Source: Aggregatibacter aphrophilus ATCC 33389
Lineage (GTDB): Bacteria > Pseudomonadota > Gammaproteobacteria > Enterobacterales > Pasteurellaceae
Assembly (NCBI RefSeq): GCF_900636915.1
Contig: NZ_LR134327.1
Location: 744,001 to 808,000, forward strand
DNA: 64,000 bases
Reading direction: 5' to 3'
Shown here: positions 1 through 64,000 of the stretch, piece after piece
Numbering within the stretch: position 1 is the stretch's first letter
How the letters are laid out: each line of letters begins with the position of its first letter
Notes under the pieces: generated by a model
What the model was told of the DNA's origin: nothing
The model's database searches: none
What the model saw: only the letters and a program-made list of their open reading frames with translations
Position numbers and translations under genes: made by a program

Positions 1-98
1 GGTTCTTTCAAGCCTGCGCCGGCATAAAGATACAAATCCGCTGCCTGCGCAGAAAATGCCGCCATCATCAACACGGCCAATGTTGCTACTTTTTTCAT
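1..98 (-). CDS. Periplasmic solute-binding protein, ModA-like, N-terminal part only
   Basis: Only the first 32 codons lie in the window; the gene runs off the left edge. The start is the ATG whose complement ends at 98, with an AGGAG-type ribosome site just upstream (complement of 'cactcctg'). The visible peptide has a basic start (MKKVA), a hydrophobic core and an AQA-A signal cleavage site. It continues ADLYLYAGAGLKE, which resembles the first strand of molybdate-type (ModA) binding proteins. A possible ModE-like operator upstream (140-163) supports a molybdate role. With so little sequence the substrate is uncertain; another ABC binding protein is possible. Confidence 0.5.
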   Translation of the reverse strand, partial: MKKVATLAVLMMAAFSAQAADLYLYAGAGLKE

Positions 99-139
99 CT
101 CACACTCCTGTTTAAAAAGTGAAGTAAATATAGCACATT

Positions 140-163
140 GGTTATATAAAAATAAATATAATG
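140..163 (-). promoter_or_regulatory. Possible ModE-like operator before the ModA-like gene
   Basis: The sequence GGTTATAT, eight A/T-rich bases, then ATATAATG forms an imperfect inverted repeat. From memory, half-site sequence and spacing resemble the E. coli modABCD ModE operator (CGTTATAT, 8 nt, ACATAACG). It lies about 40 bp upstream of the ModA-like start, overlapping where a promoter would sit. The region is very AT-rich, so a chance match is a real possibility. Confidence 0.35.
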
Positions 164-229
164 AAAAATGCGATCAAAAAACACTAAGAATTTTGACCGC
201 TCTTCGATTGTTAAACGCTAAAAACAAGG

Positions 230-1420
230 TTAATACTTGGGTTGGATCTGCTTAATATGATATCCAAATTTCGATTCTTGGATTTCCATCTCATAATATT
301 TAGGCAATTCATTTTTATCTTTTGAAGAACAAAAATAATAGTGTTTATCTTGAGAATTATCTGTTAATTGAAGAAGATAGTTGCAACGTTCTCCATACAA
401 TTGATAGTTTGAATAATTCTCCTTAGATTCAACTGAATTTGTTATAACAAGATCATGATATTCCGGTGACTTTAACAGCGTATAAAGTTTACCGCCATAA
501 GGCAAAATTACTCCTTTCAACAAGAATATACTTAGAATAATTGCAGCACTGATAGAAATCCCCCAAATATACAGCTTAGTAAAAGCATATATTGCCATCG
601 TTTTGAAATGATTATGCTTAGCCAAAATAAAGACTAGCATAATAGAAAGAGCAATAACCGGATAATACAAATAATGGTAGAGTTCATATGGATAGGTTGT
701 AAATTCAAAAGAAGGAGACACAACACAATAAAAGAAGAAGATGAAAAATAAAATAAGAAAAAGTAATACTTTCAATCTTGGCAATGTATATTTAGGTAAT
801 AAAGAATGATGATTTGTAATCGTTGAATTATTGACCGGCAATGCTCGATTCAAATCAAAAGGCTCAAACTCATTAACAAACATTATCTTGGTTATTCCTT
901 CCATACCGGGAACATCAAGTAACCTTACCCTTTTTTCTTGTACCAACTGTTCTAACTCAGCTGTCATAAAGTCCGGTTTGGAATAGCTATACCAAAAAGT
1001 TTTATCCCAAAAAAGTAGATTGCTTTGAAGACCATTACGAAAGTAATTAACCCCCATATATCCGGAGTAAATAATTAACTCATCGCGGTCAGGAAATTCC
1101 TCTTTAAACTTCTCAACAATGTTATGATCCATTCGTAGTTTATAGTCTAGATTGCGAACAATTTCTACTTTTTTATTCTCTGAAAATTTATATTCAGAAA
1201 AAACGCATTCACAATCTTCATTATTATAATAAAAATCACAAAAATAATTCCCAAGTCGATATTGTTCCGGAACAACAATTACATCAGATAGGACTGATGA
1301 AATCTTAAAATTATTTTTATAACGTTTTGTTAAAGATGTTTCATAATGTTTTTGAACAATATAAGGATAAAGAATATTGCCGTTCTGTATGGCAACTCGT
1401 AGCCAAAGTGGATAGCGCAT
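230..1420 (-). CDS. Hypothetical membrane protein, 396 aa
   Basis: I do not recognise this family. Residues 1-215 are soluble and rich in Tyr, Phe and Asn. Three hydrophobic segments follow at about 216-234, 250-267 and 284-305. A polar C-terminal tail of about 90 residues contains two cysteines and many tyrosines. Such an order suggests a cytoplasmic N-terminal domain anchored by three helices, with the tail on the other side of the membrane. The gene is clearly more AT-rich than its neighbours cobB and grxB, which hints at a transferred or fast-evolving accessory gene. It stands alone: the ModA-like gene lies 130 bp downstream and cobB ends 57 bp upstream, with an uptake signal at 1461. The ORF is long and uninterrupted, so a real gene is likely. 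Confidence 0.6.
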   Translation of the reverse strand: MRYPLWLRVAIQNGNILYPYIVQKHYETSLTKRYKNNFKISSVLSDVIVVPEQYRLGNYFCDFYYNNEDCECVFSEYKFSENKKVEIVRNLDYKLRMDHNIVEKFKEEFPDRDELIIYSGYMGVNYFRNGLQSNLLFWDKTFWYSYSKPDFMTAELEQLVQEKRVRLLDVPGMEGITKIMFVNEFEPFDLNRALPVNNSTITNHHSLLPKYTLPRLKVLLFLILFFIFFFYCVVSPSFEFTTYPYELYHYLYYPVIALSIMLVFILAKHNHFKTMAIYAFTKLYIWGISISAAIILSIFLLKGVILPYGGKLYTLLKSPEYHDLVITNSVESKENYSNYQLYGERCNYLLQLTDNSQDKHYYFCSSKDKNELPKYYEMEIQESKFGYHIKQIQPKY

Positions 1421-1476
1421 TTTAAGGTTCCTATGTGCTGTAATATATTTTATTTATTTAAAGTGCGGTCGTTTTT

Positions 1477-2175
1477 CTAAATGTTTTTTACTTTTCCTAA
1501 TAACTCCGCCACTACTTTCGGTACGCCTTCGCCGGCTTTCATTTTTACTGTTTCCACCGGGCGTGGGATAAAGCCTGTATTTGGATTCGGGTCGATGAGG
1601 TAAATTTGGGCATTTTTCGGGGCTTCGTTGACCAAGCCGTTGGCGGGGTAAACCTGTAATGAAGTGCCGATAACCAGAACAACGTCCGCTTGCGAAACCA
1701 AGTCAATTGCCGGTTCTAACATGGGGACGTTTTCGCCGAAAAAGACAATATGGGGGCGCATTGGGTGTCCGTTCGGGTCTTTATCGTCCACGGATTGTTC
1801 GCCGAAGCAAGGTACGATGTAATCGGGGTCAAAACCGCTGCGCGCTTTGTTTAATTCGCCATGCAGGTGCAACACATTAGCACTACCGGCGCGTTCGTGC
1901 AGGTCATCTACGTTTTGCGTGATGATTTGCACGTTGTAGCCTTGTTCCAATTCTACCAAGGCCTTGTGTGCTGCGTTGGGTTGGACTGCAGAACAATTAC
2001 GGCGGCGTTCATTATAAAAATCCAACACTTTTTTACGGTTACGTTGCAGGGCTTCCGGCGTGCAAACTTCCTCAATTTTATGCCCTGCCCATAAACCATC
2101 CTCCGCGCGATACGTCGGAATACCGCTTTCGGCGCTAATGCCTGCACCGCTTAATACGACACAAAGAGGTTTCAT
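1477..2175 (-). CDS. cobB: NAD-dependent protein deacylase, sirtuin class III
   Basis: This is a 232-aa sirtuin that removes acyl groups from lysines in the cytoplasm, using NAD+. NAD-binding motifs are visible: GAGISAESGIPTYR at 10-23, TQNVDDLHERAGS at about 86-98 and IGTSLQVYPA near 170. The catalytic His is in LHGEL (about H105). FYNERRR (about 53-59) carries the Tyr and Arg that mark desuccinylase-type CobB enzymes. The usual zinc cysteines of the small domain are mostly missing; only one Cys is seen near 123. This matches zinc-less sirtuins rather than E. coli CobB. It sits 14 bp upstream of the grxB stop, and both read on the minus strand, so co-transcription is plausible. Confidence 0.9.
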   Translation of the reverse strand: MKPLCVVLSGAGISAESGIPTYRAEDGLWAGHKIEEVCTPEALQRNRKKVLDFYNERRRNCSAVQPNAAHKALVELEQGYNVQIITQNVDDLHERAGSANVLHLHGELNKARSGFDPDYIVPCFGEQSVDDKDPNGHPMRPHIVFFGENVPMLEPAIDLVSQADVVLVIGTSLQVYPANGLVNEAPKNAQIYLIDPNPNTGFIPRPVETVKMKAGEGVPKVVAELLGKVKNI

Positions 2176-2189
2176 CTTCTCCTCCCCAC

Positions 2190-2837
2190 CTAAATCGCCT
2201 TATCCCAATACAACGGCACGTTGCTCAAGCGGGACATGGTTTCCACATAGTTTTTTACTTTCGGCGGGAAATGGATGCCTTTTACACAGGTGAGGTTACG
2301 CAAGATTGGGAAAACGAGGATGTCTTCTAAGGAAAGATTGCCATTAAGTGCGGTGTCCGATTGGATTAAATCGGAGAGTTGAGCTAAATCAGGTGCAAGA
2401 CGGGCGAGATAGGTGTCGGTATTTGCCAGATTGTCAGCGAAGTTGCCGATCGATTTTTCTTTATTTTCAGTGAAATAATTGACCGCACTTTGGGTGGCAT
2501 ATTCCAGTAAACCAAGGCGGGTAAAACGCGGGAGAACCAAATGATTGTGATAGCTTCCAACCTGTTTTAGCCAATCTTCTATTTGTGGACGAACCTTTTC
2601 CGATAAAACTTTTTCCCCGTAGTGTGCATCAATGTAACGCACGATATCCAAACTTTCCGGCATGGCTTCGCCGTTTTCTTTAACTAAAATCGGGACGATT
2701 TTTTGACCGATGAGCTTGGTTGGCGTTTCCACGTCATCGTTTAGGATCGTGACCAAGTCAACAGGCACTTTTTTCAAACCAAAAATCATGCGGGCGCGCA
2801 CGCAAAACGGACAATGGTCGTAAACGTAGAGTTTCAT
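2190..2837 (-). CDS. grxB: Glutaredoxin 2
   Basis: This is a 215-aa GrxB-type glutaredoxin: a thioredoxin fold with a CPFC active site at residues 9-12, followed by a helical GST-like C-terminal domain. It reduces protein disulfides and glutathione mixed disulfides in the cytoplasm. The chosen ATG (complement at 2835-2837) has AGGAGACC just upstream and gives the family start MKLYVYDHCPFC. The open frame extends 61 codons further upstream to 3020, but that stretch reads through a short interspersed inverted repeat (2921-3005) and an uptake signal. It is most unlikely to be translated. Confidence 0.93.
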   Translation of the reverse strand: MKLYVYDHCPFCVRARMIFGLKKVPVDLVTILNDDVETPTKLIGQKIVPILVKENGEAMPESLDIVRYIDAHYGEKVLSEKVRPQIEDWLKQVGSYHNHLVLPRFTRLGLLEYATQSAVNYFTENKEKSIGNFADNLANTDTYLARLAPDLAQLSDLIQSDTALNGNLSLEDILVFPILRNLTCVKGIHFPPKVKNYVETMSRLSNVPLYWDKAI

Positions 2838-2920
2838 AAGGTCTCCTTTTGTTGTTACTGTTGAGGAAAGTGCGGTGGGTTTTGCGGGTATTTTCGAAAT
2901 TATATAGCAGTTGCACAAAG

Positions 2921-3005
2921 CTGAAATGACGGTCGCTGAGCTTGTCGATGTGTAAGTCATTTCAGCTTCTCCGATACACAAAACGAATGCTTCGACAAGC
3001 TCAGC
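2921..3005. repeat. Short palindromic interspersed repeat, family A copy 1
   Basis: Two inverted pairs are visible. CTGAAATGAC (2921-2930) matches GTCATTTCAG (2956-2965), and GCTGAGCTTGTCGA (2935-2948) matches TCGACAAGCTCAGC (2992-3005), both perfectly. A related copy lies at 26405-26502, overlapping the end of citC. The element sits in the leader of grxB and resembles REP-like elements that can fold in RNA. Confidence 0.7.
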
Positions 3006-3126
3006 AAGCGTTTTGTGCATTTGCTACATAATACCGGGTATTTTTAGATTGTATCGCTTGGTTTCCTCTATTTACGGAGGAAGTATAGGTGTTTCTAAAA
3101 TACTCATAAAATCTACCGCACTTTTT

Positions 3127-4602
3127 TTACATCACCACCACATCAAACTGTTCTTGTGTGTAAAACGGTTCGGTTTTTATTTGAATTTGTTTGCCGATGA
3201 AAACTTCCAACTCGGCCAGTAAGCCGTGGGATTCTTCATTGATTAAATAATCGGCAACGGCGTGGGAGGCGTAAACCACAAATTGTTCGCTGGAGAATAA
3301 ATGATGCACGCGGATAATTTCGCGCATGATTTCGTAACATACGGTTTCCACGGTTTTTACCCGTCCGCGACCTTCGCAAGTCGGGCATTCGCAACAAAGG
3401 ATATGCTCCAAACTTTCGCGCGTGCGTTTGCGAGTCATTTCCACCAAACCTAATTGAGTGAAGCCGTTCACATTTGTTTTCACTGGATCGGAAGCCAACG
3501 CCTCTTCTAAAGATTCCAACACGCGAGTGCGGTGCAATTCGTTTTGCATATCGATGAAATCAATGATGATCATGCCGCCGAGATTGCGTAATTGGAGCTG
3601 TTGGGCGATGGCTTTGGTCGCTTCGATATTGGTGTTGAAAATGGTTTCTTCCAAATTACGATGCCCGACAAACGCGCCGGTGTTGATATCGATAGTAGTC
3701 ATGGCTTCTGTTTGTTCGATAATCAAATAGCCGCCGGACTTAAGATTCACACGTTTATCCAACGCATTGTGAATCGCCGTTTCTACGCTGTACACATCAA
3801 AGAGCGGTTGATTTCCCGTATATAAAATCAATTTATCCGTGAGATTCGGGATAAATTCTTCGGTGAATTGTTTCACTTCGTTGAAACAAAGTCGGGAGTC
3901 AACATGAATACGATCTAATTTGGCACCGATAAAATCACGCAAAATGCGTTGAGTCAGCGCTAGTTCACCGTAAAGCATGGAACGGGTCGGGTATTTAGCA
4001 CGACGCTCCAGCACTTTACGCCATAAACGTTTCAGGAATTCCGCGTCTTGTTGTAAATCCAGCTCACTTGCGCCTTCGGCAGCAGTGCGAATAATGAAAC
4101 CGCCCAATTCATCGCATAACGGCAGCGCCAGTTCTTTCAAGCGGGCGCGTTCCTCCTCGCTTTCAATGCGTTGCGACACGCCCACATGGCTATTTTCCGG
4201 CATGAACACCAAATAGCGGGAAGGCAGCGTAATGTCCGTAGTAAGGCGCGCGCCTTTGGTGCCGAGCGGATCTTTCACCACCTGCACGACAATATCCTGC
4301 CCCTCGTGCACCAGCTGGGAAATGTCTTTTACCACAAATTGCTTTTGTTCGTTTTCATCCACGCATTCGGTGTGTGAGACAATGTCTGAGGCGTGCAAAA
4401 AGGCGGCTTTTTCCAAGCCGATGTCAACAAACGCTGACTGCATTCCCGGCAGCACGCGGGTCACGCGCCCTTTATAAATGTTTCCCACAATACCGCGTTT
4501 GCCTTGGCGTTCAATATGTACTTCTTTTAATATACCTGTTTCTACAAGGGCAATGCGCGTTTCGTTGGGTGTCACATTGACCAATAATTCGACCGAATCC
4601 AT
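3127..4602 (-). CDS. rng: Ribonuclease G
   Basis: This 491-aa protein matches RNase G, the cytoplasmic endonuclease that matures the 5' end of 16S rRNA and cleaves some mRNAs. An S1 RNA-binding domain sits at about 38-128 (KGRVTRVLPGMQSAFVDIG). The RNase E/G catalytic core includes MTTIDINTG and GGMIIIDFIDM, which carry the metal-binding Asp residues. Near 405 a CPTCEGRGRV segment holds the Zn-link cysteines. There is no long degradosome scaffold tail, which separates it from RNase E. It is divergent from putP, 138 bp away. The start MDSVELLVNVTPNETRIAL is typical of the family. Confidence 0.95.
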   Translation of the reverse strand: MDSVELLVNVTPNETRIALVETGILKEVHIERQGKRGIVGNIYKGRVTRVLPGMQSAFVDIGLEKAAFLHASDIVSHTECVDENEQKQFVVKDISQLVHEGQDIVVQVVKDPLGTKGARLTTDITLPSRYLVFMPENSHVGVSQRIESEEERARLKELALPLCDELGGFIIRTAAEGASELDLQQDAEFLKRLWRKVLERRAKYPTRSMLYGELALTQRILRDFIGAKLDRIHVDSRLCFNEVKQFTEEFIPNLTDKLILYTGNQPLFDVYSVETAIHNALDKRVNLKSGGYLIIEQTEAMTTIDINTGAFVGHRNLEETIFNTNIEATKAIAQQLQLRNLGGMIIIDFIDMQNELHRTRVLESLEEALASDPVKTNVNGFTQLGLVEMTRKRTRESLEHILCCECPTCEGRGRVKTVETVCYEIMREIIRVHHLFSSEQFVVYASHAVADYLINEESHGLLAELEVFIGKQIQIKTEPFYTQEQFDVVVM

Positions 4603-4740
4603 AATGTCCCTGCTCTTAAGTTTTCTAATTTTTTTCGTCTAATAAGTCTAACGAAAAGGAAAATAGAATAATAGGGGCAAATGCGGTAAAATGCGCCTCT
4701 TTTCACATTTTTCAGCAGTCTATGTACTAAGGTTGGTACG

Positions 4741-6261
4741 ATGTTTGGATTAGATCCAACAATTATCACATTTGTTATTTATATCGTCGGCATGCTCGGT
4801 ATCGGGATTGCCGCTTACTATTACACCCAAAATTTCTCCGACTACATTCTCGGCGGTCGCCGTTTGGGTAGTTTCGTCACCGCCATGTCTGCCGGCGCTT
4901 CCGATATGTCCGGCTGGCTGTTAATGGGCTTGCCCGGCGCAGTTTATTTATCCGGTTTGGTTGAAGGGTGGATCGCCATCGGTTTAACCCTCGGTGCGTA
5001 CCTGAACTGGCTGTTTATCGCCGGTCGTCTGCGCGTTTACACAGAATTCAATAATAACGCTTTAACCCTGCCCGAATATTTTCATCACCGTTTCGGCACG
5101 TCCCATAACTTATTGAAGATCGTCTCCGCCACCATTATTCTGGTGTTTTTCACTATTTATTGCGCCTCGGGCGTGGTTGCCAGTGCGAAATTATTCCGCA
5201 ATCTGTTTTTAATTGACTACTCCACCGCACTTTGGTACGGCGCGCTCGCCACCATCATTTACACCTTCATCGGCGGTTTCCTTGCCGTCAGCTGGACAGA
5301 CACCATTCAAGCCACGTTAATGATTTTCGCGTTATTGCTCACGCCGGTTTTCGTGGTGATTTCCATTGGCGGCATTGACGAGTTGCAAAACGTCTTACAA
5401 CAAGCGGAAATTAGCGCGCAAAAAGACTTTACGGATTTATTCCGCGGCACCTCCACCGTCGGCTTGCTAAGTCTTGCCGCTTGGGGCTTGGGCTATTTCG
5501 GGCAACCGCATATTCTGGCCCGCTTCATGGCAGCAGATTCCGTGCGCTCCCTAAATAAAGCCCGTAAAATCAGTATGATATGGATGGTACTCTGTTTGGT
5601 TGGTGCCGTTGCGATCGGTTTCTTTGGTATGGCATATTTCTATGCGAATGCAAACACGGCTTCTGCGGCTTTGGTAAACCATGAACCGGAACAAGTTTTT
5701 ATTGAATTATCCCGACTATTATTTAATCCGTGGATCGCCGGTATTTTGCTTTCCGCCATTCTTGCTGCAGTGATGAGTACCTTAAGTTGCCAACTGTTAA
5801 TTTCTTCCAGTGCCATTACTGAAGACTTTTACAAAGGCTTTATCCGCCCGAAGGCTTCAGAAAAAGAATTGGTTTGGCTTGGACGCGCCATGGTATTGAT
5901 GATCGCCGCTATCGCCATTTGGATCGCTCAAGATCAAAACAGCAAGGTTCTGAAACTTGTGGAATTTGCTTGGGCGGGCTTCGGCAGCGCCTTTGGCCCG
6001 GTGGTTTTACTTTCATTATTTTGGAAACGCATGACTTCCTCCGGCGCCATGGCAGGCATGCTGACAGGTGCCATCACGGTTTTTGCGTGGAAAGAATGGA
6101 TCCCGGCGAAAAGTGAATTGGCTCAAGTTTATGAAATGATCCCAGGCTTTTTACTGGCTACCCTTGTTATCATTGTCATTTCGCTGCTATCAAGCAAACC
6201 TGACGCCGAAACGCAAGAAACCTTTGAAAAAGCGCAAGAAGCCTACAAAAACGCCTTATAA
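4741..6261 (+). CDS. putP: Sodium/proline symporter
   Basis: This 506-aa protein belongs to the sodium:solute symporter family and fits PutP, which imports proline with Na+ across the inner membrane. The hydropathy pattern shows about 13 membrane segments. [20 protein letters not shown] (about 32-51) and the following [14 protein letters not shown] segment are the conserved Na+ and substrate region of TM2. The downstream [16 protein letters not shown] segment is also diagnostic. An uptake signal at 5224 lies inside the coding frame. cmoB follows 14 bp downstream on the same strand, so the two may be co-transcribed. Confidence 0.93.
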
Positions 6262-6275
6262 CGGGAACGCTAAAA

Positions 6276-7241
6276 ATGATCGATTTTCGTCCTTTTTATC
6301 AACAAATCGCCACGACCCATCTTTCGCCTTGGTTGGAAACCTTGCCATTACAAATGAAACAATGGCAACAACAAACCCACGGGGAATATGCTAAGTGGGC
6401 AAAAGTCTTGGAATTTCTACCGCACTTATCGGCTTCCCGTATTGATCTGAAAAGTGCGGTCAAATCCGAACGTGATTCTGCGCTTTCCGACGGCGAACGC
6501 CAACGCATTATTCACCATTTAAAACAACTCATGCCATGGCGCAAAGGGCCTTATCATTTACTCGGCATTCATGTGGATTGCGAATGGCGCTCCGATTTCA
6601 AATGGGATCGCGTGCTACCACATTTAGCGCCATTGCAAGACTGCACGATTTTAGATGTGGGTTGCGGCAGTGGCTATCATATGTGGCGCATGGTGGGCGA
6701 AGGCGCGAAAATGGTAGTGGGTATCGACCCGACGGAATTGTTCTTATGTCAATTTGAAGCGGTACGCAAATTATTAAATGACGATCGCCGAGCCAATTTG
6801 ATTCCTCTCGGCATCGAGCAAATGCAACCGCTTGCGGCATTTGATACGGTGTTTTCTATGGGCGTGTTATATCACCGCAAATCACCGTTGGATCACCTTT
6901 CCCAACTGCGTGCGCAACTGGTTAACGGCGGCGAATTGGTGCTCGAAACCTTAGTGGTGGACGGTGACGAAAACACGGTGTTGGTGCCGATGGATCGCTA
7001 CGCCAAAATGAAAAATGTGTATTTTATTCCGTCCGTTGCCGCATTGATTAATTGGCTGCAAAAAACCGGCTTTAAAAATGTGCGTTGCGTGGATGTCGCC
7101 GTTACCTCATTAGAGGAACAACGCAAAACCGATTGGTTGGAAAATGAATCTCTCATTGATTTTCTCGATCCGAATGATCATAGCAAGACGATTGAAGGCT
7201 ATCCCGCACCGAAAAGAGCGGTCATTTTGGCGAATAAATAA
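6276..7241 (+). CDS. cmoB: tRNA U34 carboxymethyltransferase
   Basis: This is a 321-aa CmoB, which transfers the carboxymethyl group of carboxy-S-adenosylmethionine to 5-hydroxyuridine 34 of tRNA, giving cmo5U. The Rossmann SAM-type motif [15 protein letters not shown] lies near 125-139, followed by [15 protein letters not shown]. The [16 protein letters not shown] stretch is characteristic of CmoB and YecP proteins. Two uptake signals (about 6420 and 6451, opposite orientation) occur in the N-terminal part and encode 'FLPHLSA' and 'KSAVKSE', so that segment tolerates change. The partner cmoA is not in the window. Confidence 0.94.
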
Positions 7242-7251
7242 AGGAATTACA

Positions 7252-7280
7252 TTGAGATTCAAGACTGAAAATAGTAAAGT
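7252..7280 (+). promoter_or_regulatory. Putative sigma70 promoter for purA
   Basis: TTGAGA (7252-7257) and TAAAGT (7275-7280) are separated by 17 bp and lie 47 bp before the purA ATG. The -10 is imperfect and the call rests only on pattern matching. Confidence 0.35.
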
Positions 7281-7302
7281 AAGCAACCGTTGATTTTTAT
7301 AA

Positions 7303-8625
<1,323 letters not shown>

Positions 8626-8639
8626 AAACGTATAGAAAA

Positions 8640-8678
8640 ATGACCGCACTTTTGAACTATGAAAGTGCGGTTCTTTTT
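8640..8678 (+). terminator. Terminator built from two facing uptake signals, after purA
   Basis: ACCGCACTTTT, a short loop, then GAAAGTGCGGT is followed by TTCTTTTTT. The two uptake-signal words pair to form a stem of about ten base pairs with a T-rich tail. This is a classic dual uptake-signal terminator of the Haemophilus group. Confidence 0.8.
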
Positions 8679-8692
8679 TGGAGAGTTTTTTT

Positions 8693-9363
8693 ATGAATGA
8701 ACAGGAAAAAAACGTCGTCGAATACCTAACCGAACACCCTGATTTTTTCACCACTCATCCTGATTTGCTTGCCAAACTGTCCGTGGTTCACCCACAAAAA
8801 GGCACGCTATCTTTGGTGGAAGCACAGTTGGAACAACAACGCCAACAAATCAAAACCCTTACGGCATTCTTAGAAAAATTCCATCAACTTGCCTATCAAG
8901 AGGCAGACATTTTCTACGCACTCATGCCTTTACAAAAGAAATTGTTTCAAGCGGAAGATTTCCAACGGGTGAAGAAAAACTGAAACAATGGGCGCAGTCC
9001 TATGAACTGGACGGTGCAAAAATATTGCTATTTCGAAATGCGTGGCCAAAAAATGAAACCATTCCCGAACAATATTGGATTGACCGCAAGGCATTTGAAC
9101 TGATTCGCTTGGAACGCCTCAGCTTGCGCCAATTTTACTTGGGCGATTTAAGCAACAAAGAAAAACACCTGATGTTTCTGCCGGAAGAATTTCCCATTGG
9201 CTCCGTGGCAATTTGTCTGCTTGGCGCAAAAACAAGCCACAAACCCACCGCACTTTTATTATTCACCTCCAGAGATACCGCTCGCTTCCATAACGGACAA
9301 GACACCACCTTCTTAAAACACATCGTGGACATTGTGGAATTGCATTTGGGAAGATGGGTGTAA
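8693..9363 (+). pseudogene. DUF484 (YigA-like) gene with a frameshift
   Basis: The first part (8693-8983) encodes an N-terminus with EHPDFFTTHPDLLAKLSV, typical of DUF484 proteins, which are GAF-like and usually lie upstream of xerC. At about 8962 the frame breaks: it reads 'AEDFQRVKKN-stop'. The next frame continues with FPTGEEKLKQWAQSYELDG and runs on to a normal end, HIVDIVELHLGRWV, at 9363. Restoring one C in TTCC would rebuild the frame. The ATG at 8693 follows a GGAGAG ribosome site. No xerC follows; instead comes the Rhs block. A one-base sequencing error cannot be excluded. Confidence 0.75.
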
Positions 9364-9467
9364 TTGCCCATAAAAGTGCGGTTGGTTTTTCAGGCGTTTT
9401 TTTAAATGATAACGGTCACATGCAATGCGACCGTGAAATTACCTCGATTTTCAGTTTGTTATCGAGT

Positions 9468-9485
9468 ACGCGTCGGGAGACGCGC
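9468..9485. repeat. Repeat family B, single arm
   Basis: ACGCGTCGGGAGACGCGC is a self-complementary hairpin arm. It matches, with small changes, the right arms of the elements at 24105-24188 and 29288-29364. Only this arm is recognisable here, so it is probably a degenerate copy. Confidence 0.55.
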
Positions 9486-9554
9486 ACTATCTGGGGGAAT
9501 GATAAGAATGATATTTATCTTGCACTGAAAGAGGTTTGTGAGAAATAAGGCAAT

Positions 9555-9594
9555 CATAGTAAAAGAGTTTGTTTTTACTAAACCTTTTACTATG
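9555..9594. repeat. Long AT-rich inverted repeat downstream of the Rhs immunity gene
   Basis: CATAGTAAAAG pairs perfectly with CTTTTACTATG. The stem continues with GTTT/AAAC after one unpaired A, around a 9-nt loop. It lies about 70 bp past the stop of the putative immunity gene, read on the minus strand. It may act as a transcription end or mark an insertion boundary. No T-run follows on either strand. Confidence 0.5.
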
Positions 9595-9665
9595 GCTAGA
9601 ATGTGCTTTAAAATGGCAATTTATCAACTAGTTGGTGTCTATTGACATTAACTTATATTTCTCTT

Positions 9666-9950
9666 TTAAGAAGAAATACTTTTCAAAAAATCATTAATCT
9701 CTGAAGTAGTTAAGTGAGAAATAAATTCAATATCTATATTTTCATCATCCCTCATGATTTGAACAAGTCCCGTAAAATCAAATAAAATCATTACCCCCCC
9801 CCCTGAATCTTTTAAGTAAGAAAAGTCGTATCCATCTAAAAATACGCCTCCATCGATCAAACAAACCACGATACCTTTATCTAAAGGGAACGAGTTTTTC
9901 CAATAAACAAGATCACCAAGCATTATATTTTGATGGGTAGCATATTTCAT
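9666..9950 (-). CDS. Putative Rhs immunity protein, 94 aa, with a G10 tract
   Basis: I do not recognise the fold. The gene starts 12 bp after the stop of the VgrG-Rhs toxin gene, with AAGGA before the ATG. It encodes a small acidic protein, which is the standard place and size for a cognate immunity protein; the role is inferred from position. It has no signal peptide, so it should act in the cytoplasm. A run of ten G residues on the coding strand (9794-9803 on the plus strand as C) encodes SGGGV near residues 49-53. Slippage there would shift the frame and cut the protein about half-way. The AT-rich base composition resembles the toxin tip, as expected if tip and immunity moved together. Confidence 0.65.
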   Translation of the reverse strand: MKYATHQNIMLGDLVYWKNSFPLDKGIVVCLIDGGVFLDGYDFSYLKDSGGGVMILFDFTGLVQIMRDDENIDIEFISHLTTSEINDFLKSISS

Positions 9951-9962
9951 GAGAATTCCTTC

Positions 9963-12900
9963 TTAGTTTACGAATGGCTCAACCGGCACCATTGCTGGAG
10001 TTAATTGGTATGGTTTTAATACATACTTTTGTTTACTCCAAAAACATTTACAATTTGGATAAGGAGCTTGATTTGATTCAAATATATTATGGTGAGAACC
10101 ATATACTCCATGCTCCATCTTATCATCAGGAATAACATCAAGAGGACGATATCCTATTGTTTTAGGAGGAACTATTCGTCCACTTGTTGTTATACAAGGA
10201 GGACATTTTTTACATTTAGATGTACTTTCCGTCTTAGCTTGCGTACTCGCTCGCGCCCTACTTTTAACTGTTTCCTCTACCGCAGCCCCAACTGCAATAA
10301 CGCCCAGTGTAATAAGCGCAGCTTTCCCTAACACAATAAGCTCCGGAGCTAAAAGAAGTGCCGGTGCAAATAACCCCAACGGATCGGTTTGATTCTGCAC
10401 CGCCCCCTCAAACCGATACAGATTCACTCCCCCAGCCAACCCTATCGGATCCTGCGTAATAAACCGTCCTAACACCGGCTCGTAATAGCGGAAAAAGTTA
10501 TAATGCAGTCCCGTCTCTTCATCAAAATATTGGTTCTGTAAGCGGAACGGTTGGTGGCTGCCCGATGCGGTTTCCCGGTAGCTGTCTCTAATAAGACTGC
10601 CCCAAGCGTCATAACGCCCCTTCCAGATGAGCTTGCCGTCGCTGTCCGTCATCTCCCGTGGGATGCCGATTTGGTCGCAGTGGAAGTAGTTGATGGTATG
10701 TTCGGCATTATCACCGTCTTTGTAACACTGCGCCAACGGCTCGTAACTGCCCGGCTCGCTGTAAATGTAAGTAAAAGTGCGGTCGGTTTTTTCAGCATTT
10801 TGCTGATGATTACCCGTGCGAATCTCCTGCACCAGATGCGAACCGTCCCAAATAAATTGGGTATGTAATCGTTGTTCACCTTGCTTGTTCAGTTTCGATT
10901 TAGCAATCCGTCTGCCCAGTGGGTCATAATCATACACCCAGCTTTCCGCCTTGTAACGGTCACGAATATCTGCCTGGACAAGTCGGTTTTTCAGGTCATA
11001 AGTATAACGCTGATAATCACCGTTTGCCGCTTGGCATTCCACGAGATTGCCCAAGCTATCATAAGTAAAACGAATACCGCAATAGTTAACCACGCGGTTG
11101 TCGATAACTTTTTCCGTCGGGTCGTTGATAAGGTTACTTGCCGGGTCAAAGTAAAAATGCTGACTATGCCCTTGGCTATCCGCTTTGGCAATGCGTCCCA
11201 AGTTGTCGTATTGATACTGCGTCTGTTGTGGTGCATCAAACGGCTTATGTGGAAAATAAGTACGCGTCTGGCTAAGGTGACCCAATTCGTCATAGCCGTA
11301 AGTGCGGTCGATTTGCACGGCGTTTTGTTGATTCGCAAGTCCTGCCTGTTGTTGGACCAAGCGCCCCATATCGTCATAATAGTAACGTCCGTTAAGCCGC
11401 CCTTGGCTGCGGCTAATCTCACGGTGTAAATCATCCCGCTCCATTTCGCTAATTAGCTGTTTATTCAGCTTAATTCCGCTTAAATGCCCCGTGCCGTAGT
11501 AAAAATATCGAATACTATCACCCGACGGCAACACTGTTTTTAAACGATTGTTATTGGCATCATATTCATAAGCGATTTTTTTGTCGCCATGCGCCTCTTC
11601 AATTAAACGTCCCGTGGCATCATAGCGAAAATCAATGTGTTGTCCTCCGCAGGCAACCTGTGTCATTTGTCCGTTTAAATCAAAGCTAAAGGTAGTACGA
11701 CTGGATTGCTCGCCCTGACGAATATGCTCTTCGGTCATTTGACCAAGCTGATTATATTTGAATTCGGCAGTACGAATTGCCGGCTTGTTGCGTTTTGGCG
11801 CTTCCGTCACACCGTAATCCGTGCGTCTAATAAGCTGACCTTGAGTATCATACTCATACTGCGTGAGCTTATCATCGAAACCTTTTTCCCAAATCAGCCT
11901 GTCTTGGTCGTCATACACAAAACGGTAAGTGGCGTGATTCTCATTGGTCAACCCAACCAGTCTGCCTGCTTGATCATAATGATATTGGAAGTGATGTCCT
12001 TGTGCATTCGTCTTGCTGGTCGGCAAACCGTCGATACGATATTGATAGCTTGTTTGGTTACCCTGTGGATCAATCACCTGACTAAGTCGGCCCACTTTGT
12101 CATATTGATAGCGGGTTTGACTTTGATTCGGTAATAGCACCGCAATCAATTGCTGACGATCGTTGTACTGATACGCCGTGGTGTCACCCAGTACGTCGGT
12201 TTGTGAGGTAAGTTGTCCTAACGCGTTATACTTAAAACAGGTTTGATTGCCGGAACAGTCGGTAACTTGGTTTAATTGGAAGTTTTCATCGTAAGCAAAT
12301 AATGTATTGTTTCCTAATGGATCAGTGCTTGAGCTCAAAAGCCCCTTGTCGTTGTAGGCATAGACGCTTTTTTGACTTAATGCATCCAGACGTTCGATAA
12401 GGTTACCGCTGTCGTCGTAACGGTAACGGGTCATATTACCCAACGCATCCGTTTGCCCGATTAAGCGTCCATCATTGTCATACAGAAAATACAACATGGC
12501 ATTATCCGGGCGGGTCAGTTTGGTAATCTGTCCTTGCGGGTTATATTCAAAATAGGAGGTTTGTCCGGAATGCGACGTTTGACGCAACACTCGACCTAAC
12601 TTGTCCCGTTCAAGTAGCATCGCCTGTCCGTCTGTTGAAACTAATTTGACCAATTCATTATGTTCATCAAAATGGTATTCCTCACGTCTGCCTAAGGCAT
12701 CAGTTACCACAGTGTAGGTCGGGAAATACGCAAACTCCCAACGTTCACCAAGGTTGGTAGTATTGAGAGTTACTTTACCATTTGGTGTATAGTGGTCGTA
12801 TTCATAAGTAGAGATTAAGCCTGCGCTATCTTCATGGGAAATCATCAGATGATTACGATAGCCAAATTTGCGCACAAGGTTACCTAAGCCATCGGTAACC

Positions 12901-15713
12901 TCAATTAAATCGCCTTCGACATTGTAGCGATAAGACACTAACTTACGTCCTAAGAAAGATTCATCTGTGGTGTGAGAAAGTGCGGTCGATTTTTTCAGTG
13001 TTTCCTGCAGCAGAGCCAGATCAATGTCTGAAAAGGTCTGTGTTAACAAATAGACATGGGTTAACCGCCGTTGAGAACTATCCTCGGTATTAGCCTGATT
13101 TTCAGAGATATTCGCAAACTGTAAAGCAAAGACCCGCCCGTTACCATCTATAATGGCATAAGGTAAGTTGTCTTGTCCGTATAAAAACTGTTGGCGGTTA
13201 CCGTGATTATCCGTAATTTGTGTCAGCACAAAAGCACTACCGTCTTCCCCTTGACGCATAAAGGTGAAGTGTACGGTTTTATCCAAGGAGGAGATGCGAA
13301 TCGTTTCCGCAGATAAACGGTGAGTCCAAATCTGCTCTGCTTGGATATACACAGGCTCTTGCTCCGCAAGGATAGATGGCAAGGGAATTTCTCGTCCTTG
13401 TTCATCAACATAAACCAGCTGTTCAGCAGGTTGTGCCTCCGAGTGTTGTTTGTCACTGCCGGCTTCTTCCCCTACCACATCGGCAAGCGCTTCTATCGGT
13501 ATAGACATACGAGATTCAATACGCTGACAGCCGTTGACTAACCAACCTTGCCCCAACCAACCGGTATGCGCCACATCAGAAAAATAACTGCGCTGCCAGT
13601 TCAACGGCAGAAGACCCGGGAAAGTAAAATCCACTTCATTGCTCAGCAATTTTATCCCTAAAATCGGATTCACCGGACGCCCGACGGCCGCAGCCTGTTT
13701 ACAGGCAATACACTCGCCCTCTACCGAGTGCCCACCTGCCACGGCATTGCCTTTAATCGTTAATGGGCCTTCAATCGTTACGATACCTTTTAAGGTAATA
13801 CCCTTTTCATTAATATGAATCTGACCGCCTTTACTGTCTAACCGAATTTCATCTTTGCCGGTAACATGCATATTTTGGCTAATCAGCGTCAATAATTGTG
13901 CCGTGCTCAGATGCGTGTTATTACCCGCATCAATGTGATAATCCTTGCCTACCTTCAAATCATAGCTCTGCCCGACCATTTCATGTTGATCCAACAATAC
14001 ATTCAAGCTCCGCATCATGCCAACATTGTGCAACTCATTCATGGTAATGTTGGTCATGCGATTAAAGCCTACGGTGAGCATTTCATTTTGTTTGATGGTT
14101 TGCGAGCGGTTTTTACCTACGGTGATTTTTTCATTGCGCCCGACTTTTTCAGTACGATTACGTCCTACATTCGTCGTTTCATCATTATTCACTACATTGT
14201 TTTGGTCTTTCTCAGCATGAATAAAGATTTCTTCACGGTCTTTTTCATCCTCAAAACGCAATTCATTAAAACCATTACCTTTATGCGTCTTAGACTTAAT
14301 CGTCATCCGCGTTTTGTGTTCAGGAAGGTTATAAGGCGGCTCGGTGGTGCTGTGATAAGTTCGACCGGTAATAATCGGTTGGTCCGGGTCACCTTCTAAG
14401 AAATCGACAATCACTTCATGCCCGATTCGCGGTATCATCATGGCACCAAATTGCGCGCCCGCCCAACCTTGACTAACGCGCACCCAACACGAACTATGTT
14501 CGTCATTGTTGCCCAATCTATCCCAAGGGAATTGAATCTTCACCCGCCCCCATTCATCACAATAGATTTCTTCATCTGCCGGACCGACAACATGCGCCAC
14601 CTGAGGACCATCGACCACAGGACGGGGTTGTGGTGTCGGGCGCCATTGTCTTCCATGCGGTATCAGCTTCATTTCATTTTCGTAACGATTGCCCTCAGCC
14701 CCCGCCTCTTCTTCCAATACGCCACTTTGCCAACCACGATGAACGACTCCAACAACAAGCCAATCTTGGTTGAAGTTTGAGCGTGTATGACCGCTTAAGC
14801 TAAAGCAATAGCCCGGGATGATACGTAAATCATCACTGTTTGCCATCGCCATTTCCGCTTCACGTTGTTCATATTCCAAACGGTATTGGCTGAAAGGTTT
14901 GCCTTGCGCATCACGTTTATAACGTCCCGGATAATCATATAGCTCATACTGACCATGACGGTTTTCACCCAATACGTTGGCACGGTTATGGGTGGACTGA
15001 TGTTCTTGGTTATAACGTGGATTGGTAAACGTGTAATCACGCAAGGTTTGCAGGGTCGGCTTTAACTTTTCTTCATACGCAAAACGCCACACCGCGGCTT
15101 GTGGACGCTCGCCTGACGGCATCGCGTTGTAAAGCAAATCACCTTTTAACTCCGCCAATTCCGTACTATTGGAAAAATGTAACGTGTGCCCGTCATTTGT
15201 GTGTTCAAAATAATAATAAGTGCCTTCTTCCGCCGCTAAGCGTTTGATAAACTCAAGGTCGGTTTCACGATATTGCACACAGTATTCACGCGTCCAGTAT
15301 CTGTCTTTTAAATGAAATTGGTGTTTTGCGACCTGATTTTTACTTAACAGCGTTTCAATAATCTTTTGGCTGTCCTGTTGTTGGAAAATACGTAAATCTG
15401 CTTGTAAATCTGCACGGGATAATGCCGGCTCAATCACCATGCTATAACGGGTGCGGGAAAAACCGCTTTCACCTTGTTTTAGTCCGGTCACAATACCGTT
15501 GAGATGTCGTACGGCAGCGTTGTCTTGCCAAAAGGTTAACGTGGCGGGGTGGTCTAAGATATCGGAGAATTTTGGCGAATCATCGAAACTTGCTAATTCA
15601 AGCTCTGCACGAAATAATTCGGATAAGTGTTCGGTTACAACAAAACTCACTACTTCAAATTGGGTTGAGCCATTTACGGTTAAGCTATAACGATAATTTG
15701 ATTGAACTGTCAT
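9963..15713 (-). CDS. VgrG-Rhs fusion with C-terminal toxin-like domain, 1916 aa
   Basis: One uninterrupted frame joins two usually separate proteins. Residues 1 to about 370 match the gp27-like part of VgrG (TssI), the T6SS spike. About 370-460 is the gp5 OB-fold region (YCDEWGRVKIQFPWDR, CWVRVSQGWAGAQFG). About 460-660 is the needle, with repeats such as VGRNRTEKVGRNEKITVGKN. From about 678 (GRPVNPILGIKLLSNEVDF) the Rhs shell begins, with many YD repeats (GNLTRYRYDDSG-like). It ends at RFITQDPIGLAGGVNLYRF and the DPLGL cleavage-type motif at about 1777-1781. The last 134 residues are variable: a hydrophobic stretch, then a Cys/His-rich domain. I infer a self-contained T6SS spike plus caged toxin. 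There is no PAAR motif between the two halves. No other T6SS gene is in the window. Uptake signals occur inside the Rhs part. Confidence 0.9.
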   Translation of the reverse strand: MTVQSNYRYSLTVNGSTQFEVVSFVVTEHLSELFRAELELASFDDSPKFSDILDHPATLTFWQDNAAVRHLNGIVTGLKQGESGFSRTRYSMVIEPALSRADLQADLRIFQQQDSQKIIETLLSKNQVAKHQFHLKDRYWTREYCVQYRETDLEFIKRLAAEEGTYYYFEHTNDGHTLHFSNSTELAELKGDLLYNAMPSGERPQAAVWRFAYEEKLKPTLQTLRDYTFTNPRYNQEHQSTHNRANVLGENRHGQYELYDYPGRYKRDAQGKPFSQYRLEYEQREAEMAMANSDDLRIIPGYCFSLSGHTRSNFNQDWLVVGVVHRGWQSGVLEEEAGAEGNRYENEMKLIPHGRQWRPTPQPRPVVDGPQVAHVVGPADEEIYCDEWGRVKIQFPWDRLGNNDEHSSCWVRVSQGWAGAQFGAMMIPRIGHEVIVDFLEGDPDQPIITGRTYHSTTEPPYNLPEHKTRMTIKSKTHKGNGFNELRFEDEKDREEIFIHAEKDQNNVVNNDETTNVGRNRTEKVGRNEKITVGKNRSQTIKQNEMLTVGFNRMTNITMNELHNVGMMRSLNVLLDQHEMVGQSYDLKVGKDYHIDAGNNTHLSTAQLLTLISQNMHVTGKDEIRLDSKGGQIHINEKGITLKGIVTIEGPLTIKGNAVAGGHSVEGECIACKQAAAVGRPVNPILGIKLLSNEVDFTFPGLLPLNWQRSYFSDVAHTGWLGQGWLVNGCQRIESRMSIPIEALADVVGEEAGSDKQHSEAQPAEQLVYVDEQGREIPLPSILAEQEPVYIQAEQIWTHRLSAETIRISSLDKTVHFTFMRQGEDGSAFVLTQITDNHGNRQQFLYGQDNLPYAIIDGNGRVFALQFANISENQANTEDSSQRRLTHVYLLTQTFSDIDLALLQETLKKSTALSHTTDESFLGRKLVSYRYNVEGDLIEVTDGLGNLVRKFGYRNHLMISHEDSAGLISTYEYDHYTPNGKVTLNTTNLGERWEFAYFPTYTVVTDALGRREEYHFDEHNELVKLVSTDGQAMLLERDKLGRVLRQTSHSGQTSYFEYNPQGQITKLTRPDNAMLYFLYDNDGRLIGQTDALGNMTRYRYDDSGNLIERLDALSQKSVYAYNDKGLLSSSTDPLGNNTLFAYDENFQLNQVTDCSGNQTCFKYNALGQLTSQTDVLGDTTAYQYNDRQQLIAVLLPNQSQTRYQYDKVGRLSQVIDPQGNQTSYQYRIDGLPTSKTNAQGHHFQYHYDQAGRLVGLTNENHATYRFVYDDQDRLIWEKGFDDKLTQYEYDTQGQLIRRTDYGVTEAPKRNKPAIRTAEFKYNQLGQMTEEHIRQGEQSSRTTFSFDLNGQMTQVACGGQHIDFRYDATGRLIEEAHGDKKIAYEYDANNNRLKTVLPSGDSIRYFYYGTGHLSGIKLNKQLISEMERDDLHREISRSQGRLNGRYYYDDMGRLVQQQAGLANQQNAVQIDRTYGYDELGHLSQTRTYFPHKPFDAPQQTQYQYDNLGRIAKADSQGHSQHFYFDPASNLINDPTEKVIDNRVVNYCGIRFTYDSLGNLVECQAANGDYQRYTYDLKNRLVQADIRDRYKAESWVYDYDPLGRRIAKSKLNKQGEQRLHTQFIWDGSHLVQEIRTGNHQQNAEKTDRTFTYIYSEPGSYEPLAQCYKDGDNAEHTINYFHCDQIGIPREMTDSDGKLIWKGRYDAWGSLIRDSYRETASGSHQPFRLQNQYFDEETGLHYNFFRYYEPVLGRFITQDPIGLAGGVNLYRFEGAVQNQTDPLGLFAPALLLAPELIVLGKAALITLGVIAVGAAVEETVKSRARASTQAKTESTSKCKKCPPCITTSGRIVPPKTIGYRPLDVIPDDKMEHGVYGSHHNIFESNQAPYPNCKCFWSKQKYVLKPYQLTPAMVPVEPFVN

Positions 15714-16113
15714 AACGGGTTCCTATAAAGACGCTTATTTATTCATTTATGGTTTACATCTCATAAATCCCTGGTTTTTGTGGGCTTATTAAAAATAAGC
15801 CAGTTCCGCTTCATTTTCAACTTATGTAAATTTTTTCTTTTTTGTAACATTGAAGTAAAAGTGCGGTTGGTTTAAAAAGTATTTTAACTCATTGCTTGCC
15901 TGTCTTTACTAACGCGTGCCTCCCCTCTTGCTTTCGATATTATACGCTGTTAAAAAGCAAGAACTATCTAAAATTAAACAAATCCTTGATCCTGCTCACA
16001 ATTTAATAAAAAGACACTTTCTTTATTGCTATTGCCTTCCTACAATGATCCTGTTTTTAATTTATTAAGAACACACAATTCAATTTTACTTCAGATATCA
16101 CAAGGGTCTCATT
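15714..16113. other. Divergent intergenic region, Rhs gene and yedE
   Basis: This 400-bp gap must hold the promoters of the VgrG-Rhs gene (minus) and yedE (plus). I see a small hairpin GGCTTATT/AATAAGCC at 15783-15801, an uptake signal at about 15858 and an inverted pair CTTGCTTT/AAAAGCAAG at about 15929-15962. No ORF is convincing. Confidence 0.5.
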
Positions 16114-17175
16114 ATGAAAATTTTCACATGGCCTGTGGTTGCAGGTGCTGCACTTGGTATCGTTGCTCCACTTCTAACCTACAATGGCAATCCCGGCAAT
16201 ATGGGTTTCTGTGCGGCGTGTTTCTTACGAGATACTGCCGGTGCATTAGGGCTACATCGCGCCGCTCCGTTACAATATATTCGCCCCGAACTTATCGGCT
16301 TAGTCTTAGGGGCACTTGCCAGTGCCTATTTTTCTAAGGAATTCCGACCGCGTGGCGGCTCCGCACCGTTGGCTCGTATTATGCTTGGGGCCTTTGCCAT
16401 GATTGGTGCGCTGATTTTCTTAGGCTGTCCGTGGCGTGCCTATTTACGTTTAGGCGGCGGTGACCTCACTGCCATTGCGGGAATCATCGGTTTGTGCGTC
16501 GGCATATTGGGCGGTATTTTCTTTGCTAATCGCGGATTTTCCTTAGGCAAATCAAGTGAACAAAGTAAATCCTCAGGATTCATTGGCGTGTTGTTCACCT
16601 TGGTACTGTTAGTGTTGCTTCTCGCCCAATTTAAATTTGGCGAAAATCTTGCAGTTTATTTTTCCGAAAAAGGTCCCGGAGCACAACACTCAGCCATTTG
16701 GATGTCCCTTGCCGGCGGCGCGTTACTTGGTGTGCTAATGCAAAAATCCCGCTTCTGCACTATCGGCGCGTTTCGTAATTTTGTGTTGTTCCGTGACACG
16801 CAACTTTTAAATGGCGTAATTGCCCTTGTTGTTTTTGCTGCAATCACCAATAGCTTGCTCGGACAATTCCATGTGGGATTTGAACAGCAACCTATCGCAC
16901 ATAACCAATACATCTGGAACTTCTTTGCCATGGCGTTATGCGGATTATGTTTTTCCCTTGGCGGTGGTTGTCCGGGTAAACAATTAGTGAATATTGGGGA
17001 AGGAAACAATGACGCGGCATTGTTTGTATTAGGTATGTTATTGGGGGCAGCAATTGCCCATAACTTCGGTCTCGCGGCTTCGCCTGCCGGGGTAACAGCC
17101 TATACTCCGTATGTTTTAGCGCTTGGATTTATGGCCTGTATTTATATTGGGGTAAGCAATAAATCAAAAATCTAA
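16114..17175 (+). CDS. yedE: YedE family membrane protein, putative selenium-related transporter
   Basis: This 353-aa protein belongs to the YeeE/YedE family and resembles the YedE branch linked with selenium metabolism. The diagnostic N-terminal segment MGFCAACFLRDTAG (about 31-44) and the GCPWRAYLRLGGGD motif (about 108-121) are present. The second half repeats the pattern with KSRFCTIGAFRNF and SLGGGCPGKQLVN, so the protein is an internal tandem of transporter halves with about ten membrane helices. The cysteines in these motifs likely relay sulfur or selenium species. Its usual partner yedF (a SirA-like protein) is not next door. It starts after an AAGGG ribosome site and ends at a strong terminator. 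Confidence 0.83.
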   Translation: MKIFTWPVVAGAALGIVAPLLTYNGNPGNMGFCAACFLRDTAGALGLHRAAPLQYIRPELIGLVLGALASAYFSKEFRPRGGSAPLARIMLGAFAMIGALIFLGCPWRAYLRLGGGDLTAIAGIIGLCVGILGGIFFANRGFSLGKSSEQSKSSGFIGVLFTLVLLVLLLAQFKFGENLAVYFSEKGPGAQHSAIWMSLAGGALLGVLMQKSRFCTIGAFRNFVLFRDTQLLNGVIALVVFAAITNSLLGQFHVGFEQQPIAHNQYIWNFFAMALCGLCFSLGGGCPGKQLVNIGEGNNDAALFVLGMLLGAAIAHNFGLAASPAGVTAYTPYVLALGFMACIYIGVSNKSKI

Positions 17176-17193
17176 CCGACATCATCCATGAAA

Positions 17194-17221
17194 AAACCGC
17201 CCTTAGTTAACGGGCGGTTTT
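17194..17221 (+). terminator. Rho-independent terminator after yedE
   Basis: AAACCGCCC and GGGCGGTTT form a 9-bp GC-rich stem around an 8-nt loop, followed by TTGTTG. The A-run on the left side means it could also work on the minus strand. Confidence 0.8.
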
Positions 17222-17305
17222 GTTGTTATTGAATGATGGAAAGTGCGGTCAAAAAATCCAATGGATTTTAAACGTTGGTTTTGCCTACAACCCCGTTAAG
17301 GGTAA

Positions 17306-17327
17306 GCAAGTGTGTCGGCACACTTGC
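17306..17327. repeat. Perfect hairpin between yedE and the wzc remnant
   Basis: GCAAGTGTG, loop TCGG, CACACTTGC forms a perfect 9-bp stem. It lies downstream of the wzc remnant on the minus strand. No T-run follows, so a terminator role is doubtful; it may be a processing or residual element. Confidence 0.45.
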
Positions 17328-17369
17328 AAGTTATTTTCCAAACGTTTTTTAAATCGACAGCACTTTGCG

Positions 17370-18511
17370 TTAACCGTAATACCGATGGAAATAATCGCCT
17401 CGGTTAACTGCTCAAGGTTTAATGCCGTTAAAGATTACACCATTAACGGTCACGCCTGTATTAATAAAGCGTTGGCGGGAAACCTCAATTTCTTTTTGGC
17501 TGGTTTGTTCAAAGCGGGCAACTAATAATACCGTTCCAACATGACGCCCGATGACGGCAGCATCCGTCACAGCCAAGACAGGTGGGGCGGAAACGATTAC
17601 CAAGTCGTAATTAGCAGAAGCCCACTCCAATAACTGTGTAAAACGCGGAGATGCCAATAACTCTGATGAGGATTGAGACATGGCGCCACGAGTAATGGCG
17701 TATAAATTTTCAGCAGCGATTTGAACAGTTTGATCAATCGCTGTACCTTGCGCCAACAAGTCGCTCAAGCCATTTTGATTGCTGACACCTAACGCGTCGT
17801 GCAAATAACCTCGGCGCAAATCTGCGTCAATTAATAGCACTTTTTTGCCGGTTTGGGCGCTTAAGTTGGCCAGGTTAGCCGCGATAAAACTTTTTCCTGC
17901 GCCAGTGCCAATGCTAGAGAACATGACACGGTTGTTTTTAGCCTGCGTTAATAAATGCTGTACGTCAGTACGTAATCCTCGCAATGCTTCGGCAGATAAA
18001 TCATCCGGGAAGCGTGAAGAAAGTAAGTTTGGAATCTGTAATTCTTTAGCTTTTTTCGCTGCCTTACCACGCGATAAGGCTATTTGTTTATGGGCATAAG
18101 GCACGGTGGCATAAACCGGTACACCGATTTCATCAATTTCATCGGTAGTTTTGATACCTTTATGTAATAAGAATCTAACACTAACAATAGCACCACCAAC
18201 CATGCTACCTAAAATAATAGCAAACACCAAAACCAACAATTTGCGTGGAGCAATAGGATCTGGCATCACTTGCGCTTTATCCAAAATGCGTACATTACTC
18301 ACTGCGCCGGCACGAATAACATCAAGTTCTTGAATTTTATTTTGAAGCTGGACATAGATTTCTTGGTCGGACTGGAAATCACGAGTCAAGCGTACCACTT
18401 CCTTTTGGGTTTCCGGCAAGGATTCCATTTCCTTGGCTAAGCACGCTTTCTCTTTTTGCAAGACTTTGCGTTGTTCAAGTAATGCCATGTAGGTTGGGTG
18501 ACCTTTTTTCC
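17370..18511 (-). pseudogene. wzc: Tyrosine-protein kinase Wzc, C-terminal half only
   Basis: Wzc-type bacterial tyrosine kinases control chain length and export of capsule or exopolysaccharide at the inner membrane. Family members are about 700 aa; here only the second half is left. It begins at a deletion junction ([17 protein letters not shown]) and contains a membrane helix (KLLVLVFAIILGSMVGGAIV). The kinase domain has Walker A GTGAGKSF and Walker A' VLLIDADLRRG. The Walker B position reads LVIVSAPP, where I expect LVLIDTPP, so the key Asp seems replaced by Ser. The main frame stops with TGA at 17412. In the same frame the next codons read AVNRGDYFHRYYG before TAA at 17370, a tyrosine-rich tail like those phosphorylated in Wzc. 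A CGA to TGA change would explain the stop. The protein is probably non-functional. Confidence 0.8.
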
Positions 18512-19470
18512 TTAAATGTCACGCCAAGAATACCCACTTTGGCTTTCGCCAAATCAATGTGATTATTAATCATTAACTTAATAGTGCTTTGTGCCACATA
18601 GCTTGTCATGTCATCATTAATCCGATTGACTTGTGGGTTATACCCCACTTCCTCCGCTTTGTGAGTCAGGTAGTAAGGATCGACGCCAATACAGTGTCCT
18701 CCTACCAGGCCCGGACGGAATGGCAAGAAATTCCACTTACTGCCCGCAGCTTCCAAAACATCTAACGTATCAATGCCAATACGTTCAAAAATAATGGAGA
18801 GTTCGTTGATTAATGCGATATTTAAGTCGCGTTGAGTGTTTTCAATAACCTTCGCTGCTTCAGCCACTTTAATGCTGGAAGCTTTGGTGTGTACCCGCCG
18901 TAATGATGCTGGCATAAACCGCATCCACTATATCTGCTATTTCCGGTGTACTGCCGCTGATAATTTTTTTAATGGTGGTTAATGTATTGACTTTGTCACC
19001 CGGATTAATCCGCTCAGGGCTATAACCGGCAAAGAAATCTTGGTTAAATTTCAAACCGGAAACTTCTTCTAAAATCGGCACGCAAACCTCTTCCGTAGCC
19101 CCCGGATAAACAGTAGATTCATAAACGACAATATCACCTTTCTTCAAGACTTGACCGACAGTATTACTGGCTTTTTGAAGCGGCGTTAAATCAGGACGAT
19201 TCACATCATCAATAGGCGTTGGAACAGTCACAATAAAAAAGTTACATTGTTTTAATTGTGCTAAATCTGCGGTATAAGAAAGATGGTTTGCGGCTTGTAA
19301 ATCTTCAGAAGAAACCTCTAAAGTGCGGTCTTTTCCAGAAGATAATTCATCTACTCGCTCTTGATTAATATCAAATCCAACAGTAGGTATTTTTTTCCGA
19401 ACTCTACGGCTAACAGTAGTCCTACATAGCCCAGCCCAATTACACCGATTTTATAACTTTTAAGATCCAT
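18512..19470 (-). pseudogene. UDP-N-acetylhexosamine 6-dehydrogenase (WbpA/TviB type), decayed
   Basis: Intact relatives oxidise UDP-GlcNAc or UDP-GalNAc for capsule or O-antigen sugars. The start MDLKSYKIGVIGLGYVGL (19470) holds the NAD-binding GxGxxG. A one-base loss near 19387 breaks the frame after EFGKKY; the other frame resumes GFDINQERVDELSSGKDR. A one-base insertion near 18886 breaks it again at ITAGTHQS, where [16 protein letters not shown] is expected. About four codons of the usual QVILAGRRINDD region are also missing (QVNRINDD). [18 protein letters not shown], with the catalytic Cys, is still readable. The gene stops at GVTFKE, where it fuses to the middle of wzc. The last quarter of the gene and whatever lay between were deleted. 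Confidence 0.82.
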
Positions 19471-19497
19471 AAATGACATCTCTTGAATTTAACCTAA

Positions 19498-20186
19498 TGA
19501 TTAAACTTTAAAAATAGCTTGGAATTTAATCACATTTAAATGAGCCAATAATATTCACTAATCACAGCTTCACATACCCCAATCTGACTAATAAACCCCC
19601 GTGCAAGTTCCCCCATAAATAAACTGGTTGGACCATTCAACAAATAAACACAACAAATAAAAAACAGCCTTATAAATTAAATATACAAAAATAAAGATTG
19701 CGTCATAACTATTTGATTTTAATATAAAATTAATTTAAATGACAAGGTTAATATATAAAAATAATCACACAAAAAAATTAAATAATATATTAAAAGATAA
19801 AAATTTAAAATAACAAATCAAAAAAACAAACAAAATATAAAAATTAAACAAAACCACAAATAAATTAAATACAAAAATTAAATTTATCACAGCAACAAAT
19901 CTATATTGTAAAAAATAAATTCAAATTTTATTTAAAATAAAAATAATATATAAACCTACCAATAAATCAGATAACCATTTGAATCTAAATGAAATCTTTA
20001 AACATAATAAAAAAGAGAAATTAATTCCCGACTAAATCACTTAACTTTTAAATAGACATAAAGACGAAATTCAAAACAAAAATAACGATACTTTAATGTA
20101 ATTTTCAAATGCTATATATTTAGTTTGCATTTCTTACATTCACTTACACTTCTTTACAAATAAAATTAAAAACACCATAATTTTTC
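19498..20186. other. Extremely AT-rich gene-free stretch
   Basis: About 690 bp between the dehydrogenase remnant and the ndk terminator contain no credible ORF. G is rare, and the plus strand is dominated by A, with long A/T runs. Capsule loci often have such AT-rich control regions, which can bind H-NS. This may be the leftover promoter region of the lost polysaccharide operon or degraded coding DNA. Confidence 0.6.
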
Positions 20187-20189
20187 CAA

Positions 20190-20223
20190 TAAAAAACCAC
20201 TTTGTTCTCACAAAGTGGTTTTT
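20190..20223 (-). terminator. ndk: Terminator after ndk
   Basis: AACCACTTTG and CAAAGTGGTT form a 10-bp stem with a 6-nt loop. Read on the minus strand it is followed by a run of six T. Confidence 0.8.
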
Positions 20224-20240
20224 GCTCTTGTAATTAATGA

Positions 20241-20660
20241 TTAAAACACTTCTTCACTTACAAAGAAGTAGGCAATTTCACGCACCGCGCTTTCTAGACT
20301 ATCAGAGCCATGAACAGAGTTCTCCCGTTGGCTTAAAGCAAAATCACGACGAATCGTGCCCTCGGCTGCAGCTTCAGGATTGGTGGCTCCCATTAACGTA
20401 CGGTAATCTTGCACAGCGTTTTCTTTTTCCAACACACTCACCAACACCGGAGCTGAAGTCATATAAGCCACGAGCGGTTCAAAAAACGGCTTCCCTTGGT
20501 GCTCAGCGTAAAAGCCTTCCGCCTGTTCTTTGTTCAAATGCACCATTTTAGCCGCAACAATAGTGAAACCTTGCTGTTCAAGACGAGCCAAAATAGCACC
20601 GATCAAATTACGTCTCACAGCATCTGGTTTAATAATAGATAACGTTCGTTGTAAGCTCAT
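20241..20660 (-). CDS. ndk: Nucleoside diphosphate kinase
   Basis: This 139-aa Ndk moves the gamma phosphate between nucleoside di- and triphosphates through a phospho-histidine. The N-terminus [18 protein letters not shown] is the family signature. The catalytic loop NSVHGSDS places the active His at residue 117. Length and motifs match bacterial Ndk, with no insert. It lies 11 bp downstream of pepB on the same strand, so both probably share a transcript that ends at the hairpin just past the ndk stop. Confidence 0.97.
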
Positions 20661-20671
20661 ATAACATCCTC

Positions 20672-21979
20672 TTACTGTTGTTTTGCTTTGGTTAATAATA
20701 AGTTAGCCAAGGTTTGTACACCAATACCGGTAGCGCCTATCGCCCATAAATCACTTGGCGTTTTCCGATAAGTGGCGGAACAATCAATGTGCAACCAATG
20801 TTGTTGGTAGTTTTTTACAAAATATGACAAGAATGCCGTTGCTGTGCTAGCCCCTGCTCCCACCGGAACGGTACCGGTGTTGGCGATATCGGCGAAAGCC
20901 GTTTTAATTTGTCCGCGATGTAGTTCAGCGAACGGCAAGCGCCAGAACGGCTCCATTTCCTGTTCGGCGGAGCGAAATAAGTCGGCAACCAAGTTATCAT
21001 CCATAGATAGCACACTATGATAATCATTGCCCACGGCCACTTTTGCCGCGCCGGTTAAGGTGGCGCAATCTACGATAAATTGCGGTTGTTGTGCATCGGC
21101 GTCAATTAGACCGTCCGCTAATACTAAGCGTCCTTCCGCATCGGTGTTCAAAATTTCCACGGTTACGCCATTACGATACTTAATAATGTCGCCCAATTTG
21201 AAAGCACGACTGCTGACTAAGTTTTCTGCGCAACAAAGGAATAATTTCACCCGTTGATTTAAACCACGCAAAATTGCCAAGCCCAACGAACCGGTTAATA
21301 ATGCTGCACCACCCATATCAGTACGCATGGTGCTCATGCCGTCGCTCGGTTTAATACTATAACCACCACTGTCGAATGTAATGCCTTTTCCCACCAAACA
21401 AGCTAACACCGGTGCATCAGGGTTGCCTGTCGGGTTGAAATCAAGTTGCAACATTGCAGGCAGATTTTGCGAGCCTTTGCCTACTTGCCATAAACCGTGA
21501 TAACCGCGTTCAAGTAATTCCTCACGAGAAATGATAGAAAAACTGACCGCACTTTGCTTGCTCGATTGCTCAGCCGTTTGGCTGATAAACTTCGCGGCAC
21601 GTTGAGCAAGTTCTTCCGGTGTTAAAATTGCTGCCGGTAAGTTGATGATCTGGCGCACGAATGCGGCACATTGAATGCGATTATCCAATTCTTTTTGTGC
21701 TTCTGCGGAGAGCGTTGGAAATTGGATATTAAAATCTAGCTTCGCATTATAAAACCCTTGATAAAATGCCCAGCAGGTTTCTAATTGCCAGTGTTCTCCG
21801 CTTAAAATAACGTGAGAAATACCTTGGTTTTGTAATTTTCGAGCGGCTTTTTGCACGGAAGTGCGGTCAGAAAAATCGGTTAAATGAAGGGTAGCTTTCT
21901 CTTCGTTAAAGCTGATTAACGCACTTTTCCCCCATGCGGAAGAGGCGGGTTGCGTCGAAAGAATCACTTTCATTGACAT
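20672..21979 (-). CDS. pepB: Peptidase B, M17 leucyl aminopeptidase family
   Basis: This 435-aa cytoplasmic aminopeptidase fits PepB of the M17 family, which removes N-terminal residues from peptides using two metal ions. The metal-binding signature [14 protein letters not shown] lies in the C-terminal domain, and [18 protein letters not shown] carries the other metal ligands and the catalytic Lys. The N-terminal domain is short, as in PepB. An uptake signal at 21542-21550 encodes part of the [10 protein letters not shown] linker and another is at about 21859. It is followed closely by ndk. Confidence 0.93.
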
Positions 21980-22251
21980 AAATTCTCCTTTTTATTAAAT
22001 GATAATCGCTTGTAATATATCAGTTTTGCTCTATCAGAGTAACTATTAGTTAAGGAAAATCAAGGCACAATCACATTCTTATAAAATTCTGCTCACAAGA
22101 TTTTATACATGAACCGTATTTCTTTCTGTCATGCACAAATACCATTGTTGCTTTTTTAGTTAAAAAACTTTCTTGCCTCCAACAAAAACGGTATAATCCG
22201 CACCGACTTTTTGTATGAGATTCCGCCAACGGAAGCCGGCGGGAAAACTGA

Positions 22252-22491
<240 letters not shown>

Positions 22492-22512
22492 TTTTCGCTT
22501 AACCGAACAAAC

Positions 22513-22549
22513 AAAAACACCGGATATTTTCCGGTGTTTTTGTTTTTTT
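22513..22549 (+). terminator. infA: Terminator after infA, shared with lnt
   Basis: AAAAACACCGG, loop ATATTTT, CCGGTGTTTTT is followed by GTTTTTTT. The stem is flanked by A on one side and T on the other, so it can end both infA and the facing lnt. The lnt stop codon touches its right edge. Confidence 0.85.
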
Positions 22550-24104
22550 AAGCTATAGGATGTTGCACCTTTTTCAATATGCGGCGCTGAATTAATCCAC
22601 CCAATAAATGCAATAAGAAAAAGACCGCACTTAAAATAAATAAAGGTGTATCGCCTAACACAGCATAAGGTGTTTTGCCTTCTGTCGGCGCCATGTTATG
22701 CGTTAACACGGTTTCCACAAATTGTGGAGCTTGTGCCACAATTTTCCCTTGTGCATCAATAAATGCGGTAATGCCCGTGTTGGTTGCGCGAATGACCGGT
22801 TTGCCAAACTCCAACGCCCGCATCTGCGCCATTTGTAGATGCTGCCACGGGCCAATAGAATTACCGAACCAGGCATCATTAGAAATTGTCACGATAAAAT
22901 CGGAATTGGCCACAAGGTTTTTCTGTAGCTGCGCGCCCAAAATAATCTCATAGCAAATCGCCGCGGTGAAATTCAAATTTTTTGCCGATAGCGGTTTTTG
23001 AATGAAATCTCCGCTTTGGAAGGCCGACATAGGTAAATTAAACACCGAACCAAGCGGGCGCAAAAGGCTTTCTAACGGCACATACTCACCAAACGGCACT
23101 AAATGATGTTTGTTGTAACGATTCGTCGTTTGCAGTTCATAAGGCACATTTTTATTGCCGACCACCACAATGGAATTAAGCAATTTCCCTACGGACTCAT
23201 CTTGATAAATCGTACCGATCATCACTTCCGTATTTGCTTTTTCCGCCATGGATTGCAACATCTCGAAAAACGGCTGAATATTGTTTTCATAAGTGGGAAA
23301 TGCAGCCTCCGGCAAAATAATCAAATCCGTTTTTCCCAAATTACTGCCGATCAAACGACCATAATTTTCCATGGTTTGATACAAATAATTAGGATCCCAT
23401 TTTAAGTTTTGTTCAATATTGCCTTGAACTAGGGTGATATTAACGGCTTTATCGGCATTTTCTTGTACATATTTCGCCTTAGAAGCATAGCCGGCAAGCA
23501 CGGCGACAACAGCCAAAATCAAAGCATTGGCAACAGCCACATTCACTTTTCGTGGCACCGTCAGCAACGCAGAAACGCCGTTAAAAATGACCGCGCTTAC
23601 GAACATCACAAAGAACGTTAATCCCGTCACGCCAAAAATCGGTGCGATCCCCGCAAACGGACTATCGATTTGGGTGTAGCCGAATTGCAACCAAGGAAAA
23701 CCGGTCAATACCCAGCCACGTAGAAATTCGGTCAGCGTCCATAGCACAGGATAAAGCACCGCCCGCTGTACTTGAAAGCGGCGTACTAGATAAGCAAAGA
23801 GAAGCGGATATAAAGATAAATAGGCTGCCAATACTACCACTAACAAATAGCTCAGCATCAAGGGGGCGTCACCGAATTGATGAATACTGACATGCAACCA
23901 ATTCACACCGAACGTGAAAAAGCTCAAGCCCCATAAAAATGCGGAGAAAAGTGCGGTGGATTTTTGTGGCGTTTTTATTACCCAAATTAATCCGAGCAAG
24001 GAAACATAAGATAGGGGCCAATAATTAAAAGGTGCAAAAGCAAACACGCCAATAAGGCCAGAACTCAGTGCGATAAGATAAGTTAAGTATTTGTTCATAA
24101 ACAT
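22548..24104 (-). CDS. lnt: Apolipoprotein N-acyltransferase
   Basis: This 518-aa inner-membrane enzyme adds the third acyl chain to the N-terminal Cys of lipoproteins. About six N-terminal membrane helices are followed by a periplasmic nitrilase domain (about 220-480) and a last helix. The nitrilase catalytic residues appear as Glu in LILPEAAFPTYE and Cys in AAICYEIILG. Residues around 47-55 (PQKSTALFS) are encoded over an uptake signal. The start is either M1 or M3 (MNKYLTYLIALSSG); I kept the longer one because GGGAGA sits about 10 nt upstream. The repeat-B element at 24105 directly abuts this start. corC is upstream on the same strand, the usual corC-lnt order. Confidence 0.94.
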   Translation of the reverse strand: MFMNKYLTYLIALSSGLIGVFAFAPFNYWPLSYVSLLGLIWVIKTPQKSTALFSAFLWGLSFFTFGVNWLHVSIHQFGDAPLMLSYLLVVVLAAYLSLYPLLFAYLVRRFQVQRAVLYPVLWTLTEFLRGWVLTGFPWLQFGYTQIDSPFAGIAPIFGVTGLTFFVMFVSAVIFNGVSALLTVPRKVNVAVANALILAVVAVLAGYASKAKYVQENADKAVNITLVQGNIEQNLKWDPNYLYQTMENYGRLIGSNLGKTDLIILPEAAFPTYENNIQPFFEMLQSMAEKANTEVMIGTIYQDESVGKLLNSIVVVGNKNVPYELQTTNRYNKHHLVPFGEYVPLESLLRPLGSVFNLPMSAFQSGDFIQKPLSAKNLNFTAAICYEIILGAQLQKNLVANSDFIVTISNDAWFGNSIGPWQHLQMAQMRALEFGKPVIRATNTGITAFIDAQGKIVAQAPQFVETVLTHNMAPTEGKTPYAVLGDTPLFILSAVFFLLHLLGGLIQRRILKKVQHPIA

Positions 24105-24188
24105 GATGGACGCATCTCCCGATGCGAATTCCTAAATTTTTGTTATTTAATGAAACAAACGGCACGCGTTGGAAAACGCGCGCCATCG
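24105..24188. repeat. Repeat family B, copy at the lnt start
   Basis: The left arm GATGGACGCATCTCCCGATG and the right arm ending GCACGCGTTGGAAAACGCGC plus GCCATCG are each partly self-complementary, around an AT-rich centre. The arrangement matches the copy at 29288-29364, although this one is more diverged. It supplies the region where the lnt ribosome site must lie. Confidence 0.6.
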
Positions 24189-24284
24189 TTGAAAGTACAA
24201 CTTTAATTATTTTCTTCGTTAATCCAATCCCTCTGCCCTATTTTTTTAAAGAAGACGGTGGATTGGCATATTAAACATAAAAAA

Positions 24285-25181
24285 CTAGTCGATAACCCCT
24301 TCTGTTTTTTCTATCTCCGGCAAATGTTCATCCGGCACGGTAACACGTAGTTGAATAACACGTCGACTGTCGGCGGAGGTCACTTTAAAGTGGAGGTTTT
24401 CCAGCGTAATTTCTTCACCGCGTTTTGGTAGATAACCAAACGCCTGCATAATCAAACCGCCGATGGTGTCCACTTCTTCGTCGGTAAATTGCGTATTAAA
24501 TTCTTGATTAAAATCGACAATGTCCGTCAATGCCCGCACCGCATAAGTGTGACGGGAAAGCTGGCGAATATCTGCCACATCTTCTTCATCAAACTCATCT
24601 TCAATATCACCGACGATTTGCTCCAACACATCTTCAATAGTCACCAAACCTGAGACGCCACCAAATTCATCCACCACAATTGCCATATGGAAACGTTCGG
24701 AACGAAAATCTTTTAACATTCTGTCCACACGTTTGCTTTCCGGCACGATCATTGTCGGGCGAATCACATCCGACAGGTTAAACTCTTCCGCGTTGGCACG
24801 TAAATATTTCAATAAATCTTTAGCGTGCAAAATGCCGACGATATTGTCGCGATCGTCTGCATCATTAATCACCGGAAAACGGGAATGTGCCGATTCAATA
24901 ATGGTATCTAAACAGGAATCCAAATCCTGATCCGCTTCAATAAACACAATTTGAGATCGAGGAATCATAATGTCACGCACGCGCAATTCGGCGATTTCCA
25001 TGACGCCTTCAATCATTTCACGGGTATCTTGGTCGATTAAATCGTTTTGTTCGGAATCACGGATAACTTCCACTAAGTCTTCGCGATTTTTCAGTTCGCC
25101 TTGGAAAAAGCGCCCGAAAAGAGATTGGAAAAAGGATTTTTTACTGGCTTCGGGTTGATTGGTCGAGTGTTCTTCGTTCAT
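24285..25181 (-). CDS. corC: CorC/HlyC-type CBS domain protein (YbeX)
   Basis: This protein of about 298 aa has two CBS domains (around 70-190, starting [20 protein letters not shown]) and a C-terminal transporter-associated CorC/HlyC domain (from about 210). It lacks the DUF21 membrane part, so it is the short, cytoplasmic CorC form. The family is linked with Mg2+/Co2+ efflux and, through its ybeX neighbourhood, with ribosome and lipoprotein genes. I start at [13 protein letters not shown] because the twelve upstream codons look like leader sequence, although no strong ribosome site helps the choice. It precedes lnt, as in enterobacteria. Confidence 0.9.
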
Positions 25182-25412
25182 AAAAAGTTTAACTATTACC
25201 GTCGGATTGACAGACAAAAAGTATCATATTTGCTTTCAAAGCGCAAAAATAAGCATAAAGTGCGGTCATTTTTTTATGAGAAATTTGCCCCAGGTCACAA
25301 AATCAACAAAAAACAAATTTGAGAAAATAAACAATACCATTTTGGAGTTAGCAAAAACGTTTAAATTCAAGTAGAATATACTCACTTTTTCTCACTTATT
25401 CTCGGAGGGCGT

Positions 25413-26438
25413 ATGCAGTTTGAGCGAATTGATGCCAAGCACAACGATTTGTCCGTCATTCGAGCGTTTTTAAGAAAAAGTGGGCTTGGGTTGGACGCAC
25501 AAATTGACTATTTTATCGTCGGATATCATGACTCCGGTGACATGGCGGTTTGCGGTGGCTTGGCAGGCAATATTATAAAATGCGTTGCCATTGATGAATC
25601 CTTACGCGGCGACGGTGTCGCCCTAAAACTCGCCACCGAATTAGTCAATTTAGCCTACGAACTCAAACGTCCTCACCTTTTTATCTATACCAAACCCGAA
25701 TACGCACTGCTATTTAAATCCTGCGGTTTTTACACCATCTCTGACGCACTACCTTATGTTGTGCTGTTGGAAAACAGCGCCACCCGTTTACAAAAACAAT
25801 GTGCCTTATGGCAAACCATGCGGGTAGCGGGCAATCGTATCGGTACCATCGTGATGAATGCCAATCCCTTCACTTTAGGCCATCGCTATTTAATAGAACA
25901 AGCGTTACAGCAATGTGATCATCTGCATTTATTTGTCGTCGGCGAAGATGCTTCACAGTTTTCTTATACAGAACGTTTTGCGCTGGTGAAACAAGGCATT
26001 GCCGATTTATCCGATATTACACTCCATTCCGGCTCCGACTATATTATTTCCCGAGCCACCTTTCCTAATTATTTCCTAAAAGACCAAACCCTTACGGACG
26101 ACTGCTATTTTGCCATCGATCTTAAATTATTCCGTCAACACATTGCGCCCGCCCTTGGCATCACCCACCGCTTTGTGGGGACCGAGCCGAATTGTGCGGT
26201 CACTGCCGAATATAATCGCCAAATGCATTATTGGTTGACGAACGCTGAAATAAATAGCCCGACAATTAATGTTATTGAAATCCCAAGAAAAACCATAAAC
26301 AACCAAGTTATTTCCGCTTCAACAGTGAGAAAGTTATTGGCCGAAAAAAATTGGACGGCATTGGCGGATTTTGTGCCAATGAGCACATTGGCGTATTTAC
26401 AAAATGAAATGACGGTTGCTGAGTCTATCGAAGCATAA
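25413..26438 (+). CDS. citC: [Citrate (pro-3S)-lyase] ligase
   Basis: This 341-aa CitC acetylates the thiol of the citrate lyase prosthetic group, using ATP and acetate, to activate the enzyme. The N-terminal 130 residues form a GNAT-like domain (GGLAGNIIKCVAIDESLRGD). The C-terminal part is a nucleotidyltransferase with NANPFTLGHRYLIEQA, an HxGH-type site, near 148. A strong CGGAGG ribosome site precedes the ATG, and it opens the cit operon. The last residues (EMTVAESIEA) are encoded by the left arm of repeat family A, so the natural C-terminus has probably been changed by repeat insertion. Confidence 0.94.
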   Translation: MQFERIDAKHNDLSVIRAFLRKSGLGLDAQIDYFIVGYHDSGDMAVCGGLAGNIIKCVAIDESLRGDGVALKLATELVNLAYELKRPHLFIYTKPEYALLFKSCGFYTISDALPYVVLLENSATRLQKQCALWQTMRVAGNRIGTIVMNANPFTLGHRYLIEQALQQCDHLHLFVVGEDASQFSYTERFALVKQGIADLSDITLHSGSDYIISRATFPNYFLKDQTLTDDCYFAIDLKLFRQHIAPALGITHRFVGTEPNCAVTAEYNRQMHYWLTNAEINSPTINVIEIPRKTINNQVISASTVRKLLAEKNWTALADFVPMSTLAYLQNEMTVAESIEA

Positions 26439-26502
26439 GTCATTTCAGTACGTGGGCATAAGGCGAACATTTCAACTCATTGTTCGATAAGCTCACCAAC
26501 CA
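26405..26502. repeat. Short palindromic interspersed repeat, family A copy 2
   Basis: TGAAATGAC (26405-26413) pairs with GTCATTTCA (26439-26447). The following GGTTGCTGAG segment is a diverged match to TTCGATAAGCTCACCAACC further right. The order and spacing match the copy at 2921-3005. The left arm overlaps the end of citC, and the rest fills the citC-citD gap. Confidence 0.65.
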
Positions 26503-26591
26503 TCTTGACAAACGTCTTGCGCAATACCCAAAAAGTGCGGTCGTTTTTTTAAACGTTTTTTAATGATTACTCCCAATAGAAGGAAAACCCT

Positions 26592-26879
26592 ATGAAGATA
26601 ACGAAAGCAGCCGTAGCCGGCACGCTGGAATCCAGTGATGCCCAAGTACGGATCCAACCTTTTTATTCATTAGATATTGAAATCAACAGCTCGGTGGCAA
26701 AACAGTTTGGTGAACAAATTGAAGCTACCGTGCGCGCAGTATTAGCCAAGTTAAACATCACTGCGGCCCAAGTGATAGTGGAAGACAAAGGCGCATTAGA
26801 CTGCGTGTTACAGGCGCGCGTAAAAGCCGCCGCATTACGTGCAAGCGATGAAACCGTTAACTGGGAGGCCGTGCTATGA
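26592..26879 (+). CDS. citD: Citrate lyase acyl carrier protein, gamma subunit
   Basis: This is a 95-aa CitD, the acyl carrier subunit that holds the 2'-(5''-phosphoribosyl)-3'-dephospho-CoA group. The attachment Ser is residue 14 in [18 protein letters not shown] precedes the ATG. Its end overlaps the citE start by 4 bp (ATGA), a sign of coupled translation. Confidence 0.95.
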
Positions 26880-27751
26880 AATTAAGAAGAAGTATGCTGT
26901 TTGTACCGGGCTCAAATGCCGCCATGTTGAGCAACAGTTTTATTTATAAACCGGACTCCATCATGTTTGACTTAGAAGACGCAGTCGCCCTCAAAGAAAA
27001 AGATTCCGCCCGCTTATTAGTCGCACACGCGCTTCAACACCCGCTTTATCAAGAAATCGAAACTGTAGTGCGGGTTAATCCGTTGGATTCCGAATTCGGT
27101 TTATTGGATTTAAATGCCGTGGTGCGTGCCGGTGTTGATGTGGTGCGGATGCCGAAAACCGAAACTGCACAAGATGTGGTTGATATGGATAACGCAATTA
27201 CCGACATTGAGAAAGCCTGCCGTCGCGAAGTAGGTTCGACCAAAATGTTAGCGGCCATCGAATCGCCATTAGGTATCACTCAAGCAAACCAAATCGCCAC
27301 CGCCTCCAAGCGTTTAATCGGCATCGCTCTTGGTGCGGAAGACTATGTGCGCAATCTTAAAACTGAACGCTCGCCGGAAGGCATCGAGTTGCTATTTGCC
27401 CGCTGTTCGATTTTACAAGCGGCGCGTGCCGCCGGTATTCAAGCCTTTGATACCGTGTATTCCAATGCCAACAACGAAGAAGGTTTCTTAAAAGAAGCGG
27501 CATTAATTAAACAGTTAGGCTTTGATGGAAAATCCTTAATCAACCCGCGTCAAATCGAACTCTTACACAACTTGTTTGCGCCGACACAAAAAGATGTGGA
27601 TCAGGCCAAACGCATTATTGAAGCGGCCGAAGAAGCGGAAAAACAAGGATCCGGCGTCGTTTCCTTAAACGGTAAAATGATTGATGCGCCGATTATTGAT
27701 CGTGCAAAACTCGTGTTAGAACGTGCGAAATCAGGCATTCGTGAAGAGTAA
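26876..27751 (+). CDS. citE: Citrate lyase beta subunit (citryl-ACP lyase)
   Basis: This 291-aa CitE cleaves citryl-S-ACP to oxaloacetate and acetyl-ACP. It belongs to the HpcH/HpaI aldolase family: [19 protein letters not shown] at the start, [13 protein letters not shown] for the metal site, and [17 protein letters not shown] with the catalytic Glu near 125. It is translationally coupled to citD, and citF starts 12 bp after its stop. Confidence 0.96.
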
Positions 27752-27763
27752 GGGAGAAAAAAG

Positions 27764-29266
27764 ATGACAACAAGAGAACAACGCATTGCCAAATTCAATG
27801 CCAATCGTCCGGTGTATCAAGCAGTTCCAAAAGCCGAATCCCTTGCCCGTACAGCGAAAGACCGCAAACTTTGTGCCTCTTTGGAAGAGGCGATTAAACG
27901 CTCCGGCTTAAAAGACGGCATGACCGTATCTTTCCACCACGCCTTCCGCGCCGGTGATTTCATCGTCAATATGGTGATGGATAAAATTGCCGAAATGGGC
28001 TTTAAGAATCTGACCCTCGCCTCTTCCTCATTAATCGACAGCCACCACCCGATTATCAATCACATCAAAAACGGTGTCGTAACCAAAATCTATTCTTCCG
28101 GTTTACGCGGTGAGCTTGCCGAACAAATTTCCCGCGGTTTATTGGACGAGCCGGTAAACATTCACTCCCACGGTGGCCGCGTGCATTTGGTAAAATCCGG
28201 CGAACTGAAAATCGACGTTGCCTTTTTAGGTGTGCCTTGCTGTGACAAATTCGGTAACGCTAACGGCTTTAGCGGCAAAAGCAAGTGCGGCTCTTTAGGT
28301 TATGCCCGCGTAGATGCCGAATACGCCGACAAAGTCGTGTTGCTTACCGAGGAATTCGCTGATTATCCGCACCACCCGATCAGTATCGGCCAAGATCAAG
28401 TGGATCTCATTGTGCAAGTGGATGCTGTCGGTGATCCGAAAAAAATCGGTGGCGGCGCTACCCGCATGACCACCAACCCGCGCGAATTATTAATTGCCCG
28501 CAAATGTGCCGAAGTGATTTTCGCCAGCGGTTATTTTAAAGACGGCTTTTCCTTACAAACCGGTACCGGCGGCGCTTCCTTGGCGGTAACCCGATTCTTG
28601 GAAGAAAAAATGGTACGTGACGGCATTAAAGCCGACTTCGCGCTCGGTGGTATCACCGCCAGCATGGTGGATCTGCACGAAAAAGGCTTAATCAAAAAAC
28701 TGATCGATGTGCAAAGTTTCGACGCCGTTGCCGCCGAATCCCTTGCCCGTAACCCAAATCACATTGAAGTATCTGCCAACCAATATGCCAACTACAGTTC
28801 CAAAGGCGCCTCCGTTGAGCGTTTGGACGTAGTGATTCTGTCCGCATTGGAAATCGACACCAAATTTAACGTGAACGTACTCACCGGCTCCGACGGCGTG
28901 ATTCGCGGCGCGTCAGGCGGTCACTGCGACACCGCCTCTTCCGCGCAGGTGGCGATTATCGTTGCGCCATTAGTACGCGGACGTATCCCGACCGTAGTGG
29001 AAAATGTAATTACCTGCGTAACGCCGGGTGAAAACATCGACATCTTAGTGACCGACCACGGTGTTGCCGTCAATCCGAAACGTCCGGATTTAATCAATGC
29101 CTTATCTGATGCAGGCATCCCGTTATTTACCATCGAACAACTTTGCAAACGCGCTTACAGTTTAACCGGCAAACCAAAAGAAATTGAGTTTACCGATAAA
29201 CCGGTCGCCGTTGTTCGTTATCGTGACGGAACGGTGATCGATACGGTGTATCAAGTCAAAGAATAA
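27764..29266 (+). CDS. citF: Citrate lyase alpha subunit (citrate CoA-transferase)
   Basis: This 500-aa CitF exchanges acetyl-ACP for citryl-ACP in the citrate lyase complex. It is a CoA-transferase fold protein. Recognisable segments are MTVSFHHAFRAGDFIVNMVM near 47-66, the glycine-rich LQTGTGGASLAVTRFLEE near 265-282 and VLTGSDGVIRGASGGHCDTA near 372-391. AGGGAGA precedes the ATG. The stop is followed by a 174-bp gap filled by repeat family B and an uptake signal, which breaks an otherwise tight operon. Confidence 0.96.
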   Translation: MTTREQRIAKFNANRPVYQAVPKAESLARTAKDRKLCASLEEAIKRSGLKDGMTVSFHHAFRAGDFIVNMVMDKIAEMGFKNLTLASSSLIDSHHPIINHIKNGVVTKIYSSGLRGELAEQISRGLLDEPVNIHSHGGRVHLVKSGELKIDVAFLGVPCCDKFGNANGFSGKSKCGSLGYARVDAEYADKVVLLTEEFADYPHHPISIGQDQVDLIVQVDAVGDPKKIGGGATRMTTNPRELLIARKCAEVIFASGYFKDGFSLQTGTGGASLAVTRFLEEKMVRDGIKADFALGGITASMVDLHEKGLIKKLIDVQSFDAVAAESLARNPNHIEVSANQYANYSSKGASVERLDVVILSALEIDTKFNVNVLTGSDGVIRGASGGHCDTASSAQVAIIVAPLVRGRIPTVVENVITCVTPGENIDILVTDHGVAVNPKRPDLINALSDAGIPLFTIEQLCKRAYSLTGKPKEIEFTDKPVAVVRYRDGTVIDTVYQVKE

Positions 29267-29287
29267 GGGTGACTTTCTTCGCTCAAC

Positions 29288-29364
29288 CGATAGCGCGCGT
29301 CTCCTGACGCGTGCTGATAAAAAATAAGAAAATGAAGGCTCGCGTCGGGAGACGCGCGCCATCG
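29288..29364. repeat. Repeat family B, clearest copy, within the cit operon
   Basis: A left arm (GCGCGCGTCTCCTGACGCGTGC) and a right arm (GCTCGCGTCGGGAGACGCGC, then GCC) are inverted copies of each other and each is also a hairpin. They flank a 23-bp AT-rich centre. The whole 77-bp unit lies between citF and citXG. Confidence 0.7.
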
Positions 29365-29440
29365 TAATAAGTAACTGCTACTAAAATAAGTGGCAGTGAC
29401 TAAAAATTCATAAAGTGCGGTCGTTTTTACAGTTATTTTT

Positions 29441-30838
29441 ATGGCAATTTCCCTAAACCATTTTTCCACAGCAGGAACCGAAATCTCCCTTGAGCAGCTT
29501 TTATCTGCGCGGGAAGCGCGTGCGTTGCTGCAACAACAGCTGTTAGCGCAATATGGGCAAACCTTGCTTTGCGTCACCTTAACGGCGGTGGGCGGGGTGA
29601 AGAAAAATGCCCTGTTGGATTATGTCTTTACAAAAACATTGGAAAATCTGACCGCACTTTTTATGCAGTTGCACATCACGCCCACAAAGGAAATTGTTCG
29701 TCCGTTAGTAACGGGACATGAGGGGTTTTTTGTGTTGCCGATAGATGGTCGTGCGCTTAAAGCGGCAACGATCGAATTGGAGGAAAGCATACCTCTTGCC
29801 CGTTTATGGGATTTGGATGTGTTCGATGCGAAAGGCAATCTGCTGAGCCGTGCAGATTTTGCTCTTCCGCCAAGAGCCTGCTTAGTGTGTGGCAATGAAG
29901 CAAAAATCTGTGCCAGAACCCGTAAACACGCCGTTGATGAAATTGTGGCGGAAATGCAATCCCGCGCCCAACGCCATGATGTGGCGGAATACATCGGTGA
30001 GCAGGTTTATTCGGCGTTGGTGCAAGAAGCACGATTGTCGCCGAAACCGGGCTTGGTGGATACCGTCAACAACGGTTCGCACAAGGACATGAACCTGCAT
30101 ACCTTTGAGCAAAGTGCGGTCAGTTTACGCCCTTTTTTTACGCAATTCGTACTCAAAGGCATGACCACCGCCCATTTGCCTGAAAAACAAATCTTAGCGG
30201 AGGTTCGTCCTCTTGGTCTGTTGGCAGAAAAGGCGATGTTTAAGGCCACCCATGGCGTTAACACCCATAAGGGGGCCATTTTTTCCTTCGGTTTGGTGTG
30301 CACAGCGATTGGACGCTTATTGATACGGCAAGACTTGGCACAAAGTGCGGTCGATTTTGATATTAAATTAATCTGCTCACTTGTCGCCCAATTTGCTCAA
30401 GGCCTCACCGACGAACTGAAACATTATCCCGACCATTTGCCGGTCACAGCCGGTGTGCGCTTATTCCGAAAATACGGTTTAACCGGCGCCCGCGGTGAAG
30501 CGGAAAGTGGTTTTAACCTAATTCAAACTTTGTTACCGCAATTTGATGAGTATCATCCGTTGGAGCGGGAACATCGTTTACTGATTCTGTTGTTGCATTT
30601 AATGGCAATCAATCCTGATACCAATGTGGTTCATCGCGGCGGTTTGGACGGGTTACATTTTATACGGCAAACAGCTCAAGATCTGCTTGCAGATCAACAT
30701 ACCGTATCGGATAAAGCAATACTGACACGGGCATTAATGAAATTTGATGCTGCCTGCATTGAACGTAATTTAAGTTCAGGTGGTAGTGCCGATTTATTGG
30801 CACTGGCGATTTTCTTTTTATCATTAAGAGGTAATTAA
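29441..30838 (+). CDS. citXG: Fused CitX-CitG: prosthetic group transferase and triphosphoribosyl-dephospho-CoA synthase
   Basis: One 465-aa protein carries both steps that make and attach the citrate lyase prosthetic group. Residues 1 to about 175 match CitX (apo-citrate lyase phosphoribosyl-dephospho-CoA transferase), with RPLVTGHEGFFVLPIDGRAL and LPPRACLVCGNEAKICAR. Residues from about 176 match CitG, which makes 2'-(5''-triphosphoribosyl)-3'-dephospho-CoA; VQEARLSPKPGLVDTVNNG and KATHGVNTHKGAIFSFGL are its signatures. The fusion is known in Haemophilus influenzae. Three uptake signals lie inside the gene. The ribosome site is weak, and the start was chosen because it begins the CitX-like region. 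Confidence 0.92.
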   Translation: MAISLNHFSTAGTEISLEQLLSAREARALLQQQLLAQYGQTLLCVTLTAVGGVKKNALLDYVFTKTLENLTALFMQLHITPTKEIVRPLVTGHEGFFVLPIDGRALKAATIELEESIPLARLWDLDVFDAKGNLLSRADFALPPRACLVCGNEAKICARTRKHAVDEIVAEMQSRAQRHDVAEYIGEQVYSALVQEARLSPKPGLVDTVNNGSHKDMNLHTFEQSAVSLRPFFTQFVLKGMTTAHLPEKQILAEVRPLGLLAEKAMFKATHGVNTHKGAIFSFGLVCTAIGRLLIRQDLAQSAVDFDIKLICSLVAQFAQGLTDELKHYPDHLPVTAGVRLFRKYGLTGARGEAESGFNLIQTLLPQFDEYHPLEREHRLLILLLHLMAINPDTNVVHRGGLDGLHFIRQTAQDLLADQHTVSDKAILTRALMKFDAACIERNLSSGGSADLLALAIFFLSLRGN

Positions 30839-30839
30839 A

Positions 30840-32282
30840 ATGGCACTATCTAAAAATGCAAAACTGGGAATTCTAGTGGTGATTCCACTCATCACATTCC
30901 TACTACCGGCACCGGAGGGCCTTTCTCTGATTGCTTGGCGTTTACTCGGGGTTTATATCGCCACCATTGTAGGTTTGGTATTAAAACCTTACGGCGAACC
31001 GGTGATTTTGCTGGCGGCAGTTGCAGTTTCCGGTGCGATTATCGGTAACACCGAAGGCGCCAAAGAATTTCTGAAAGCCGGTGACATCCTCAACGGCTAC
31101 AAATCCGGTACGACTTGGCTGATCTTCACTGCCTTCACACTGAGTTCTGCCTTTGTGATTACTGGGTTAGGTAAACGTATTGCCTATCACATGATTGGCG
31201 CTATGGGTAGCACGACCTTGCGACTTGGTTATGTAACCATGTTCTTGGATTTACTGCTCTCTCCTGCAACGCCGTCTAACACAGCGCGTTCAGGCGGGAT
31301 CGTATTCCCAATCATCAATAGTGTGGCGGTGGCGCTGGGGTCCGATCCTGAAAAAAGTCCGAAAAAAGCCGGCCGTTATTTAATGATGAACGTGTATATG
31401 GTGGTTAAAACCACATCCTATATCTTCTTAACCGCCATGGCGCCAAACGCCCTTGCACTTTCTTTAATGGCGCCGATTTTAGGTTTCAATATCGACTGGT
31501 TACACTGGTTCTTAGCCGCATCCGTGCCTGGTTTACTCTGTTTATTCTTAATTCCGTTAATCTGCTACTGGGTTTCTCCGCCGGAAATGAAAGAAGTGGA
31601 TAACAAAGAAATTGCCCGTAAAGGGTTGGAAGAATTAGGCCCGATGTCTTACCGCGAAAAAGCCTTGATTGTGTTATTTATCATTGCCTTATTCGGTTGG
31701 ATCTTCTCTTCTGCTCTTAACCTGAATGCTACCATCGTTGCGTTAATCGTGATGGTGTGTTGTATTGTGTTAAGCATCGTGTCTTGGGATGACATTTTGA
31801 AAAACAAAGGTGGCTGGAACACCTTGATTTGGTACGGTGGTATCATCGGGATGTCCGGTTTGCTTGAAAAAGCCAAATTCTTTGAATGGCTTGCGGAATC
31901 CTTAAAAGCGATTCTACAATTTGAAGGCCAGGGCACGCTTGCATTAATTGTGATTCTCACCTTAAGTGTGGCTGTGCGTTACTTGTTCGCTTCAGGCGGT
32001 GCCTACGTTGCTGCCATGGTGCCGGTATTCGCCACCGTCGGCCATGTTGCCGGCGCACCGGCCCAACTGCTTGCCCTCGGCTTATTATTCGCCAACTCCT
32101 ACGGCGGATCTGTCACTCACTACGGTGGCGGCCCGGGCCCAATTGCCTTCGGTGCGGGTTATAACGACATCAAATCTTGGTGGACAGCCGGTGCCATCAT
32201 TGCCTTCGGCAGTCTCGTCGTCCACCTCACCATCGGTATGACATGGTGGAACTTCTTAATGAGTGCAGGTTGGTTAAATTAA
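30840..32282 (+). CDS. citT: Citrate:succinate antiporter, DASS family
   Basis: This 480-aa inner-membrane carrier fits CitT, which swaps external citrate for internal succinate during citrate fermentation. It has about 12-14 hydrophobic segments. Conserved parts are LLSPATPSNTARSGGIVFPI near 140-159, with the SNT motif, and the second motif FANSYGGSVTHYGGGPGPIAFG near 420-440. The ATG lies one base after the citXG stop codon, with AGAGG before it, so it is the last gene of the cit operon. A terminator follows at once. Confidence 0.9.
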   Translation: MALSKNAKLGILVVIPLITFLLPAPEGLSLIAWRLLGVYIATIVGLVLKPYGEPVILLAAVAVSGAIIGNTEGAKEFLKAGDILNGYKSGTTWLIFTAFTLSSAFVITGLGKRIAYHMIGAMGSTTLRLGYVTMFLDLLLSPATPSNTARSGGIVFPIINSVAVALGSDPEKSPKKAGRYLMMNVYMVVKTTSYIFLTAMAPNALALSLMAPILGFNIDWLHWFLAASVPGLLCLFLIPLICYWVSPPEMKEVDNKEIARKGLEELGPMSYREKALIVLFIIALFGWIFSSALNLNATIVALIVMVCCIVLSIVSWDDILKNKGGWNTLIWYGGIIGMSGLLEKAKFFEWLAESLKAILQFEGQGTLALIVILTLSVAVRYLFASGGAYVAAMVPVFATVGHVAGAPAQLLALGLLFANSYGGSVTHYGGGPGPIAFGAGYNDIKSWWTAGAIIAFGSLVVHLTIGMTWWNFLMSAGWLN

Positions 32283-32301
32283 CCACTTCCGCAATAATAA
32301 C

Positions 32302-32325
32302 AAAGGGTGCTTATGCACCCTTTTT
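32302..32325 (+). terminator. Terminator of the cit operon
   Basis: AAAGGGTGC, loop TTAT, GCACCCTTT followed by TT: a 9-bp GC-rich stem ending in T residues, 20 bp after the citT stop. Confidence 0.8.
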
Positions 32326-32423
32326 CATGTTGAATACAAAAAAACGAATCGGCTCGATCTTGCGGAAAAAGTGCGGTTAAAAAATCGTTTATTTTCTACT
32401 ATTCGCCCCCACCATTAAAAAAT

Positions 32424-32888
32424 TTACTCCCCTTGATACCCTTCATCATGCAATGTCGGGTTCTCCGCACCTTGTTTTGCCAGCTGGTCGCAGATTTCAT
32501 TTTCACGGTGCCCGGTGTGTCCTTTAACCCAGCGCCAATCAACCTTATGACGAGCGATAGCTTGATCTAATGCTATCCATAAATCTTGGTTTTTTACCGG
32601 TTTGCCACTACTGGCTTTCCAATTGTTTTTTTTCCAATTGAAAATCCATTGCGTAATGCCGTTTTTCATGTATTGGCTATCGCTGTATAAATGGATGTCG
32701 CAAGGCTCTTTGAGGCTATTTAACGCTTCGATGACGGCCAATAATTCCATGCGATTATTAGTGGTGAGGAAATAACCTTTTGAGAGGCTTTTTTCATGTT
32801 GTTTGTAACGAAGCAGAACGCCAATACCTCCGGCGCCCGGGTTTCCAAGGCAGGATCCGTCGGTAAAAATTTCGATTTGTTTACGCAT
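32424..32888 (-). CDS. rnhA: Ribonuclease HI
   Basis: This 154-aa RNase HI cuts the RNA strand of RNA-DNA hybrids, for example R-loops and Okazaki primers. The start [19 protein letters not shown] places the catalytic Asp at 10. [12 protein letters not shown] gives Glu48, [11 protein letters not shown] gives Asp70, and the last acidic residue is in [10 protein letters not shown]. It is divergent from dnaQ, the same rnhA/dnaQ arrangement as in E. coli. Confidence 0.97.
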
Positions 32889-32955
32889 ATTGACTACTAA
32901 TTTATTGCAAATGAGGCGATAATACCCGAAATTTTTGCGGATAAAAAGTGAAGTT

Positions 32956-33720
32956 ATGAGTATTCAAACCCATCAGAATCGTCAGATCGTACTGGATACG
33001 GAAACCACCGGTATGAATCAATTAGGCGCCCACTATGAAGGCCACTGCATTATTGAAATCGGCGCGGTAGAACTAATTAACCGTCGTTATACCGGCAATA
33101 ATTTTCACATTTATATTAAACCTGATCGGCCTATCGATCCCGAGGCCATTAAAGTTCACGGCATTACTGATGAAATGTTGGCGGACAAACCAGATTTTAG
33201 CCAGATAGCGAATGAATTTATTGAATACATCAAAGGTGCCGAGTTATTGATCCATAATGCGCCCTTCGACGTGGGCTTTATGGATTATGAATTTCGTAAG
33301 CTGAATTTGCCGATAAAAACCAATGATATTTGCACGGTTACCGACACCTTGGTGATGGCGCGCCAAATGTATCCCGGCAAGAAGAATAATTTGGATGCTT
33401 TATGTTCCCGCTTAGATATTGATAACAGTAAACGTACCCTGCACGGCGCGTTGTTGGATTCGGAAATTTTAGCAGACGTTTACCTTGCCATGACCGGCGG
33501 GCAAACCAGTTTATTTGATGAAAGCGAACAGGACGTGATTCAACAAGCGGTAACGCATCATCAGCTGAAAAGTGCGGTGACTTTTTCGCGTAATTTACGC
33601 TTGCTAAAACCGACAGAAGAAGAACTGGAAGCCCATTTGGAATATCTCAAATTGATTAACAAAAAAAGCAAAGAAAATTGTCTGTGGGATCGCCGTACAA
33701 AAGAGGAAACCTTGCAGTAA
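32956..33720 (+). CDS. dnaQ: DNA polymerase III epsilon subunit, 3'-5' proofreading exonuclease
   Basis: This protein of about 254 aa is the proofreading subunit of the replicative polymerase. The exonuclease motifs are [15 protein letters not shown] (Exo I), [16 protein letters not shown] (Exo II) and [20 protein letters not shown] (Exo III). The C-terminal tail holds the part that binds the alpha subunit; an uptake signal at about 33569 encodes LKSAVTFS in the linker between exonuclease and tail. I start at MSIQTHQNR, seven codons inside the longest frame, because GTGAAG is just upstream and the first codons are the divergent promoter region. Confidence 0.95.
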
Positions 33721-33771
33721 AAATAATCGTTCACCGATTAAACAAGTAACCGAAAAAAACAAAAAAAAAAG

Positions 33772-33800
33772 TTGACGGAATCCCCCTACGCCATTATTAT
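33772..33800 (+). promoter_or_regulatory. Promoter of the tRNA-Asp pair
   Basis: TTGACG (33772-33777), a 17-bp spacer and TATTAT (33795-33800) give a strong sigma70 match 15 bp before the first tRNA. The discriminator after the -10 is GC-rich (GCACC), typical of stringently controlled stable RNA genes. Confidence 0.7.
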
Positions 33801-33815
33801 GCACCTCACCTGTGC

Positions 33816-33892
33816 GGAGTGGTAGTTCAGCTGGTTAGAATACCTGCCTGTCACGCAGGGGGTCGCGGGTTCGAGTCCCGTCCATTCCGCCA
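33816..33892 (+). tRNA. tRNA-Asp (GUC), copy 1
   Basis: A 77-nt cloverleaf is visible, with anticodon GTC in CCTGTCACG, TTCGAGTCC in the T arm and an encoded CCA end. The acceptor stem is GGAGTGG/CCATTCC. Confidence 0.96.
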
Positions 33893-33914
33893 ATTTTTAT
33901 CTCAATTCTAATTC

Positions 33915-33991
33915 GGAGCGGTAGTTCAGCTGGTTAGAATACCTGCCTGTCACGCAGGGGGTCGCGGGTTCGAGTCCCGTCCGTTCCGCCA
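33915..33991 (+). tRNA. tRNA-Asp (GUC), copy 2
   Basis: A 77-nt tandem copy starts 22 bp after copy 1. It is identical except for one acceptor base pair: GGAGCGG/CCGTTCC here, against GGAGTGG/CCATTCC in copy 1. Both changes keep pairing. Confidence 0.96.
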
Positions 33992-34180
33992 ATTTTCTCA
34001 AATATCAAGCTGTTTTATTCTTACTTACAATAATCCTCATATTCTTATCGTATACAAAATATCATTAGGTTTATTTTGTATGTCTTCCTTTTTTATTTTC
34101 TGCTAAAACGAAGAGATTGTTTCAAGCCTAAATACAAATCAAAGGACAATCAATCCACCGTTTATTTGTTACAGTAAAAA

Positions 34181-34202
34181 GGCACTTTTTCAAGTGCCTG
34201 TT
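34181..34202 (-). terminator. Terminator after the cupin gene
   Basis: GGCACTT and AAGTGCC form a stem; read on the minus strand it ends in TTTTT. It lies just past the cupin stop. Confidence 0.65.
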
Positions 34203-34209
34203 TCCCCCA

Positions 34210-34548
34210 CTATCTTCCCTCTTTTGGGAAAACTACTGTTAAAAACATTTTAAAATTTTCCAAAGCATATAATGCATGAGGAACATCTGCCGGAAGCACA
34301 ATACTCTCGCCGCCATTTACTTCATAATCGGTTTTATCGATGGTAATGCGGGCTTTACCTTCCAACATCGTAACAAGGGCGTCACCACGAGATTTATGCG
34401 CGCTAATTTCTTCTCCTTTCGGTAAACAAAACATGGTTAATCCTACGGCCGGATTTTGTGAGAATGTTTTACTGATTACCTGCCCATCCTGATATGTCAA
34501 AAGATCATTAAGTTTAAGAACGGTCGCCTTTTCAATATTTTTTAACAT
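34210..34548 (-). CDS. Small cupin-domain protein
   Basis: This 112-aa protein is a single cupin barrel. The two conserved motifs are visible as EEISAHKSRGDALVTMLEG (motif 1; usually His ligands and a Glu) and VLPADVPHALYALE (motif 2). The metal site looks reduced: motif 1 keeps one His and motif 2 one His. Function is unknown; relatives are often annotated only as cupin proteins. It stands alone, downstream of the tRNA pair in the opposite direction. AAGGAGA precedes the ATG, a strong ribosome site. Confidence 0.85.
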   Translation of the reverse strand: MLKNIEKATVLKLNDLLTYQDGQVISKTFSQNPAVGLTMFCLPKGEEISAHKSRGDALVTMLEGKARITIDKTDYEVNGGESIVLPADVPHALYALENFKMFLTVVFPKEGR

Positions 34549-34795
34549 ACTTATTCTCCTTTTTAAGTCGTCAAATCAGAACTCGCTCCCTCAATTAAGT
34601 AGTAGCTAAGCCATTATACGCCTGCACAAAATGAAATTCATTATCATCTAAAATATTTATGTATGAAAATCGAAAAACGTTATTTTTTCAGACCGCACTT
34701 TTGCTTTACAAAAAGCAAAATCCGCCTAAAATAGCCGTCTTTATTCCATTTGCCTTGCGCAAATTCCTGACCTGACATCAGACCAAGAGACCATT

Positions 34796-36184
34796 ATGAC
34801 AACCCTATTTAAACCTGAATTACTTTCCCCTGCCGGCTCCTTAAAAAATATGCGTTATGCCTTTGCTTATGGCGCAGACGCCGTGTATGCCGGTCAACCG
34901 CGTTACAGCTTGCGCGTACGCAATAATGAATTTAATCACGCCAATTTAAAAATCGGCATTGATGAAGCCCATGCGCTAGGCAAAAAGTTCTATGTCGTCG
35001 TGAACATTGCGCCGCACAATTCCAAGCTCAAAACTTTTATTAAAGATTTACAACCGGTTATCGACATGGGCCCGGATGCACTGATCATGTCCGATCCCGG
35101 TTTGATTATGCTGGTACGTGAACACTTCCCTGACATTGATATTCACCTTTCCGTGCAAGCCAATGCGGTGAACTGGGCAACTGTGAAATTCTGGAAGCAA
35201 ATGGGGTTAACCCGCGTGATTTTATCGCGTGAGCTTTCCCTTGATGAAATCGCCGAAATCCGCCAACAAGTGCCGGATATTGAACTGGAAATTTTCGTGC
35301 ATGGCGCACTTTGCATGGCCTATTCCGGCCGTTGCCTGCTTTCCGGCTATATCAACAAACGCGACCCAAACCAAGGCACCTGCACTAACGCCTGCCGTTG
35401 GGAATACAAAATGGAAGAAGGCAAAGTGGATGACGTGGGCAATATCGTGCCGAAATTCGACCCAAGCCAACAGATTGAGGTGAAAAATGTCGCCCCAACG
35501 TTGGGCGAAGGCACAGTAACCGATAAAGTGTTCCTTTATACCGAAGCGCAAAATCCTGACGAGCAAATGACCGCCTTTGAAGACGAACACGGCACTTACT
35601 TCATGAACTCGAAAGATTTATGCGCAGTGCAACATGTGGAAAAACTCACTGCACTTGGTGTGCATTCCTTAAAAATCGAAGGTCGCACCAAATCCTTCTA
35701 CTATTGTGCTCGTACCGCTCAAGTGTATCGCAAAGCCATTGACGATGCGGCCGCCGGTAAACCGTTTGATGAAAATCTGATGGACACCTTAGAGTCCCTT
35801 GCCCACCGTGGTTATACTGAAGGTTTCCTACGTCGCCACACCCACGATGAATACCAAAATTATGACTACGGCTACTCCATTTCTGACCGTCAACAATTTG
35901 TCGGCGAATTCACCGGCAAACGCAATGAACTCGGCATGGCAGAAGTAGCGGTGAAGAATAAATTCTTGCTTGGTGATGAAGTGGAAATGATGACACCGCA
36001 AGGCAACATCGTGTTTAAAATCAACAAAATGCTCAACCGAAAAAATGCTGAAGTCGATGCGGCCTTGGGCGACGGACACTTTGTCTTTTTAGATATGCCA
36101 CAGGATATTCATTTGGATTATGCGTTGCTCATGCGTAATTTGGTTAACGCCAACACCCGCAATCCACATGAAAAGAAAGGTTAA
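34796..36184 (+). CDS. trhP: U32 family tRNA hydroxylation protein TrhP (YegQ)
   Basis: This 462-aa U32 'peptidase-like' protein matches YegQ, now known as TrhP, which is needed to hydroxylate U34 of certain tRNAs using prephenate-derived chemistry. The core has LLSPAGSLKNMRYAFAYGAD near the start and EIFVHGALCMAYSGRCLLSG near 165-184, where the cysteines of the iron-sulfur site lie; further Cys occur in GTCTNACRWEY. This step precedes the cmoB reaction encoded elsewhere in this window. An uptake signal precedes the promoter region. Confidence 0.93.
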   Translation: MTTLFKPELLSPAGSLKNMRYAFAYGADAVYAGQPRYSLRVRNNEFNHANLKIGIDEAHALGKKFYVVVNIAPHNSKLKTFIKDLQPVIDMGPDALIMSDPGLIMLVREHFPDIDIHLSVQANAVNWATVKFWKQMGLTRVILSRELSLDEIAEIRQQVPDIELEIFVHGALCMAYSGRCLLSGYINKRDPNQGTCTNACRWEYKMEEGKVDDVGNIVPKFDPSQQIEVKNVAPTLGEGTVTDKVFLYTEAQNPDEQMTAFEDEHGTYFMNSKDLCAVQHVEKLTALGVHSLKIEGRTKSFYYCARTAQVYRKAIDDAAAGKPFDENLMDTLESLAHRGYTEGFLRRHTHDEYQNYDYGYSISDRQQFVGEFTGKRNELGMAEVAVKNKFLLGDEVEMMTPQGNIVFKINKMLNRKNAEVDAALGDGHFVFLDMPQDIHLDYALLMRNLVNANTRNPHEKKG

Positions 36185-36270
36185 TTTTTTGTTGCAGATT
36201 TGTTGAAATATAAATCAAGATGGCTATAATGTCGCCATCCCCTAATAAAAATATGACTCCAAATACTCTT

Positions 36271-36301
36271 AGCCCTTCTCCCCTTGAAGGGCTTTTTTTT
36301 A
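36271..36301 (+). terminator. Bidirectional terminator between trhP and rlmKL
   Basis: AGCCCTTC, loop, GAAGGGCT followed by TTTTTTTT. It lies between two converging genes. Confidence 0.8.
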
Positions 36302-36313
36302 TCTCTTGAATAA

Positions 36314-38470
36314 TTAACGGTGTGCCTCTGCTTGCACCAGCCAACAATTATGAATTTGCTTATTGCGTTCAAAATCCAACGGTAAGGTTTTGTGAGAAAT
36401 TTCTACCGCACTTAAGCCTAACTCTTCCAACTTAGCAAAATCCATTTTGAAACCGCGTTTGTTGTTAGAGAACACAATGGTGCCGCTCGGACGCAGAATA
36501 CGTTTTAAATTCGTCATTAACTTAATGTGATCCCGTTGCACGTCCCAACTGTCTTCCATGCGTTTTGAATTGGAGAATGTCGGCGGGTCAACAAAAATCA
36601 AATCAAACTGACGGTCGCATTTCTCTAGCCATTGCAGGCAATCCGCTTGAATCAGTTTGTGCTGTTTACCTTCAATGTCGTTCAACAACAAATTCTGTTC
36701 CGCCCAGTTGAGATAGGTATTTGACATATCCACGGTAGTGGTTGATTTTGCCTTACCCAACGCTGCATGTACCGTTGCCGAACCGGTGTAAGCAAATAAA
36801 TTGAGGAAATCTTTGCCTTGCGCCATTTCACCTAACATTTTACGGGTCAGGCGATGATCCAAAAATAAGCCGGTATCCAAATAATCTGTTAAGTTCACCC
36901 ACAACTTCGCGCCGTATTCGTTCACATAAAAATACTCGCCTTTGTTCGCCAATTTTTCATATTGATTAGTGCCTTTTTGTTTTTGGCGCACTTTTAAAAT
37001 CAACTTATTGGTTTCAATACCGGTAACGATCAACGTAGCATTCACCGCATCCAACAACCGTTGGCGCGCTTTATTTTCATCAATATTTTTTGGCGCGGCA
37101 TATTCCTGCACCACAATGTGATCGGCATAACGATCCACCGCCAAATTGTATTCCGGCAAATCCGCATCATATAAGCGATAAGCGTCTAGCCCTTGCTGCT
37201 TAGCCCATTTCTCAATTTTCTTGATATTTTTTTGCAGGCGATTAGCGAAATCCACTGCTACTTCAGAAGAAACTGAAGAAGTGCGGTCAAATTCTACGGC
37301 GTTTTCTACCGCACTTTGCTCTGCGCGCTCGGCAATTTGATAATTTTTCTGTACGCAATCTAACGGGCCGTTTTTTGCTTTAAACTGACGATGAGAACGT
37401 AAGCGCAAGCAATCCAATAGACTTGGCTCACCACTGAAAATAGATGCGTTCCAGCCGGCAAATTGTTGTTTCAAGCGTTGGCCAAACACAGAATACAAGG
37501 CAATAAGCGCCGGCGTAGTGCCTAAACGTTCGCCGTACGGCGGGTTACAAATCACCGTGCCTGCTACGTTCGGACTTGGATTTTTTATCGCCACCACATC
37601 GCCCTGTTGCCATTGCATCAGATGCGCCACGCCCGCATTTTTGGCGTTTTGTTTGGCTTTTTGCAACACGCGATGATCCAAATCAAAGCCATAAAAGTGC
37701 GGTGGATTTTCACGTTGTTTTTCGGCTTCCGCCAAGGCTAAAGCCTCTTCTTTCAGCTTTTCCCACGCTGCCTGATTATGCGCCTGCCAAAAATCAAAGC
37801 CCCAATGCAGACGATATAATTGCGGTGCGATTTGCGCTTCCATTTGTGCCGCTTCAATCAATAGCGTACCCGAACCGCACATCGGATCCACTAACGGCGT
37901 GCCTTTTTGCCAACCGGAACGCAGTACAATCGCAGCAGCCAAAGTTTCACGCAACGGCGCTTTGCCGGTGTCTTCACGATAACCCCGCATATGCAGCGCA
38001 TCACCACTCAAATCAAGCGACAGCACCACCTCATCACGATTCAAATACGCATGAATACGAATATCCGGTTGTTCTTTATCCACGTTTGGACGAGCCCGAC
38101 CATGGCGTTCAAAATAATCCACAATCCCATCTTTCACACGCATTGCGCCGAATTGGGTATGACGAATTTCCTGGTTTGTACCGTTAAAATCCACGAAAAA
38201 ATGGACTTTTTCATCAAAATAATCCAACCAATTTACGCCCACCACCGCAGAATATAAATCCAAATCGCTAAAGACTTTGGCTTGCACGATAGGCAATAAA
38301 ATGCGTGAACTCAAACGGCTCCAAAGCAAAGTGCGATACAGGGTTTCATCATCCGCCCAGTAATGCACGCCGCCTTGCGCGACTTTAGCATCCTGTGCGC
38401 CTAATTCGGTCAATTCGGATTTCAAAAGCTCTTCAAACCCTCGGGCAGTGGTGGCAAAAAGTTGTTTCAT
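36314..38470 (-). CDS. rlmL: 23S rRNA methyltransferase RlmKL, fused
   Basis: This 718-aa protein carries two methyltransferases: the N-terminal RlmL (m2G2445) and the C-terminal RlmK (m7G2069). A THUMP domain lies at about 45-155. RlmL motifs are [16 protein letters not shown] near 196 and the catalytic [10 protein letters not shown] near 310. RlmK motifs are [16 protein letters not shown] near 550 and [15 protein letters not shown] near 625. The linker between them (about 383-402, [13 protein letters not shown]) is encoded over two opposite uptake signals (about 37281 and 37311). This fits a tolerant hinge. It is separated from queC by about 170 bp containing three uptake signals. Confidence 0.96.
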
Positions 38471-38576
38471 AAGGTCTCAATGGTTGGAAAAATTGGCGGG
38501 GATTATAGCAGTTTTAAACGCCAAGTGCGTTGAAGTGCGGTGGATTTTACGGATATTTTAGATTCCCGCTAAAAAC

Positions 38577-38634
38577 CAACCGCACTTTTAGTGTAATTTC
38601 ATCTTCTACTGATTCATTAAAAAGTGCGGTGTTT
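38577..38634. terminator. Facing uptake signals between queC and rlmKL, possible terminator
   Basis: ACCGCACTTTTAG and a facing AAAAAGTGCGGT about 34 nt later can pair and are followed by GTTTTTTC on the plus strand. A third uptake signal lies at about 38533. On the minus strand this could end the queC transcript. The loop is long, so efficiency is uncertain. Confidence 0.5.
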
Positions 38635-38637
38635 TTT

Positions 38638-39309
38638 CTAAACGTTTTTAGTGTCACGTGCCTGCAAATACGCGTTCAACCCACGCTCTCGTAAAATACA
38701 ACTCGGGCATTCACCGCAGCCACCTTCTACCCCGTTGTAGCAAGTGTGCGTGTGTTGGCGGATGTAATCGAATGCGCCGAGTTGATCTGCCAGTGCCCAA
38801 GTGTCTTTTTTATCTAACCACATGAGTGGCGTGCGAATGTCAAAAGGGTAATCCATGGCCAGGTTTAAAGTCACGTTCATGGATTTGACAAACACGTCGC
38901 GACAATCGGGATAACCGCTGAAATCCGTTTCGCACACGCCGGTGTAAATGACACGAATGCCTTGGCTTTTGGCGTAAATGGCGGCGTAAAGCAAAAATAA
39001 GGCGTTGCGCCCGTCCACAAAAGTATTTGGTAATTCATCGTCTTTTTGACTAATTTGTGCGTTTGGATCCATCAGGGCATTGTGCGTAATAGCTTTGATT
39101 ACACTGGTATCGAGTAGCGTTTGTTTGACCTTCAAATCCTGCGCAATCCAACGGGCTTTTTCCAGTTCGATGGCATGGCGTTGGCCATACTGAAAGGTGA
39201 TGACTTCAACATTTTCCGCACCAAATTCTTTGATCGCGAGAAATAAACAGGTGGTGGAATCTTGCCCGCCGGAGAAAATCACAAGGGCTTTGTTCGGTTG
39301 ATTTGACAT
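38638..39309 (-). CDS. queC: 7-cyano-7-deazaguanine synthase
   Basis: This 223-aa QueC turns 7-carboxy-7-deazaguanine into preQ0 using ATP and ammonia, for queuosine in tRNA. The PP-loop [14 protein letters not shown] starts near residue 12. The zinc site is near the end: [21 protein letters not shown], with four cysteines. A preQ1-I riboswitch covers the ribosome site directly upstream, so the product pathway should control its own translation. Confidence 0.96.
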
Positions 39310-39314
39310 GATAT

Positions 39315-39352
39315 ATCCTTAGTTTTTTTATGTGGGAGGGTTGCGAACCACA
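39315..39352 (-). promoter_or_regulatory. preQ1-I riboswitch in the queC leader
   Basis: On the minus strand the leader reads TGTGG, TTCGCAACCCTC, CCACA, then TAAAAAAACTAAGGA. This is the preQ1 class I layout: a short P1 stem, a loop with the CNNACCC-type segment, an A-rich tail and a 3' pseudoknot strand. As I remember it, the B. subtilis queC aptamer ends almost the same way (ATAAAAAACTAAGGA). The AAGGA is also the queC ribosome site, so ligand binding should block translation. Confidence 0.85.
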
Positions 39353-39381
39353 GATGAAAGAGGTGGCATTGTAGCAAAAAT

Positions 39382-39405
39382 AAAGGGGATGAAACATCCC
39401 CTTTA
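39382..39405 (-). terminator. Terminator after cpdA
   Basis: AAAGGGGATG, loop AAA, CATCCCCTTT forms a 10-bp stem; read on the minus strand it is followed by ATTTTT. It ends cpdA transcription about 30 bp before the queC aptamer. Confidence 0.75.
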
Positions 39406-39441
39406 AAAACGTTGTGAATTTCGACCGCACTTTAACGTCAA

Positions 39442-40266
39442 TCAATATCCTTCTTCCTGTAAATTTGGCAGGAAAGTCTTGTGCTGAATGCGTTTGACAC
39501 GGGTTTCGATGCGCCCGTCGGCGTACAGTTCAATTTCACGCCAACCGGGTTGAACGGTGTCTAAGGCAAACGTATTGCTGTCCGGTTTAAACTGAATGCC
39601 CGTTGAAGGGGTTGCCATCACTTTGTAGCCGTGCCATTCGCCATCCACTTGTTGATGGATATGACCGTGTAAAATCCCTTTGACATTGGAAAATGGCGCC
39701 AATATATAGGCCAATTCATGGGCGTTACGTAAATTATGCTGATCCAACCAAGCGGAATGGGTGGATAAAATGTGATGGTGCAACACCACTAAAGAATAAC
39801 GTTGTGGATATTCTTTTAATTTTGCCAACAACCAATCCAGTTGATATTCACCAAGTTGACCATGGGGCACACCGGAAATTTGGCTATCCAGCAATAATAT
39901 TTGCCAACGATCACCCAGTAAAATATGCTTTTTCGCGCTAATGTTATCTTTTGTCAGTAAATCAAACATTTTCGGCTGAAAATCATGGTTTCCCGGAATC
40001 CAAAATACCATTTTTTCCAACGCCTTGACGCCTTCGCAAAAATGCAAATAGCCTTCGTCACTACTGTCCTGCACTAAATCGCCCGTAGCCAGCACAAGAT
40101 CATAAGCATATTGCTGTTGTTGAATTTCAGTCAGAACCTGAGAAAAACTCGCTTGAGTATTGATGCCCAACAATTCACCGTTGGTGTCTTTAAATAGATG
40201 AGGATCCGTAATTTGAACGATACGGAACACCTCTTGTTGGGTGTTATATTGATAGGTATTTAACAA
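39442..40266 (-). CDS. cpdA: 3',5'-cyclic AMP phosphodiesterase
   Basis: This 274-aa CpdA hydrolyses cAMP to AMP in the cytoplasm and so tunes CRP-dependent genes, which include competence genes in this group. The calcineurin-like metallophosphatase motifs are in order: ITDPHLF (about 18), ATGDLVQDSS (about 60), IPGNHDF (about 94), VLHHHILSTHS (about 160) and LHGHIHQQVDG (about 200). It follows nudF by 55 bp on the same strand; nudF-cpdA is the usual order. Confidence 0.94.
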   Translation of the reverse strand: MLNTYQYNTQQEVFRIVQITDPHLFKDTNGELLGINTQASFSQVLTEIQQQQYAYDLVLATGDLVQDSSDEGYLHFCEGVKALEKMVFWIPGNHDFQPKMFDLLTKDNISAKKHILLGDRWQILLLDSQISGVPHGQLGEYQLDWLLAKLKEYPQRYSLVVLHHHILSTHSAWLDQHNLRNAHELAYILAPFSNVKGILHGHIHQQVDGEWHGYKVMATPSTGIQFKPDSNTFALDTVQPGWREIELYADGRIETRVKRIQHKTFLPNLQEEGY

Positions 40267-40321
40267 AGTAAACTCCTACTTCCTAATATTAAACTTAGTC
40301 TAAATTACCTATGTCGCCTGT

Positions 40322-40945
40322 TTACAACCACTGCGCTTTTAATTTTAGGTAATTTAACTCCAGCCATTGTAATCCCATTACTGCAACGCCATTATCAATC
40401 TTACCTTCGCAAAGCCATTGATACGCGGTTTCCCGACTTACGACATGAACTCGAATATCTTCATTTTCTTCAGCTAAACCATGCAAACCACCCACTTGGG
40501 AGCTGTCCACTTTACCGACAAACAGGTGAATGCGCTCAAGTACGCCTCCCGGACTATCCCAAACGCTTAAACAATGTTGCATATTGGTGATTTTCGCACC
40601 GGCTTCTTCTTCACTTTCTCTTAACGCAACAGATTCCGGTGTTTCGCCTTCTTCTACCATACCGGCGATCAATTCCAGTAACCATGGTGATTGCTTCAAT
40701 GTCGGATCATAAGCGCCGATACGTACCTGCTCCACCAATACCACATTATCCAATACCGGATCATAAGCAACCACGGCAGATGCTGCACCTTTGATTAACA
40801 GCTCACGGGTGACCACACCACTCCAACTGCCGGCAAAAAGTTTATGCTTGAATTGCACCTTATTTAGCTTAAAAAAACCGCGATAAACCGTTTCATCCTT
40901 TACAATCTCAATATCTTGTTGAGTAAACTGTTGAAACTGATACAT
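40322..40945 (-). CDS. nudF: ADP-ribose pyrophosphatase, Nudix family
   Basis: This 207-aa NudF splits ADP-ribose into AMP and ribose 5-phosphate. The Nudix box is complete: GMVEEGETPESVALRESEEE followed by AG, near 92-113. The substrate region after it (WDSPGGVLERIHLFVG) fits ADP-ribose enzymes. I start at MYQFQQFTQQ because GGAGAT lies 8 nt upstream; a start four codons earlier would overlap that site. Confidence 0.92.
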   Translation of the reverse strand: MYQFQQFTQQDIEIVKDETVYRGFFKLNKVQFKHKLFAGSWSGVVTRELLIKGAASAVVAYDPVLDNVVLVEQVRIGAYDPTLKQSPWLLELIAGMVEEGETPESVALRESEEEAGAKITNMQHCLSVWDSPGGVLERIHLFVGKVDSSQVGGLHGLAEENEDIRVHVVSRETAYQWLCEGKIDNGVAVMGLQWLELNYLKLKAQWL

Positions 40946-40957
40946 CTTTATCTCCAT

Positions 40958-41237
40958 AAATAATAGCTGGCGATTAGGATACTTTCATTCACGCCAAAAA
41001 AAAATGTAATTCTTTGTAAAATTTCCGGATTTTTGAAGTAGGTCACAAAAGTGCACCAAAGAACGGGGTGTCTCATGAAAATATTGCAATGAAAATGGTC
41101 AGAATGACAAAGAAGTAAAGAGATGCCTATGGAAGAGTGAATGCTACTGCTCGTTTTCAGGCTGGGATTATTTTTTTATCTCGTTTGCCGATTATTCCCA
41201 GCCCAGGGCCACGCAAACCTGAAATGCAAAATTAACA
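40958..41237. other. Gene-free gap with an inverted repeat
   Basis: No ORF is convincing. A GGCTGGGA (41160-41167) and TCCCAGCC (41196-41203) pair encloses a T-rich segment and lies just past the M15 peptidase stop on the minus strand. It could be a weak terminator or part of a structured RNA. No uptake signal of full match is seen here. Confidence 0.45.
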
Positions 41238-41918
41238 CTAAATAAAAAACTGCTTAAAAATGCTCACCAAATGCGCCGTTAACACGCTTTTTCCCGCAAT
41301 CTCTTCCTTTTCCCACGCCTTCAACAACACCTCCGGCGTAAATGCTTTTACCGCTTGTTCAGCCAACGGAATATAGCTGATATGCCAAGGCTCCCGCCCA
41401 ATTTTTTTACCTTCGGGTTGGTGCATAAACGGCAATGCGAAATCAAAGTGCGGTAGGTTTTCAATGAGAAACTCACTCAGTTCAAAGAAATAACCGCCTT
41501 TTTCATATTCCCAAGGCTCAAGTTGTAAGGATTGACCTTGAGGCAATAAATCGGGATCGAAAATGTCAACTTCCGTGCCCCAATGATGGCGGCTACCTCC
41601 CGGTAGCGCCGACCAACGTAAAATAGCTTGCGCTTTTTGCCAATCGTCCAATTGGGTCAAATCTAACGCATTGCCTGCATCATCGTGCACTTTGCGTTCA
41701 CCGTTAAATTTGCCGTTCCAAATAAGTTGTTGGCGCACAAAATCACGAAAGCTGCTGGCGGGTTGTAAATTAAAGCCATTTTTGACCGCACTTTGTTGCA
41801 GCCCTTGAAAGGCTTTCATTGCCTGCGCCTGCAAAAAATGATGAGGAGAATGAGGTGTCGGCAAATTCACCAAATGTTCCCGAGATTTGCCGGTCAACAT
41901 GTCAGGGGTTAATTTCAT
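41238..41918 (-). CDS. M15 family D-alanyl-D-alanine carboxypeptidase (VanY-like)
   Basis: This 226-aa protein belongs to the M15B zinc peptidases, which trim D-Ala from peptidoglycan stem peptides. SRHHWGTEVDIFDPDLL near 132-148 holds the first His and the Asp ligands, and REPWHISYIPL near 186-196 holds the catalytic Glu and the last His. ASSFRDFVRQQLIWNGKF near 57-74 is the conserved helix. No signal peptide is seen, so its place is uncertain: it may act on recycled muropeptides in the cytoplasm. Its end of translation abuts dapE: the start codon lies 1 bp after the dapE stop, so the two are likely coupled. Confidence 0.87.
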   Translation of the reverse strand: MKLTPDMLTGKSREHLVNLPTPHSPHHFLQAQAMKAFQGLQQSAVKNGFNLQPASSFRDFVRQQLIWNGKFNGERKVHDDAGNALDLTQLDDWQKAQAILRWSALPGGSRHHWGTEVDIFDPDLLPQGQSLQLEPWEYEKGGYFFELSEFLIENLPHFDFALPFMHQPEGKKIGREPWHISYIPLAEQAVKAFTPEVLLKAWEKEEIAGKSVLTAHLVSIFKQFFI

Positions 41919-41919
41919 C

Positions 41920-43053
41920 TTATTTATCCAATAAATTGACTAACATTTGATGATAAATCTGACCGCACTTGGCGAGATCATCTACACTCACACATTCATT
42001 CACTTTATGTATCGTCGCGTTAAGCGGCCCAAATTCCACCACTTCAGCTCCCATTAGCGCAATAAAACGACCGTCAGAGGTGCCGCCACCGGTTTCCGCT
42101 TGTGGCGTAATACCTGTGGTTTGCTCAATAGCATCGGTCAACGCATCTAATAATTTGCCTGGCTTGGTTAAAAACGGTTTACCGGAAAGATTCCACTCAA
42201 TGCGGTATTTCAATCCATGTTTTTCTAGCATTTCAGCGACTTTCTGTTTGATGATTTCATCGGTGACTTCCGTGCAATAACGCAAATTAAATTGCACGTA
42301 AAGCTCACCCGGAATCACGTTATTACTGCCCGTACCGGCATGAATATTGGCGATTTGCAAACTGGTCGGCGGGAAAAATTCATTGCCGTTGTCCCACTGA
42401 TAAGTTGTCAGCTCTTGTAGGAATGGCGCCGCTTTATGAATAGGATTTTCCGCCAAATGTGGATATGCCACATGGCCTTGAACGCCTTGAATATAGAGGT
42501 TGCCTGTAATCGAACCGCGACGACCATTTTTGACCACATCGCCTAAGTTTTTCGAACTGGACGGCTCGCCTACCATGCAATACGTGATTTTCTCACCGCG
42601 CGCCATTAAGGTTTCCACCACACGTACCGTACCGTCTTTCGCCGCTGCTTCCTCATCGGAGGTAATTAATAAGGCAATCGTACCCGCGTGATTTGGATTG
42701 GCTTTCACATACGCTTCCGCCGCCACAATCATCGCTGCCAATGAGCCTTTCATATCGGCAGCACCACGTCCGTAAAGCATCCCATCCATAATCTCGGCAG
42801 AAAACGGCGGATACGTCCATTGGCTTTCATCCCCCGTGGGCACCACATCCGTATGCCCGGCAAAAGCAATCACGGGCTCCCCTGAACCATGCTTCGCCCA
42901 CAAGTTTAAGGTGTCGTTAAAGGGCATCCATTCAATTTGAAAGCCTAATTTTTCCAAACGTTCGGCAATGTGTTGTTGACAGCCTTCATCATTCGGGCTG
43001 ATGGAAGGACGGCGGATAAGCGATTGAGATAATTGGATGATATGTTGTTTCAT
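41920..43053 (-). CDS. dapE: Succinyl-diaminopimelate desuccinylase
   Basis: This 377-aa M20 metallopeptidase removes succinate from N-succinyl-LL-diaminopimelate in the lysine and meso-DAP pathway, feeding peptidoglycan synthesis. [17 protein letters not shown] near 64-80 holds the first zinc His and [16 protein letters not shown] near 94-109 holds the bridging Asp. [14 protein letters not shown] near 130-143 holds the catalytic Glu pair. The length matches the family. It is followed at once by the M15 peptidase gene. Confidence 0.95.
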
Positions 43054-43133
43054 AGCATTGAGGAAATTGGCAAAATAAGTAAAAGTGCGGTGTAATTTAA
43101 CAAAATTTCTTTTTTATTTAAATCTTATTGAAC

Positions 43134-43163
43134 AAAAAATGGATAGCTTGGCTATCCATTTTG
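43134..43163 (-). terminator. Terminator after the TonB receptor
   Basis: AATGGATAGC, loop TTG, GCTATCCATT is a perfect 10-bp stem; on the minus strand it continues TTTTTTG. Confidence 0.8.
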
Positions 43164-43177
43164 TTATTTTTGCAACA

Positions 43178-45139
43178 TCAAAATTGCACTTGTAGCCGCA
43201 TCCAATATTGACGGCCCGGTTCATTCACCCGTGTGGTTTGTACTCCGGCAGAAGGATCGGCGCCTTTGCTGACGAATTCGGCATAGGATTTATCAAAGAG
43301 ATTATTAATACCGCCCTGTAAAGTCACATATTTGTTAATCTTCCATCCTGCGTTTAAAGACAATGTGCCAAATCCCGCTGATGGACTAATGTCTTGCCCG
43401 ACAATATTACCTTGCCCTTCGGCATAACGTTTTTGGGCGGAAACCAAACGCCATAAAAGACCTGCGCTCAAGGTGTCGTTATCCCAAGTTAATGAGTTTT
43501 TCCATTCTAACGGAGGAGTTTGAGCCAGCGGGCGATCATCGGTACGGTTTTTACCGTAGGTGTAAGCTAGGCTACTACCAATTTCCCAGTGTTCGGCAAA
43601 TTTCCATTTACCTTCAACCTCACCGCCTAAACGGGTCGCTTTCACATTTCGGGCTGTCACATTGTTATTTATGCGTTCTAACATAATAAAATTATGTACA
43701 TCACTGCCAAAAAGCGAGACGGAAAGATCAAAAGCATCATTTTTCCAAATCAGTCCCGTATCAATTTGACGGTTCTGTTCTTTATTCAACACTTGGCTTA
43801 CACGACGCTCCCAATAATCCGGCGCACGCTCGGCAACACCAAGACCGGCATAATATTTAATGCCATTGATTTCTTCTTCCCAACGGAAGAAACCCGCGTG
43901 TAAATCATAGGTGCGTTTTTTATTCGGATGATTTGCCATTAAGGTGTCGTATTCCGCCTTCACTTCATCATAACGATAACCTGCTATGAACTTACGGCTA
44001 TCATTAACCGTCCATGCCCCTTCTGCAAATCCGCCCCATTGGGTAAAGTTTTGTTACGGCTGATAAGGTTTATGCGTATAGCCTTCACCGCGAATTTCCA
44101 TGCGAGCAAGGTGTTTGTCACGCATATAATCAATTCCGGTCTGCAAATTAATATCCGGCCAATCAAAGGTCGCTTTTAAGTGTCCGGTATTTGTTTCACG
44201 TTTTGGATTCATTGCTTTTTTGACTTGGCTTCCCATCATGCGCAAATAACGCAGGCTGTAAGTATCCATCACATGATCGATCTTGCTTTGACCGTAGCGC
44301 AACTCAAGCTCGCTAAACCATGGCGCAATATTACGTTGCACAAAACGAACATTCCATGCATCGCGGTCAAATTTGCTACCGTCCATCATACGATCCGCAT
44401 AAGCCGCTTCACCACGGCTACGCTCATAGGTTCCTGTCAGCAATGTATTTTCTGTCGGAGTAAGGCCAAGTTGTAACATTTGGTTACGGCGTTCAAAAGA
44501 AGAATGAATGCGATTACCGTCGCCATCTTTGTAATTGCCTGCTTCATTATGTGACACACTGGTACGTAAATAACCATATTTGCCACCGGCCATCGCATCA
44601 AAATAAGCATTACGACGTTTATTCCCACCAAGGGTTACGCTGCCGTTTAAATAAGTGTTTTGCGTATCAAATTCAGGTTCTTTCCGCACAAAACGCACCG
44701 CGCCTGCAACCAACCCCGTCCCTTGTGTCACCGTTTGCGGTCCTTTGGTCACCACTACTTCATCATAAGCCGATGGGAAAATATACGCCGTTGGCGGATC
44801 CATTCGGTTACTACAACCGCCGTGAATAAATTGGTCATCTGCCTGAATACTCAAACGGGAGCCACCCAATCCCCTAAATAAGGGATCACCGGAACTCCCG
44901 CCTTTACGAATCACACTCATATTTGCAACGGATTGCAATAAATCCGCACCATCACCTGCCGGCAAAGGTTGAAGCGTCGTTTTAGGGTTAAGTTTTACCG
45001 TATTCGCACTCTTTTGTGACACACCGGTCACAACAATCGGGTCAAGTGAGGTGGTAGATTGAGGCTCCTCCGCAAAAGCATTGGATAAAAAGAACGGAAG
45101 AGGAAGGAGGGCCAAATAAGATTTGTTATTCATAAGCAA
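43178..45139 (-). pseudogene. TonB-dependent copper-type receptor (OprC-like), interrupted by a stop codon
   Basis: The full reading is 653 codons, one frame, with a single TAA at 44054-44056. Before it come a signal peptide (MNNKSYLALLPLPFFLSNAFA), a TonB-box-like LDPIVVTG near 33-40 and the plug. The plug has FRGLGGSRLSIQADDQFIHG, then CSNRMDPPTAYIFPSAYDEV, the hallmark of the copper receptor branch. Its CxxxM spacing (C109, M113) fits the copper ligands described for Pseudomonas OprC. After the stop the frame carries QNFTQWGGFAEGAW and the rest of the barrel, ending in the usual aromatic QVQF-type end. A CAA to TAA change would explain it. The rest of the frame is intact, so the change looks recent; read-through or a sequencing error are possible. 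Confidence 0.85.
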
Positions 45140-45431
45140 TCCTTTGTTTCTTTAATTAACGGGAATGGATTACAAAATCCAAGCATATTAAATATTCCAA
45201 ACAACTAAGCTACATGAAACATTTATCACATCAATAATGGATGTCTGTAACAATACAGTAACAAATCTTATTCCCATTAATGGCAAAAAGCAAGGCGCGA
45301 AAATGCCTGCAAAAATGACCGCACTTTCGCCAAGTAAATCACCACAATACAAAAGCAAGCGACAATGCCGAAATCAAAACAATAATAACGAAGGCTATAA
45401 ATGGGTCAAAATAGACTTTTTCCGATTCATA
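45140..45431. other. Intergenic region upstream of the TonB receptor
   Basis: The gap holds an uptake signal (about 45320) and presumably the receptor promoter. I looked for a Fur-box or copper-regulator-like inverted repeat and saw none. No ORF is convincing. Confidence 0.45.
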
Positions 45432-45776
45432 TTATTTAAACGCGGCTTCATACTCTTTTGCATCAAAACCAATTAACGTTTTGCCGTCCTGCAAAATAAT
45501 CGGGCGTTTAATCAGTGTAGGATTCTCGGCAAGCACAGAAAGTGCGGTGGATTTTGACAACGTTTTTTTCACGTCCTCGTGGAGATTGCGCCAAGTCGTG
45601 CTACGTTTATTGACCAAGTTTTCCCAACCGAATTGCGCTTCCGCTTGCTGTAAAAAAGCATTATCTAAACCGTCCACTCGATAATCATGGAGTTTATGTT
45701 CGATGTTGTGATCCGCAAGCCATTTCAACGCTTTCTTCACGGTGTCACAGTTTTTAATGCCGTAAACGGTAATCAT
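45432..45776 (-). CDS. ArsC family protein (YffB type)
   Basis: This 114-aa protein has an ArsC/Spx fold. The N-terminal ITVYGIKNCDTVKKALKWL holds a single Cys at residue 10, the position of the ArsC catalytic Cys. The motif RPIILQDGKTLIGFD near the C-terminus is also typical. Relatives (YffB) behave like glutathione-dependent thiol reductases, and arsenate reduction itself is doubtful. An uptake signal inside the gene encodes SKSTALSVL. In related genomes this gene often lies next to dapE; here the TonB receptor lies between them. Confidence 0.85.
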   Translation of the reverse strand: MITVYGIKNCDTVKKALKWLADHNIEHKLHDYRVDGLDNAFLQQAEAQFGWENLVNKRSTTWRNLHEDVKKTLSKSTALSVLAENPTLIKRPIILQDGKTLIGFDAKEYEAAFK

Positions 45777-45796
45777 ATTTTCACCTCAAAAAAATA

Positions 45797-45830
45797 AAAA
45801 ATCCTCAATCTTATTCAGACTGAGGATTTT
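45797..45830 (-). terminator. htpG: Terminator after htpG
   Basis: AAAATCCTCA and TGAGGATTTT form a 10-bp stem just past the htpG stop (minus strand). Confidence 0.75.
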
Positions 45831-45859
45831 AACCATTACATTAATCAATCACAAATAGA

Positions 45860-47743
45860 TTAACCCAATAACTTATTGATGCGCTTAATGAACGCCGCCG
45901 GATTTTCTAACGAACCGCGCTCTGCAAGCATGGCTTGCTCTAGCAACAATTCTACCCAATCAGCAAATTCCGCTTCATCGGCAATGTCAGCCACCTTTTT
46001 CACCAAGTGATGTTCCGGATTTAATTCAAATGTGTATTTCACTTCCGGTACGGGTTGACCTGCCGCAGCAAAAAGTTTTGCCATTTGCGTGGTCATTTGG
46101 TCATTACCGGTGGAAACTACTGCCGGTGTATCCGTTAAACGGTGAGTTAAGCGTACTTCTTTCACGCGTTCGCCCAGCAAGGTTTTTACGCGTTCAATAA
46201 AGCTATCAAAAGCTTTATCTTGTTCTTTTTGTACTTCGTTTTCTTCTTTATCCGCCAAATCACCTAAATCCAAACCCGCTTTCGTAATAGTTTGGAGCGC
46301 TTTGCCGTTAAACTCGGTTAAATAACTTAACATCCATTCGTCAATACGATCGGAAAGCAATAAGACTTCAATGCCTTTTTTATTGAACAATTCCAAGTGT
46401 GGGCTGTTTTTGGCCGCCACATAGCTGTCTGCCGTAATGTAATAAATGGCTTTTTGCCCTTCTTTCATGCGGGCAACATAGTCTTCTAATGACACAGTTT
46501 GTTCACTGCTGTCGTTGTGGGTAGAGGCAAAACGCAATAATTTCGCAATGGTTTCTTTATTGCCAAAATCTTCCGCTGGGCCTTCTTTTAGCACTAAACC
46601 AAATTCTTTCCAGAACTGCTGATATTTGTCGGCATCCTCTTTCGCCAATTTCTCTAACATTTGCAACGAACGTTTGGTTAACGCTTTACGTAACGCCGCC
46701 GTGGTTTTGTTGTCCTGCAAAATTTCACGGGACACATTTAACGGTAAGTCATTGCTGTCGATTAAACCACGCATAAAACGCAGATAATTCGGCATGAATT
46801 GCTCCGCATCATCCATAATAAACACGCGTTGTACATAGAGTTTCAAGCCGTGTTTGTGTTCACGGTTGAATAAATCCCAAGGCGCTTTCGACGGCACATA
46901 AAGCAAACTGGTGTACTCTTGGTTACCTTCCACTTTGTTGTGCGCCCACAATAACGGATCCGCAAAATCATGGCTTAAATGTTTATAAAATTCCTTATAT
47001 TCTTCATCGGAAATGTCGTTTTTAGAACGAGTCCAAAGGGCATCCGATTTATTGATTTTTTCCCATTTCTCACCGGTTTCTTTGCCTTCGTCATCATATT
47101 CTTTGGTGAGCATTTCTACCGGCAAACCGATATGATCAGAATATTTGCCGATAATGTCACGCAAGCGCCATTCGTTTAAGAATTCTTTTTCGTCCTCGCG
47201 TAAATGTAAAATAACGTCAGTACCACGGGATTTTTTCTCAATATCTGCCACGGAATACTCGCCTTCCCCGGCAGATTCCCAAAGCACGCCTTTATCAGTT
47301 GCCTCACCTGCCGCACGGGTTTTCACTGTCACTTTATCGGCAACGATAAACGCCGAATAGAAACCCACACCGAATTGACCGATAAGCTGACTGTCTTTCG
47401 CTTGATCTTGCCCAAGTGCGGTCAAAAATTCTTTTGTTCCGGATTTGGCAATTGTGCCCAAATGATCGATCACTTGTTCACGAGTCATCCCAATCCCGTT
47501 ATCGCTGATGGTAAGCGTGCCTTTATCCGCATCAAAACTAACACGCACGCGTAATTCGCCGTCACCTTCATATAAAGCCGGATTAGAAAGGGCGTTGAAA
47601 CGCAATTTATCCGCCGCATCGGAGGCATTTGAAATCAGCTCACGCAAGAAAATTTCTTTATTGGAATATAAAGAATGAATCATTAATTGGAGAAGTTGTT
47701 TGACTTCCGATTGGAAGCCACGGGTTTCTTGATTTGTACTCAT
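45860..47743 (-). CDS. htpG: Molecular chaperone HtpG (Hsp90)
   Basis: This 627-aa protein is bacterial Hsp90, an ATP-dependent chaperone dimer. ATP-site motifs of the GHKL fold are clear: [17 protein letters not shown] near 29-45, [12 protein letters not shown] near 79-90 and [17 protein letters not shown] near 125-141. The middle domain carries the [19 protein letters not shown] segment with the catalytic Arg. AGGAAG precedes the ATG. One uptake signal (about 47410) lies inside the gene. A sigma32-like -35 is seen upstream. Confidence 0.96.
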
Positions 47744-47783
47744 ATTCTTCCTACTTATGTTGAATAAATTGAAAACGTTATGG

Positions 47784-47812
47784 ATATAAGTGCGGAAGGT
47801 GAAATTTCAAGA
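47784..47812 (-). promoter_or_regulatory. Possible heat-shock promoter of htpG
   Basis: On the minus strand CTTGAAA matches the sigma32 -35 element. TATATC lies 16 bp after the TTGAAA core and would serve a sigma70 reading. A good sigma32 -10 (CCCCAT-type) is not evident, so the assignment is weak. Confidence 0.35.
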
Positions 47813-47977
47813 GTAGGAAAGAAGAAAAGTGCGGTGGTTTTTGACAACGTTTTTTTGTGGTGGCTATACCAATGCCCCTAAGGAATATATAAATGTGCCT
47901 ATAAATAATTTCGGGAATTTTTTTGTTCTTCATTTGTCTATAAACAGAATATTTACTCACTAACATAAGGAAACTTT

Positions 47978-48613
47978 ATGGACTTCAACAATCTATTTAA
48001 TCAAGTGGTCGATCTTGCGAAAAAATCCGCCGGTCGTTTAGAAACCAGAAATTCTACTGTGGATACGATTACTAAAGTCGGTGGCGGCGCAGCGCTCACC
48101 GGGATTTTATCTATGATCCTAGGCCGTTCCGGCGGTGCCAGTTTAACTAAATTAGGTTCTTTGGCAATTTTAGGTAATATGGCTTACCAGGCCTACCAAA
48201 ACTATCAAAAAAGCCAACAAACCGCCCAACCGGAAATTACCAAAAATGAATTTGATGTGTTAAATTCCGCCGATAATGGTGACGCAAGTGCGATTATTTT
48301 ACGCACAATGATTGCGGCAGCCGCTTCTGATGGTGAAATTAGCGAGGATGAAAAAGCATTAATTTTAAAAGAAAGTGGCGATTCTGAATTAACCCAATGG
48401 CTTGCTCAAGAAATAGAACATCCGATTAGTGTTGCCGAAATTGCAAAAACAGTTGGAAATGACACCGCACTTGCGGCAAACGTGTATTTGGCAGCCCGCT
48501 TAGTTTGCCAACAGTTGTCCCGCAAAGAAATCATTTTCTTATCGGAACTCGCCAAAGCCCTTGGCTTGGATGATCAGTTGGTGGAACAGTTGGAACAACA
48601 AGCCGGTTTCTAA
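47978..48613 (+). CDS. DUF533 membrane-associated protein (YebE-like, TerB fold)
   Basis: This 211-aa protein resembles E. coli YebE. A glycine-rich hydrophobic stretch (GGAALTGILSMILGRSGGASL, about 34-54) is followed by a second apolar segment (LGSLAILGNMAYQAYQNY). Then comes an all-helical TerB-like domain from about 95 (IILRTMIAAAASDGEISEDE), with acidic residues that may bind metal. Biochemical role is unknown; in enterobacteria the gene responds to envelope stress. AAGGAA precedes the ATG. It faces pheA across a terminator. Confidence 0.82.
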   Translation: MDFNNLFNQVVDLAKKSAGRLETRNSTVDTITKVGGGAALTGILSMILGRSGGASLTKLGSLAILGNMAYQAYQNYQKSQQTAQPEITKNEFDVLNSADNGDASAIILRTMIAAAASDGEISEDEKALILKESGDSELTQWLAQEIEHPISVAEIAKTVGNDTALAANVYLAARLVCQQLSRKEIIFLSELAKALGLDDQLVEQLEQQAGF

Positions 48614-48630
48614 TTTCTATAAAAAGAAAA

Positions 48631-48666
48631 AACGAGGCATTATCCATAGGGTAATGCCTCGTTTGT
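48631..48666. terminator. Bidirectional terminator between the DUF533 gene and pheA
   Basis: AACGAGGCATTA and TAATGCCTCGTT form a 12-bp stem around CCATAGGG-like loop sequence, flanked by A on the left and T on the right, between converging genes. Confidence 0.8.
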
Positions 48667-48677
48667 TTTGGCTTAAA

Positions 48678-49841
48678 TTATGCTGAAATTTTAGTTGGTT
48701 TCACAATTTCACTAGGATAACAACCTAAAATTTTCAGGTAGTTGCTGAATTGTTGTAACTCGTCCAACGCTGCCTGTGTATCAGGATGATGAATATTGGC
48801 TTCGATTTCCAAATAAAACATTTCTTCCCAAGGCTTGCCATAAATCGGACGTGACTCCAATTTTGTCATGTTGATATTGTGTTTTTTAAACACCAACAAC
48901 GCATCTACCAAGGATCCGGCCTGTTGCCCCGTACTCATTAACAACAGTGTTTTTGCATGAATTTGCGGAGAAACATTATGCGGTTCTTTCGCAATTACAA
49001 TAAAACGGGTGATATTGTTTTCTTGATTAGCAATATTACGTTTCAGCACTTTCAAACCATATAACTTGCCGCCATCTTCATTGCCCAATGCGGCAATATT
49101 CGGTTTATTCAACCCGGCAACCAATTGCATGGCGTGAGAACTACTTTCACAATATTCAATATGCACGCGTTCTAAACCATGAATAAATTGACTACATTGC
49201 TGTATCACTTGCGGATGACTATATAGCGTATCAATTTTACTTAAATCATCCTGATCATTCACCAAAACGCAGTGTTGAATAGGGTAAGCCAATTCGCCTA
49301 CTAGAAACAAATCGGTGTGCTGCAACAAGTCATAAACTTCGTTAATGGCACCGGATGTGGTGTTTTCCAACGGGAGAACACCATAATCGGCCTCGCCACT
49401 TTGCACTTTTGCAAAAACTTGTTCAAAACTGGCGCAGCTCATTTCCACCAATTCTTCTTGGTAACGGGTGGCATAATTACGCGCGGCCAAATGAGAATAA
49501 GAGCCGCGCTTGCCTAAAAATGCAATATGAATATTCTGTTCACGCTGTTCATTCAGTTTTTTCTGCAAATAAACTTGTTGCGTCAACACAGAATCTTCAA
49601 TGATTTTTTGGAAAATTGACGTAATGTATTGCGGTTCAAGTTGATAATTCTCATTTTGGGCAAATTGCACCAACTCTTGTAACAGCTGTTCTTCACGCAC
49701 AGCATCACGCAACGGCTTCTGTGTAATTTCTTTACTACGCACCACATCAAACGCTAGGCGATGACGTTCGGAAAGCAGCTTCAACAAACTGCGATCAATT
49801 TGGGTAATTTGCTGTCGAATTTCACTTAAATCCAATGACAT
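48678..49841 (-). CDS. pheA: Chorismate mutase / prephenate dehydratase
   Basis: This 387-aa bifunctional enzyme makes phenylpyruvate for phenylalanine. The AroQ chorismate mutase is at 1 to about 95 ([26 protein letters not shown]). Prephenate dehydratase follows from about 105 ([17 protein letters not shown]) with [17 protein letters not shown] near 177. The C-terminal ACT domain has [10 protein letters not shown] and [17 protein letters not shown], the motifs that bind Phe for feedback inhibition; the usual GALV reads GSLV here. A small frameshifted secreted ORF ends 10 bp before the ATG. Confidence 0.95.
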
Positions 49842-49851
49842 AACTTTTCCT

Positions 49852-50050
49852 TTATTTGAATACTACAGCGTCTTTCGGTTCAAATTTAATAGCGTCAATC
49901 GGCGAATTATCACTAAAGAATTGGAATAAAAATGAGTTTTAAATCCTTCCCCTCAAATGTCTTGCAAGTAACGGCATCAACAATAACATCACTTGCCGCA
50001 AAAGTCACATTGGATAAGCTTAATAGAAATAGAAAGAAGAATTTTTTCAT
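49852..50050 (-). pseudogene. Small secreted protein ORF upstream of pheA, frameshifted
   Basis: From the ATG at 50050 the frame encodes a clear signal peptide, MKKFFFLFLLSLSNVTFAA, then SDVIVDAVTCKTFEGKD. It stops with TAG at 49913 after 45 residues. The next frame carries [20 protein letters not shown] and FK and ends with TAA at 49852, ten bases before the pheA ATG. I think one frame was once continuous (about 65 aa). I do not recognise the family. The phenylalanine-rich start also recalls phe leader peptides, but I see no terminator/antiterminator structure, and the region after the signal peptide looks like real mature protein. The plus-strand frame over the same DNA is a shadow. Confidence 0.45.
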
Positions 50051-50173
50051 TTGGTTTTCTCTATTAGGTTATGGATTATCGGTATTCATTAAATCGAAAA
50101 ACAAACAAAAACATTTTAATTTCTAACCGCACTTTTTTATAAGCCGCACTGATAAAATGCCTTTTAAAGGATA

Positions 50174-50206
50174 AAAAAAGCTATATTTCATTGAAATATA
50201 GCTTTT
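50174..50206 (-). terminator. Terminator after lpxC, end of the dcw cluster
   Basis: AAAGCTATATTTCA and TGAAATATAGCTTT form a 14-bp stem with almost no loop; on the minus strand it ends in TTTTT. It closes the long transcription unit. Confidence 0.8.
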
Positions 50207-50219
50207 AAGAAAATATTTT

Positions 50220-51137
50220 TTAAATCAAAACTTGGGCCGGTGCAACATAACCTTGTGGCACTTGTCGCTTGTCATCAAAGGTAACGAACTCCCAAGCCTC
50301 CTGATTTGCCAACACAGATCTTAACAGCTTGTTGTTTAAACCATGCCCTGATTTGTAGGCTTTGAAATCACCAATGATGTTATAACCACACATATATAAA
50401 TCACCGATAGCATCTAACATTTTGTGACGAACTAATTCGTCTTTAAAACGCAAGCCGTCTTCATTTAAAATACGATAATCATCAAGCACAATGGCATTAT
50501 CCAAACTACCGCCTAAAGCCAAACCTTGAGATTGAAGATATTCGATATCTTTCATAAAACCAAAGGTTCTGGCGCGACTAATTTGCTGAACAAAGGCCTG
50601 TGCAGAAAAATCCATCACATAATTACGCACATCTTTGTTAATGGCCGGATGATTAAAATCAATGGTAAAGTTCAAACGGAAACCATTATAAGGGGAAAAC
50701 TCCGCCCACTTATCACCATCCTCTACGCGTACTTTTTGTTTAATACGAACAAATTTCTTCGGTGCATTTTGCTCTTCAATGCCCGCATCAAGTAATAAAT
50801 AAATAAACGGACTTGCACTACCATCCATAATTGGAATTTCCGGCGCATCCACTTCAACAATAATATTGTCAATACCTAAACCAGCTAACGCCGCGTTTAG
50901 ATGCTCAACAGTTGAAATGCGTACACCTTCTTCGTTCACTAAGCAAGTACAAAGCATGGTATCACGCACTGAATTTGCATTGGCTGGGAATGTCACCGGC
51001 GGGTTTAAGTCAGTACGACAATAAACTACACCGGTATTCGGCATTGCCGGACGCAAAATTAGGGTAACTTTGTTTCCACTATGCAAACCGACACCGGTCA
51101 CTTTAATACTTTTTTTTAAAGTTCTTTGCTTAATCAT
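50220..51137 (-). CDS. lpxC: UDP-3-O-acyl-N-acetylglucosamine deacetylase
   Basis: This 305-aa zinc enzyme catalyses the first committed step of lipid A synthesis. The zinc ligands are His79 in [16 protein letters not shown] and the His and Asp of [18 protein letters not shown], near 238-242. [13 protein letters not shown] near 99-111 is another signature. Length equals the E. coli protein. It is the last gene of the dcw cluster, as in E. coli, 43 bp after ftsZ. Confidence 0.97.
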
Positions 51138-51180
51138 AATTTTTCTCTTAACTTATTGTTATACAACAAGATAATTCTTT

Positions 51181-52464
51181 TTATTTGTCATTATTGCGCA
51201 TAAAATCACGCACATTAAACAGCGAATCAACATTTGCAGGAACTGGTTTTTCTACAGGCTGTGCACTTTGATTATGGTTAGATAAATTATTCACATCTTG
51301 TGGAGCATGACCATAACTTGTTGTTCTAGTTCCCAACCCACCGAAAGAAGTATTAATAGGTTGAAGACCCGGCTGTACTGTTGTTTGTGTTGTTTGAGGG
51401 CGTGGTGGAATTTGAATTTCCGGCGCATCTTCTGGATCACCTATACCTGTTGCAACAATCGTTACTCGAATTTCATCTACCATATCAGGAACTAAGGTTG
51501 TACCAATTACCACCGTTGCTTCTTCAGAAGCAAAAGCCTTAATGGTATCACCCACAGCATAGAATTCCGCTAAACCTAAATCCATACCAGCCGTAATATT
51601 TACCAACACACCTTTCGCACCGGATAAATCAACACGTTCTAATAAATCACTTTTCACTGCGATTTTAGCCGCATCTTCTGCACGACCTTCCCCTGGAGAA
51701 CCTAGAGCAGAACCAAAACCGATCATCGCTTGCCCCATTTCGGACATAACAGTACGCACATCGGCAAAGTCCACATTGATTAGCCCCGGAGAAGTAATCA
51801 TATCGGAAATACCGGTAACAGAATTACGCAACACATCATTTGCAGCAGAAAATGCCTGCATCAATGTTGCATTCTTTGGCATTACTTTCGCTAATTGTTC
51901 ATTTGGAATAATAATAAGGGAATCCACATGTTTAGATAACTCTTTAATTCCCATTTCTGCGAACATCATCCGTTTCTTACCTTCAAATGCAAATGGCTTA
52001 GTTACCACAGCAACGGTAAGAATACCTAATTCTTTAGCAATTTGGGCAACTATCGGCGCAGCCCCAGTACCAGTACCACCGCCCATACCGGCTGCGATGA
52101 ATACCATGTCGGCCCCTTCCAACATTTGACGAATAGCATCTTGATCATCTTCGGCAGCTTTACGACCAACATTTGGATTTGCACCAGCCCCTAATCCTTT
52201 GGTGGTATTGGCACCAATTTGAACAGTTTGTTGAACTTGGCTCTTGCGCAATGCCTGAGCATCGGTATTGATAGCGTAGAAGATGATTTTACCGTGTTCA
52301 TCGGTACTCATCATTGTTTCATCTACCAAAGTACCGTCAATATTGTCTCTAACCATAGTCGCAACCATATGGTTCACAGCATTACCACCGCCGCCACCAA
52401 CGCCTACGACTTTAATCAGCGCGCCATTCATTTCACCAAGATCATAATCCACCGGTTCAAACAT
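51181..52464 (-). CDS. ftsZ: Cell division GTPase FtsZ
   Basis: This 427-aa tubulin homologue forms the Z ring. The GTP signature GGGTGTG is at 128-134, and [15 protein letters not shown] near 20-34 is the nucleotide loop. Compared with E. coli FtsZ there are about 19 extra residues between HMV (32-34) and [10 protein letters not shown] (63-72), in the first part of the GTPase domain. H. influenzae FtsZ has a similar insert, as I remember it, so this seems to be a Pasteurellaceae feature. A flexible linker ([16 protein letters not shown]) leads to a short tail, [13 protein letters not shown], the binding site for FtsA and ZipA. GGAG precedes the ATG. Confidence 0.97.
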
Positions 52465-52547
52465 ACTTATTCTCCGTCAATGCCGACACATTATCAGCAT
52501 ATATTAAAACCCAAATTGTTCATATTGTAGATGAAAAATTAAAATTC

Positions 52548-53828
52548 TCAAAATTCCGACCGCACTTTATTAAAAATTTTTTTCACCACGTTGCCGCAAG
52601 CACTTAAAAATCCGCCACCAGAATGTTCCTCATTTATTGGACCTTCATCTTCATTACTATGTTCATATTGTAATAATCCAATGACTGTTGCATACTGTGG
52701 TTTATTTACATAATCCGTTAGACCGGTAATATTTAATGGACTACCAACACGCACTTGAGCATGAGTACCAAATACTTCGGCGGCACATTCTTTTAAGTCT
52801 TCAATTTGTGCACCACCGCCGGTAATCACAATTCCAGCAATAAGTTCACATTTCATATTTTTAGAATCTAAGTCAGCTTTTAAGTAAAGTAGTTCATTTT
52901 TTACTAAACCTAATAATTCTTTATAACGGGCAGAAGTAACTATTGAAAGCTGATCTCGGGTTAATGTACGCGGACCGCGCCCCCCGATACTGGACACTTC
53001 AATTTTTTTATCGGCATGATGTTTTGGTGGGCTAAATGCGCTACCATGATTGACTTTAATGCTTTCAGCCTCCATTCGTGAGGTAGCACAAGCATAGGCA
53101 ATATCATCGGTAACACGATTACCGGCATAAGGGATAACCTTACTAAAACGCAATGCGCCGTTAATATACACCATAATGTCCATGGTACCGGCACCGAAAT
53201 CGATTAAGCATACGCCCAAATCTTTTTCATCTTCAGTCAATACGGAATAACTTGAGGCTAAACCGGAAAATACAATTTTATCTACTTTTAATTTGCAACG
53301 TTCTACTGCTTTTTTCAAATTGTTTAGCCAATCTTGGTGGCAGGCAATTAAATGGGTTTGCGCTTTTAAACGCACGCCTTGCAAACCAAGCGGGTTTTTA
53401 ATATTCATTTGTTTATCAACGGCAAATTCTTGTGGAATGATATGTAATAAAGACAGGCCTTCCGGCATTTTCACCGAGCTGGCTGTATGAATAGCGGAAT
53501 CAATTTCGTCTTGTGTGACCTCACCTTCGGCAATCGGCACAAAGCCATTTTCATTTAAACTTTGAATATGCTCACCTGTGATGGCTAGGGTTACGCTCAT
53601 AATACGACAATCAGCTACCGATTCGGCAGCTTCAATTGCACGTTGAATAGAAGTTACCACCGCATTTAAATCGGTAATACTCCCTTTATCAATACCTTTT
53701 GAGGGGCAACTGCCAACACCAAGCACATTTACCACACCATCAGGCAACACTTCCCCCACCACGGCAACAACTTTCGATGTACCGACTTCTAATCCTACAA
53801 TAGTCTTTGATTCCACAATTTTAGACAT
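52548..53828 (-). CDS. ftsA: Cell division protein FtsA
   Basis: This 426-aa actin-like protein tethers FtsZ to the inner membrane. Phosphate and ATP motifs are [15 protein letters not shown] near 12-26, [14 protein letters not shown] near 208-221 and [15 protein letters not shown] near 335-349. The C-terminus [15 protein letters not shown] is the expected amphipathic membrane helix. An uptake signal sits in the ftsA-ftsZ gap, at the end of the gene. It follows ftsQ by 21 bp. Confidence 0.96.
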
Positions 53829-53849
53829 TTTTTACTTCACTATTAATAT

Positions 53850-54617
53850 TTAATTAACATCCACCATACCCACCGAAGCACCGGAGGCGTAACGTAAATC
53901 AACATAAGATAATTTCTTATTTTCAGGAATTTCAATCTGCGGATAAATAGTGACAAAACGATCGAGTTTAGTTTTCCAGTCGCCTCGCCCAAGTTTTAAT
54001 ACCACATCATTATCTAATACCACTTGCCATGCACCACGCGCATCAATAGCAACAGCTTTCAAATTCAAGCCTTTTTGTTTTAAATCGGCATAAATTCTAT
54101 TCCATGCATCAAGCACTTTCTCACTTTGGAAATCAGGGCCTGCTAGACGAGGCAGGTGAGTTTCTTTTAATCGACTCATAGGTAATTGAAAAACCACGCC
54201 ATCATCAGAGAGAAAATCACTTTCATTCCAAATCGCAACCGGTTTATATTCTGTGACCCAAATGCTTAATTTATTCGGCCACATTTTTCGTACAACAGCG
54301 CCTTTTACCCAAGGCATTGTCTCAATTTGCTCACGAATAATATCTGCATCCTGTCCGAAAAAACCTTTTAAGTCGCCCATTTTTAATAAAACATCTCGTA
54401 CATCCGCATCAGTAGTAAAATTTGGTGTTCCGACTAAAGCAAATGCACTAATAGGCTTACTATCTAATTTTTCTAGGAAACTTTGCCAATTTGAATAAGA
54501 ATAGAACAATATGCCAACGCATAATAGCACAAGTAATAATTTAATTTGCACAAAAACTTTTGATTTTGGCTCACCATATCTTATATTTTGTGTTGTTTTG
54601 CGTCTTAGTAAATTCAT
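53850..54617 (-). CDS. ftsQ: Cell division protein FtsQ
   Basis: This 255-aa single-pass inner-membrane protein links early and late divisome proteins and partners FtsB and FtsL. A basic cytoplasmic start is followed by one helix ([20 protein letters not shown], about 22-41), then a POTRA domain ([20 protein letters not shown], about 57-76) and the beta domain. Its ATG overlaps the ddl stop by 4 bp, so translation is coupled. Confidence 0.94.
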
Positions 54618-55543
54618 TCCGCACTCAACTCTAAAATTTTCTCAACCAGTTGCTCAAAAGAATAGCCGACGGTTGCTGCAGATTTTGGGAATAAGCTGTG
54701 ACTGGTCATGCCCGGGTTAGTGTTGACTTCCACCAAACGGAACTTCCCTTCAGCATCGGCCATCACGTCAATACGGCTCCAACCACGACACCCGACCACA
54801 TCATAGGCCTGTTTCACCAAACGACGTAATTCCTGCTCACGCGCTTCGGTTAAGCCGGCTGGGCAAAAATATTGTGTATTATCGGAAATATATTTTGCAT
54901 TATAATCATAGAACTCGCCTTCCGGCACGATTTTAATGGAAGGCAACACTTCGCCATCCAACACCGGGACGGTGAATTCATCACCGGCAAGCCACTCTTC
55001 GATAAGTACTGTGCGATCAAATTTAAGCGCAAAATCCACCGCACTCTCTAACTCTTCAACGGTTTTCACTTTCGTTAAACCGACACTTGAACCTTCCAAA
55101 GAAGGTTTAACCATCAACGGCAAACCTAGCTTTTTGACCACAGCTATCGGGTTTAAGTTTATTCTATTTTCCGTAGTGACAATTTCCATCTCTGCCACCG
55201 GCAATCCAAAGGCCTTCCACAACATTTTAGTACGCATTTTATCCATGGTTAACGCTGACGCCATTACGCCACAACCGGTGTACGGAAGCTCAATTTGCTC
55301 CAATAACCCTTGCATCGTGCCATCTTCTCCACCGCGACCGTGTAAAATATTAAATACGCGATCAAACCCTTGTTCTTTTAATGTCGCTACCGGAAATGTT
55401 TTCGGATCAATCGGATGGGCATCATAGCCCTGTTTGCGTAACGCCTCTAATACTGCGTTGCCGGAATTTAACGAAACCTCACGTTCTGCCGATGTACCGC
55501 CAAGTAATACGGCAATCTTTTCTTGCTTTAATGTTTTACTCAT
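54614..55543 (-). CDS. ddl: D-alanine--D-alanine ligase
   Basis: This ATP-grasp enzyme of about 309 aa joins two D-Ala for the UDP-MurNAc-pentapeptide. [20 protein letters not shown] near the start, [20 protein letters not shown] near 145-164 and [20 protein letters not shown] near 260-279 are the substrate and Mg2+ sites. I chose MSKTLKQEK rather than the GTG four codons earlier. murC ends 16 bp upstream and ftsQ overlaps its end. Confidence 0.95.
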
Positions 55544-55559
55544 TTTGTTATCCACTTAC

Positions 55560-56990
55560 TTATTCTTTCATCCAACGTTCTACTAACTGGCGTGAAAGTT
55601 TGCTCACGCTACCGGCGCCTTGCGCCAAAATTAAATCGCCATCTTGAATAATTTGATCGAGCACGTCACCTAATTGTGCCGTATCCGATACCAAAATCGG
55701 ATCCACTTTACCCAAATTACGAATCGAACGACACAACGCCTTACTGTCCGCACCTACAATTGGCGACTCACCTGCCGGGTACACATCCAACATAATTAAG
55801 GCATCGACTTGTGACAACACTTGCACAAAATCATCAAATAAATCCCGAGTACGAGAATAACGATGTGGTTGAAAAATCATCACAACGCGCTTATTTTCCC
55901 AACCTTGGCGTGCTGCCTGAATAGTCACGCCGACCTCGGTCGGATGGTGACCATAATCGTCCACCAGCATTACTTTACCGTTCGGACGGATAAATTGTCC
56001 TAACTGATCGAAACGACGCCCTGCTCCTTGGAAATCCGCCAATGCGGCTAAAATTGCTTCGTTTTTAATGCCTTCTTCTTTCGCCACCACTAACGCTGCC
56101 GTAGCATTTAAGGCATTATGGCGTCCAGGCACATTTAATAGTACATCAATGCGTTCGCCATTCGGACAAATCACTGTGTAATGCCCTTGGAAACCGGTTT
56201 GTTGATAATCTTCAATACGATAATCAGCATTCTCGCTGAAACCATAAGTAATCACCTGACGCCCGACTTGTGGCACCAAACTCATTAAATCAGCATCATC
56301 GGCACACAACACCGCCAAACCATAAAATGGTAAATTATGTAAGAAATTCACATAGGTTTGCTTCATTTCATCGAAATCACCGTGATAGGTATCCATATGA
56401 TCCGGCTCAATATTGGTCACAATAGAAATCATCGGTTGCAAGTGCAAGAAAGAGGCGTCGCTTTCATCCGCTTCGGCAATTAAATAACGACTACAGCCCA
56501 AATGAGCGTTAGTTCCCGCCGACTTGACCAAGCCGCCATTAACAAAGGTTGGATCCAACCCGGCTTGTGCATAAATCATAGACACCATCGCCGTAGTGGT
56601 CGTTTTACCATGCGTACCGGCAACAGCGATCCCGTGACGAAAACGCATTAATTCTGCCAACATTTGGGCACGTTGGATTACCGGAATACGGGCTTTTTTG
56701 GCAGCCATCACTTCCGGGTTATCCCCATGAATCGCGGAAGAAATCACCACCACGCTGGCACCAATGATATTTTCTGCGCTATGTCCAATAAACACCTTCG
56801 CACCGGCTTTAGTCAAACGCTGAGTCACGGCGCTCTCAGCAATATCCGAGCCGGAAATGCAATACCCTTCGTTCAATAAAATTTCCGCGATGCCACACAT
56901 TCCCGCGCCACCAATACCGATAAAATGAATTTGTTTCACACGGCGCATTTCCGGAATGATGTTTCTAATCTGTTGATGATAATTGTCCAT
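55560..56990 (-). CDS. murC: UDP-N-acetylmuramate--L-alanine ligase
   Basis: This ligase of about 476 aa adds L-Ala to UDP-MurNAc, the first amino acid of the stem peptide. [20 protein letters not shown] near 17-36 is the UDP-binding Rossmann start, [20 protein letters not shown] near 117-136 the ATP P-loop. The later [10 protein letters not shown] end is typical of MurC. The chosen start [10 protein letters not shown] has AAGGGA upstream; the longer frame adds 18 codons of leader. Confidence 0.96.
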
Positions 56991-57051
56991 TGATATTTTC
57001 CCTTTTACTCGGCCGTTAAAAAACATTTGAAAAAACGACCGCACTTTTCGT

Positions 57052-58116
57052 TTAATTCGCTACGTCTTCAATAACGTCGGCAACCCGTTTGGCTGATAGT
57101 GGTGTTGCCATTTTTTTGGCATTTAATGCCATGGTAAGTAATTTTTCACGCTCTGCCAACAAAGGCGTTAATGCTTGTAATAGACGCTCTTCGGTAAATT
57201 CCGGCTGCTCAATAATGACTGCCGCGCCTGCATCCGCTAAATATTTCGCATTCAAAAACTGCTGACGATCTTTATGTTGAAACGGCACGAAAATTGCCGG
57301 TGTGCCCACCGCCGCCAATTCGCAGACGGTCAACGCGCCGGAGCGGCAAATGACAATGTCCGCCCACGCGTAGGCTTCCGCCATGTCGTCAATAAATTCG
57401 GTGGCAACGCCGTTGTGATTTTCCTGATAAACTTCTTCAATGCCCGCCAAATTGCCTTTGCCGACCTGGTGACGCACATAAATATCCAATCCCTGTGCGG
57501 TAAGTTTCACCGCCACCTGCGGCACGGTTTGATTCAGCACGCGTGCCCCTTGGCTACCGCCGACCACTAAAATGCGCAACGTTTTATTACGCGCGGCAAA
57601 ACGCTGTTGAGGCGCTTCCGTTTGGAATAAATCACGACGCACCGGATTGCCCACCACTTCAGCATCAGGAAAAGCATTCGGAAATGCCTGTAATACACGA
57701 GTCGCAATTTTTGACAACCAGTGGTTGGTTAGTCCCGCAATAGCATTTTGTTCATGTAAGACTACCGGCACGCCACAAAGTTTTGCGGCAATACCCCCCG
57801 GTCCGGATACATACCCCCCCATGCCTAATACGGCGTTAGGTTGATATTGTTTGATGATTCGGCGCGCCTGACACACCGCACGTAAAATCGCAAAAGGCGC
57901 GAATAATAAACTCTTGATGCCCTTGCCACGCAAACCTGAAATTTGGATAAATTCAATGGGAATACCGTGTTTTGGTACTAGTTGGGCTTCCATGCGATCT
58001 TTGGTGCCTAACCAACGGATTTCCCAGCCGTGTTGTTGTAGTTCTTGTGCAACGGCAATGGCAGGAAAAACATGTCCACCTGTTCCGCCTGCCATCACTA
58101 ATAATTTTTTACCCAT
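57052..58116 (-). CDS. murG: UDP-GlcNAc:undecaprenyl-PP-MurNAc-pentapeptide GlcNAc transferase
   Basis: This 354-aa GT28 enzyme turns lipid I into lipid II on the inner face of the membrane. The donor and acceptor loops are [20 protein letters not shown] near 5-24 and [20 protein letters not shown] near 94-113, and [20 protein letters not shown] near 185-204. Two runs of C residues (6 and 7) at 57793-57824 encode glycine in these loops. Uptake signals mark the gaps on both sides. Confidence 0.96.
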
Positions 58117-58155
58117 ATCTTTTCTCTAAAAACACTAAAAAAAACGACCGCACTT

Positions 58156-59346
58156 TTAATCATCCCGCAATCGTGCTTGACCACCACGCATTAAGCGGTT
58201 TTCATGATCAATGCGTAGCAACATTCCAACAGTGATGGACATAATGATAATACTGGAGCCACCATAACTGATAAGCGGAAAAGTCAAACCTTTGGTTGGT
58301 AACATCCCCAGTGCCATACCTAGGTTGACGAAACCTTGGAAGAAAATCCAAAAACTGATACCGAAGGCTAAAAAGCCTTTGAAGCGCTGTTCCAAAATTA
58401 AAGATTCACGCCCGATTTTCATGGCACGGAAGACTAATAAGCCGAGTAAAATAATGATGATAAAAATGCCAAAAAAACCAAACTCTTCACCTACAATTGC
58501 CATCACGAAGTCAGTATGCGCTTCCGGCAAATATTCCAGTTTCAACACGGAATTACCTAACCCCTCGCCGAAAAAGCCGCCACGTCCGAATGCCATGAGG
58601 GAGTTGGATAATTGAAAGCCTGTACCGTAAGGGTCCTTAAACGGATCCATAAAACCGGTAATACGTTTCAGACGATAAGCGGAAGACAGCACCAACCACA
58701 CAAACATCAGCACGCCGACACCAATTAAACCGATAAACTGCCAGAAGTTGGCGCCCACGATGAATAATAAACCAAAGGTAATGATAAATAATACAACGGT
58801 ACTGCCCAGGTCAGGTTGTACTAAAAGGAAACACCCCATTAATCCCATTACCATAAAAGGCTTAAATGCACTTAATTTGCGACTGCGTACTTCGTCGTAG
58901 CGACGGGTGAAATAACTGGCGAGAAAACAGGTTAACGCTAATTTGGCAAATTCTGCAGGTTGGAAATTGAATAAAACCATCGGGATCCAACGGCGCGCAC
59001 CATTCACCTCTCGTCCGATACCGGGAATCATCACAAGAAAAAGCAAAATCAACGCAATCCCAAATAATCTCACGTGCCATTTTTCCCATTTTTCCATGGA
59101 AATTTGTAAGGTGAAATAACAGGTGATGCAGGAAAGTATAATGTAAACCACATCTCGCTTGGCAAAATAAAAAGCATCACTATACAAACGGGTACCCACC
59201 GGAATGGATGCAGATGATACTGCCAATAAACCGATTAATAGCAATACTAAATACAGCCAAAGCAACGCGCGGTCATACAACGAACTGTTTGGCGTGACTG
59301 TGGTTGCTTGCAAACTACTCTCTTTAAACTTATCCCAAAATCCCAT
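58156..59346 (-). CDS. ftsW: Lipid II polymerase FtsW
   Basis: This 396-aa SEDS family glycosyltransferase has about ten membrane helices and works with PBP3 (FtsI) at the septum. Conserved parts are FNFQPAEFAKLALTCFLASY near 125-144, the AHTDFVMAIVGEEFGFFG loop near 277-294 and FPLISYGGSSIIIMSITVGM near 355-374, which hold the catalytic and substrate residues. The N-terminal tail is cytoplasmic. murD lies 13 bp upstream. Confidence 0.95.
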   Translation of the reverse strand: MGFWDKFKESSLQATTVTPNSSLYDRALLWLYLVLLLIGLLAVSSASIPVGTRLYSDAFYFAKRDVVYIILSCITCYFTLQISMEKWEKWHVRLFGIALILLFLVMIPGIGREVNGARRWIPMVLFNFQPAEFAKLALTCFLASYFTRRYDEVRSRKLSAFKPFMVMGLMGCFLLVQPDLGSTVVLFIITFGLLFIVGANFWQFIGLIGVGVLMFVWLVLSSAYRLKRITGFMDPFKDPYGTGFQLSNSLMAFGRGGFFGEGLGNSVLKLEYLPEAHTDFVMAIVGEEFGFFGIFIIIILLGLLVFRAMKIGRESLILEQRFKGFLAFGISFWIFFQGFVNLGMALGMLPTKGLTFPLISYGGSSIIIMSITVGMLLRIDHENRLMRGGQARLRDD

Positions 59347-59359
59347 GTATTTTCCTAAT

Positions 59360-60676
59360 CTAACCTAACGACGAGCTTAATTGCGCCAAACGCGTAAATT
59401 CGTCACCACGCGCTTCAAAACAAGGGAATTGATCTAAGCTGGCACACGCCGGAGATAACAATACCATGTCCCCTGCTTGTAACTGCGGACGAATTGCCGC
59501 AATGGCTTGTTCCATGGTGTCAAATAATTGGCTTTGTGGCGAAAGTGCGGCTAACTGTTTACCATCCTGCCCAAAGCAATAACAAAAAATATGCGGTTGA
59601 TTAATTAATGTCGCCAATTCAGAAAAATCTGCGCCTTTTCCATCACCGCCAAGCAATAAATGCAATTTCCCCTTCACCTGCAAACCGGTTAAGGCCGCAA
59701 CAGTGCTTCCCACATTGGTCGCTTTAGAATCGTTAATCCAGCGTACACCATTTACCATGTGCGCCAATTGGAAACGATGATCCAACCCACCAAACTCACG
59801 AAGTGCGGTCTGAATTCCCGATAAATTTACACCCGCAGCCTGTGCCAAAGCTATCGCAGCCAATGCGTTCATATAATTATGACGTCCGCTTAGTTTCATT
59901 TCATCAATGGTCAAAATGGACTCATTACACGCCATTAAATAAGTGTGGTGTCCATCGGTTTTTAACCAATAATCCGCGTTATTTTGCGCAAAAGAGACTT
60001 GTTGTTGCGGACGTTGTGTTGTCGGCAACGTTAAAGCATCTTCCCCGTTAATGACGGCAGTTTGACAATGATCGTAAATTTTAAGTTTGGCGTGGCGATA
60101 ATCCTGTAAATCGACATAGCGGTTCATGTGATCTTCGGTGACATTTAACACCGTTGCCGCCACGGCTTTGAGAGAATAAGTGGTTTCTAATTGAAAACTG
60201 GAAAGCTCTAACACATACAAATCATGTTGTTGATTTAACAAAGAAAGCGCCGGAATACCGATGTTACCGCCCATCCCCACGCTTAATCCGCCGGCTTTTG
60301 CCATCTCCGCAACTAATGTGGTCACAGTACTTTTGCCGTTCGAACCGGTAATCGCCACAATCGGTTTATCCGCTTCACGGCAGAATAATTCAATGTCACC
60401 CACCACTTCGACGCCCGCTTGAAGTGCGGTCTGAATTTCAGGTGTTTTTACCGCAAGCCCCGGACTGATAACAATCAAATCACTTTCCAACAGCCATTGT
60501 TGATTTAAGCTACCCGTATGCAACGGAATTTCTTTGCTTAATTGATCGGCACCTGTCGGCTGTTGGCGGGTATCAATCACTCGCACATCCGCCTGTTTGG
60601 CACGTAAAAAATCCACACAAGACAATCCCGTCTTGCCTAAACCGATCACGGTGACTTTTTTATTTTGATATTGCAT
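59360..60676 (-). CDS. murD: UDP-N-acetylmuramoyl-L-alanine--D-glutamate ligase
   Basis: This 438-aa Mur ligase adds D-Glu. [20 protein letters not shown] near 7-26 is the UDP-binding part, [20 protein letters not shown] near 107-126 the P-loop, and [20 protein letters not shown] near 300-319 the C-terminal signature. Two uptake signals with a shared extension (about 59800 and 60421) encode IQTAL in two different places of the protein. mraY is 39 bp upstream. Confidence 0.96.
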
Positions 60677-60715
60677 TGAAATTCTCTCTCAAAAACGACC
60701 GCTCTTTGATTCGGC

Positions 60716-61801
60716 TTAACGCAGTTTTAAGGTGACCAAACCGATTAATACGAGCATTAATGAAATGATCCAAAAGCGCACGATAACACGCGGTTCCGGC
60801 CAGCCTTTTTTCTCAAAATGATGATGAATCGGCGCCATTAAAAAAATGCGTTGTTTGTTGCGTAATTTATAGGAGCCCACTTGAAGAATGACTGACAGGG
60901 TTTCCATCACAAACACCCCACCCATGATGAGCAATAAAAATTCCTGACGTACTAACACGGCAATCACGCCTAAAGCGCCACCTAAAGCCAACGAGCCCAC
61001 ATCGCCCATAAAAACTTGCGCAGGATAAGTGTTAAACCATAAGAACCCTAAGCCGGCACCCACAATAGCGGTACAGAATACGACTAATTCGGCACTAAAT
61101 TTAATATACGGAATGTGTAAATATTCGGCGAAGTTGACGTTACCGGTTGCCCATGCCACCAAAGCAAATGCGCCGGCAACCAACACTGTCGGCATAATAG
61201 CCAGACCATCTAAACCATCGGTGAAATTCACCGCATTACTGGATCCCACGATCACGAAATATGACAGCACAATATAAAAGACACCAAGTTGCGGCATAAA
61301 TTCTTTAAAGAATGGCACCACTAAACGGGTCGCGTCCGTATCTTTGCCCATGGCATACATCCCGAAAATCGCCACTAACGCCACTACGGACAACCAAAAA
61401 TATTTCCAACGAGCCACTAAGCCATCCGTGTTTTTACGGGTAATTTTGCGGTAATCATCTACAAAACCCACGGTGCCGTAACCGAATAATACGAATAAAC
61501 TAAACCAAACGTATGGATTTGCCAAATCCGCCCATAACAACGTGCTGACGCCGATGGCGAATAAAATCATCATACCGCCCATGGTTGGCGTACCTGTTTT
61601 CGCGAAATGGCTTTCCGGCCCGTCATTTCGTACAACCTGACCAAACTTCAACATTTGTAGGCGACGAATCACCTTGGGACCAATCCACAAAGAAAGCAAA
61701 AGTGCGGTTAATAGCGCCAAAATAGCGCGCACGGTGATGTAAGAAATAACGTGAAAATTAGAATAATATTTGGTTAAAAACTCTGCGATCCAAACTAACA
61801 T
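60716..61801 (-). CDS. mraY: Phospho-MurNAc-pentapeptide transferase
   Basis: This 361-aa membrane enzyme attaches phospho-MurNAc-pentapeptide to undecaprenyl phosphate to form lipid I. It has ten membrane helices; the catalytic Asp cluster is in [19 protein letters not shown] near 110-128 and [19 protein letters not shown] near 188-206, with the [20 protein letters not shown] end. Its start overlaps murF by 7 bp. An uptake signal lies in the N-terminal helix region. Confidence 0.97.
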
Positions 61802-63174
61802 AGGAAACTATCCTTCAATAAATCGATCACGTTTTCCATTTTCATACTGCGTGATCCTTTCACCAAAACAACGACTTTTTGTTCTGTTACTTGTTGTTTA
61901 ATTACGGAGATTAAATAATTTGCCAACTCAGTTTTATCCGTAAAATGTTTGCCCGAATTGACCGCACTTATCACTTCCGACGCATGGCCACAAGAAAGCA
62001 CCAAATCTAATTTGGCGGCGTGCGCAAAATCGGCCACCTCTTGGTGACAAAGCTGCGTATTATCGCCCAATTCCGCCATATCACCAACAACAAAGACGCG
62101 AAATGCCGGATATTTTTGCAACTCAGAAATAGCGGATTTCATAGAGCCTACGTTAGCGTTGTAGGTATCATCTAAGAGTAAGAGATTTTCACAAGGCTCA
62201 ATTGGGAACAAGCGCCCTTTCACTTGGGATTTCATCGCCAAGCCGTTTTGTACATCCTGCAAACTCGCACCGACATTCATTGCCAATGCAGTTGCCGCCA
62301 AGGCATTGCTGACATTATGTTCACCCAAATAAGAAGAATGAATTTGAATACTGCCTTTTGGCGTATGTAAAAGAAAAGAAGCACCCTGCTCGGAAAATAC
62401 AATGTTTTCAGCATAATAATCGGCTTGCGGATTATCGTAAGCAAAATATTGCACCGAATGGTCACCGATTTCTGCCTGCCATTTTTGTTGATAATTATGG
62501 GTGAGATTAATAATTGCAGTGCCGTTTGAGGTTAGTCCACGGTAAATTTCGCCTTTGGCGGTTGCTACGCCGTCAAGAGAACCAAATCCTTCCAAATGTG
62601 CCGCCGCCACGTTATTCACCAACGCGACATCAGGTTGCGCCAAGGCGGTGGTATAAGCAATTTCACCGATATGATTCGCTCCAAGTTCAATGACGGCAAA
62701 TTTATGTTGTTCCGTTAAGCGTAATAATGTGAGCGGCACGCCGATGTCATTGTTGAAGTTGCCGTGGGTAAATAAAACATCGTCAAAATCCACCGCACTT
62801 TGCTGCAAAATGGCAGCCGTCATTTCTTTTACAGTGGTCTTGCCGGAAGAGCCTGTCATAGCAACGGTTTTCGGATTAATCTTTTTGCGTAACCATTTAG
62901 CCAGTTGTCCGAGCGCTAAACGGGTGTCTTTTACCACTAACTGCGCGATCGAAGCGTTTGTTTGGCGTTCCACTACGGCGGCAATACAACCTTGTTCAGC
63001 AGCTTTATCTAAATAATGATGGGCATCAAAATGTTCGCCTTTTAAGGCAAAGAACAAACCTTTCGAGATGGATTGGCGGCTGTCAGTGCTGACGTTTTCT
63101 ACCGTAAGTGCGCCGTCGCCAAGTAATTGAGCATCTAAAATAGAAGCAAGTTGAGAAAGAGATAATGTAATCAT
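61795..63174 (-). CDS. murF: UDP-MurNAc-tripeptide--D-alanyl-D-alanine ligase
   Basis: This 459-aa Mur ligase adds D-Ala-D-Ala, finishing the pentapeptide. [20 protein letters not shown] near 104-123 is the P-loop; [20 protein letters not shown] near 325-344 is the MurF signature. The uptake signal at about 62790 encodes [12 protein letters not shown] just after the P-loop helix. It overlaps mraY by 7 bp and follows murE by 7 bp, so translation is probably coupled. Confidence 0.96.
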
Positions 63175-63181
63175 GTTATTT

Positions 63182-64000
63182 TTAGTGAGATAAATAGTGT
63201 CGGGCTACTTCTTGGTCGGAAAAATGGTGCTTGGTTTTGCCGATAATTTGATAATCTTCATGACCTTTACCGGCAATTAAAATAACGTCATTTTCCACCG
63301 CACTTTTAATCGCCGTAGCAATGGCTTCTTCACGTTGATGTATCACTTGCACCGCTTGCGGATTAATGAAACCTTTCAAAATATCCGCCATGATTTGGGT
63401 ATGATCTTCCGTACGCGGATTGTCATCCGTCGCAATCACGTGATCAGATAATTTTTCCGCAATACCTGCCATTAACGGACGTTTACCGCGATCACGATCA
63501 CCTCCACAACCAAAAATACACCAAAGTTTGCCATGGCAATGCAACCGTGCTGCCTGTAAGGCTTTTTCTAAAGCATCCGGTGTGTGAGCATAATCTACGA
63601 TGACAGTGGGTTTATGAGTTGCCGTCAACATTTCCATACGACCGCATACACCGTTGAGTTTATTTACGCTGTTCACCAATTCACTTAAAGAATAACCCAA
63701 GGTTAACAACGTAGCTGTCACCAATAATAGATTGCTGACATTAAACGCGCCGATTAAAGCACTGTGTAATTCGCCATCCCCCCATGAAGATGCAAACTTG
63801 ATCACCGCACCTTTATGATGAAAACGCACATCAACCGCTTTTAACCACTGTGTTTGCTGAGGTGAAAAGTCAGGATTGGTACTCACGGCAACAGCATTCG
63901 GTAATTCCCTCAACCACGCTACACCTGTCGGGTCATCAGCATCAATAATTTGGTGGCGACTATCTAATTCGGTGAATAACCGTTTTTTGGCTGCCGCATA
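63182..64000 (-). CDS. murE: UDP-MurNAc-L-Ala-D-Glu:meso-DAP ligase, C-terminal part
   Basis: The gene enters from the right edge (about 272 codons visible) and lacks its N-terminus here. MurE adds meso-diaminopimelate to the stem peptide. [20 protein letters not shown] and [20 protein letters not shown] are the central signatures. [20 protein letters not shown] holds DNPR, the meso-DAP binding motif, and [16 protein letters not shown] closes the enzyme. The order with murF downstream is the normal dcw order. Confidence 0.96.

Follow-up and report, generated by a model that had tools for sequence, protein, structure and literature searches.

The window analysed here, a stretch of 64,000 nucleotides from the single contig (2,337,153 bases) of the Aggregatibacter aphrophilus ATCC 33389 genome, carries on its minus strand one open frame at positions 9963 to 15713 that encodes 1916 residues with no internal stop and joins a VgrG spike protein directly to an Rhs shell (Table 1). 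In the VgrG part the matches to Phage_GPD (residues 27-330), Phage_base_V (386-453) and Gp5_trimer_C (470-572) are over the Pfam/NCBIfam cut-offs and represent the gp27-like hub, the OB domain and the gp5 C-terminal trimer helix that are typical for VgrG/TssI (PF05954, PF04717, PF22178, TIGR03361), and a DUF2345 match at 598-642 is below its cut-off. The Rhs part starts with a DUF6531 head (678-735), followed by RHS repeats and the Rhs-associated core (1701-1781), and with its variable C-terminal tip it has the features of T6SS Rhs polymorphic toxins, while the presence of VgrG and Rhs core in one chain is the feature of VgrG-linked Rhs proteins of the type deposited as PDB 8QJA. PAAR families have zero matches in the 1916 residues at E up to 1. 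An earlier note on this DNA, made from the letters and their reading frames, had given the same coordinates, strand, length and order of domains as our ORF and Pfam/NCBIfam analysis, and it was also right that the chain contains no PAAR motif. However, it described the block as sitting alone between a broken DUF484 gene and yedE, which is not quite the case, as a gene for a 94-residue protein, the putative immunity protein, directly adjoins the fusion.

Table 1. Features of the inserted VgrG-Rhs locus in the window.
Feature	Position	Strand	Evidence
Inserted block between DUF484 and yedE (edges approximate)	9374..15978	.	Homology break compared with congeners G019 and G020
Remnant, 3' end of a RepB/ParB-like gene	9497..9549	+	Homology to A. 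actinomycetemcomitans HK_961; reads NDKNDIYLALKEVCEK-stop
Putative immunity gene, 94 aa	9666..9950	-	12 bp after the effector stop; recurs beside the tip
Variable putative toxin tip, residues 1782-1916 (135 residues)	9966..10370	-	Position after DPLGL
C-terminal aspartyl autocleavage signature, DPIGL (1755) ... DPLGL (1777)	10371..10451	-	Motif compared with PMC7170923 and PMC8636562
Rhs shell, residues 678-1781	10371..13682	-	DUF6531, RHS repeats, Rhs_assc_core; match of the AF2 model to cages
Junction, residues 661-677, with C668-x2-C671	13683..13733	-	Alignment of 13 VgrG-Rhs frames
VgrG (TssI) spike module, residues 1-660	13734..15713	-	TIGR03361, E 1.7e-183; Pfam GPD, base_V, Gp5_trimer_C

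The fusion is found in other Pasteurellaceae as well, as a search proposed in the earlier note revealed. A junction query of 79 aa matches 10 of 140 genomes of the family at E<=1e-6, and in eight of the 140 (the source genome G000 as well as G015, G042, G098, G117, G120, G122 and G126), with nine loci in total, the junction and the VgrG hub share one open frame. The remaining matches, in a 473-aa frame of G045 and a 313-aa frame of G055, are limited to the end of the Rhs head. Frames of >1880 aa that begin and end within the contig are present in G000, G117 (two), G122 and G042, the fusion frames of G120, G126 and G098 run past the contig ends, and that of G015, which corresponds to A. actinomycetemcomitans HK_961, is interrupted. 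Among the named records with a junction match, seven of 11 loci have the VgrG-Rhs junction, namely those of Rodentibacter pneumotropicus, R. caecimuris (two), R. mrazii, Rodentibacter sp. Ppn85, Muribacter muris and Aggregatibacter actinomycetemcomitans HK_961, and no VgrG was seen in the matching frame of the other four, which belong to a Neisseriaceae MAG, a Desulfovibrionaceae MAG and two streptococci. The Rodentibacter proteins are 82-84% identical to the fusion in the VgrG part and 75-84% at the junction. Since the same kind of in-frame join occurs in several genomes, it is neither due to chance nor to an assembly error; the artefact that the earlier note had considered is therefore ruled out, and its claim of a true one-chain fusion stands.

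The same note had regarded the fusion as a departure from the normal state, in which VgrG and Rhs are separate, but novelty was not borne out. PDB 8QJA, the closest solved structure in both the sequence and the fold search, was released on 2024-09-25 with the title "T6SS-linked Rhs repeat protein - Advenella mimigardefordensis VgrG-Rhs core"; Rhs proteins are referred to as "less commonly" fused to VgrG in a publication of 2026 (PMC13324451), and it was mentioned in 2012 that VgrG modules might be fused to toxins (PMC3482391). Moreover, VgrG-Rhs frames are present in the Burkholderiaceae Burkholderia arboris (1989 aa), B. multivorans (1958 aa) and Caballeronia sp. NK8 (1950 aa), with approximately 32% identity in VgrG. 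The architecture is therefore already known and has been solved in Advenella, and the A. aphrophilus fusion adds an example with an uncharacterised toxin. Like the fusion, the Advenella protein has VgrG, a CxxC motif, the Rhs head and the Rhs core in one chain. However, both are only 27-28% identical in the shell alignment, an alignment of the N-terminal site shows no proline in 8QJA where the fusion has P680, and the deposited chain ends where the shell of the fusion ends (1781), so that the tips are not comparable. In a tblastn search of plasmids 54 records cover at least 80% of the query, and three places covering 97% were examined. Within the class, the VgrG hub family is present in 95 of 369 genomes; among the matches listed, four VgrG frames exceed 1400 aa, of which that of the source genome and that of G503 (1929 aa) are VgrG-Rhs proteins, and those of G500 and G253 have no match to the Rhs head or core.

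Comparison within the genus identifies the locus as an insertion. The DUF484 gene is indeed broken, as had been read from the letters, and consists of two frames (8678-8983 and 9025-9363). DUF484 DNA is present in seven of nine genomes of the genus, including the source genome; in the stretches read of the six congeners neither rhs nor vgrG lies near DUF484, and the junction has no match anywhere in these six genomes. In G019 and G020, DUF484 and yedE are only 180 bp apart, and homology to the window ends at 9347 and restarts at 15979, with about 61 bp between the matching flanks, which agrees with the inserted block that the earlier note had proposed. The DNA of G017 passes from 9373 straight to the final part of yedE, and in G021, G018 and G016 different DNA follows DUF484. 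An 18-bp repeat with an uptake-signal core marks both ends of the block (9371-9388 and 15856-15873). As there are 58 of these cores in the 64-kb window, a core near the block edge is expected, and natural transformation as the way in which the block moved is only a suggestion. Beside the broken DUF484, the segment at 9497-10000 is 90.9% identical at the DNA level to a segment of HK_961 and includes the end of a RepB-family gene, whose full-length counterpart in HK_961 is a PF07506 RepB; this remnant was carried along with the tip-immunity segment and gives a hint of its origin.

The tip consists of a hydrophobic stretch (1792-1810) followed by a Cys-rich part. Neither the tip nor the 94-aa protein was matched by any Pfam or NCBIfam model up to E 10, residues 1829-1916 had no match in a PDB sequence search up to E 1, and no match was found for the tip in phage records. 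PADLOC gave no match. It matches two of 369 genomes of the class, including its own, and its AF2 model, calculated with three sequences, has a pLDDT of 38.9. Because of the lacking family match and the low score of this model, it is the position of the tip and the paired gene from which its toxicity is assumed. A likeness between the histidines of the tip and Endo VII-type toxins is not supported by the Pfam/NCBIfam searches with the tip or by the PDB search with residues 1829-1916.

Tip and 94-aa gene occur together in other bacteria. The VgrG-Rhs protein of B. arboris (L038:1283-7252) shares with the fusion the architecture, a 72% identical tip and an adjoining 94-aa gene, whereas the whole chains are only 29% identical and a PAAR gene lies just downstream in B. 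arboris; the three B. arboris genes, VgrG-Rhs, the 94-aa gene and the PAAR gene, stand in a row (NZ_CP101525.1, L038:1283-7864) without annotation in the table consulted. The 94-aa proteins of both organisms have a VDGYD/LDGYD stretch in common and can otherwise be aligned only loosely. In HK_961 an 85% identical copy of the 94-aa protein is encoded beside a degenerate copy of the tip. Three of the Rodentibacter fusions are complete at their end; these have tips other than that of A. aphrophilus and are followed by orphan Rhs tips, two of which are 40 and 38% identical to the tip of the fusion. Such exchanged tips and downstream orphan tips in orthologous fusions resemble what is seen in polymorphic toxins. 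The orphan tips form arrays (L025:12213-13846, L027:12354-15176, L029:12480-15885), and some of them precede small genes that may be immunity genes.

In HK_961 the VgrG-Rhs frame (L048:16635-19481) stops early in Rhs. In addition, this strain has a frame of 1458 aa (L048:6769-11145, also L039:3-4097), in which a Phage-tail_3 protein continues into the C-terminal half of a shell of the Rhs type that ends in a tip of its own. HK_961 is the only one of the 140 family genomes that matches across the whole 85-aa phage-Rhs join, with 11 of the 140 matching some part of it, and of four viral loci compared with the join three have the phage half only and the fourth is the same HK_961 contig. A phage tail-tip J-Rhs protein (L039/L040) as a second type of carrier was therefore set aside, as the join is restricted to HK_961 and VgrG-Rhs is broken on the same contig. 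Because the VgrG-Rhs frame stops early on the same contig, the phage-Rhs frame is probably one locus that was interrupted by phage genes, and less likely a phage-borne Rhs.

The source genome has the genes for a T6SS, which the earlier note had asked for. In the profile search TssB, C, E, F, G, J, K, L and M as well as ClpV/TssH are over the NCBIfam cut-offs, TssA is found with PF06812 by a weak match that is above the cut-off (E 1.4e-7, C1:397315-397605), Hcp has an E of 1.5e-29 at C1:363424-363810, and there are six VgrG hubs. The full core set (TssA-C, E-G, J-M, Hcp, ClpV, VgrG) is thus present at the level of genes, which rules out a genome devoid of a T6SS. A. aphrophilus is described to use its T6SS against A. 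actinomycetemcomitans, with Tle5 as a PLD effector (PMC12578953); the main text of that paper does not contain the word "rhs". Only one PAAR protein (88 aa) was found in the source genome at E up to 0.01, and its gene adjoins a standalone vgrG (C1:1235531-1237588). The genome was likewise searched for an Eag chaperone, a further check that had been proposed, and the EagR/DcrB family PF08786 has no match at E up to 0.1. Hence, with neither a PAAR domain in the fusion nor a PF08786 gene in the genome, the features of class I prePAAR Rhs effectors are absent. Among the other genomes with the fusion, G117, G120, G122 and G126 resemble the source genome in that their single PAAR match adjoins a standalone vgrG; the one PAAR match of G042 is part of a 1588-aa frame, and G098 and G015 have three and none, respectively. 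Four further vgrG genes of the source genome are located at C1:33000-52999 and C1:724000-743999 (L008, L010); two adjoin PLD-type genes with PLD matches, one of which is in two frames, and the other two adjoin genes for approximately 800 aa that by eye are alike at the start and different at the end. Just after tssM lies a gene for 820 aa (C1:402870-405332; L013:4871-7333) that resembles autotransporter serine proteases below the cut-off.

The first 1541 nt of the fusion are 99.7% identical to the standalone vgrG beside the PAAR gene, after which the tails diverge, and the other four VgrGs are about 63% identical. A recent duplication or gene conversion of the VgrG core would be the simplest reading of this identity. 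A full-length standalone VgrG is present in seven of the eight genomes with the fusion, the exception being HK_961 with its interrupted copy.

The shell was modelled with AF2 (residues 720-1916, nine sequences in the alignment), which resulted in a partial model with a mean pLDDT of 58.2 that is reliable only from about residue 800 to 1400 (mostly pLDDT >70), where it predicts a series of short strand pairs, as YD repeats would give. In Foldseek the cages of 8qja, RhsA, Tse5 and Tse15 are the top matches of this model (E 1e-58 to 4e-53), with a TM-score of only about 0.33 and an rmsd near 23 Å because much of the shell is poorly modelled. The DPxGL autoprotease signature at 1755 and 1777 is intact and has been described in TseI and Rhs1 (PMC7170923, PMC8636562), so that the tip should start at F1782. 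A CxxC motif stands just before the Rhs head in 11 of 13 VgrG-Rhs frames, six of these being close Aggregatibacter and Rodentibacter relatives. It is missing in the fusions of A. actinomycetemcomitans and M. muris and in two heads that have no VgrG in frame; it is also present in 8QJA, and the tail of the standalone paralogue has CEVC.

Taken together, the protein belongs to the known VgrG-linked Rhs type and is most likely a VgrG specialised ("evolved") as an antibacterial effector whose spike is its own carrier. Its VgrG part would become part of the T6SS spike, the Rhs shell that is bound covalently to it would enclose the C-terminal tip, the aspartyl autoprotease would cut the tip free, which would then act in the struck neighbour, and the adjoining 94-aa protein would protect the producer. 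As spike and cage are one chain, no Eag adaptor would be needed for delivery. It is very improbable that the locus is decaying and functionless in the manner of the interrupted HK_961 copy: although DUF484 is split into two frames and the remnant of a RepB gene has been left behind, there is no disruption of the 1916-codon frame, of the immunity frame or of the C-terminal protease signature, and the genome has the T6SS core set. A more serious alternative, to which we give somewhat less than an even chance, is cleavage of the chain at R679|P680 shortly after it has folded, with VgrG and cage then staying associated non-covalently in the way of TseI, Rhs1 and RhsA; having both in one gene would then merely secure equal supply and pairing, which is compatible with most of what we propose for a specialised VgrG. 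P680 is kept in 15 of 15 aligned Rhs heads and occupies the known N-terminal cut position, which is C420|P421 in TseI, before P289 in Rhs1 and at P305 in RhsA (PMC7170923, PMC8636562, PMC8765631). The glutamates at +7/+8 of TseI and the aspartate before the proline of Rhs1 are absent from the fusion in the alignment of heads, which speaks against a cut. However, RhsA has Ala/Lys at +7/+8, similar to Ile/Lys in the fusion, and is nevertheless cut according to PMC8765631; the idea that N-terminal cleavage was lost with the glutamates was therefore dropped. Furthermore, the deposited chain of 8QJA has 1879 aa while the compared structures comprise approximately 1021 residues and are titled core, although the missing part may just be mobile.

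VgrG proteins form trimers, and the Rhs cage measures approximately 65 x 86 Å (PMC8765631). As three of these cages on one trimer would be crowded, we favour, with about even confidence, a mixed spike, in which one or few fusion chains would assemble with structural VgrG supplied by the 99.7% identical paralogue. Spikes of mixed VgrG composition have been described (PMC8668125, PMC10433429); PMC8668125 attributes the need for different VgrGs to several effectors and not to VgrG mixing itself, and VgrG1 and VgrG2 of Serratia marcescens are reported to form no mixed trimers (PMC4924876). The co-occurrence of a standalone VgrG with the fusion argues only weakly for mixing, because standalone VgrGs are common. 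A stricter version, which we consider rather doubtful, is that the fusion can function only when outnumbered by structural VgrG chains in a mixed spike, which would bear a single cage at its tip. Gene conversion would then hold the first approximately 514 residues practically identical to the structural VgrG beside the PAAR gene, two plain VgrG chains together with PAAR would provide the sharp tip, the one fused chain would hang a single cage on it, and the CxxC at the junction would be the clasp that fixes the cage. Unlikely in our opinion is a homotrimer in which every VgrG chain bears its own cage, three in all next to one another, even though VgrG proteins make homotrimers (PMC8765631) and homotrimers of specialised VgrGs are considered possible in PMC10433429, since cages of this size would presumably crowd at one tip.

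With PAAR-Rhs effectors that depend on Eag, such as RhsA of P. protegens and Rhs1 of P. laumondii, the fusion shares the Rhs cage, the aspartyl protease signature and the C-terminal toxin, which in the fusion is putative. RhsA and Rhs1 join VgrG via prePAAR-TMD-PAAR and EagR, whereas in the fusion, whose chain is without PAAR and whose genome is without a PF08786 match, VgrG itself takes that place. Similar to the fusion, TseI of Aeromonas dhakensis is an Rhs effector without prePAAR and PAAR (PMC8765631), and it is self-cleaved (PMC7170923), but it is described with a separate VgrG1 and the DUF4123 chaperone TecI. The VgrG-linked form of Rhs, with exchangeable tips, spans several genera of the Pasteurellaceae as well as the Burkholderiaceae. 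The fusion brings in a putative tip/immunity pair that lies outside all Pfam/NCBIfam models, and it is a natural system for asking how many Rhs cages one spike can carry. Apart from the fusion, the window contains a short palindromic intergenic repeat (9464-9496, and at L069:9680-9711) that is common to the congener G016 (33 bp, 97%), a gene resembling sugar-nucleotide dehydrogenases, named by eye, that is in two frames (18475-19231), and a stretch of 500 bp with 20% G+C (19500-20000).
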